A stretch of DNA of 33,857 nucleotides from Sphingopyxis sp. (GTDB lineage: Bacteria > Pseudomonadota > Alphaproteobacteria > Sphingomonadales > Sphingomonadaceae): positions 1 through 33,857 of the forward strand of contig NZ_JAIBES010000081.1 in the NCBI RefSeq assembly GCF_019459305.1. The letters run 5' to 3'. The translations under genes were made by a program, and so were the position numbers. How positions within the stretch are numbered: the stretch's first letter is position 1; each line of letters begins with the position of its first letter. The notes under the pieces were generated by a model. That model did no database searches and was not told the origin of the DNA. It saw only the letters and a list, made by a program, of their open reading frames with translations. This document shows, one piece after another, positions 1 through 33,857 of the stretch.

Positions 1-304
1 GGGGGGCGTGAGGAGTAGGCTCAACACGCGTCGCCGCCCCCTCTCATTCCTTAAACACACGGCCGCGGGCGGATTTCTGGCACTGATCGCGATGCGGGGG
101 CTGCGTTAGTAATATTTTGTGGCGGCCCGGGTTTGCGGGGGCCGCTGTCATATTGGCTCCGCGCAAATTCGCCGGACCACAGGGCCGCTCCCGCATTCGG
201 CGGGACCGCCATAGGGGCCACAGACGCCCCGCACCGCCCCGGGTCGGATTACCCGGAATCAGAGGCCCCGCCCGGCATTGGGCCAGGCGGGCGAAGGAAA
301 CTCC
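1..304. other. Leader region upstream of pnp, no gene seen
   Basis: This GC-rich stretch holds no convincing gene. The first 45 bases contain G-rich and C-rich tracts that could be the remains of an upstream gene's terminator hairpin, but the left part lies outside the window. In many alphaproteobacteria rpsO precedes pnp, so this is probably the rpsO-pnp spacer; that is inference from gene order elsewhere, since no rpsO coding sequence is visible. A hairpin directly before the pnp ribosome binding site is listed separately. Confidence 0.4.
267..291 (+). promoter_or_regulatory. Hairpin directly upstream of the pnp ribosome binding site
   Basis: CCCGCC at 267-272 pairs with GGCGGG at 286-291, and GG at 274-275 can pair with CC at 283-284 inside it. 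The 3' arm ends a few bases before the purine-rich Shine-Dalgarno stretch (about 293-299) of pnp. Enterobacterial pnp mRNA has a leader hairpin cut by RNase III for autoregulation. A similar role here is an analogy only. Confidence 0.3.
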
Positions 305-2638
305 ATGTTTGACGTGAAAAAAGTATCGATCGAGTGGGGCGGTGAAACGCTGACCCTCGAAACGGGCAAGGTTGCCCGTCAGGCCGATGGCGCGGTTGTC
401 GCGACGCTCGGCGAAACGATGGTCCTGGCCGCGGTCACCGCCGCCAAGACGGTCAAGGAAGGGCAGGACTTCTTCCCCCTGACTGTCCACTATCAGGAAA
501 AATATTCCGGCGCAGGCCGCATTCCCGGCGGCTTCTTTAAGCGCGAACGCGGCGCGACCGAAAAGGAAACTTTGGTTTCGCGTTTGACCGATCGTCCGAT
601 CCGTCCGCTGTTCCCCGAAGGTTTCTACAACGAAATCAACGTCATTGCCCAAGTGCTGAGCTATGACGGTCACAACGAGCCCGACATCCTGGCGATGGTC
701 GCCGCTTCGGCCGCGCTCACCATTTCGGGCGTGCCCTTCATGGGCCCGATCGGCGCCGCGCGCGTCGGTTATATCGATGGCGAATATATCCTGAACCCGA
801 CCGATGCGCAGGTTGCCGAAGGCGACCTCGATCTGGTCGTCGCCGCCACTTACGACGCCGTGATGATGGTCGAATCCGAAGCCAATGAGCTGTCGGAAGA
901 GATCATGCTCGGCGCCGTGCTGTTCGCGCACGACGCGTGTAAGGATGTGGTCAAGGCGATCGTGAAGCTGGCCGAACAGGCCGCCAAGGATCCCTGGGAC
1001 ATGGCCGAACAGGCCGACCTGACCGCTGCCAAGGACAAGCTGAAGAAGCTGATCGGCAAGGACATCGCCGCCGCGTACAAGCTGACCGACAAATCGGCCC
1101 GCTCGAACGCGCTGAACGAGGCCCGCGCTGCTGCCAAGGCCGCTTTCGCCGACGCCGCGCCGCAGGACCAGATGGCCGCCGGCAAGCTGATGAAGAAGCT
1201 GGAAGCGGAAATCGTGCGCGGCGCCATCCTCAAGGACGGCAAGCGCATCGACGGGCGCACCACGACGCAGATTCGTCCCATCCTTGCCGAAACGCACTTC
1301 CTGCCCCGCGCGCATGGCTCGGCGCTGTTCACGCGCGGCGAGACGCAGACGATCGCGACCTGTACCCTGGGCACCAAGGACAGCGAGCAGATGATCGACG
1401 GCCTCAACGGCCTCAGCTACTCGAACTTCATGCTGCACTATAACTTCCCGCCCTATTCGGTCGGTGAAGTCGGTCGTTTCGGGGCGCCGAGCCGCCGCGA
1501 CATCGGCCATGGCAAGCTGGCATGGCGTGCGCTGCACGCGGTGCTGCCGACGAAGGACGAGTTCCCCTACACGATCCGCATCACCAGCGACATCACCGAG
1601 TCGAACGGCTCGTCGTCGATGGCGTCGGTTTGCGGCGGTTCGCTCGCGATGATGGACGCCGGCGTGCCGCTGAAGCGCCCGGTTTCGGGCATCGCGATGG
1701 GCCTGATCCTCGAAGGCAAGGATTTTGCGATCCTGTCCGACATCCTGGGCGATGAAGATCACCTCGGCGACATGGACTTCAAGGTGGCGGGTACGTCCGA
1801 AGGCATCACCACGATGCAGATGGACATCAAGATCGCGGGCATCACGCGCGAGATCTTTGAAGCCGCTCTGAACCAGGCGAAGGAAGGCCGCGCGCACATC
1901 CTGGGCGAAATGGCGAAGGCGCTGGGCGAAGCTCGCACCGAGCTGTCCGACTATGCCCCGCGAATCGAGACGATGCAGATCGACAAGGCGAAGATTCGCG
2001 ACATCATCGGCACCGGCGGCAAGGTGATCCGCGAGATCGTCGCGACCACCGGCGCCAAGGTCGACATCGACGACGAAGGATTGATCAAGATTTCGTCGAG
2101 CGATCCGGCGCAGATCGAAGCCGCGCGTAAGTGGATTTCGGGCATCGTCGAAGAAGCCGAAGTCGGCAAGATCTATGACGGCAAAGTCGTCAATCTCGTC
2201 GATTTCGGGGCGTTCGTGAATTTCATGGGCGGCAAGGACGGCCTGGTTCACGTCAGCGAAATCGCCAACGAGCGCGTCGAGAAGGTCGCCGACGTCCTGA
2301 GCGAAGGCCAGGAAGTTAAGGTCAAGGTGCTCGAGATCGACCAGCGCGGCAAGGTTCGCCTGTCTATGCGCGTCGTCGATCAGGAAACCGGCGCCGAGCT
2401 GGAAGACACCCGCCCGCCGCGTGAAGGCGGCGACCGCGGTCCCCGCGGTCCGCGCCGTGACGGCGGCGATCGTGGCCCGCGCGGCGACGGTGGCGGTCGT
2501 GGCGACCGTGGTCCGCGTCGCGATGGCGGCGGTGACCGTGGTCCGCGCCGTGACGGCGGTGGCGAACGCGGCCCGCGCCGCGAACGCAACGAAGGTCCGG
2601 AAGACCAGGGCCATGTGCCCGACTTCCTGAAGGACTAA
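305..2638 (+). CDS. pnp: Polyribonucleotide nucleotidyltransferase (PNPase)
   Basis: PNPase degrades RNA 3' to 5' by phosphorolysis, releasing nucleoside diphosphates, and is a core part of the mRNA decay machinery in the cytoplasm. The 777-residue protein has the full family order: two RNase PH domains separated by an alpha-helical linker, a KH domain (about residues 553-615, with the GTGG loop) and an S1 domain (about 622-692, containing DFGAFV). The ATG at 305 is preceded by GAAGGA; an in-frame ATG nine codons upstream lacks such a site. After S1 there is an unusual tail (residues 704-777) rich in Arg and Gly, with [14 protein letters not shown] repeats, ending in a short acidic/hydrophobic peptide VPDFLKD. 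The tail may aid RNA binding or partner contacts; that is inference. A strong intrinsic terminator follows. Confidence 0.98.
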
Positions 2639-2660
2639 GCCTTCGGTTTATCGAACAAGG

Positions 2661-2689
2661 AAAGGGGCTGCTTCGGCGGCCCTTTTTTT
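2661..2689 (+). terminator. Rho-independent terminator of pnp
   Basis: An 11-bp stem, including some G-U pairs (2661-2671 with 2676-2686), is closed by a C(UUCG)G tetraloop and runs into a T tract ending at 2689. It lies 22 bases after the pnp stop codon. Confidence 0.9.
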
Positions 2690-2765
2690 GGTTGCCCACG
2701 GGCGCGTGCGCTTTGATCGCAAGAAACGGGGCGGAAGCGGGGCGGCGGCGTGGCAGGGGCCGGGT

Positions 2766-3491
2766 ATGACCGAAACGAACGATACCAAAGTTGCCGCACG
2801 CATCGCCGCCCTGGACTGGACCGCCATCGCCGCTGCGCTTGATCGCGAGGGGTGGGCGGTGCTGCCGCGGCTGCTCTCAGCCGCCGAGTGCTACGATACC
2901 GCCGCGCTCTATCCGCTGGAAGAACTGTTCCGCAGTCATGTCCAGATGGCGCGGCACGGGTTTGGGCGCGGCGAATATCGCTATTTCGCCTATCCCTTGC
3001 CGCGACTGGTCGCGGGGTTGCGCGGGGCGCTCTATGCGCGGCTGACGCCGGTCGCCAATCGCTGGCACGAACGAATGGGGCGGGATGAGCGCTTTCCGGC
3101 TGAACACGCCGACTATCTGAGCCAGTGCCACGCGGCGGGGCAGGTGCGGCCGACGCCGCTGCTGCTACAATATGGGCCAGGCAATTATAATTGTCTGCAC
3201 CGCGACCTTTATGGCGCCGAGGTGTTTCCGTTGCAGGTCGCGGTCCTGTTGTCCGCGCCGGGGACCGATTTTACCGGCGGTGAGTTTGTGCTGACCGAGC
3301 AGCGGCCGCGGATGCAGTCGCGCGCTGCGGTGGTACCGCTGGGTCACGGAGACGCGGTGGTGTTCGCGGTGAACGAACGGCCGATGGCGGGCAGCCGCGG
3401 CGACTACCGCGTAGCGATGCGCCATGGGGTGAGCGAAATCCGCTCGGGCGCGCGGCATACGCTGGGGGTGATCTTTCACGATGCGGCATAA
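2766..3491 (+). CDS. 2OG-Fe(II) oxygenase family protein
   Basis: Probable non-haem iron dioxygenase that couples 2-oxoglutarate decarboxylation to oxidation of an unknown substrate in the cytoplasm. The 241-residue protein shows the expected iron-binding facial triad: an HRD motif (HxD) near residue 143, and a distal His in the C-terminal segment RHGVSEIRSG followed by an Arg that would hold 2-oxoglutarate. It ends in HTLGVIFHDA, typical of a bacterial subfamily of PF13640-like proteins. The start chosen is the ATG at 2766, preceded by a GGGG-rich stretch; an in-frame upstream ATG at 2688 would run back into the pnp terminator. The gene is probably transcribed alone. The substrate cannot be read from sequence. 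Confidence 0.85.
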   Translation: MTETNDTKVAARIAALDWTAIAAALDREGWAVLPRLLSAAECYDTAALYPLEELFRSHVQMARHGFGRGEYRYFAYPLPRLVAGLRGALYARLTPVANRWHERMGRDERFPAEHADYLSQCHAAGQVRPTPLLLQYGPGNYNCLHRDLYGAEVFPLQVAVLLSAPGTDFTGGEFVLTEQRPRMQSRAAVVPLGHGDAVVFAVNERPMAGSRGDYRVAMRHGVSEIRSGARHTLGVIFHDAA

Positions 3492-3569
3492 TCTCGCTCG
3501 CCGGGTGGACATGGCGGCTGCGGCGGTTAAGCCATTGTTTCCCCCACGGTAGCAGCGAGGATAGCGGCG

Positions 3570-4664
3570 ATGGACTTTTCCCGGCTTCAGGCGAGCAGCA
3601 AGATCGGCGACGATTGGGTCTATCCGCAGCCGCCGTGCCTGAATTTCGGCTGGCTGGAGGTCGGTGTCGATCCCGCGCACCGCATCTATTGGGAGGAATA
3701 TGGCAATCCGGCGGGCGAACCGGTGATGTTCCTGCACGGTGGCCCCGGCGGGGCGTGCGCCCCGGCGATGGCGCGCTTTTTCGATCCCCTACGCTATCGT
3801 GTCATCCTGTTCGACCAGCGCGGGTGCGGCAAGAGCGAACCCAACGTCGCGTCGGCGGGACCGGGGGCGGCGCTGGCCAAGAACACGACCGCCGACCTGA
3901 TCGGCGATATCGAGAAGTTGCGCGAGCATATGGGCATCGCAGAACCAATGCATGTGTTTGGCGGTAGCTGGGGCAGCACGCTGGCGATGGCCTATGCGAT
4001 CGCGCATCCCGCGCATTGCGCCAGCCTGATCCTGCGCGGCATCTTTCTGGGCGCGCCGGAAGATCTCGCCTATCTGTATCAGGGAAATGCTGTGACATGG
4101 GAAGCCGACCCCTACGGTCTGACCGCGCCGGGGGCGTATATCAAATATCCGGGTGAATGGGCGGCGCTGCTGAACGTCCTGACCCCCGCCGAGCGCGGCG
4201 ATGTCATGGCGTCCTACAAGGCTATTTTCGACATGGTGCCGGCCAGCGCGGCGGAAAAGGCGCGGCAAATGGAAGCGGCGGTGACGTGGTCGCTGTGGGA
4301 GGGGGTAATTTCGAACATGATCCCCGAAGCCGCCGATACCGGGAAATTCGGTGAGGCCGATTTCGCGCTATGTTTTGCGCAGATCGAGGCGCATTATTTT
4401 GCGAATAGTCTGTTCATTCCGGCGGGGCATTTCTTCGACAATATCGCGACGCTCGCGGCAGTCCCGATCCACATCGTCCATGGCCGCTTCGACGAAGTCT
4501 GCCCGTTGACACAGGCATCGCGGCTTGCCGCCGCGCTCCGCGCGGCGGGGACGGAGCCGGTGTCTTATGTCGTCACCAACGCCGGGCATAGCGCGATGGA
4601 GCGCGAAAATGCGCTGGCGCTGACCGCGGTGATGGACGGTTTGGCGCCGCTGGTCCGCGCATAG
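3570..4664 (+). CDS. pip: Prolyl aminopeptidase (proline iminopeptidase), family S33
   Basis: A cytoplasmic alpha/beta-hydrolase serine peptidase that removes N-terminal proline from peptides. The 364 residues include the oxyanion motif HGGPG (56-60), the signature DQRGCGKS (82-89) and the nucleophile elbow GGSWGS with Ser133. The acid lies in HGRFDEVCP and the catalytic His in NAGHSAME near the C-terminus. The DQRGCGKS and GGSWGSTLA signatures separate prolyl aminopeptidases from general hydrolases. The protein is slightly longer than the usual 310-320 residues because of a longer N-terminus (WVYPQPP...GWLEV). The gene converges on ispG with only 15 bases between stop codons and no clear terminator. 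Confidence 0.9.
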   Translation: MDFSRLQASSKIGDDWVYPQPPCLNFGWLEVGVDPAHRIYWEEYGNPAGEPVMFLHGGPGGACAPAMARFFDPLRYRVILFDQRGCGKSEPNVASAGPGAALAKNTTADLIGDIEKLREHMGIAEPMHVFGGSWGSTLAMAYAIAHPAHCASLILRGIFLGAPEDLAYLYQGNAVTWEADPYGLTAPGAYIKYPGEWAALLNVLTPAERGDVMASYKAIFDMVPASAAEKARQMEAAVTWSLWEGVISNMIPEAADTGKFGEADFALCFAQIEAHYFANSLFIPAGHFFDNIATLAAVPIHIVHGRFDEVCPLTQASRLAAALRAAGTEPVSYVVTNAGHSAMERENALALTAVMDGLAPLVRA

Positions 4665-4679
4665 GCCGCGGAGGCGCGC

Positions 4680-5831
4680 CTACGCCGCCTTGCCGTGCGC
4701 GACGTCCATGCTGACCGAACTGCCCGCGTCGATCTCGGCGGCCTTGGCTTCGACCAGCTTGACGATATGGCCGATCATGTCGGCGTCGGCGACATGGTGG
4801 TCGGTGACCCCCGACAGATAGACCATATGCTTGCCATTGCCGCCGCCGGTGATGCCGATGTCGGTTTCGCGCGCTTCGCCGGGGCCGTTGACGACGCAGC
4901 CGAGGACCGAGAGCGACATCGGGGTCTTGATGTGGCTGAGCGCTTCTTCGAGCGCCTGAACGGTGCGGATGACGTCGAAGCCTTGGCGCGCACAGCTGGG
5001 GCAGGACACGACGCGCACGCCGCGGGTACGCAGGCCCAGCGATTTCAGGATCTCGTAACCGACGCGGACTTCTTCTTCGGGTTCGGCCGAGAGGCTGACG
5101 CGGATTGTATCTCCGATCCCGGCCCAGAGCAGGTTGCCGATGCCGAGCGCGCTCTTGACCGTGCCGCCAATCAGCCCGCCCGCTTCGGTGATGCCGAGAT
5201 GGAGCGGACAGTCGACCGCATCGGCGAGCTGCATATAGGCCGCGACCGCGAGAAAGACGTCGCTGGCCTTCACCGCGACCTTATACTCGTGGAAATCATG
5301 GTCCTGTAGCAGCTTGATATGGTCGAGCGCGCTTTCGACGAGCGCCTCGGGGCAGGGCTCGCCATATTTCTCGAGCAGGTCTTTTTCGAGGCTGCCCGCG
5401 TTGACGCCAATGCGGATCGCGCAACCGTTGGCCTTGGCGGCGCGGACGACTTCGCCGACGCGCTCCGAAGATCCGATGTTGCCGGGGTTGATACGCAGGC
5501 AGGCGGCGCCAGCATCTGCGGCTTCAAGCGCGCGCTTATAGTGAAAGTGGATGTCGGCGATGATCGGGATGCGCGCGGCGCGAACGATCTTGCCGAGCGC
5601 CGCGGTCGATTCGGTGTCGGGGCACGACACGCGGATCAGGTCGGCACCCGCCTCTTCGCAGCGGCGAATCTGGTCGATCGTCGCGACCGCATCGCTGGTC
5701 AGCGTATTCGTCATCGTTTGGACGGTGATCGGTGCGCCGCCGCCGACCGGGACAGTGCCGACCATGATCTGGCGGCTGGTGCGCCGCGCGATGTCGCGCC
5801 AGGGGCGCAGGCCGGGGTTGTGATCGCTCAT
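4680..5831 (-). CDS. ispG: 4-hydroxy-3-methylbut-2-enyl diphosphate synthase (flavodoxin)
   Basis: IspG (GcpE) catalyses the penultimate step of the MEP isoprenoid pathway, reducing MEcPP to HMBPP with a [4Fe-4S] cluster. The 383-residue protein has the TIM-barrel N-terminus ([21 protein letters not shown] in pieces) and the C-terminal cluster domain with CPSC and CVVNGPGE, which give the three Cys ligands plus the Glu. The chosen start is the ATG at 5831 ([11 protein letters not shown]). The frame stays open about 98 codons further upstream, but that stretch looks non-coding and reaches into the oppositely oriented porin gene. No good Shine-Dalgarno is visible before 5831. The length is normal for the short bacterial form. 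Confidence 0.95.
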
Positions 5832-6080
5832 GGGTTTTGGGCTCGATCGAAAGGGGAGGATGCGCTGCTCTTTAGCGGTCCGGCGGGCGATTGGCAAAGC
5901 CAAGCATGCTCGGCCCGGCTGTTGCGCGAAAGACACACTCTGACGCTGAATCGGCACCACGCGCAATTTTTGTTTGTGCATTGCAGCAAAATCGGCAATT
6001 TCGAACGCGTTCGACGTCACAGGCCCGCACGAAGAGGCGTGGACGCGCACAGCAGGCCGGGACGATCCGTTTTTTTTACT

Positions 6081-6086
6081 AGGGGG
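6081..6086 (+). promoter_or_regulatory. Ribosome binding site AGGGGG of the TorF-like gene
   Basis: AGGGGG lies seven bases before the ATG at 6094. It decides the start, because the frame is open for another 40 codons upstream. The encoded signal peptide begins exactly at this ATG. Confidence 0.6.
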
Positions 6087-6093
6087 ATCACCC

Positions 6094-6840
6094 ATGAAGT
6101 TTCTTACCAAAGCGTGTTTCGGCATGCTGCTCGCCGCGTCGGCGATGTCGACGCCTGCCTTCGCCCAAGAAGAAGCCAGCGGTCCGGTCTCGCTTTCGGG
6201 CGGCGTTTCGGTTGTGTCGGACTATCGCTTCCGAGGCATTTCACTGTCGAACGAAAAGGTTGCCCTTCAGTCGACGCTGACCGCAAGCCACGAAAGCGGC
6301 TTTTACGCGGGCGCGTGGGGGTCGACGCTTCCCGACAGCCCGTTGTACGGCAAATATGAACTCGACCTCTATGCCGGTTTCGCGACCGAGATCGCGCCGG
6401 GGACTTCGGTCGATATCGGTGCCATCTATTATGTCTATCCCGGCAACCAGAGCTTTGCCGGCCCCAGCGACTATATCGAAGTCGTCGGCAAGCTGTCGCA
6501 CGACCTTGGCCCCGTTTCGGCTACCGGAACTGTGGCGTATGCCCCCGATCAGAATTCGCTGGGCAGCAACGACAATATCTATCTGAACCTTGGCCTTGGC
6601 TATGGCATTGCCGATACGCCGGTGACGCTGAATGCCGCGCTTGGTTACACCGACGGATCGCTCGGCGCGCTGGCGCCCGGCGGCAATTATCTCGACTGGA
6701 TGCTCGGCGCCTCGTTCGCCGCCGGTCCCGCGACTTTCACCGTGCAATATATTGATACCGACATCAAAAAGTCGGGCGTCAAAGCCATTGACACGCTGTT
6801 CGATCCAACCGTGGTCTTTACGCTGGGCTTTTCTTTCTGA
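6094..6840 (+). CDS. TorF-like outer membrane protein (Gcw_chp family)
   Basis: A 248-residue exported protein of the TIGR02001/Gcw_chp family, often labelled TorF family putative porin. Residues 1-23 are a Sec signal peptide ending in PAFAQ. The mature part alternates aromatic and polar residues in short beta strands (for example [15 protein letters not shown], a family hallmark) and ends in a terminal Phe (TLGFSF), the usual outer-membrane barrel assembly signal. It is therefore a predicted small beta-barrel. The transported solute is unknown. The gene stands alone, divergent from ispG across 262 bases, and is followed by a strong terminator. Confidence 0.85.
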
Positions 6841-6868
6841 TCGCCTAGCGGGTCAGCGACCACGCGTT

Positions 6869-6904
6869 AAGGGGGCGGCTTCGGGGGAGGCCGCCCCCTT
6901 TTTC
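6869..6904 (+). terminator. Rho-independent terminator after the TorF-like gene
   Basis: An 11-bp perfect stem (6869-6879 with 6890-6900, GGGGGCGGC paired with GCCGCCCCC) with a 10-base loop is followed by a T run. It lies 28 bases beyond the stop codon. Confidence 0.92.
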
Positions 6905-7005
6905 GTGCATGTGGCACAGGCGGGGGCCTCATCGCATCACGCTTGACCGCGTCGACGAACCGTGCAAATTCATCGACCAGTTGAAGCAGCGAGAGTATTC
7001 CCCCC

Positions 7006-8490
7006 ATGACTCAAGCCTCTCAGAGCGTTTCCGTTCCCCCCGTATCGTCGTCGAATCCGCCCGCGCGCAGCGAGCGGAGTCCGGGCGTCAAGCTGGTAAT
7101 CGCGGTACTGATCGCCGTCGCGCTGATGGTGCCGCTCCTCATGATCTACGGTCTGCTGTGGGATCGCCAGCAGCAGGCCGAAACTGCCCAGGCGTCGATA
7201 GGGCAGGGCTGGGGCGGGCAACAGACGATCGCCGGACCGGTGATCGTGATCCCCTATCGTGCGACGGAAATGACCACGGTAACCGAGAATGGCAAGGATG
7301 TGACGCGGACGGTGAACACGATCCGCAACCTCTACCTGTCACCGCAAGCCAATACAGCCGACGTCGTCATCAAGCCCGAAAAGCGCAAGAAGGCGATTTA
7401 CGAGACGGTCGTATACGAAAGCCAGATTTCGGGCAGCGCCGATTTCGTGCTGCCCGCCGACATTGCGCGCTTTGGCGTCGCGCGCGAGGCGCTGATGCTC
7501 GATCGCGCCGAAGTGCGGTTGGGGGTCAGCGACGCGCGCGGGCTAGTCGATGGCAATAGCGTGGCGGTCGACGGTACGCAGCTCGCATTGCAGCCCGGAA
7601 AGGGGCTGCTCTCGACCGGCAATTCGGGGACCTTCGCCTTTGTCGACTGGAGCGCGGCGGCGCCGCTGAAGGTCGATTACAAGATCGGCGTGCGCGGGCT
7701 GGGCGATTTCAAGCTGATCCCGCGCGGGGTCGATACGCGCTGGACGGTCAAGTCGAGTTGGCCGAACCCGAGCTTCGGCGGCGATTTCCTCCCCGCGAAG
7801 CGCAGAGTGACGGCCAGCGGATTTACGGCCACCTATGCGGTGCCGAACCTGGCATTGGGACAGGCGCAGGTGCTGACCGGCGATTTGTCGCCGCCAGTGA
7901 CGGCCAACTATGGCCCGCGCGACGCCTATGTCGACGCGGTAGCCGTTCCGGCGCCGAGCGATGGCAGTGCGGGTGAAGCGTCGGGCGGGACCGCCAAAGC
8001 CGTGGCGATCAGCCTGATTGAACCCGTCGACCTGTATAGCCAGGTCGATCGCGCGATCAAATACGGCTTTCTGTTCATTGGCTTTACCTTCGTCGCCTTC
8101 CTGATGTTCGACATCATCGCGGGGGCGCGGGTGGCGCCGGCCGAATATCTGCTGACCGGCATTGCACTGGTGCTGTTCTTCGTGCTGCTGCTGGCGTTCG
8201 CCGAGGTGATCGGCTTTACCTTCGCCTATATGCTGGCGTCGGCGGCGATCATCGGGTTGCTGGCCTTTTACAGCGCGGCGGTGCTGAAAAGCTGGAAGCG
8301 CGCGCGGTTCCTGGCTGCGATGCTGGTCGGACTGTATGCGCTGCTTTATGTGCTGCTCAATCTTGAGGCCTATTCGCTGCTGATCGGTTCGGTGCTGATG
8401 TTCTTCGCCCTCGCCGGCGTGATGTACATGACGCGGAGCATCGACTGGAGCGGGCTGGGGAAGAGGGATGAGGCTTTGCCCCCGGTGTGA
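7006..8490 (+). CDS. creD: CreD family inner membrane protein
   Basis: A 494-residue cytoplasmic-membrane protein of the CreD family (PF06123). One N-terminal transmembrane helix (about 28-50) is followed by a large periplasmic domain starting with the family segment GQGWGGQQTIAGPVIVIPY. Five or so closely packed hydrophobic helices fill residues 350-475. In enterobacteria CreD is controlled by the CreBC two-component system; its molecular activity is not settled, and overexpression is linked to altered colicin tolerance and envelope changes. No creB or creC is adjacent here, so control is probably different. GAGAG at 6991 is the likely ribosome binding site. A repeat element separates its 3' end from the convergent oxidase gene. 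Confidence 0.9.
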   Translation: MTQASQSVSVPPVSSSNPPARSERSPGVKLVIAVLIAVALMVPLLMIYGLLWDRQQQAETAQASIGQGWGGQQTIAGPVIVIPYRATEMTTVTENGKDVTRTVNTIRNLYLSPQANTADVVIKPEKRKKAIYETVVYESQISGSADFVLPADIARFGVAREALMLDRAEVRLGVSDARGLVDGNSVAVDGTQLALQPGKGLLSTGNSGTFAFVDWSAAAPLKVDYKIGVRGLGDFKLIPRGVDTRWTVKSSWPNPSFGGDFLPAKRRVTASGFTATYAVPNLALGQAQVLTGDLSPPVTANYGPRDAYVDAVAVPAPSDGSAGEASGGTAKAVAISLIEPVDLYSQVDRAIKYGFLFIGFTFVAFLMFDIIAGARVAPAEYLLTGIALVLFFVLLLAFAEVIGFTFAYMLASAAIIGLLAFYSAAVLKSWKRARFLAAMLVGLYALLYVLLNLEAYSLLIGSVLMFFALAGVMYMTRSIDWSGLGKRDEALPPV

Positions 8491-8492
8491 TT

Positions 8493-8636
8493 GATCCTCC
8501 CTGTCGCGCTGCGATGGGGAGGTGGGGAGGTGGCAGTCCGCATGCCTGACCGAGCGGCTTTGGCGCTGCCGTCGCCGCCCCTCCACCACCGCGTCGCGGC
8601 GGTCCCCCTCCCCACGGTTTCGCCGCAGGGAGGATC
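8493..8636. repeat. Intergenic inverted-repeat element, family A (copy 1)
   Basis: A 144-base element fills the gap between two convergent genes. It begins GATCCTCCCTGTCGCG and ends with the inverse (CGCAGGGAGGATC), with inner CTCCCC/GGGGAG tracts that also pair. A second copy with the same termini is at 31430-31560. It carries no ORF and resembles REP/MITE-like elements common between sphingomonad genes. Its folded RNA could act as a bidirectional terminator for the two flanking genes (inference). Confidence 0.75.
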
Positions 8637-8639
8637 ATG

Positions 8640-9788
8640 CTACCGCCAGCGCAGTGTGTGGGGGCCGAGATCCGACAGCGTCTTGGCCCCCATCAGTTTC
8701 ATCCCGCGCTCCATCTCGGCGCGCAGCAGCGCGATGGCGCGCGCCACGCCTTCCTCGCCCGCCGCGGCGAGCGCGTAGAGGTAGAGGCGACCGCCGGAAC
8801 AGGCCTTCGCGCCGACCGACAGCGCTTTGAGCACATGCGTTCCGCGGGTGATGCCGCCATCGCAGATCACCTCGATCCGGTCGCCGACGGCATCGACGAT
8901 TTCGGTGAGCGCATCGAACGGCGCGCGGCTGCCGTCGAGTTGGCGGCCGCCATGGTTCGATACCATGATCGCGGTGGCGCCGATCTCCACGGCGCGGCGG
9001 GCATCCTCAACCGCAACGATGCCTTTGAGGCAGAAGGGGCCGTCCCATTGCTGGCGGATCGCCGCGGCGCGCTTCCAGTCGAGGCTCTGGTCGAGCATCG
9101 AGGTGAAATATTCGGCGACCGATTTGGGGACGCTCGACCCTTCGGACACATGCGTCGCGAGGTTGGGCAGACTGAATTTCTCGCGGCAGACATAGTTGAG
9201 CCCCCAGCCGGGCTTGGCGGCGTAGCTCAGCATATTGCCCGGGGTGAAACGCGGCGGCGAGGTGAAGCCCGAGCGCAGGCAGCGTTCGCGGTTGCCGCCG
9301 ACGATCGTATCGACCGTCAGCGCGACGGCGTCGAATTTCGCCTCGTGCGCGGCGTCGAGCATCGCGCGGTTCAGGCCTTCGTCCTTGTGGACATAGAGCT
9401 GGAACAGCTTGGGGCCGTCGGTGAGCGCGCCCGCTTCGGCGAGGCTGATTGTCGCAAGGCTGGAGATGCCCGCCATCGCCCCGGCGTCGGCGGCGGCGCG
9501 GAGGACGGCGCGCTCGCCCTGCCAGTGGAACAGCCGCTGGAGCGCGGTGGGTGACAGGAACAGCGGCATCGCCATTTCGCGCCCGAACAGCGTGGTGCGC
9601 ATGTCGACGCTTGCGACCCCGGCGAGGACGCGCGGGATGAGGTCGCAGTCGTCGAACGCGGCGCGGTTCCGGCGGCGGGTGACTTCGTCGTCGGCAGCGC
9701 CGTCGATATAATCGAACACCGGCCAAGGCAGGCGACGTTTTGCTAGCGCGCGGAAGTCGTCGATATTGTGGCAGTCGGTGAGTTTCAT
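8640..9788 (-). CDS. lldD: FMN-dependent alpha-hydroxy-acid oxidizing protein (L-lactate dehydrogenase type)
   Basis: A 382-residue flavoenzyme of the glycolate oxidase/L-lactate dehydrogenase family that oxidises an L-2-hydroxy acid to the 2-oxo acid. A complete FMN barrel is visible: FDYIDGAADDE near the N-terminus, LSPTALQRLFHWQGE (residues 79-93), QLYVHKD (130-136), the FMN-contacting Lys255, and the catalytic His279 with Arg282 in SNHGGRQLDG. The C-terminus has CDGGITRGTHVLKALSVGA and the phosphate loop GGRLYLYALAA. The subfamily (lactate, mandelate, glycolate) cannot be fixed from sequence alone, so the symbol is tentative. It lies 105 bases downstream of the FAD oxidoreductase gene, on the same strand and separated from it by a repeat element. 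Confidence 0.85.
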   Translation of the reverse strand: MKLTDCHNIDDFRALAKRRLPWPVFDYIDGAADDEVTRRRNRAAFDDCDLIPRVLAGVASVDMRTTLFGREMAMPLFLSPTALQRLFHWQGERAVLRAAADAGAMAGISSLATISLAEAGALTDGPKLFQLYVHKDEGLNRAMLDAAHEAKFDAVALTVDTIVGGNRERCLRSGFTSPPRFTPGNMLSYAAKPGWGLNYVCREKFSLPNLATHVSEGSSVPKSVAEYFTSMLDQSLDWKRAAAIRQQWDGPFCLKGIVAVEDARRAVEIGATAIMVSNHGGRQLDGSRAPFDALTEIVDAVGDRIEVICDGGITRGTHVLKALSVGAKACSGGRLYLYALAAAGEEGVARAIALLRAEMERGMKLMGAKTLSDLGPHTLRWR

Positions 9789-9807
9789 ATTTGCCCCATT
9801 CTCACCC

Positions 9808-9890
9808 CGTCATTGCGAGCGAAGCGAAGCAATCCAGGGCGGTTTACGCACGGTCTGGATTGCCGCGTCGCTTCGCTCCTCGCAATGACG
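9808..9890. repeat. Intergenic inverted-repeat element, family B (copy 1)
   Basis: An 83-base element with termini CGTCATTGCGAG / CTCGCAATGACG and internal arms GAAGCGAAGCAATCC / GGATTGC..GCTTCGC. It fits exactly between two minus-strand genes. A degenerate copy with the same arms is at 15003-15084. Confidence 0.85.
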
Positions 9891-9893
9891 AAT

Positions 9894-11156
9894 TTAGAAG
9901 ACGGTTCGCGCCGCCACCGTCCCCTTGGTCGCATAGCTGAAGCGCGGTTCGATCGCCAGCTTCGGATCAAGGATATGCGCTGCCACGCGCTTGCCCACTG
10001 CGGGTCCGTTCTTGAAACCATGCCCCGATCCGCCGCCGACCAGCCACACGCGCTCCTGCCCCGGAAAGCGGTCGATCAGATAGTCGCCGTTCGAGCTATT
10101 CTCATATTGGCAGACGCGCCCGCCGATCAGCGGCGCTGAGGCGAGGGCTGGGAAGCGGCGGGCGATATAGGCCCGCGCCTCAGCAATCCCCGCCGGGGTC
10201 AGTTGCCGTTCCATCGTGTCGGGATCGATCACCGGGCCGTGCCGATCGATCGCGATCTTGAACCCCGCCCCCTCGAGATCGGGGATGCCGTAAAAAATGC
10301 CATTGTTGCTGTTGTCGGCCCACACCGGCAGCTCGGGCGGGGCGAAGCGCGTGTCGCCCTGCGGCGCGCCGAAATGATAGACTTCCTGCCGCGTCGCGAC
10401 GATCTTGTTCATGAGCTGCTGCGGGAAGAGTTCGGCGAGCCAGGGGCCGAGGGAATAGACGAGATGGTCGGCGGTGCCGCCGTCGGGCAGGCTGTGAAGC
10501 TTTATCCGTTTTGACAGCAGGGGTGCGGGCATGACGACGCGCTCGACCGTGATCTGCGCATCGGCGATCACTTCCTGTACGCCGCGCCCGGCGATCAACG
10601 CGCCGGTTTCGGTTTCGAGGACGCCGGTTTCGCCCTGGTAAAATTGCATCTGGCGGTACTTGTTTTGCAGCCAGCGGACGTCGCCATGCTCATGCCCAAC
10701 CCGGTTCGCCTGCAACCACGCGAGCGACTGCGCGGTGTAGGCATCACCCTGCGGTCCGAACCACAGCACGCCGGTGTTATGAAAGATCGGCGCGCTGGCG
10801 GTGTCGGAGAGCGCCTTCCAATAGGGCAAAGATTGGCGCGCCATCTCCGAATAGATGGCGTCGGCGCCATAACCCATGCGGATGACGCGGCTCTCGCCGC
10901 CCGACGACGCGCGGACATGACCGGCTCCGTAGGCGTCGAACAGCCGCACCGATTTGCCCGCGCGGAGCAGATGCCAGGCGGTCCAGGCGCCGAACACCCC
11001 GGCGCCGATGATCGCGACGTCGACATGCTGGACCTTGGGCTTCGCGGGTTTGCGTTTCTTCGAACGGCGTTCGGCCGCGGCCGCGGCGGCTGCGACGGGC
11101 AGCGCGGCAAGGCCCGTCAGCAGCGCGCGGCGACTGGGCGTCTTACCGCCCGCCAC
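9894..11156 (-). CDS. Tat-signal FAD-dependent amine oxidoreductase (DAO family)
   Basis: A 420-residue flavoprotein of the D-amino-acid oxidase/sarcosine oxidase fold (PF01266). A twin-arginine signal (SRRALLTGLAALPVAAAAAA) suggests export of the folded enzyme to the periplasm. The dinucleotide fold GAGVFGAWTAWHLLRAGKSV follows, then SSGGESRVIRMGY, a segment typical of sarcosine and N-methyl-tryptophan oxidases, and GGGSGHGFKNGP at the C-terminus for FAD closure. The reading frame is open to a GTG at 11189, but the GTG at 11156 has a better ribosome site (AAAGAGG) and overlaps the upstream amidohydrolase gene by only 14 bases. Coupling to that secreted amidohydrolase suggests both act on a related nitrogenous compound outside the cytoplasm (inference). 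Confidence 0.85.
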   Translation of the reverse strand: MAGGKTPSRRALLTGLAALPVAAAAAAAERRSKKRKPAKPKVQHVDVAIIGAGVFGAWTAWHLLRAGKSVRLFDAYGAGHVRASSGGESRVIRMGYGADAIYSEMARQSLPYWKALSDTASAPIFHNTGVLWFGPQGDAYTAQSLAWLQANRVGHEHGDVRWLQNKYRQMQFYQGETGVLETETGALIAGRGVQEVIADAQITVERVVMPAPLLSKRIKLHSLPDGGTADHLVYSLGPWLAELFPQQLMNKIVATRQEVYHFGAPQGDTRFAPPELPVWADNSNNGIFYGIPDLEGAGFKIAIDRHGPVIDPDTMERQLTPAGIAEARAYIARRFPALASAPLIGGRVCQYENSSNGDYLIDRFPGQERVWLVGGGSGHGFKNGPAVGKRVAAHILDPKLAIEPRFSYATKGTVAARTVF

Positions 11157-12804
11157 CGGACGCCTCTTTCTTGTAATAGCGATAGCCACCGATCCAGGTT
11201 TCGAGCGGAGTCATGCGGCGGATCTCGTCGGGGCTGGCGAGCATCGGGTCGGTTTCGACGATCAGGAAATCGGCGCGCATTCCTGGCATCAGCGTGCCGA
11301 TGCGATCCTCGGCGAACCCCGCATAAGCCGCGGTGCGGGTGAAGCCGTCGAGCGCGGTCTCGCGGCTCACCGCTTCTTCGGGGCGCCAGCCGCCGAATGG
11401 CTGGCCCGCGGCATCGGTGCGCGAGATTGCCGCAGCGAGGCCAGCGAACGGATTTGCGCTTTCGACCGGCACGTCGGAACCGAAAGCAATGCGGGCGCCC
11501 GCGGCCTGAAGGCTGCGCCAGGCGTAGGCGCCGTTCAACCGTTCGGGGCCGAGCCGCGCTTCGGCCATCAGCCGGTCGCTCGTCTGGTGGACCGGCTGCA
11601 TCGACGCAATAACTTTCAGGCTGGCGAAGCGCGCGATGTCGGCGGGGTCGATCACCTGCGCATGTTCGATTCGCCAGCGGCGCTCGCCGGGCAGGTCGGC
11701 GGTAAGGTCCGCAATCGCGTCGAGCGCCTCGGCATTGGCGGCGTCGCCGATCGCGTGGATCGTCACCTGGAATTTGTCCATCGACGCGCGGACCATCTTG
11801 TTGCGGAGCTGCGCGGGGGTGAGCAGCGGCAGGCCGGTCTGACCGGTGGCATCACTATACGGTGCCTTGAGCCACGCGCCCCGCGAGCCGAGCGCGCCGT
11901 CGAGATAGAGCTTGACCCCCACCATGCGCAGCCGGTCGTCGTACAGCCATGGCGTCGGTTCGGACCCGGCGATCATCGCCATATTGTCGATGTCGCCGCC
12001 GTAGCTCAGGATCCGTACCGCGAGCTGTTTCTTGTCCCCGGCGCGGCGAAATGCCTGCCAGTCGAGGATCGATGTCCCCATGTCGGCGATCGTGGTCACG
12101 CCCTGTTCGAGCAGCTTCTGCTGCGCCAGAAAAAGCGCCCGGTCGAGGTCGCGCGCCAGCGGCTTGGGTTTGGCGCTATCGACCAGGCTCATTGCGGCAT
12201 CGACAAACACGCCGCTCGGCTTGCCGCCCACCATTTCGATACGGCCGCCGTCGGGCGACTTGCTGGCGGCGGTGACTTTCGCAGCGGTCATGGTGGCCGT
12301 GTTGGCCCAGCCCGCATGGCCGTCGACGCGTTCGAGCCACACCGGGCGGTTCGGCACCGCGGCGTCAAGGTCAGCGGCGGTGGGGAAGCGGCCCAGACCC
12401 CATTTCTCCTGATTCCAGCCCGATCCGATGATCCACGGCATTTCTGGATTGTCGGCGGCATATTTGCGGATCGCGGCCTGCGCTTCGGCAAGGCTGTTGG
12501 TCTCGCTAAGGTCGAGCAGCATCAGCTGGAACCCCAGCCCCATGACATGGCCGTGCGCGTCGATGAGGCCGGGGATCAGGGTTCGGCCCTTGCCGTCCTC
12601 CTTGAAATCGGGGCGTTCGGGGCGCTTGTCCTTGCGGTCGAGCAGCTCCTTGACCTTGCCGTCCTTGTCGATGACGAGCCCGGTGAAGCGGATCAGCTTG
12701 CCGTCCTTGTCGAGCGTGATCCCGTTGACGTTGTCGACGAGCGTGTCGGCGTGCGCGGGGGCGGCGAGGGTGAGCGCGAGTGCGGTCAGCAGGACGCGGG
12801 TCAT
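11143..12804 (-). CDS. Exported amidohydrolase, YtcJ-like (Amidohydro_3)
   Basis: A 553-residue metal-dependent hydrolase with a TIM-barrel core. A Sec signal peptide (residues 1-19, LTALALTLAAPAHAD) points to the periplasm. Metal-binding signatures are LIDAHGHVMG near residue 85, the central Lys in VGVKLYLDGALGSRG, then VTIHAIGDAAN, RIEHAQVID and FGSDVPVE, all in the order found in YtcJ-type proteins. The family hydrolyses C-N bonds of varied substrates; the true substrate is unknown. Its start codon overlaps the stop of the upstream dehydrogenase gene by four bases (ATGA), and its 3' end overlaps the FAD oxidase, so the three form one translationally coupled unit. Confidence 0.9.
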   Translation of the reverse strand: MTRVLLTALALTLAAPAHADTLVDNVNGITLDKDGKLIRFTGLVIDKDGKVKELLDRKDKRPERPDFKEDGKGRTLIPGLIDAHGHVMGLGFQLMLLDLSETNSLAEAQAAIRKYAADNPEMPWIIGSGWNQEKWGLGRFPTAADLDAAVPNRPVWLERVDGHAGWANTATMTAAKVTAASKSPDGGRIEMVGGKPSGVFVDAAMSLVDSAKPKPLARDLDRALFLAQQKLLEQGVTTIADMGTSILDWQAFRRAGDKKQLAVRILSYGGDIDNMAMIAGSEPTPWLYDDRLRMVGVKLYLDGALGSRGAWLKAPYSDATGQTGLPLLTPAQLRNKMVRASMDKFQVTIHAIGDAANAEALDAIADLTADLPGERRWRIEHAQVIDPADIARFASLKVIASMQPVHQTSDRLMAEARLGPERLNGAYAWRSLQAAGARIAFGSDVPVESANPFAGLAAAISRTDAAGQPFGGWRPEEAVSRETALDGFTRTAAYAGFAEDRIGTLMPGMRADFLIVETDPMLASPDEIRRMTPLETWIGGYRYYKKEASGGGR

Positions 12805-13697
12805 TTCGGCAACCTTGTTATAAGCGAGCTGGTGTCGCGGCGACCGTGTCCGGCCTTTTGCACATCGGCATAAAATTGATCGACGATTGCGGCGACGGGG
12901 ATCGTCGCCCCGTTCGAGCGCGCTTCGTCGAGCGCGAGGCCCAGATCCTTGCGCATCCAGTCGACCGCAAAACCGAAATCAAACTCGTCCCTGGCCATCG
13001 TGTCCCAGCGGTTGAGCATCTGCCAGCTCGCCGCGGCGCCCCCCGACACCGCCTCGAACACCTTGTCGGCGTCAAGCTTGGACGCCTGCGCAAAACGCAG
13101 CGCTTCGGACAGGCCTTGCAGCACTCCGGCGATCGCGATCTGGTTGACCATCTTCGTCGTTTGCCCGGCGCCAGGGCCGCCGATATGGACCATGCGCGCG
13201 GCATAGGCCTGCATCACCGGCTCGGCGGCGGCGAACGCGGATTTTGTCCCGCCGCACATGATCGACAGGGTGCCATTCTGCGCCCCCGCTTCGCCACCCG
13301 ATACCGGGGCATCGAGGCTATGAATGCCGAGCCCTTCGGCTTCGACCGACAGCTGGCGCGCGATCCGCGCCGACACCGTGGTGTGATCGATGAACAAGGC
13401 GCCCTTGCCCATCGCCCGGAACGCACCGTCGCGGCCAAGGGTGACCTGCGCCAGATCATCGTCGTTGCCGACGCAGGTCAGGACAACATCGGCATCGCGC
13501 GCGGCCTCCGCCGGGGTCGCAGCGGCCTTGCCGCCGTGCGCGGCGACCCAGGCGTCGGCCTTGGCGCGGGTGCGGTTATACACGGTGAGGTTATGGCCCG
13601 CTTTCGCAAGATGGCCCGCCATCGGTCCGCCCATGACGCCCGTGCCGATGAAGCTGATGCGCAATTTTTCCTGGTTCATCTCAAGGCTCATAACCAT
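12801..13697 (-). CDS. NAD(P)-dependent beta-hydroxyacid dehydrogenase (3-hydroxyisobutyrate dehydrogenase-like)
   Basis: A 298-residue cytoplasmic dehydrogenase of the 3-hydroxyisobutyrate/tartronate-semialdehyde reductase family. The Rossmann motif FIGTGVMGGPMAGHL lies at residues 16-30, the substrate motif DAPVSGGEAGAQNGTL at 129-144, and the catalytic Lys182 is in GQTTKMVNQ. Three in-frame ATGs lie at 13697, 13691 and 13679; none has a strong ribosome site, and the first is given here. All starts leave the domain complete. It is the first gene of the coupled set with the amidohydrolase and the FAD oxidase, and diverges from ilvA with only 41 bases between the start codons. Valine breakdown or glyoxylate metabolism are both possible roles. 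Confidence 0.85.
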   Translation of the reverse strand: MVMSLEMNQEKLRISFIGTGVMGGPMAGHLAKAGHNLTVYNRTRAKADAWVAAHGGKAAATPAEAARDADVVLTCVGNDDDLAQVTLGRDGAFRAMGKGALFIDHTTVSARIARQLSVEAEGLGIHSLDAPVSGGEAGAQNGTLSIMCGGTKSAFAAAEPVMQAYAARMVHIGGPGAGQTTKMVNQIAIAGVLQGLSEALRFAQASKLDADKVFEAVSGGAAASWQMLNRWDTMARDEFDFGFAVDWMRKDLGLALDEARSNGATIPVAAIVDQFYADVQKAGHGRRDTSSLITRLPK

Positions 13698-13738
13698 GGT
13701 TTGCGCGGTGCGCCAGATAGGCTAGGGCGAGCGGCATC

Positions 13739-14989
13739 ATGAGCACGACCGCACCCACCCTGTCCGCTGCCGATTTGCCGGCGATCACCCTCGACGATGT
13801 GCGCGCGGCGGCGGCGCGAATTGACGGCGCGATCGTGCGTACCCCGACGCTGCATTCGCAGACGCTGTCCGAAATGGTCGGCGCCGAAGTCTGGCTGAAA
13901 TTCGAAAACCTGCAATTCACCGCGGCCTATAAAGAACGCGGCGCGCTTAATGCGCTGTTGCTGATGGACCCTGTGGCACGAGCCCGCGGCGTTATTGCGG
14001 CATCGGCGGGCAATCACGCGCAGGGGCTGGCCTATCATGGCAAGCGGCTGGGCGTTCCGGTTACCATCGTGATGCCGAAAACCACCCCGCAGGTGAAGGT
14101 GTATCAGACCGCCAGCCACGGCGCCGAAATCGTCCTGTTCGGCGAAAAATATGACGATGCCTATGCGCATGCCCGTGAACTCGAAGTCGAGCGCGGGCTG
14201 ACCTTTGTCCACCCGTTCGATCATCCACATATCGCCGCAGGGCAGGGGACGGTGGCGCTCGAAATGCTCGAGGATGTGCCCGAAATCGACACGCTGATCA
14301 TCCCGATCGGTGGCGGCGGGCTGTTCACCGGTATGGGAACCGCGGCGCGCGGGATCAATCCCGACATCCGCTTGATCGGGGTGCAGGCCGAACTCTATCC
14401 GTCGATGTATGCCAAGCTCAACGGTGTGGACATGGCGTGCGAGGGCGACACGCTGGCCGAGGGGATCGCGGTCAAGGAACCCGGCGAGTATACGCGCAAG
14501 CGCGTCGCCGAGCTGAATGACGACATCGTGCTGGTCGCCGAACGCCATCTGGAGCGCGCGGTCAGCCTGCTACTCCAGATCGAAAAGACCGTCGTTGAGG
14601 GCGCGGGTGCCGCGGGCCTCGCCGCGCTGCTTGCGCATCCTGAAGAGTTTGCCGGGCGCAAGGTCGGGCTGGTGCTGTGCGGCGGCAACATCGACACGCG
14701 GTTGCTCGCCAATGTGCTTCTGCGCGACCTCGCGCGCTCGGGCCGCATCGCGCGCCTTCGCATCCGTTTGCAGGATCGCCCCGGCGCGTTGTTCAAGGTG
14801 ATGAAGCTGTTTGACGAGCAACAGGTCAACATCATCGAAATCTATCACCAGCGCATCTTTACCACGCTGCCCGCCAAGGGGCTGATCACCGACATCGAAT
14901 GCGAAGCGCGCGACCGGGGGCATCTCGACAGCCTGGTCGCCTCGCTGCGCGATGCGGGGTATATGGTGACGACGGTGGAGCTGGCTTAG
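13739..14989 (+). CDS. ilvA: Threonine ammonia-lyase with C-terminal ACT domain
   Basis: A PLP enzyme deaminating L-threonine to 2-oxobutanoate, the first step toward isoleucine (or threonine breakdown). The 416 residues hold the type II PLP fold, with the Schiff-base Lys65 in AAYKERGA, the ASAGNH loop (88-93) and the phosphate loop GGGGL (191-195). A single ACT-like domain spans about residues 335-416 (IRLQDRPGALFKVMKLF...). This architecture matches the TIGR01127 class rather than the longer enterobacterial IlvA with two regulatory repeats. The start at 13739 follows AGGGCGAG. The gene probably shares a compact divergent promoter region of 41 bases with the dehydrogenase on the other strand. 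Confidence 0.93.
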   Translation: MSTTAPTLSAADLPAITLDDVRAAAARIDGAIVRTPTLHSQTLSEMVGAEVWLKFENLQFTAAYKERGALNALLLMDPVARARGVIAASAGNHAQGLAYHGKRLGVPVTIVMPKTTPQVKVYQTASHGAEIVLFGEKYDDAYAHARELEVERGLTFVHPFDHPHIAAGQGTVALEMLEDVPEIDTLIIPIGGGGLFTGMGTAARGINPDIRLIGVQAELYPSMYAKLNGVDMACEGDTLAEGIAVKEPGEYTRKRVAELNDDIVLVAERHLERAVSLLLQIEKTVVEGAGAAGLAALLAHPEEFAGRKVGLVLCGGNIDTRLLANVLLRDLARSGRIARLRIRLQDRPGALFKVMKLFDEQQVNIIEIYHQRIFTTLPAKGLITDIECEARDRGHLDSLVASLRDAGYMVTTVELA

Positions 14990-15002
14990 CCTCTAACCAC
15001 TA

Positions 15003-15084
15003 CGTCATTGCTAGCAAAGCTAAGAAATCCTGGCCGGTTTACGCGACTCTGGATTGCCGCGTTGCTCCGCTCCTCGCAATGATG
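15003..15084. repeat. Intergenic inverted-repeat element, family B (copy 2, degenerate)
   Basis: About 82 bases between ilvA and the thioesterase gene match the element at 9808-9890 (CGTCATTG, AATCC, GGTTTACGC, CTGGATTGCCGCG, CTCCTCGCAATGA). The left arm carries several substitutions (CTAGCAAAGCTAAGAA), so the hairpin is weakened. Confidence 0.8.
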
Positions 15085-15123
15085 AGTTTTTTTGTCTCCA
15101 AATGCAGAGGCTAGGCACATCCC

Positions 15124-15516
15124 ATGAAATCCTTCACCCTCTCGCTCACCGCCACCCCCGACAGCATCGACGAACTCGGCCATGTCAACAATGCCGTCTG
15201 GGTCCAGTGGATCCAGCAGGTCGCGACCGGTCATTGGGATGCCGCGGCCCCGCAATCGCACAAGGAGGCCTATATCTGGGTCGTGGTGCGGCATGAGATT
15301 GATTATCTGCGCGCCCTCGGTCCCGGCGAAACGGTGACCGCGCGGACGTGGGTCGCTGACAAGCCACAGGGCGCCAAGTTCGACCGCTTCATGGAATTCA
15401 CCGGCGCCGATGGCAAAGTGCATGTGCGGGCGCGGACGGTGTGGGCGCTGCTCGACAAGGGGAGCGGGCGCCCGCTCAGGGTGACGGCGGAGGTCGTTGC
15501 TCCGTTTCTCGACTAA
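15124..15516 (+). CDS. Acyl-CoA thioesterase, 4HBT hot-dog family
   Basis: A 130-residue single hot-dog domain protein. The N-terminal motif DELGHVNNAVW (residues 16-26) is the 4-hydroxybenzoyl-CoA thioesterase signature, with Asp16 as probable catalytic acid. The central helix WVQWIQQVA and the strand E-I-D-Y-L-R also fit. It would hydrolyse acyl-CoA thioesters in the cytoplasm; chain-length preference is unknown. The 3' end overlaps the convergent MarR gene by 41 bases. Confidence 0.85.
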   Translation: MKSFTLSLTATPDSIDELGHVNNAVWVQWIQQVATGHWDAAAPQSHKEAYIWVVVRHEIDYLRALGPGETVTARTWVADKPQGAKFDRFMEFTGADGKVHVRARTVWALLDKGSGRPLRVTAEVVAPFLD

Positions 15517-16018
15517 CGGGAATTTTTGCCGCCCGGTCACGAAGGGGCCGCTCTTTGAGCGCCCGCAAGGTTCTCAATATCATCGCATGCACGTCGCCGG
15601 TCTCTGCGAAGAGGCGCCGGTACACGTCGGATATTTCATCGCTATATCGGTCCTGCATCGCCATTTGGGCCTGACCCTTTTCGGTCAGGCGAAACAGCTT
15701 GCGGCGCGCGTCGGCGGGATCGGGATGCTGGGTCATCAGGCCGAGGCGGATCAGCGCCGGGCATTTCTGGATCACCAGCTGGTGCGACTGACCCAGCGCT
15801 CGCGCCAGCTCGGCCGCCGACGCCTCGCCCGCTTGTCGCAGTGCGGTGAGCAGCGAGCAGGATCGCACCGGGATGACGATGCCCGCCGCATCGAACAGCT
15901 CGCGCGTCTGATCCTCGATCGTCTGGCTCAATGCCTCGCTGAGCCGTCCAAGAAACGAGATGTCGTCGAGGTTGGTTGATGGGTCAGTCGAGGCGGGCAT
16001 AGCTATCGGTTGTTCCAT
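15476..16018 (-). CDS. MarR family transcriptional regulator
   Basis: A winged-helix DNA-binding regulator of about 180 residues. The helix-turn-helix is seen in SAAELARALGQSHQLVIQKCPALIRLGLM, followed by the wing DPADARRKLFRLTEKG with the Asp-Arg signature DARR. Start candidates are ATGs at 16018 and 16000, both inside the end of the peptidase gene on the same strand (stop at 15984), so the two are translationally coupled. The long upstream reading frame is an out-of-frame shadow of the peptidase. Co-transcription with the peptidase and the palindrome in front of that gene suggest an autoregulated operon (inference). The C-terminus is a basic, proline-rich tail. Confidence 0.85.
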   Translation of the reverse strand: MEQPIAMPASTDPSTNLDDISFLGRLSEALSQTIEDQTRELFDAAGIVIPVRSCSLLTALRQAGEASAAELARALGQSHQLVIQKCPALIRLGLMTQHPDPADARRKLFRLTEKGQAQMAMQDRYSDEISDVYRRLFAETGDVHAMILRTLRALKERPLRDRAAKIPVSRETEQRPPPSP

Positions 16019-17315
16019 CGCGATTGATCCGTTCGAGCGCAGCGACCTTGCCTGCCTTGCGCACAACACGGAAGCGGAAATCGGCGACGCCCTCGACCGC
16101 GAACAGGTCATTGCCGAGCGGCGCCAGCGTGGCACGAAAACGCTCGCGCCAGGTGTAGAGCAGCTTGCCGTCAACGACAGCGATCTGCCGGCCTTCGTAG
16201 CGGCCCGCGATCGCCTCCAGGCCGGCGAGGGTGAGCTGGACCGCCTTGGCGCAAGCGGCGAGTAATGGTGCGAACCACGCGGCGTCGGCCTGTTTCGCGG
16301 TGTCGGATTTTGCCATGTCGGCCAGCGCCAGACGATGCGCGACGACCAAGGCGTCGGCGGAGGTGACGACATAATCGGGAGTGACGCCACGTCCTTCGAA
16401 ATCGCCGCGATCGACGGGGTCGCGGATTTGGCCGATCGGCACTTGGACGAAAAAGTCGGTGTCCACCGGCTTGCGGTCGACCGGGTGCGCGCCGCCCGCG
16501 GTCTGCTCGCCGACCAGCGTCGCGCGGCCGAGCTTTTGCAGCGAATAGCCGAACCATTCGGCCGCCGAAAAGCTGGTCGATGAGGTTAGGACATAGACGG
16601 GCTTGCCGGTCAGGCGCTTTGCCGGGATGGCAGGGAGTACCCACTGGCTGCGGGCGACGCGGCGGCCCTCTTCGGTGTAATAATAATCGAACAGCTCCTG
16701 ATCCTTGTCGGCGCGGAAAAGCTGGCTGGCGAGCAGCTGCGCCATTTCGAGATAGCCGCCATTGTTATACCGCATGTCATAGATGACCGCGTCGCTATTC
16801 TCGATAAAGCGCATCGCTGCGCTGGCGGCATCATATGCGAGTTGGGGGTCGGCGAAATGCGACATCCCGACATAGGCGACATTGCCTTCCAAGCGGCGGA
16901 GGTCGGTAAAGCCGAAGTTTTTCCGTGCTTCGTCGCGCCGATCGGTTTCGCGCAATTCGGCGGCGCGCGCGGGGTCTTTCCGGGCGGCATAGTCGGCGGC
17001 AAAGGCGGGATCGACGCCGACGAAAAAATGCAGGTCGTTGCTGGCTGCGAGCAGATCCTTGGTCAGCGCCTGCGCCAGCGCGTCATTGTCCTGCGCGCCG
17101 TCATAGTCGCCCTTTTCGAGGTGGGCGCGGAGCGTCGCAGCAAGTGTCTTGGCCTTGTCGGCAAAGACATAATTGGTCTCCAATGTCTGGCCCAGCTGCT
17201 CGACCACCCGCTGCCGGTCGGCGGCCGTGAGCGGGGCCTCGCCGGTCGCGCCGACGCCTAGCAACCACGTTGCCGCGACAATTGCGGCCGACCCGAATTT
17301 TTTCATTGGAAGCAT
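15984..17315 (-). CDS. S41 family peptidase (C-terminal processing peptidase-like)
   Basis: A 443-residue exported serine peptidase of the tail-specific/IRBP type. An N-terminal hydrophobic segment (KKFGSAAIVAATWLLGVGA) is a signal peptide. The S41 core is shown by AVIYDMRYNNGGYL (about 176-189) and the nucleophile region VLTSSTSFSAAEWFGYSL with Ser near residue 250, then GEQTAGGAHP. There is no obvious PDZ domain, as in the subgroup with an N-terminal three-helix domain. The ATG at 17315 follows a good site (AGGTGAA); TTG 17318 and ATG 17306 are alternatives. It heads an operon with a MarR regulator. Its target is unknown. Confidence 0.88.
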   Translation of the reverse strand: MLPMKKFGSAAIVAATWLLGVGATGEAPLTAADRQRVVEQLGQTLETNYVFADKAKTLAATLRAHLEKGDYDGAQDNDALAQALTKDLLAASNDLHFFVGVDPAFAADYAARKDPARAAELRETDRRDEARKNFGFTDLRRLEGNVAYVGMSHFADPQLAYDAASAAMRFIENSDAVIYDMRYNNGGYLEMAQLLASQLFRADKDQELFDYYYTEEGRRVARSQWVLPAIPAKRLTGKPVYVLTSSTSFSAAEWFGYSLQKLGRATLVGEQTAGGAHPVDRKPVDTDFFVQVPIGQIRDPVDRGDFEGRGVTPDYVVTSADALVVAHRLALADMAKSDTAKQADAAWFAPLLAACAKAVQLTLAGLEAIAGRYEGRQIAVVDGKLLYTWRERFRATLAPLGNDLFAVEGVADFRFRVVRKAGKVAALERINRDGTTDSYARLD

Positions 17316-17335
17316 CAATCTTCACCTGCGACTCA

Positions 17336-17369
17336 GTTATACAATGTATTGCGCAATATATTGTATAAC
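17336..17369. promoter_or_regulatory. 34-bp near-perfect palindrome, probable operator of the S41-MarR operon
   Basis: The left half GTTATACAATGTATTGC is the reverse complement of the right half at 16 of 17 positions; the single mismatch is G17346 against T17359. Each half contains its own 11-bp palindrome, ATACAATGTAT (17339-17349, perfect) and ATATATTGTAT (17356-17366, one mismatch), with centres 17 bp apart. It is strikingly AT-rich for this genome and ends 21 bases before the peptidase ATG, where -10-like sequences overlap it. The simplest reading is a tandem operator bound by two dimers, most likely of the MarR protein encoded in the same operon. Confidence 0.7.
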
Positions 17370-17679
17370 CTGGAGAGGCAAGAGCGGAATCGGCTTTGGT
17401 TCAGGCGTGGGCGACCCAACCGCGCCAAGTGAACGTCGCGTAGAATTGCTCGACGCCGGTTGCGACCCGTATTGACCGTTGGGACCGAAGCGATTAGCCA
17501 AGCCCGCGATGACCAACGACCGATCCACCAGATTCAAGGCGTATTGGCGCTCCTTTATCTAGGAGCGGCATGGCATCACCTTTGACCATCGCCGCCGTGT
17601 CCGGAAGGCGAATGGTTGTCATCACATCATCACACCACGATCACCCGGGTACGGCGCGCATTTTTAAAGAAGCCGCGAC
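17370..17679. other. Intergenic region, no gene recognised
   Basis: The 310 bases between the palindrome and the acetyltransferase gene contain only short frames with no recognisable protein. A small hairpin (GCTCCT/AGGAGC at 17549-17566) has no T run. Base composition is more mixed than in the neighbouring genes, so this may be a decayed gene or a leader region. Confidence 0.4.
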
Positions 17680-18192
17680 ATGACCGACACTTTACTTGCC
17701 CTCTCCACCGCGCGGTGCCGCATCGCGCCGCTGCACGCCGATGACGCCGCCGCGCTGGCCGCGATCACCGACGCTTCGGTTACCGATCAGGTGGATTTCC
17801 TGCCCGCGCCGTTTACCGCGGCTGACGCCCGCGCGTTGATCGCGGGATCGGGCGGCGGCGACGTGTTTCACGCGGTGCGGGATCGCCGCGAGGGACGGCT
17901 GCAGGGCGTGATTGGGGTTCACCGGCGCGACGCGCGCGCGGTCGAGGTCGGTTACTGGTTTGCAGCAGCCGCGCGCGGGCAGGGACTGGCAACCGAGGCG
18001 GTCGATGCGGTCGTGCGCGAGATTGCGGCGTCGCGCCCGGGCGCCGCAATCATTGCCGAATGCCATCCGGACAATGAACGCTCGCGCGCGCTGTTGCGCC
18101 GGATCGGCTTTCTGGCGACGGGGCAGGCGGGGCGGCGCCCCGGACGGCGGGTGATGAAATGGCGCGCTGGCCCGGGGATCGACGTGTGCTGA
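17680..18192 (+). CDS. GNAT family N-acetyltransferase
   Basis: A 170-residue acetyl-CoA-dependent acetyltransferase of the RimJ/RimL-like group (Acetyltransf_3). The N-terminal half has the usual RLAPL-like opening (CRIAPLHADDAAAL). Motif A is present as VEVGYWFAAAARGQGLATEAV, where the Gln/Arg-x-x-Gly-x-Gly/Ala loop binds the CoA pyrophosphate. The motif B region ends in AECHPDNERSRALLRRIGF. The substrate (protein N-terminus or small molecule) is unknown. The stop codon directly abuts the stop of the convergent hydrolase gene. Confidence 0.85.
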   Translation: MTDTLLALSTARCRIAPLHADDAAALAAITDASVTDQVDFLPAPFTAADARALIAGSGGGDVFHAVRDRREGRLQGVIGVHRRDARAVEVGYWFAAAARGQGLATEAVDAVVREIAASRPGAAIIAECHPDNERSRALLRRIGFLATGQAGRRPGRRVMKWRAGPGIDVC

Positions 18193-18942
18193 TCAGTCCG
18201 GGCGCGCCACCTCTTCCTTCAGCGCCTTCGCAATGGCCGCCACCGACGTGGGCGCATAGGCAAAGCCCATATGGCCGCAATCGACTTCGAACTGGCGGTC
18301 GCTCTCTTCGGGCCGGCCGCGCGCGCTATTCACCGCGACGACGCCGTCGGATGCGGACCATAAAGCGAAGGTCGGCATTTCGGGGCGCGGGGCAGGGTGG
18401 AAATCGATCGGGGGGTTGTCGACCGGGTGGCGCGCGACAAGATGGTAGAGCCGCCAGGCACGGTTAGCGCGGCGGCTGCCCGAGAAGGGCGAGCCCAGGG
18501 TGACGACGCGCGCGACCTTGCCCGGATGATGCTTGGCATATTCGCGCGCGTAAATGCCGCCGAGGCTCCAGCCGACCAGCGCGGGGGCGTGGCCGGTACG
18601 GTCGATGATCCATTGGACGCGGGTGTCGATACGTTCAATGATGTCAGGGGTCGCGCCGCGGTTGAAACCGAGGCCCCAAGCGTAGCAGCGAAATCCGGCA
18701 CGGCGCAGATCGGCGCGCAGCGCCTTGGTCGCCCAGTCGCCCGACAGGAAGCCCGGCAGAACCATCACCGGCGGATGGTCGCTGTCGGGATTGGGTTCGG
18801 GCGGCATCGGGCGGATGCGGCCCCACAGCGCGCGCGCCAGACTCGTCACCTCGCGCCATAGCAGCCCCAGCGGCGGGAGCGCGTCGGGATCGGGAATGCG
18901 CGCGGGCCATTCGGCGCGCCGGGTGAGGAGGCTGCGGATCAT
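18193..18942 (-). CDS. Alpha/beta hydrolase (lipase-like)
   Basis: A 249-residue alpha/beta-hydrolase. The nucleophile elbow GWSLGG places Ser126; the oxyanion region is VMVLPGFLSGDW (59-70). The probable acid lies around SASDGVVAV and the His in DCGHMGF. The segment resembles triacylglycerol lipase and PGAP1-type folds that act on esters. No signal peptide is seen. The ATG at 18942 is preferred because it follows AGGG; in-frame starts further upstream fall in or next to the adjacent repeat element. Substrate unknown. Confidence 0.8.
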   Translation of the reverse strand: MIRSLLTRRAEWPARIPDPDALPPLGLLWREVTSLARALWGRIRPMPPEPNPDSDHPPVMVLPGFLSGDWATKALRADLRRAGFRCYAWGLGFNRGATPDIIERIDTRVQWIIDRTGHAPALVGWSLGGIYAREYAKHHPGKVARVVTLGSPFSGSRRANRAWRLYHLVARHPVDNPPIDFHPAPRPEMPTFALWSASDGVVAVNSARGRPEESDRQFEVDCGHMGFAYAPTSVAAIAKALKEEVARPD

Positions 18943-18966
18943 GGTCGGCCCTATAGCAGAATTCGT

Positions 18967-19051
18967 ACCCATGCGAAGGCAGGGGTCCATCTCCCGCCGG
19001 TCCGATCTTGCAACGACCGGAGATGGATCTCCGTCTTCGCGGGGACATGGC
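18967..19051. repeat. Intergenic inverted-repeat element, family C
   Basis: Arms CCCATGCGAAGGCAGGGGTCC... and the inverse (CTTCGCGGGGACATGG) flank an inner pair GGTCCATCTCC / GGAGATGGATC. It sits between two minus-strand genes, the sugar dehydrogenase and the alpha/beta hydrolase. The element is non-coding and is a different sequence family from the other repeats in the window. Confidence 0.75.
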
Positions 19052-19064
19052 TATGTGGCTTGCT

Positions 19065-20237
19065 TCACTTCTCTGGAACCAGCTTCACCAGCTTGCCATT
19101 CTCGCCATCGGTCAGCAGCCACACGGAGCCGTCATCGCGCACCTCGACCTCGCGGATGCGAGTGCCGAAGTCCCAGCGATCGGCCTTGCTCAGCCCGTCG
19201 CCATTGATGCTGGCGCGGACCAGGCCTTCGCCCGAAAGGGCGCCCATCAGCAGGCTGTTCTTCCAGCCGGGATAAAGGTCGCCGCCGTACCAGGCGAGGC
19301 CGCCGGGCGAGACTGCGGGATTCCACCACAGCTTCGGCGCCGCAAATTCGCGCCGCGTCGAGTGATCGGGGATCGCGCTGCCATTATAATGGTCGCCGTT
19401 TGACACGAGCGGCCAGCCATGATTGGCTCCGCGCTCGACCAGGTTGATCTCGTCGCCATGGCGCGGTCCCATTTCCTGATTCCACAGCTTCCCCGCACCG
19501 TCAAAGGTCAGCCCGAGAATATTGCGGTGGCCCAGCGACCAAATCTGGGCGGTGACGCCGCCCTGCGCCGCGAACGGATTGTCGGTCGGAACACTGCCAT
19601 CGGGCCTTAGCCGGACGATCTTGCCCAGCGTGCCGCTCATGTCCTGCGCCGGTTCCATCTTTTGCCGGTCGCCCGAGCCGATGAACAGATATTGCCCGTC
19701 GGGCGAGAAGGCGAGGCGGTGCGAATAGTGGCCTTTGCCGCTGACTTTTGGCGACTGCGTCCAGATCGTCTTGAGCCCCTCCAGCCGCGGCGCGGCGCCC
19801 TGCACCAGCTTTGCCATGCCGACGACGGCGCCCGCCGTATCGCCTTCTCCCGCTTCCGCCCAGCTCAGGTATACCGTGCCGCTGGTTGCGAAATCGGGGG
19901 CAACGATGACGTCGCCCAATCCGCCCTGGCCGCCATAGGCCACCATCGGTACGCCCGCGACTTCGAGCGTCGGGCCGTTTTCTTGCCACAGCTTCAGCTT
20001 GCCCGACTTCTCGGTGATCAGCGCGCCGCGAGTGCCGGGTATGAAGGTCATCGCCCAGGGTTCGTTGAAACTCGCAACCTCTTGCACGGTGAACGGCGCG
20101 TCGGCGACCGGGGTCGCCGGGTGCTCACCAGAGGCGTCGAGCGCCGCGGGATCGGCGGCTTTGCTCGACGTCGTGCTGGCGGAGCAGGCGCCCGCGGCAA
20201 GCGCGGCGGCGAGGGCGAGGAGCGGCAATGATTTCAT
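19065..20237 (-). CDS. PQQ-dependent aldose/soluble glucose dehydrogenase-type lipoprotein
   Basis: A 390-residue six-bladed beta-propeller of the GSDH/YliI (aldose sugar dehydrogenase) family, which oxidises sugars with PQQ. The N-terminus KSLPLLALAAALAAGACSAS is a signal peptide with a lipobox-like AGAC, predicting a lipid-anchored periplasmic protein. Family motifs are FNEPWAMTFIPG near residue 60, GGQGGLGDVIVAP, KGHYSHRLAFSPDG, FIGSGDRQ, WSLGHRNILGLTFD and MGPRHGDEINL, which include the His and Asp used for PQQ/Ca binding and catalysis. The ATG at 20237 begins the signal peptide; the longer frame upstream runs through a repeat element and into the sigma factor gene. The physiological sugar is unknown. 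Confidence 0.88.
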   Translation of the reverse strand: MKSLPLLALAAALAAGACSASTTSSKAADPAALDASGEHPATPVADAPFTVQEVASFNEPWAMTFIPGTRGALITEKSGKLKLWQENGPTLEVAGVPMVAYGGQGGLGDVIVAPDFATSGTVYLSWAEAGEGDTAGAVVGMAKLVQGAAPRLEGLKTIWTQSPKVSGKGHYSHRLAFSPDGQYLFIGSGDRQKMEPAQDMSGTLGKIVRLRPDGSVPTDNPFAAQGGVTAQIWSLGHRNILGLTFDGAGKLWNQEMGPRHGDEINLVERGANHGWPLVSNGDHYNGSAIPDHSTRREFAAPKLWWNPAVSPGGLAWYGGDLYPGWKNSLLMGALSGEGLVRASINGDGLSKADRWDFGTRIREVEVRDDGSVWLLTDGENGKLVKLVPEK

Positions 20238-20309
20238 GGCAAGAAGCTCGCTTTGCTGGGGAAAGATGCGCCAATCTGGCGCGGCGACGCGGCAAAGTCG
20301 AGTACCCAA

Positions 20310-20402
20310 ATCCGTTTGCCCTGAGCTTGTCGAAGGGCTGTCTTTTCCTTCGGGCGCCGCCGGAAGAAGGACGGTGCTTAGACAAACTCGGTACGAACGG
20401 AA
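20310..20402. repeat. Intergenic inverted-repeat element, family D
   Basis: Left arm TCCGTTTGCCCTGAGCTTGTC and right arm GACAAACTCGGTACGAACGGA are imperfect inverse copies, about 92 bases in all. The TGAGCTTGTCGAAG core is a repeat seen widely in alphaproteobacterial intergenic DNA. It sits between the sigma factor gene and the downstream dehydrogenase gene, both on the minus strand, and may help end transcription. Confidence 0.75.
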
Positions 20403-20421
20403 ATGAAAGCCTAACCTCGGA

Positions 20422-21051
20422 TCAGCGGCTTGCCGCCTCACGCCGCGCGGTGATGATCTCGACGCTGTCCATGATCGCATCGACCGCTTCGCTAGCAGGC
20501 GGCGCGTCGGCGCGCTTTTGGGAGAACTGCCCGCTGTTCATAATCTCTTCGAGCGCGGCGCGGGCGCGCGAAACGCGACTTTTCATCGTGCCGAGCGCGC
20601 AATCGCAGATACTCGCGGCCTCCTCATAGGACATGCCGCCGGCACCGACGAGAATTAGCGCCTCGCGCTGGTCCTGCGGCAATTCCATCAGCCCGCGTTG
20701 CAGATCGGCCATTTCGCCGCTGTCTTCTTGATTGGCGGGGGTCGACATCGTGCGTTCGACCGCGGTTTCGTCATATTCGCCGACGAACTTATTGCGGCGC
20801 ATCTGCGACAAGAAGGTGTTGCGCAGGATGACAAAGGTCCACGCCTTGATCGATGTGCCGCGTTCGAACCGATCGCGCGACGCCCACGCCTTGACCATCG
20901 TGTCCTGCGTCAAATCGTCGGCGAGATCGGGGCTTCCCGACAGACTGCGGCCATAAGCGCGCAAATGCGGGATGACCGCGGCGAGCAATGCCTTGAATTC
21001 GGTATCGGACAGGCTGTCGCCGTTTTGCGACGCCGGAGCGGCCCCCGACAT
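20422..21051 (-). CDS. ecfG: EcfG-type general stress response sigma factor
   Basis: A 209-residue extracytoplasmic-function sigma factor of the alphaproteobacterial EcfG class (ECF15), which directs RNA polymerase to GGAAC-N16/17-CGTT promoters. Region 2 spans about residues 20-95 (HLRAYGRSL, DLTQDTMVKAW, AWTFVILRNTFLSQMRRNK), and region 4 about 120-175 (ALILVGAGGMSYEEAASICDCALGTMKSRVSRAR). The short C-terminal tail is typical. Its ATG overlaps the nepR stop by one base (TAATG), so sigma and anti-sigma are coupled. It is presumably held inactive by NepR until phosphorylated PhyR removes NepR. Confidence 0.95.
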   Translation of the reverse strand: MSGAAPASQNGDSLSDTEFKALLAAVIPHLRAYGRSLSGSPDLADDLTQDTMVKAWASRDRFERGTSIKAWTFVILRNTFLSQMRRNKFVGEYDETAVERTMSTPANQEDSGEMADLQRGLMELPQDQREALILVGAGGMSYEEAASICDCALGTMKSRVSRARAALEEIMNSGQFSQKRADAPPASEAVDAIMDSVEIITARREAASR

Positions 21052-21305
21052 TATTGCTTCGAGCTTTTCTGATCGAGTTGCGACAAGAGGTCGAGCATAT
21101 GATCGGGCAATTGTTCTGAAACGATGTTGCCATAGATCATGCGCAGCTTAGCGCTGACGGGTTCGGGCGCCTGACGACCCGTCAGCGTGCGATGCCATTC
21201 GTCGCTGTCGGTGCCGGGAAAGCTGCCTTGCTTGCGATTTGGCGCATCAGCCCCCGGGGGCGGGGTGCCCGTGCCGTTCGACCTGTTGTTGCCTTGCGTA
21301 GCCAT
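21051..21305 (-). CDS. nepR: NepR-type anti-sigma factor
   Basis: An 84-residue protein whose C-terminal half (KLRMIYGNIVSEQLPDHMLDLL) carries the conserved amphipathic helices by which NepR grips EcfG or PhyR. The N-terminal 45 residues are low-complexity and probably disordered, as is usual for the family. The start at 21305 is the first ATG after the EcfG-type promoter; a longer open frame upstream would include the promoter itself. It is encoded directly before ecfG with one base of overlap, the arrangement found across Alphaproteobacteria. Confidence 0.92.
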   Translation of the reverse strand: MATQGNNRSNGTGTPPPGADAPNRKQGSFPGTDSDEWHRTLTGRQAPEPVSAKLRMIYGNIVSEQLPDHMLDLLSQLDQKSSKQ

Positions 21306-21313
21306 GTCGGAGC

Positions 21314-21338
21314 AACGACGAAAAGCGCCGCTGGTTCC
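21314..21338 (-). promoter_or_regulatory. EcfG-dependent promoter of nepR-ecfG
   Basis: On the minus strand GGAAC (21338-21334) is followed by a 16-base spacer and CGTT (21317-21314), an exact match to the established EcfG consensus. It lies 9 bases before the nepR ATG and implies autoregulation of the operon. A start of transcription just before or at the ATG would make the nepR leader very short. Confidence 0.85.
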
Positions 21339-21477
21339 CGACGGTTGCTTTTTTTGCGACGAAACCGTTGCCAAGATGCCACAGCGGCCCTATTCGAGGT
21401 GCCGCGTAGGCGACCAGGCTTGCGGCGAGGGGTTATACTTTGCCTTTGCTGCATGGCGGAAGGCTGGAGAACGTCGC

Positions 21478-21897
21478 TTGCTTTCCGTCATCTATATAAG
21501 CGTTGCCGATCCGTTGATCGGCGAACAGGATATTGCCGCCCTTCTGGTTCAGGCGCGTCGCAACAATCAACGTGACGCGCTCACCGGCGCGCTGATTTTC
21601 AACGGTCATAATTTTCTGCAACTGCTTGAAGGTCCAGCGGACAAGGTCGGTGCCTGTCTGGCGGTGATCCGCAGCGATCCGCGGCATAGCGGGATGGTGG
21701 AACTTCGCCGCCGCGAAATCGCGGAACGCGCCTTCGCCGAATGGACAATGCTCTATGATCCGCAGTTCCGCGGCCATGACGACGCCTTGTCGCGTTTGGC
21801 GGGCAGCGGACGTCTGGACCCGCAGGATGCTTTGATGATGGAGAATTTCATCGCGCTGGGACGCCGCACGCGTCCTTCTGGAGCGACCGGCAATTGA
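21478..21897 (+). CDS. Stand-alone BLUF domain blue-light sensor
   Basis: A 139-residue protein consisting of a BLUF (FAD-binding blue-light) domain and a short helical tail. All photocycle residues are present with the same spacing as in AppA: Tyr6, Asn30, Gln48 (in FLQLLEGP), Trp89 and Met91 (in EWTMLY). It should therefore bind flavin and respond to blue light. The start is taken as the TTG at 21478, because GGAG lies 8-9 bases upstream and BLUF domains start this close to their first strand. A frame open to an ATG at 21304 would overlap the divergent nepR start and promoter. No output domain is present, so it must act through a partner. It lies inside the general stress response locus. 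Confidence 0.85.
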   Translation: MLSVIYISVADPLIGEQDIAALLVQARRNNQRDALTGALIFNGHNFLQLLEGPADKVGACLAVIRSDPRHSGMVELRRREIAERAFAEWTMLYDPQFRGHDDALSRLAGSGRLDPQDALMMENFIALGRRTRPSGATGN

Positions 21898-22084
21898 CGG
21901 CTGCCCGCCGCTTTTTCGGCCGGTGCCGCGGTTCCGGTTTGCATCGGCCGCACGACCCGCTAAGCCTGATCTGCCAATTGATCGTTGTCCCTAAAAACAA
22001 GGCTATAGTATCAACGATATAACGCCCCAAGCGCCCGGCGCTGAACCGCTCGACGATGCCAGCTTTAAACAGGAGTTGGCGGCG

Positions 22085-22639
22085 ATGCTGCCGCATCTGC
22101 GCGCTTTTGGCCGCAGCCTCTGCGGCAACGCCGACCTGGCCGACGATCTCGTTCAGGAAACGATGCTCAAGGCGTGGAAGGCGCGCGCGCAATATGTGCC
22201 GGGTCCGGCCAGCATGAAAAGCTGGGCGTTCGTTATCCTGCGTAATTGTTTCCTGTCGCAGATGCGGCGCAAGAAATTCACCGCCGAATATGACGAACTC
22301 GCAGCCGAACGGCTGCTCGTCGCCCCCGATGACCAGGATGATAGCCTGCATCTGGCCGACGTCCAGCGCGCCTTGTTGATGCTGCCCGTCGACCAGCGCG
22401 AGGCGCTGGTGCTGATCGGGGCGGGACAACTGTCCTATGAGGAAGGCGCCGCGATCTGCGACTGCGCGGTGGGGACAATGAAAAGCCGCGTGTCGCGCGC
22501 GCGCGCAGCGTTGCAGACGATCCTCGAGAGCGGTACCATGCCGCGGCGCAGTAGCGACGAACTCGCGTCGAGCGAAGTGTTCCGCTCGATCATGGACGAC
22601 GTCGATTATCTGACCGCAAACGGGCCTGGCCGCGAATAA
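22085..22639 (+). CDS. Second EcfG-like sigma factor, N-terminus uncertain
   Basis: A paralogue of the EcfG sigma factor encoded 1.1 kb away: HLRAFGRSLCG, DLVQETMLKAW, AFVILRNCFLSQMRRKKF and ALVLIGAGQLSYEEGAAICDCAVGTMKSRVSRAR match it almost block for block. From the ATG at 22085 (184 residues, AGGAG nine bases upstream) the first part of helix 1 is missing. The in-frame codons before it (LDDASFKQEL) still resemble the paralogue (LSDTEFKALL) back to about 22040, yet contain no ATG or GTG, and the only TTG (22076) abuts AGGAG. Translation may begin at a rare codon (ATC at 22010 has AAGG seven bases upstream), or the gene was truncated. In Caulobacter a second paralogue (SigU) exists beside SigT. 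Confidence 0.85.
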   Translation: MLPHLRAFGRSLCGNADLADDLVQETMLKAWKARAQYVPGPASMKSWAFVILRNCFLSQMRRKKFTAEYDELAAERLLVAPDDQDDSLHLADVQRALLMLPVDQREALVLIGAGQLSYEEGAAICDCAVGTMKSRVSRARAALQTILESGTMPRRSSDELASSEVFRSIMDDVDYLTANGPGRE

Positions 22640-22645
22640 GCCCGG

Positions 22646-23440
22646 TTACGCCGCCAGCTGGGGCGTAAACAGCAGGCTCTGGCTGATCGCTGCGCGCACC
22701 GTATTCTCGCGGAACGGTTTCGAGATCAGGAAGGTCGGCTCGACCCTCCCGCCGGTCAGCAGCCGTTCGGGAAAGGCGGTGATGAAGATCGCGGGTACCG
22801 GCGCGATCGCCAAAATATCCTGTACCGCGTCGATCCCCGACGACCCATCGGCGAGCTGAATATCGGCCAGCACCAGCCCGGCATCGGTTGATTCGAAGGC
22901 GGCGACCGCGTCGGCGTGCGTGGTGGCGACGCCAGCGACGGTGTGGCCAAGGTTGCGGACGATCTGTTCGAGTTCCATCGCGATCAACGGCTCGTCTTCG
23001 ATAATCAGCACCGAGGTACAAGACTCGCGGTCGAGGTCCGCGACCGCTTCGCCGAGCAAAGTTTCGACCGTCTCGTCATCGGTTCCGGTGATGATCGAAG
23101 CTTCGCCGACCGAAAAGCCTTCGAGCGCGGTCAGCAGCAATATCTGACGGCCCAAGGGTGTGATCTGCGCCAGCCTTTTGTTTGCAGCACGCACGAAGGG
23201 ATCTTCGCCGTCGTCGCTGCCTTCGCCGTCATCGATGTAGGCGCTTTCCCAGATGCGGTGGAAATTGCGATACAGGTCGATGCGGGTGCCGTTGCCCGCG
23301 CTGAATTCGTCAGGGGCGGCCACGATGACTTCCAGTGTCGTATGCACAAAATTGTCGCCATGCTGCTGGCTGCCGGTCAGCGCGCGCGCGTAACGGCGCA
23401 AATACGGTAAATGTCCGCGAAGCTCTTCACCCAATGGCAT
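22646..23440 (-). CDS. phyR: General stress response regulator PhyR
   Basis: A 264-residue anti-anti-sigma factor: an EcfG-like domain (residues 1-135, with sigma 2-like RGHLPYLRRYARALTGS and sigma 4-like LLLTALEGFSVGEASIITG) fused to a receiver domain (142-260). The phosphoacceptor is Asp193 (LADIQLADG), with acidic Glu148/Asp149, Thr221 (FITAF) and Lys241 (SKPF). Phosphorylation opens the protein so that it sequesters NepR and frees EcfG. The ATG at 23440 follows an excellent GGGAGGT site. It converges on the second sigma gene with 6 bases between them, and diverges from a histidine kinase gene. Confidence 0.96.
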   Translation of the reverse strand: MPLGEELRGHLPYLRRYARALTGSQQHGDNFVHTTLEVIVAAPDEFSAGNGTRIDLYRNFHRIWESAYIDDGEGSDDGEDPFVRAANKRLAQITPLGRQILLLTALEGFSVGEASIITGTDDETVETLLGEAVADLDRESCTSVLIIEDEPLIAMELEQIVRNLGHTVAGVATTHADAVAAFESTDAGLVLADIQLADGSSGIDAVQDILAIAPVPAIFITAFPERLLTGGRVEPTFLISKPFRENTVRAAISQSLLFTPQLAA

Positions 23441-23466
23441 TTATTACCTCCCGCTTTGAACCGTCA

Positions 23467-23492
23467 TACGCGTCCGCGCGCGCGACGGTTCC
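23467..23492 (-). promoter_or_regulatory. Probable EcfG-dependent promoter of phyR
   Basis: On the minus strand GGAAC (23492-23488) is followed by a 17-base spacer and CGTA (23470-23467). The -35 is exact and the -10 differs from CGTT in one base. It is 26 bases from the phyR start codon. Confidence 0.6.
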
Positions 23493-23647
23493 GCAAAATT
23501 GAATCAAAAATGCGCGACGAAGCGCTGCAACTTGTCATCGTGCGATGCGTAGAGTCAGCCGGGACGCCTTCGCGCTATCGGTAAGTCAGTGGAATTACGC
23601 CGCTTTCCTGATCCGATGGCAAACAGACTTTTTTAGGGACCATATTC

Positions 23648-25168
23648 ATGGCAGAGCGGCCCGCAGGATCCGGAGGACGTGAGGGGCATCAGTTGGCGGA
23701 CGGAGGTTATGCAGGTCCGGAACAGGCCGAACGCCTGCGCCTCGATACGCTTCGCGAATACCGGATACTCGACACCGGCCCGGAGGAAGCGTTCGACCGC
23801 GTCACCAAGATGGTCGCCGACCTTTATGACGCGCCGATCGCGCTGGTCTCGCTGGTCGATGATTGCCGCCAGTGGTTCAAATCCTCTTACGGCCTCGACG
23901 TCTCTGAAACGCCGCGCGACATCAGTTTTTGCCAATATGTGATCGCCGAAGACAAGCCGGTGGTCATTGTCGATGTGCTGGGTGACGAGCGCTTTCGCGA
24001 TAATCCGCTGGTGACCGGCGATCCGTTCATTCGTTTCTACGCCGGCGTACCGCTGCGCGCCTATAACGGAACCATATTGGGCACCCTGTGCGTGATCGAT
24101 CGCAAGGAGCGGCCGGTGCTGGTCGAGCGCGAACTGGAACGGCTCGAGGATTTCGCCGCGATCATCATGGCCGAGGCCGACCTGCGGCGCATCGTCGCCG
24201 AACGCGACGAGGCGCGGCAGACGCTGGAGCGCGCGCTCGACTTTTCGGGCATCGCGACCTGGCGCTATGACGCGCGAACCGGATCGATCAATTGGGGCGG
24301 TGCGGCTGCCGAGCTTTGGGGAGCGGACTTTGCTACCGCGCTGGCCGATATCGACGGCTTTTATGAGCGACTGCTTCCCGACGACCGCGACATGGTGCGC
24401 AGTGTGCTTGGTGGATCGGTCGAGAGCGGCACCCATTATGCAACCGAATATCGCATCCAGCATCCCGAACGCGGGGTGCGCTGGATCGCGGTCCGCGCCG
24501 ACTGGGACGTTAACACGACCGACGCGATCCTGACCGGGATCAGCATCGACATCACCGAACAGAAAAGCCGCCAGGAAAATGCCAATCTGTTGATGCGCGA
24601 ATTGCACCACCGGATGCGCAATTTGTTCGCGACGGTCAGTGCGATCATTTCGCTGACGCGCCACGCGGCGACCGATGTCGACGATTATGTCGAGCGGATC
24701 ACCGGTCGGCTCGATGCGCTTAATCGCGCGCAGAATGTCCTGCTTGGCGCGAACTTCATGACCGGGTCGATGCACGCGCTGCTGCGCGAGGTCGAGGCGG
24801 CCTTTCCGCGCATCCGCTGGTCTGGGCCGGACCTGCTGCTGCCCGAAAACGCGCTGGTCGCGATGGCGCTGGTGTTCAACGAACTGGCGACCAACGCGGT
24901 CAAGCATGGCGCACTGTCGGGCGCGAGTGGCGACGTCGATATCCAATGGACCCAGGATCCGGAAGGCAGCGATCCGCGGCTGTTCCGGCTGACCTGGACC
25001 GAAACCGGCAATGACGGCCCGATCGGGCCGCCCGAGAAGACCAGCTTCGGCACCCTGTTGATGGAACGCAGCGTCCGCAACAATCTGGGCGGTACGATCG
25101 AGCGGCGGTGGGAACCGACCGGGTTGTTCCTCGACATCACCTTGCCCGCGCGGTGGCGCGACGCCTGA
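23648..25168 (+). CDS. GAF-PAS sensor histidine kinase, HWE family
   Basis: A 506-residue soluble kinase, the probable phosphodonor for PhyR. Domains in order: GAF (about 40-185, LREYRILDTGPEEAFDRV opening), PAS (about 195-305, ending in GISIDITEQ), the dimerisation/phosphotransfer helix with ELHHRMRN (probable phospho-His321), and the ATPase domain with the N-box NELATNAVKHG (411-421). WTE at 450-452 together with HRMRN identifies the HWE class, the class that feeds PhyR in many alphaproteobacteria. No membrane segment is present, so it senses a cytoplasmic signal. AGGGA precedes the ATG. I see no EcfG-type promoter before it. Confidence 0.9.
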   Translation: MAERPAGSGGREGHQLADGGYAGPEQAERLRLDTLREYRILDTGPEEAFDRVTKMVADLYDAPIALVSLVDDCRQWFKSSYGLDVSETPRDISFCQYVIAEDKPVVIVDVLGDERFRDNPLVTGDPFIRFYAGVPLRAYNGTILGTLCVIDRKERPVLVERELERLEDFAAIIMAEADLRRIVAERDEARQTLERALDFSGIATWRYDARTGSINWGGAAAELWGADFATALADIDGFYERLLPDDRDMVRSVLGGSVESGTHYATEYRIQHPERGVRWIAVRADWDVNTTDAILTGISIDITEQKSRQENANLLMRELHHRMRNLFATVSAIISLTRHAATDVDDYVERITGRLDALNRAQNVLLGANFMTGSMHALLREVEAAFPRIRWSGPDLLLPENALVAMALVFNELATNAVKHGALSGASGDVDIQWTQDPEGSDPRLFRLTWTETGNDGPIGPPEKTSFGTLLMERSVRNNLGGTIERRWEPTGLFLDITLPARWRDA

Positions 25169-25183
25169 CCGCGCCAGAGCGGT

Positions 25184-25212
25184 TTGTTCCTTGTATGTTC
25201 CTATGCTATGTA
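25184..25212 (+). promoter_or_regulatory. SOS promoter: LexA box overlapping a leaderless promoter
   Basis: GTTC (25186-25189), a 7-base spacer and GTTC (25197-25200) form an exact match to the alphaproteobacterial LexA box. The same stretch reads as a -35 TTGTTC (25184-25189), a 17-base spacer and a -10 TATGTA (25207-25212). This would start transcription at or next to the A of the ATG at 25219, in agreement with the absence of any Shine-Dalgarno. LexA bound here would cover the -35 and spacer. Confidence 0.75.
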
Positions 25213-25218
25213 TAGCAA

Positions 25219-26469
25219 ATGTCCGGAAAACCGATTCTCGAAAAGCTCAGCATATTGGCCGACGCAGCCAAATATGACGCGTCGTGCGCGTCGTCGGGGT
25301 CAGTCAAACGCGATTCGAGCGGTACCAAAGGGATCGGATCGACCGAGGGAATGGGCATCTGCCACAGCTATGCGCCTGACGGGCGCTGCATTTCGCTGCT
25401 CAAGATATTGCTGACCAATTTTTGCATCTACGACTGCCGCTTCTGCATCAATCGGGCGTCGAGCAATGTGCCGCGGGCGCGGTTCAATCCGCAGGAGGTG
25501 GTGCGGCTGACGCTCGATTTTTACAAGCGCAATTATATCGAGGGGCTTTTTCTGTCTTCGGGCATCATCCGCTCCGAAGATTATACGATGGAGCAATTGG
25601 TCGAAGTGGCGCGCATCCTGCGCGAGGAGTATCGGTTCGGTGGTTATATCCATTTGAAGACGATTGCCGGGGCGGCGCCCGAACTGATCGCGCGCGCCGG
25701 CCTCTACGCCGACCGGCTGTCGACCAATGTCGAGCTGCCAACCGAGGCTGGATTGCAGAGCTTCGCGCCCGAGAAAAAACCCGAAACGATCCGCAAAACG
25801 ATGGCATCGGTACGCGTCGGCGCCGACGATGCGATCGAGGCTGCCAAAGGGCGGCTGCTAAAAAAGGCGAAACCGCCGCGCTTTGCGCCCGCGGGGCAAT
25901 CGACGCAGATGATCATCGGCGCCGACGCATCGCGTGACGATGATATCCTCGCAACCGCAACCAATCTCTATTCGGGCTACCGCCTGCGCCGCGTCTATTA
26001 TTCGGCGTACAGTCCGATCCCCGACGCGAGCAGCGATTTGCCGCCGGTACGACCGCCGCTGATGCGCGAACACCGACTCTACCAAGCCGACTGGCTGCTG
26101 CGCTTCTACGGCTTTCAGCGCGCCGAAATCATGGAGGGAGCGAGCGGCGGGATGCTCGATTTGAGCATCGATCCCAAGCTCGCCTGGGCGCTGATGCGGC
26201 GCGACATTTTCCCTGTCGACATCAACCGCGCCCCGCGCGACCTGCTGCTGCGGGTGCCGGGGCTGGGAACACGCGCGGTCGACCGGATTGTGGCGGTGCG
26301 GCGGACCGGCAAGCTGCGGATCGGCGACCTGGCAAAGCTGACTGCGTCGGTGAAGAAGCTGCTGCCGTTCATCGTCACGCCTGACTGGCGGCCGGGGTCG
26401 CTGACCGACAGTGCCAGCCTGCGCGCACGCTTCGCTCCCCCCGCGGAGCAATTGTCGCTGGCGCTATGA
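25219..26469 (+). CDS. Putative DNA modification/repair radical SAM protein (TIGR03916)
   Basis: A 416-residue radical S-adenosylmethionine enzyme. The cluster motif CIYDCRFC places Cys69, Cys73 and Cys76 in a Cx3Cx2C array that binds the [4Fe-4S] cluster. The barrel follows (GLFLSSGI, ADRLSTNVELPTE), and a C-terminal helix-hairpin-helix LLLRVPGLGTRAVDRIVAVRR (about 335-356) suggests DNA binding. The family always occurs beside a DUF4130/UDG partner, which is true here. The reaction is not known; DNA base repair or modification is the usual guess. The ATG at 25219 has no ribosome site and probably lies at the 5' end of the mRNA. The gene overlaps the next by four bases. Confidence 0.9.
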   Translation: MSGKPILEKLSILADAAKYDASCASSGSVKRDSSGTKGIGSTEGMGICHSYAPDGRCISLLKILLTNFCIYDCRFCINRASSNVPRARFNPQEVVRLTLDFYKRNYIEGLFLSSGIIRSEDYTMEQLVEVARILREEYRFGGYIHLKTIAGAAPELIARAGLYADRLSTNVELPTEAGLQSFAPEKKPETIRKTMASVRVGADDAIEAAKGRLLKKAKPPRFAPAGQSTQMIIGADASRDDDILATATNLYSGYRLRRVYYSAYSPIPDASSDLPPVRPPLMREHRLYQADWLLRFYGFQRAEIMEGASGGMLDLSIDPKLAWALMRRDIFPVDINRAPRDLLLRVPGLGTRAVDRIVAVRRTGKLRIGDLAKLTASVKKLLPFIVTPDWRPGSLTDSASLRARFAPPAEQLSLAL

Positions 26470-27893
26470 GGGAAGTCGTGCTCGCCCGGCCCGGCGATTT
26501 CGCCGAATGGCGCGATGCGGCGCGCGAGCTGCTCGCGGGCGGCGTGGCCCCCGAGGATGTGAGCTGGCGTGGCGCCGAGGAAGGCGCGTCGCTGTTCGGC
26601 GACGACGCACCACCCGCATCGGGCGCTGCGGTGTCGCTGCCGCGCGAATTGCTCGCTATGGCCGACCGGGTGATCTGTCATAGCGATGCCAACGTGCCCG
26701 CACGGCTCTATCGCATCGTCTGGCGCGCGCTGCGCGACCGGCAGCTGCTGGCGCGGCGATCCGATCCCGATATCGACTGGCTCAGCAAGACCGATAAAGC
26801 GATCCGCCGCGACATTCATAAGATGCACGCCTTTGTGCGCTTTCGGCGGCTAGGGGAGGATGCTGGGCGCGAGCGGTTTGCCGCGTGGTTCGAACCCGAC
26901 CATCGCATCCTGCGGCTGACCGCGCCTTTCTTTCAGCGACGTTTTTACGGCATGGACTGGGCGATCGTGACCCCCAATGCGCGGGCGATCTGGCAGGACG
27001 AAACACTGACCTATGGAGCGGGTGGGACAAAGGACGAGGTACCCGATAGCGACGTCGTCGAGGATCAGTGGCGCACCTATTATGGCGCGATCTTCAACCC
27101 CGCGCGGGTCAAGATCGCCGCGATGCGTGCCGAAATGCCGAAGAAATACTGGAAGAACTTGCCCGAGGCGCAAGATATCGCGCCGCTGCTCGCTGGCGCC
27201 GCGGCGCGGGTGGAACGGATGCGCGCGACCGCCGTTTCGCTTGCTAACCCGCAAACCGACAAATGGCGAATCAGCGTGCGCGAAGCCTTAGTTCTGACTG
27301 ACGACATCGACACGCTGGATGACCTCGCCCGCGCGGTTGGTGGCTGCACGCGCTGCCCACTACATTGCAACGCGACGCAGGCGGTGGTCGGCGAAGGTCC
27401 GGCGGCGGCGCGTGTCATGCTGGTCGGTGAGCAGCCTGGTGACCGCGAGGACCTGGAAGGACGGCCGTTCGTCGGTCCCGCGGGGCAGGTTTTGAACGCG
27501 GCGCTGGAGGAAGCGGAGCTCGATCGGCAGCGGCTGTTCCTCACCAATGCGGTCAAGCATTTCAAGTTCGAGCCGCGCGGCAAGCGGCGGTTGCACCAGA
27601 ATCCGACGACCGGTGAAATCGACATCTGCCGCTGGTGGCTCGACAAGGAGCGCGCGCTGGTCCAGCCCGAACTGATCGTCACGCTCGGCGCCAGCGCACT
27701 GCGCGGCGTGACGGGCAAGAGTATGAGCGTCACGTCGATGCGCGGCGCGGTGCATGAACTTGCCGGAGGTACCAGGCTGGTCGCGACGATCCATCCCTCT
27801 TTCCTGCTGCGGCTGTCCGACCGGGCACGCGCCGCTGAAGAGCGCGCGGCGTTCGTCGCCGATCTGGCGCATGTGCGAGAGCTCGCCGCCTGA
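26466..27893 (+). CDS. DUF4130 - UdgX-type uracil-DNA glycosylase fusion
   Basis: A 475-residue two-domain protein. Residues 1-255 match the DUF4130 (TIGR03915) module, with KTDKAIRRDIHKMHAFVRFR. Residues 285-475 are a family IV/UdgX uracil-DNA glycosylase: Cys294 and Cys297 (CTRC) with Cys388 for an iron-sulphur cluster, motif A GEQPGD (321-326), FVGPAG, the UdgX-specific KRRLH loop (373-377) and HPSFLLR (443-449). In characterised UdgX the loop His (here His377) forms a covalent bond with the excised uracil site on DNA. The domain pair is encoded as separate or fused genes beside TIGR03916 proteins in many bacteria. ATGA overlap with the radical SAM gene shows coupling. Confidence 0.92.
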   Translation: MREVVLARPGDFAEWRDAARELLAGGVAPEDVSWRGAEEGASLFGDDAPPASGAAVSLPRELLAMADRVICHSDANVPARLYRIVWRALRDRQLLARRSDPDIDWLSKTDKAIRRDIHKMHAFVRFRRLGEDAGRERFAAWFEPDHRILRLTAPFFQRRFYGMDWAIVTPNARAIWQDETLTYGAGGTKDEVPDSDVVEDQWRTYYGAIFNPARVKIAAMRAEMPKKYWKNLPEAQDIAPLLAGAAARVERMRATAVSLANPQTDKWRISVREALVLTDDIDTLDDLARAVGGCTRCPLHCNATQAVVGEGPAAARVMLVGEQPGDREDLEGRPFVGPAGQVLNAALEEAELDRQRLFLTNAVKHFKFEPRGKRRLHQNPTTGEIDICRWWLDKERALVQPELIVTLGASALRGVTGKSMSVTSMRGAVHELAGGTRLVATIHPSFLLRLSDRARAAEERAAFVADLAHVRELAA

Positions 27894-28906
27894 TGGCAAA
27901 GGGCAAGCCCTGGCTCGAACCGCATCCGCACGGGCTTTATGTGAAGCCTGCCGACCTGTGGATCGATCCGTCGCGCCCCGTCGAACGCGCCGCGGTCACC
28001 CACGGCCATGCCGACCATGCGCGCAGCGGCCATGGCGCGGTGTTCGCGACCCCCGAAACGCTGGCGATCATGGCACTGCGCTACGGCGTCGATGTCGAGG
28101 CGAGCCATAATCAGGCGTTCGGTTATGGCGATGGCTTCGAGCGCGGCGGGGTGCGCTTCAGCTTTCATCCCGCCGGACATGTGCTGGGCAGCGCGCAGAT
28201 TTTGATGGAATATGCGGGCGAACGGATCGTTATCACCGGCGACTACAAGCGGCGCCCCGACCCAACCTGCGCGCCGTTTGAGGTCGTGCCTTGCGACATC
28301 TTCATCACCGAGGCGACGTTCGGCCTGCCGGTGTTTCGCCATCCGCCGACGAGCCAAGAGATCGCCAAGCTGATCGGCGCGGTGCGCGCTGAGCCCGATC
28401 GCTGTGTTCTGGTCGGCGCCTACGCGCTGGGCAAGGCGCAGCGGGTGATGGCAGAGATCCGCGCCGCCGGATGGGACGCACCGATCTATATCCACGGCGC
28501 GATCGAAAAAATGTGCACGCTCTATACCGCGCACGGCGTCGATCTGGGCGAACTGCGGCTGGTCAGCGAAACCGACAAAGAAGACATGGCGGGGCAGATC
28601 ATAGTCGCACCGCCCTCGGCGCTGAACGACCGCTGGTCGCGGCGATTGCCCGATCCGGTCACGGCGATGGCTTCGGGGTGGATGCGCGTGCGCCAGCGCG
28701 CGCGGCAGCGGATGGTCGAACTGCCGCTGGTGATTTCGGACCATGCCGACTGGGACGAGCTGACATCGACGATCTCGGCGGTGAACCCCAGAGAGACATG
28801 GATCACCCATGGCAGCGAGGACGGCTTGCTGCGCTGGTGCGAATTGCACCAACGCAACGCGCGCGCACTGCATCTGGTCGGCCGCGATCTGGAGGAGGAG
28901 GCGTGA
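27893..28906 (+). CDS. Ligase-associated DNA exonuclease (metallo-beta-lactamase fold)
   Basis: A 337-residue nuclease of the TIGR04122 family. The metal-binding motif THGHADH (36-42) and the beta-CASP-like features HPAGHVLGSAQ, ITGDYKRRPDP, and the C-terminal SDHADWDEL fit the metallo-beta-lactamase/beta-CASP group that includes SNM1. It is expected to trim DNA ends before ligation by the partner encoded downstream. Its ATG shares one base with the stop of the UdgX gene (TGATG), and its stop overlaps the ligase GTG start, so all four genes are coupled. Confidence 0.92.
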   Translation: MAKGKPWLEPHPHGLYVKPADLWIDPSRPVERAAVTHGHADHARSGHGAVFATPETLAIMALRYGVDVEASHNQAFGYGDGFERGGVRFSFHPAGHVLGSAQILMEYAGERIVITGDYKRRPDPTCAPFEVVPCDIFITEATFGLPVFRHPPTSQEIAKLIGAVRAEPDRCVLVGAYALGKAQRVMAEIRAAGWDAPIYIHGAIEKMCTLYTAHGVDLGELRLVSETDKEDMAGQIIVAPPSALNDRWSRRLPDPVTAMASGWMRVRQRARQRMVELPLVISDHADWDELTSTISAVNPRETWITHGSEDGLLRWCELHQRNARALHLVGRDLEEEA

Positions 28907-30549
28907 AAGCCTTCGCCGCCCTGATCGATCGGCTGATCTACACTCGCTCGCGCAACAGCAAACTGGCGCTGATCGCCGATTATCTGAAGCACACCTCTGA
29001 TCCCGATCGCGGCTGGGTGATTGCAGCGCTGACCGAGAGCTTCGATTTCCCAGCGGTGAAATCGGCGATGGTGCGGACATTGCTGGCGACGCGGGTCGAT
29101 GAGGAATTGTTCCGCCTGTCGCGGCATTTTGTCGGTGATACGGCGGAGACTGCGGCGCTGCTGTGGCCGGAACCGAACAAGCTCCTCCCCTTCAGAGGAA
29201 GGGTTGGGGTGGGGGTCGCAGGGCAGCTCGAGGCCGACGGCCCCACCACCTCCCGTGAAGGGGAGGGGGGATTGACGGTTTCGCAGGCCGTCGAAGCCCT
29301 CTCATCCGCCACCCGCGCCACCGCCCCCGCGATCCTCGCGTCCCTCCTCGATCGCCTCGACGCAGACGGGCGCTACGCACTCCTCAAGCTCGCGCTCGGC
29401 GGGATGCGCGTCGGGGTGTCGGCGCGGTTGGCGAAACAGGCGTTTGCGCAGGCATTCGACGTGCCCGTCGACGATGTCGAGGAGCTGTGGCACGCGATTC
29501 CGCCGCCCTATGCGCCGCTGTTCGCATGGGGCGAGGGGCAGGCCGAACGGCCCGACCTCGCCGATGTCGCCTTCTTCCGCCCCTTCATGCTCGCGCATCC
29601 ACTCGAGGACGCGACCGTCGATCTCGCCGACTACGCCGCCGAATGGAAATGGGACGGCATCCGCGTCCAGATCGTCCATGGCGGCGGCCAGACGCGTATC
29701 TACAGCCGCGGCGGCGAAGAGATCAGCGCGGCCTTTCCCGAGCTGGTAGCCGCCTTCGATCAGGATGCGGTGATCGACGGCGAACTGCTGGTCCGCGGCG
29801 ATGCGCAGGGCGGCGAGGCTGCGAGTTTTAACGCGCTGCAGCAACGGCTTGGACGCAAGACAGTGTCGAAGAAGATGCTCGCCGAATATCCGGCGTTCGT
29901 CCGCGTCTATGATCTGCTCGCGGTCGACGGCAACGACCTGCGCCCCCTGCCGTGGACCGAGCGGCGGCGGCGATTGGAGACCTTTGTCCCGCGGCTCGCC
30001 GACAGCCATTTCGACTTGTCGCAGGTGATCGAGGCGGCCGATTTCGACGACCTCGCCGAACGCCGCGCGGGCGCGCGCGATGCGGCGATCGAGGGGGTGA
30101 TGCTCAAGCGCCGCGATGCGCCGTATGTCGCGGGGCGGCGCGCCGGACTATGGTATAAATGGAAACGCGACCCGCTCACCGCCGATTGCGTGATGATGTA
30201 CGCGCAGCGCGGCAACGGCCGCCGCGCAAGTTTCTATTCGGACTATACCTTCGGCTGCTGGAGCGACGATGGCGAGCTGCTGCCAGTGGGCAAAGCCTAT
30301 TCGGGATTCACCGACGAAGAGTTGAAATGGCTCGACAAATTCGTCCGCGACAACACGGTGGGTCGCTTCGGCCCGGTCCGCGAGGTCGAAAAGTCGCTGG
30401 TGCTCGAAGTCGCCTTCGATTCGATTCATGCATCGAAGCGCCACAAGTCGGGTTTGGCGATGCGCTTACCGCGCAACGCACGCAACCCCCGCGATAAAAC
30501 GGCGGAGGAGGCTGACCGGATTGCGACTTTGCAAGCGATGGTTACGTAG
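28903..30549 (+). CDS. ATP-dependent DNA ligase (cisplatin-response type) with an in-frame repeat insert
   Basis: A 548-residue ATP-dependent DNA ligase of the TIGR04120 bacterial group. The N-terminal helical domain (FAALIDRLIYTRSRNSKLALIADYL) is followed by the nucleotidyltransferase core with Lys249 in the adenylation motif KWDG, then the IYSRGGEEIS, DGELLV and EGVMLKRRDAPYVAGRR (motifs III-IV) segments and the OB domain with KWKRDPLTADCV (motif V). The GTG at 28903 overlaps the exonuclease stop and follows GGAGGAGG. Residues about 94-123 are encoded by a 90-bp inverted-repeat element (see the repeat at 29182). The operon ends here; the usual helicase and phosphodiesterase partners are not adjacent. 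Confidence 0.9.
   Translation: MKAFAALIDRLIYTRSRNSKLALIADYLKHTSDPDRGWVIAALTESFDFPAVKSAMVRTLLATRVDEELFRLSRHFVGDTAETAALLWPEPNKLLPFRGRVGVGVAGQLEADGPTTSREGEGGLTVSQAVEALSSATRATAPAILASLLDRLDADGRYALLKLALGGMRVGVSARLAKQAFAQAFDVPVDDVEELWHAIPPPYAPLFAWGEGQAERPDLADVAFFRPFMLAHPLEDATVDLADYAAEWKWDGIRVQIVHGGGQTRIYSRGGEEISAAFPELVAAFDQDAVIDGELLVRGDAQGGEAASFNALQQRLGRKTVSKKMLAEYPAFVRVYDLLAVDGNDLRPLPWTERRRRLETFVPRLADSHFDLSQVIEAADFDDLAERRAGARDAAIEGVMLKRRDAPYVAGRRAGLWYKWKRDPLTADCVMMYAQRGNGRRASFYSDYTFGCWSDDGELLPVGKAYSGFTDEELKWLDKFVRDNTVGRFGPVREVEKSLVLEVAFDSIHASKRHKSGLAMRLPRNARNPRDKTAEEADRIATLQAMVT
29182..29271. repeat. Repeat element inserted in frame in the ligase gene
   Basis: The 90-base element has imperfect inverted arms: CTCCTCCCCTTCAGAGGAAG near the left end and GTGAAGGGGAGGGGGG near the right, with an inner GGGTTGGGGTGGGG / CCCCACCACC pair. 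It encodes 30 codons with no stop between the ligase helical domain and the next conserved segment. The CTCCCCTTCA core resembles the right end of the repeat at 30550-30716. Confidence 0.7.
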
Positions 30550-30717
30550 CTCCATCCCTCCGCTTCATGGGAGGGCAGCGAAACTTGGCAACTTGCTGCC
30601 TAGTTGCAGCGGGTGGCGGCCATCGGCATTGCGCAATGCCGTTAGCCTCCACCCGTACGACTAAAGGTCCGGCAAGAGCCGGACCAACTCCGCCGCCCCT
30701 CTGAAGGGGAGGGGGCG
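30550..30717. repeat. Intergenic inverted-repeat element, family E
   Basis: This 168-base region after the ligase has CTCC...CTTCATGGGAGGG at the left and CCGCCCCTCTGAAGGGGAGGGGG at the right, plus inner hairpins (GGCATTGCGCAATGCC at about 30633-30648 and GGTCCGGC..GCCGGACC at 30666-30685). No coding potential is seen. It may act as a transcription end for the SOS operon. The stretch from 30718 to 30808 leads into sodB and shows only its ribosome site (GGAG). Confidence 0.7.
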
Positions 30718-30808
30718 AAAGGAAAATTCCCCGCCCAAACCTTGCAACCCCGCGCCCCGATACCGAGTTTAGCCCCTCATCCCCTCTGAAAAAACAACGG
30801 AGACTGCC

Positions 30809-31423
30809 ATGACGATCGCTCTTCCCCCGCTGCCCTACAAGCAGGATGCGCTCGAGCCGCATATTTCGGCCGACACGCTCGCGACGCATCATGGCAAACA
30901 TCACAAGGCCTATGTCGACAAGGTCAATGCCGCGATTGAAGGCACCGAGCTCGCCGACAAGCCGCTCGAAGAAATCGTCCACCATGCCGAGGGCGCGGGC
31001 AACAAGGGCTTGTTCAACAACGCCGCTCAGTCGTGGAACCACGCTTTTTACTGGAACAGCCTGAGCCCCGAAAAGACCGCGCCCGAAGGCGAGCTGCTCG
31101 CCGCGATTACTCGCGATTTCGGGTCGCTCGACGATCTGAAAAAGAAGATTAAGGAAACAGCGGTCAATCATTTCGCGTCGGGCTGGGCCTGGCTGGTGTC
31201 ACGCGACGGCACGCTGTCGGTCACCGACACCCACGACGCCGGTACCGAGCTGACCCTTGGCATCAAGCCTCTGGTGGTGATCGACGTGTGGGAACATGCT
31301 TACTATATCGACCGCAAGAATTTGCGCCCGGCCTATGTCGATGCGGTGGTCGATGAGCTGTTGAACTGGGACTTCGCGGCAGAGAATTTCGCTCGCGACA
31401 CGACCTGGACCTATCCGGCGTAA
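30809..31423 (+). CDS. sodB: Superoxide dismutase [Fe]
   Basis: Converts superoxide to hydrogen peroxide and oxygen in the cytoplasm. The 204-residue protein has metal ligands His27, His78, Asp159 and His163, in HHGKHHKAYV, QSWNHAFYW and DVWEHAYYID. Gln74 in FNNAAQSWNH is the residue typical of the iron form. The length and order are standard. CGGAGA precedes the ATG. It is monocistronic, flanked by repeat elements on both sides. Confidence 0.96.
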   Translation: MTIALPPLPYKQDALEPHISADTLATHHGKHHKAYVDKVNAAIEGTELADKPLEEIVHHAEGAGNKGLFNNAAQSWNHAFYWNSLSPEKTAPEGELLAAITRDFGSLDDLKKKIKETAVNHFASGWAWLVSRDGTLSVTDTHDAGTELTLGIKPLVVIDVWEHAYYIDRKNLRPAYVDAVVDELLNWDFAAENFARDTTWTYPA

Positions 31424-31429
31424 CCGAAT

Positions 31430-31560
31430 GATCCTCCCTGTCGCGCAGCGCAGGGGGGGTGGCAGCGCGAAGCGCTGACGGAGGGGCAAGGGCGCATCGT
31501 CGTCGCCCCCTCCAGCACCTTCGGTGGTCCCCCTCCCCATCGCTACGCGACAGGAAGGAT
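31430..31560. repeat. Intergenic inverted-repeat element, family A (copy 2)
   Basis: About 131 bases begin GATCCTCCCTGTCGCG and end CGCTACGCGACAGGAAGGAT. Internal GGGGGTGGCAGCGCGAAGCGCTGACGG and CCCTCC..CCCCCTCCCC tracts pair. The termini match the element at 8493-8636. It separates sodB and sdaA. Confidence 0.8.
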
Positions 31561-31604
31561 TTCGCGGATGCCGTAATGAAATTTGAACTGGTGTCTATCG
31601 TGAT

Positions 31605-31631
31605 GACGGTGCCGCCTCTATAGGCGCCGTC
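31605..31631 (+). promoter_or_regulatory. Hairpin abutting the sdaA start codon
   Basis: GACGGTGCC (31605-31613) pairs with GGCGCCGTC (31623-31631) across a 9-base loop that includes CTATA. The stem ends exactly at the base before the ATG at 31632, and no Shine-Dalgarno is visible. It could hide the start codon in the mRNA, or the CTATAG in the loop could be a -10 giving a leaderless transcript. Confidence 0.35.
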
Positions 31632-33011
31632 ATGACAATCAGCCTCTTCGAACTCTTCAAAATCGGTGTCGGACCGTCGAGCTCACACACCGTGGGTCCG
31701 ATGGTTGCGGCCCGCCGTTTCACGGTCTGGCTCGACGAGCAGAACCTGTTCGATCGGACCGTGCACGTCGAAGCCGATCTTTATGGATCGTTGGCGCTGA
31801 CCGGCAAGGGCCACGCCGCCGACACCGCGATCGTTGCGGGTCTGGCCGGCGAGATTCCTGCCAACACCAGCCTCGCCGCGATTAGGGCGCATTGGGATCG
31901 CGCGACCAGCGAAGGTTTTCTCTACCTGCTCGGCCGTCAGCGCGTCCGCTTCCAGCCCGCGCGCGACCTGCATTTCCAGATGCGCCAGCGCCAGCCGTTC
32001 CACAGCAACGCGATGAGCTTCACCGCACGCGACGCCGACGGCGAAATCCTCGCCAAGCGGACGTATTTTTCGATCGGCGGCGGCTTCGTCGTCGACGAGG
32101 ATGAGGCGGGGCGCAACAGCCGCGGCGCCGAGGATGAGGTTGAGCTGCCCTTCGCCTTCACCTCGGGCGCCGACCTGCTGAGCATGGGCGCCGCGTCGGG
32201 CAGAAGCTTCGCCGAAATGATGCTCGAAAACGAGCTGGTGCATCGCAGCCTCGACGAAGTAAACGCCGGACTCGATGCGATTGCGGGCGCCATGGACGCG
32301 TCGATCGAGGCGGGCTGCTGCAGCACCGGGATTTTGCCGGGCGGGCTGAAGGTCAAGCGTCGCGCGCCGCAGATTGCCGACGACATCCGCAACCGCCACG
32401 AACAAAATCTGACCGACCCGCTCGCGATGATGGACTGGATCAATCTGTGGGCGATGGCAGTGAACGAGGAAAATGCCGCGGGCGGCAAGGTCGTCACCGC
32501 GCCGGCCAACGGCGCGGCGGGGATCATCCCCGCGGTGATCCGCTTCTACCGCCGCGGCTATCGCGGCGATGACGCTGGGGTGCGTACCTTCCTGCTCGCC
32601 GCGGGCGCGGTCGGCGCGCTCTACAAACGCAACGCCAGCATCTCGGGCGCCGAAGTCGGCTGTCAGGGCGAAGTCGGAGTCGCTTGCTCGATGGCGGCGG
32701 CGGGGCTCACCGCGGCATTGGGCGGCACCAACGCGCAGGTCGAAAACGCTGCCGAGATCGGCATGGAGCATAATCTCGGCTTGACGTGCGACCCGATCGG
32801 CGGGCTGGTGCAAATCCCGTGCATCGAACGCAACGCGATGGGATCGATCAAGGCGATCGACGCGAGCCGCATCGCGATGATCGGCGACGGCACGCATGTC
32901 GTGAGTCTCGACACGGTGATCGCGACGATGCTGCAAACGGGGCGGGATATGCGGGACAAGTATAAGGAAACGTCGAAGGGCGGGCTGGCGGTTAGCGTGG
33001 TGGAGTGTTGA
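31632..33011 (+). CDS. sdaA: L-serine ammonia-lyase (L-serine dehydratase), single chain
   Basis: An oxygen-sensitive [4Fe-4S] enzyme that converts L-serine to pyruvate and ammonia. The 459-residue chain has the beta domain first ([23 protein letters not shown], the canonical start) and the alpha domain with cluster Cys residues in [32 protein letters not shown] and [17 protein letters not shown]. The length equals the one-chain SdaA/SdaB form of proteobacteria. It is not in an operon with a serine transporter here. The start has no ribosome site and lies directly after a hairpin. Confidence 0.95.
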
Positions 33012-33065
33012 GCTTTTAGCGATCAAGCTCCGGTTTCACTTCAAGTTAGGAACAAAGTCTGCTGC

Positions 33066-33308
33066 TTAACGCTGATCTTCGATATTTGGGAAGTTTCTGA
33101 GGAGAGGTTCAAGGTGGTAGCGGAGAAGTTCGTTATCCCTGCCATCTCGATGCCCTCCTTGGTCTAAGAGGCGAACCAGCCTGCTCAATCCGAGGCGTTG
33201 CGCAAAGAGACGATAAAGCATGTCGGTTGTCCATGTTGGATCTGCAAGATATGCCCTCGCCAGTCGTTCGGTGTCATTTCGACGCAAAGAAAGATGCTCC
33301 AACGGCAC
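33066..33308 (-). CDS. Small hypothetical protein, possibly a gene remnant
   Basis: An 80-codon frame from a GTG at 33308 (GAAGGG just upstream) encodes a charged, helical, Leu/Arg-rich protein (ERLARAYLADPTWTTDMLYRLF, RLVRLLDQGG). I do not recognise the family. In the same frame the upstream codons still look protein-like (KLASTDAADWLLQQYP) but contain no usable start codon before an in-frame TGA at about 33398-33400; beyond that TGA an ATG opens a few codons. This suggests a longer gene with a nonsense mutation. The region is clearly lower in GC than its neighbours, a hint of foreign origin. Confidence 0.4.
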   Translation of the reverse strand: MPLEHLSLRRNDTERLARAYLADPTWTTDMLYRLFAQRLGLSRLVRLLDQGGHRDGRDNELLRYHLEPLLRNFPNIEDQR

Positions 33309-33718
33309 TATCCCTTCATTGCTGCGAGGATACTGCTGAAGAAGCCAATCAGCCGCATCTGTGGAAGCAAGTTTGCCGTTTGCGCACGCATAGCTTCATT
33401 CATGAGATGACATTCCTTGGGCCATCAACTTTCCTTTCTATTAAGTCATTCGCTTGAGCGTTGCGCAACCTCGCTCAAACCTCCGGGGTGGCGATGGTGG
33501 GGCAGAGAGCCGTGTGCGACGTTCATATTCTCGTCACCCTGAACTGGTTTCAGGGTCCATGGTCTGCCGCTTCCTTCGGCGCGGCGCAGGACGAGAGGTC
33601 TGGCCATGGATGCTGAAACAAGTTCAGCATGACGACGTGAGGGGTGAGAGCGAGGCTACGAGCATCTTGCATTGCCGCTCCGTTTGCCTGATTGGGAGCG
33701 CCGAGAAGGAGACCGCAA
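33309..33718. other. Low-GC remnant and intergenic region
   Basis: From 33309 to about 33460 the sequence continues the AT-richer stretch around the small ORF and carries only short broken frames. From 33531 to 33637 it holds a repeat element listed separately. The remaining bases lead into the alcohol dehydrogenase gene and hold its ribosome site GAAGGAG (33705-33711). Confidence 0.4.
33531..33637. repeat. Intergenic inverted-repeat element, family F
   Basis: The left arm TCGTCACCCTGAACTGGTTT continues to CAGGGTCCATGG, and the right arm CCATGGATGCTGAAACAAG continues to TTCAGCATGACGACG. The two are imperfect inverse copies with a GC-rich centre, 107 bases in total. The CCCTGAAC..TTTCAGGGTCCATGG arm is a pattern common between sphingomonad genes. 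Confidence 0.75.
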
Positions 33719-33857
33719 ATGAAGACCCGCGCCGCCGTTGCGTTCGAAGCGAAGAAGCCGCTCGAAATCGTCGAACTCGACCTCGAAGGCCCGAAGGCGG
33801 GCGAGGTGCTGGTCGAGATCATGGCGACGGGGATCTGCCACACCGACGCGTACACGC
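33719..33857 (+). CDS. S-(hydroxymethyl)glutathione / class III alcohol dehydrogenase (5' part)
   Basis: The first 46 codons of a zinc alcohol dehydrogenase run off the window. The N-terminus [20 protein letters not shown] and [11 protein letters not shown] match class III alcohol dehydrogenases, which oxidise S-hydroxymethylglutathione in formaldehyde detoxification. The Cys in GICHTD is the catalytic-zinc ligand. GAAGGAG lies seven bases before the ATG. The gene symbol would be frmA/adhC if the rest of the gene agrees. Confidence 0.85.

Follow-up and report, generated by a model that had tools for sequence, protein, structure and literature searches.

A stand-alone BLUF gene within the general stress response locus of Sphingopyxis as a possible blue-light input to partner switching

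Partner switching among the PhyR, NepR and EcfG proteins has been demonstrated by others in relatives. In the Sphingopyxis sp. contig studied here the genes of this switch enclose a gene for a BLUF protein, and the question is whether blue light reaches the general stress response (GSR) through it. We analysed a stretch of 33,857 nucleotides, referred to as the window, for which a first-pass annotation had proposed that the BLUF protein could feed blue light into partner switching.

Genes and promoters of the locus

The locus reads ecfG1-nepR (− strand), a stand-alone BLUF gene (+), ecfG2 (+), phyR (−) and a GAF-PAS-HWE kinase gene (+), all adjoining, and no further gene was seen amid them between positions 20422 and 25168. 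Pfam matches confirmed this gene set, as it had been named from the letters. The EcfG-type sigma factor gene ecfG1 (20422..21051, − strand) matches Sigma70_r2 and r4_2. Its start codon overlaps the stop codon of nepR (21051..21305, − strand, ATG start at 21305), with which it stands in operon order. For this anti-sigma factor we observed a Pfam NepR match of 2.8e-08, and the NCBIfam NepR model reached 4.2e-05, which is below the model cut-off. The ecfG1 product shows 84-99% identity in 28 of the 29 other BLUF loci of the genus that were compared, and the position of the gene is that of SGRAN_1161 (ecfG1) in S. granuli TFA, as given in the available part of that study (PMC7083833).

The second EcfG-type sigma factor gene, ecfG2 (22010..22639, + strand), matches sigma regions 2 and 4 (3.5e-16 for the frame 22061-22636). 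Its conserved 5' end contains no ATG, GTG or TTG; the gene may start with ATC at 22010, alternatives being TTG at 22076 and ATG at 22088. The anti-anti-sigma response regulator gene phyR (22646..23440, − strand) matches PhyR_sigma2 (1.9e-23) and Response_reg, and its product matches the NCBIfam model 'PhyR family response regulator anti-anti-sigma factor' with 2.1e-102 and 342 bits (cut-off 240). The histidine kinase gene (23648..25168, + strand) shows GAF (1.2e-18), PAS_3 (2.9e-10) and HWE_HK (1.2e-14) matches. Neither Pfam nor NCBIfam recognised a LOV domain in this kinase; the sensory matches are GAF and PAS_3 only, and the NCBIfam LOV kinase model matches in the kinase part only (residues 300-500). 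The LOV-like HWE kinase of the genome lacks the photo-cysteine, and thus a blue-light route via these two kinases is not apparent. As expected of an EcfG/NepR/PhyR module, a nepR-ecfG operon, phyR, an HWE kinase gene and a GGAAC-N16-CGTT promoter occur at one locus.

The BLUF gene (21478..21897, + strand) encodes 139 amino acids with two C-terminal helices and matches PF04940 with 3.3e-27 and 94.8 bits (cut-off 25). It starts with TTG at 21478. This start was found in all of the first 29 loci (window included) and in 40 of all 44 intact ones, and is therefore not universal. The protein carries the flavin-site Tyr, Asn and Gln and the signalling Met and Trp of BLUF photoreceptors (Y6, N30, Q48, M91 and W89). 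The first four are kept in all 44 intact genus proteins read and W89 in 36 of them. The reference residues are Tyr8, Asn32, Gln50 and Met93 in PixD, as listed in the portion available to us (PMC5899715), and Y7, Q51 and W92 in BlsA. An AlphaFold2 model (pLDDT 82.5, weak at residues 91-110 and at the end) has PixD and AppA as its first PDB matches. A C-terminal motif, F-x-[AS]-[LFI]-G, occurs in 22/22 Sphingopyxis proteins, in 16/16 proteins of a second genus that links BLUF to nepR and in 2 of 95 other BLUF proteins compared, which are dominated by two groups. Because of this dominance, and since three of six other BLUF proteins inspected end in a similar NFASLN or NFAVLN at the corresponding place, we did not count the motif as a GSR-specific partner signature.

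By a motif scan of the genus loci we located the EcfG-type promoter of nepR-ecfG1 (GGAAC-N16-CGTT, 21314..21338, − strand): GGAAC-N15-18-CGTT faces nepR in every one of the 73 loci scanned, and the distance is equal, give or take one base, in 72. The same promoter before nepR is known from S. granuli TFA, according to the accessible text (PMC7083833). A sigma70-like promoter candidate for BLUF, read by eye, lies at 21368..21396 on the + strand (TTGCCA-N17-TATTCG); its pattern, drawn up post hoc from sequences already inspected, was found in 28/44 intact-BLUF loci versus 6/27 BLUF-free loci. Between BLUF and ecfG2 there is a conserved promoter-like block of ecfG2 (TTGCAT ... GCTAAGCC, 21938..21966, + strand). 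Its likewise post hoc pattern TTG[CA]A-N8-26-[GC]TAAG occurs in 32/44 loci with BLUF and 9/28 without, at a chance rate of 0.4% per region. In some species this block overlaps the 3' end of BLUF. The EcfG-type motif G[GC]AAC-N16/17-[CT]GTT faces BLUF in none of 45 genus loci and in none of 16 loci of the second genus. BLUF therefore looks like an input or a side branch, and we rejected the idea of an output of the EcfG regulon, a weak or unusual promoter aside.

Distribution and evolution of the BLUF gene

In 46 of the 74 locus-bearing genus genomes the BLUF gene is flanked by nepR and ecfG2. Any BLUF gene at all is carried by 49 genus genomes, these 46 among them, and the best named loci (L032-L060) show the arrangement in 29/29 cases, S. 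bauzanensis (L032) and S. microcysteis (L035) being examples. Such sharing across 46/74 genomes is far beyond chance, and BLUF is no chance neighbour of the stress-response genes. A lack of conservation at this position had been set beforehand as a refuting condition for the first-pass interpretation. The comparison did not refute it: the position is kept in Sphingopyxis and the BLUF-nepR linkage recurs in the second genus. BLUF is missing from the other 28 loci, which retain ecfG1, nepR and ecfG2, and is thus an optional module outside the core switch. Several remnants of BLUF seemed visible by eye in these BLUF-free loci. Four of the 28 gaps gave matches above the maximum of shuffled gaps, and we accepted only L166 and L149 as remnants because the other two matches concern the 3' end of BLUF, a part that some species share with the ecfG2 promoter.

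The median dN/dS was 0.28 for BLUF, 0.23 for nepR, 0.15 for ecfG1, 0.16 for ecfG2 and 0.13 for phyR, and BLUF is under purifying selection. Of 41 splits, 26 are common to its gene tree and the locus tree, versus 0.3 after name shuffling, so that the history of BLUF mostly tracks that of the locus. The simplest reading is a single gain followed by repeated losses. We saw no clearly relaxed constraint on the GSR proteins in BLUF-free pairs. For close pairs the ratio of amino-acid to silent change in ecfG2 and phyR was higher in BLUF-bearing than in BLUF-free ones (Fisher p 0.004 and 0.0002), with no such shift in ecfG1, nepR and the kinase. As the pairs were drawn from different clades, this is merely a hint and we set aside any inference on the partner.

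In the second genus 16 of 32 genomes have BLUF upstream of nepR-ecfG, in a differing arrangement. These 16 all belong to the 17 PhyR-bearing genomes of that genus, a co-presence that could stem from a single loss of the whole locus. We also considered a common ancestry of the linked BLUF genes of both genera; a quick tree of 133 proteins did not show them as sisters and left this idea unsupported. For a family-wide control, tables for 160 of the 193 BLUF genomes outside the genus were compared by eye: PhyR and BLUF occurred within 10 kb in 0 of the 144 other family genomes in which PhyR was found, a count that pairs on split contigs would escape.

Possible roles of the BLUF protein

Many species have long retained the gene amid the stress-response genes, which suggests, short of proof, a direct entry of light into the switch. 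The best reading, by analogy, is a short BLUF protein like PixD or BlsA that may modulate the partner switch in light. We give a probability of about one half to a reading in which BLUF serves the general stress response of Sphingopyxis as an accessory input for blue light, by the following steps. The protein would be made from its own promoter, independently of EcfG. It would bind FAD, and its C-terminal helices would change in light as in PixD and BlsA. In one light state it would then contact a member of the switch, either NepR with its sigma factor or EcfG2 or PhyR, and this contact would shift the amount of free EcfG. We infer FAD binding, the light response and the contact, with its partner and direction, whereas the gene content, the conservation of the position, the purifying selection, the photo-residues, the lack of an EcfG-type motif and the second-genus linkage are observed. 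The earlier interpretation is in this way partly supported. A simple account is weakened by the dispensability of BLUF and by three relatives in which Phe replaces the Tyr. More tentatively, the stand-alone BLUF protein might be a direct light-gated partner of NepR, EcfG or PhyR and thereby a second, kinase-independent blue-light route that became fixed early on, both in Sphingopyxis and in one or more further sphingomonad genera, and was dropped by lineages with no further need of it. Among the matches listed for the open-access literature no publication ties BLUF to PhyR, NepR or EcfG, in agreement with the first-pass annotation, in which no such described input was known.

The BLUF output might instead be unrelated to the stress response (e.g. 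motility or biofilm), the gene being held by its weave into the nepR/ecfG2 intergenic promoters, where loss or movement is costly. The entry of the ecfG2 block into the BLUF 3' end and the repeated losses of the simplest reading, with the constraint on the neighbours not clearly relaxed, would fit this. We nevertheless consider it rather unlikely: the locus and the nepR promoter persist in the 28 BLUF-free genomes, so that the weave does not compel retention of the gene, the second genus ties BLUF to nepR-ecfG in its differing arrangement, and the 144 control genomes do not show the proximity.

Three of the 16 second-genus BLUF proteins have Phe in place of the photoactive Tyr, with the gene still at the locus. 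Together with BlsA, which integrates light and temperature according to the accessible part of PMC5955987, these proteins speak for a non-light signal (temperature, redox or flavin state) through which BLUF would feed the pathway. Such a signal is quite improbable given the Tyr in 44/44 intact Sphingopyxis and 13/16 second-genus proteins. Furthermore all three Phe genomes hold another BLUF gene elsewhere, with Tyr in L246 and L247 (the third genome is G167), so that light sensing may have passed to this other gene. Very improbable is an action of the BLUF gene in cis, with read-through of transcription or translation tuning the downstream sigma gene and the protein less important: BLUF immediately precedes the GSR sigma unit, in the same direction, in both genera (ecfG2, or nepR-ecfG in the second), but separate promoter-like motifs for these units follow BLUF (13/16 second-genus and 32/44 Sphingopyxis loci) and the protein is under purifying selection.

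If BLUF is indeed an accessory light input, light would act below the kinases, directly at the sigma factor switch. This would point to a class of partners for orphan short BLUF proteins, and the small sigma factor switch under light control could serve as a tool. Sphingopyxis species with and without BLUF already provide a natural set for comparison.

Comparison with known systems

The closest known locus is that of S. granuli TFA, where the available text (PMC7083833) gives ecfG1-nepR2, ecfG2, phyR2 and an HWE kinase in the same order and orientation as here and, again as here, GGAAC-N16-CGTT before nepR and an ecfG2 without an EcfG promoter. By contrast, BLUF is absent there by gene numbering, nepR2 (1162) being followed by ecfG2 (1163). 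The same source (PMC7083833) describes a hierarchical control of ecfG1 by EcfG2 and has established gene deletion, lacZ fusions and in vitro transcription for EcfG1 and EcfG2; the question is thus open to direct testing in Sphingopyxis. As the gene numbers are continuous from nepR2 to ecfG2, the strain studied seems to be without the BLUF module.

In Caulobacter, PhyR receives input from LovK, a LOV-HWE kinase. Further inputs of this kind in the literature are LOV-HK of Brucella and RT-HK of Rubellimicrobium. These systems and our proposal have in common a blue-light flavoprotein linked to PhyR-NepR-EcfG. In those accounts the light domain is within the kinase, whereas here the BLUF protein is separate and the kinase of the locus has no recognised LOV domain.

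BLUF proteins that act through a separate partner are described in the accessible part of PMC5899715 (AppA-PpsR, BluF-BluR and PixD-PixE), and BlsA-Fur is a further such pair in partly available work. PixD and BlsA share the BLUF domain, the short C-terminal helices and the photo-residues with the protein of the locus. PixE is a response-regulator-like protein. The other known BLUF partners are transcription regulators, and among the matches listed for the open-access literature we found no EcfG, NepR or PhyR described as a BLUF partner. YtvA of Bacillus subtilis, a LOV-STAS protein, likewise passes blue light to the pathway of a general stress sigma factor (PMC4844311). In this it resembles the proposed BLUF input, and it differs in using LOV instead of BLUF and the sigma-B stressosome instead of EcfG.

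Organisation of the locus

All six genes that the first-pass annotation had named at this locus are supported as real by profile and domain matches. On the reverse strand ecfG1 (20422–21051) overlaps nepR (21051–21305), and the GGAAC-N16-CGTT promoter of this pair lies in front of nepR at 21314–21338. Divergent to them, the BLUF gene (21478–21897, forward strand) encodes a protein of 139 residues without an output domain; it is followed by ecfG2 on the same strand, phyR (22646–23440, reverse strand) and the gene for a GAF-PAS-HWE kinase (23648–25168, forward strand). The modelled BLUF protein (mean pLDDT 82.5) adopts the BLUF fold and carries two helices at its C-terminus, and the structure search returned PixD and AppA as its first PDB matches.

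The apparent start codon of ecfG2 is an ATC at 22010–22012, found at the same place in related loci (e.g. L150 and L169). In 45 of 72 loci the 8 codons preceding the conserved PLDD, where the coding sequence of ecfG2 starts, contain no ATG, GTG or TTG. For 44 of the 45 there is an ATC in frame, 5 or 10 codons ahead of PLDD. In other species an ATG or GTG stands at this place or next to it. A rare AUC start would be unusual in a stress sigma factor. In some species ∼1.2 to 1.8 kb of additional sequence separates ecfG2 from phyR (L160, L177, L180, L186 and L198). Contig 108 of the window's assembly (region L249) carries a further nepR, which diverges from a further phyR (the latter named by eye), and this pair resembles nepR1/phyR1 as described for Sphingopyxis granuli TFA.

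Conservation and history of the BLUF gene

The nearest named records to the window are Sphingopyxis, with S. bauzanensis first, and on this basis the window probably belongs to that genus. Among 80 genomes of the genus 49 have a BLUF gene and 76 an EcfG match (E 1e-60). Regions were fetched for the 75 EcfG-matching genomes other than the window; the following counts include the window. We found ecfG1, nepR and ecfG2 in register in 73 loci, 45 with BLUF and 28 without. In G052 a contig end cuts the locus, leaving BLUF, nepR, ecfG1 and part of ecfG2, and in the fetched EcfG regions of G012 and G074 the arrangement was not found. The position of BLUF beside nepR and ecfG is conserved: it holds in 46 of the 74 Sphingopyxis genomes that have the general stress response (GSR) locus, which are 46 of the 49 BLUF-bearing ones, and it recurs in a second genus. 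One of the 46 (G049, locus L193) has a broken copy, open for just 41 codons from its start; L193 and L060 are equally long and apparently one contig. The gap between nepR and ecfG2 measures 634 to 769 bases with BLUF, the locus of the broken copy having the 634. Without BLUF it is 199 to 392 bases, except for 403 in L209, where the nepR match is partial. BLUF was also present in 28 of the 29 other best-scoring genus loci first examined and in 29/29 of L032–L060, labelled Sphingopyxis or by order, family or class only. The remaining 81 loci of the same survey, some on short contigs, gave one case of BLUF beside GSR genes (L064).

Mapped on a tree built from its neighbours, BLUF presence takes 12 changes, at least 9 of them forced by well-supported branches. 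The BLUF tree and the locus tree have 26 of 41 splits in common (0.3 when names are shuffled), and a single conflict between them has support. Because the BLUF tree mostly follows the locus tree and the place is identical, one old gain with repeated loss would fit better than repeated gain; the whole locus may also have been exchanged between lineages. Two BLUF-free loci (L166 and L149) retain clear BLUF remnants. The gene is under purifying selection (median dN/dS 0.28), with looser constraint than ecfG1, ecfG2 and phyR, and the module is dispensable.

In the second genus, that of G167, the order differs from that of Sphingopyxis: both G167 and L064, an uncultured Sphingomonadaceae bacterium, show mscS-BLUF-nepR-ecfG-phyR-kinase (mscS named by eye). 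Of 32 genomes in this genus 28 have a BLUF match and 16 have BLUF directly upstream of nepR-ecfG, preceded in 15 of the 16 by an mscS-like gene with at least 34% identity to that of G167. PhyR was found in 17 genomes, including all 16; the 17th (G476) is fragmented, and BLUF lies upstream of nepR-ecfG in none of the 15 PhyR-free genomes. Most of this co-presence could stem from the locus having been lost once in its entirety. The 15 genomes without a PhyR match (E 1e-15; e.g. G230, G318 and G352) include near-complete ones, and the usual alphaproteobacterial stress switch has apparently been lost in about half of the genus.

As a control we compared the places of PhyR and BLUF in 160 BLUF-bearing family genomes outside Sphingopyxis, 145 of which have PhyR. 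G167 alone had the two within 10 kb; in G084 they are ∼19 kb apart. Tandem BLUF pairs, ∼100 to 160 bases apart, occur in Erythrobacter and relatives (L066, L067, L070, L090, L093, L094 and others).

Promoters and a putative light input

The motif GGAAC-N15-18-CGTT faces nepR in all 73 genus loci and BLUF in 0 of 45. A relaxed EcfG motif (chance 0.3% per region) faces nepR in 45/45 BLUF-bearing loci, and none of the 45 has it facing BLUF or between BLUF and ecfG2. Of the 16 loci in the second genus, 13 have a GSR-type motif in the stretch from BLUF to nepR, and none has one ahead of BLUF. The TFA study likewise reports that ecfG2 lacks an EcfG promoter, a feature common to TFA and the BLUF-bearing loci, and that EcfG2 controls ecfG1 (PMC7083833). 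Taken together, these patterns suggest that BLUF adjoins those pathway genes that do not induce themselves, the place expected of an input.

In the most probable mechanism the short BLUF protein would be made independently of EcfG, and its light-dependent contact would shift how NepR, EcfG1/EcfG2 and PhyR are balanced against one another. BLUF has nepR-ecfG as a neighbour in both genera; the comparison of rates points weakly to ecfG2 and phyR, and the partner may be in either set. Since PixE, a partner of PixD, is response-regulator-like (PMC5899715), the PhyR receiver domain would be a fair candidate partner.

Relation to described systems

The first-pass annotation knew of no described BLUF input to the EcfG pathway, and this agrees with the matches listed from the open-access literature, the scope of the search. 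We found no report there of BLUF together with EcfG and the general stress response, and none of a BLUF input to PhyR/NepR among the matches listed, going by titles and the start of abstracts. The sole open-access match of BLUF with Sphingopyxis was soil metagenome work; further matches listed concerned LOV kinases, YtvA and other matters, and the passages of reviews mention no BLUF–GSR link. The linkage is real and conserved and, as far as searched, undescribed; light-dependent action of BLUF on the stress switch is putative.

For LOV domains we considered the HWE-domain matches of the window's assembly, six in total. The one most like Brucella LOV-HK (L250:1162-2265, contig 119) has a LOV-like domain with N-F-I-S where LOV-HK has N-C-R-F, so that the Cys is absent. 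We take this Cys to be the photo-cysteine of LOV-HK.

The BLUF protein of the window has Y6, N30, Q48, M91 and W89, which by our own placing correspond to residues given for PixD (Tyr8, Asn32, Gln50 and Met93; PMC5899715) and BlsA (Y7, Q51 and W92, described as essential; PMC6695109). The first four are kept in 44/44 intact BLUF proteins read from the genus and W in 36 of the 44. In the second genus 13 of 16 BLUF proteins retain the photoactive Tyr, and three have Phe (L218, L219 and L220, from G167, G481 and G473). Each of these three genomes has another BLUF elsewhere, and the Tyr is present in the additional copies L246 and L247; roles may possibly have split after duplication in the Phe-type genomes. 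Precedents exist both for light as an input to the general stress response and for BLUF proteins that bind a partner.
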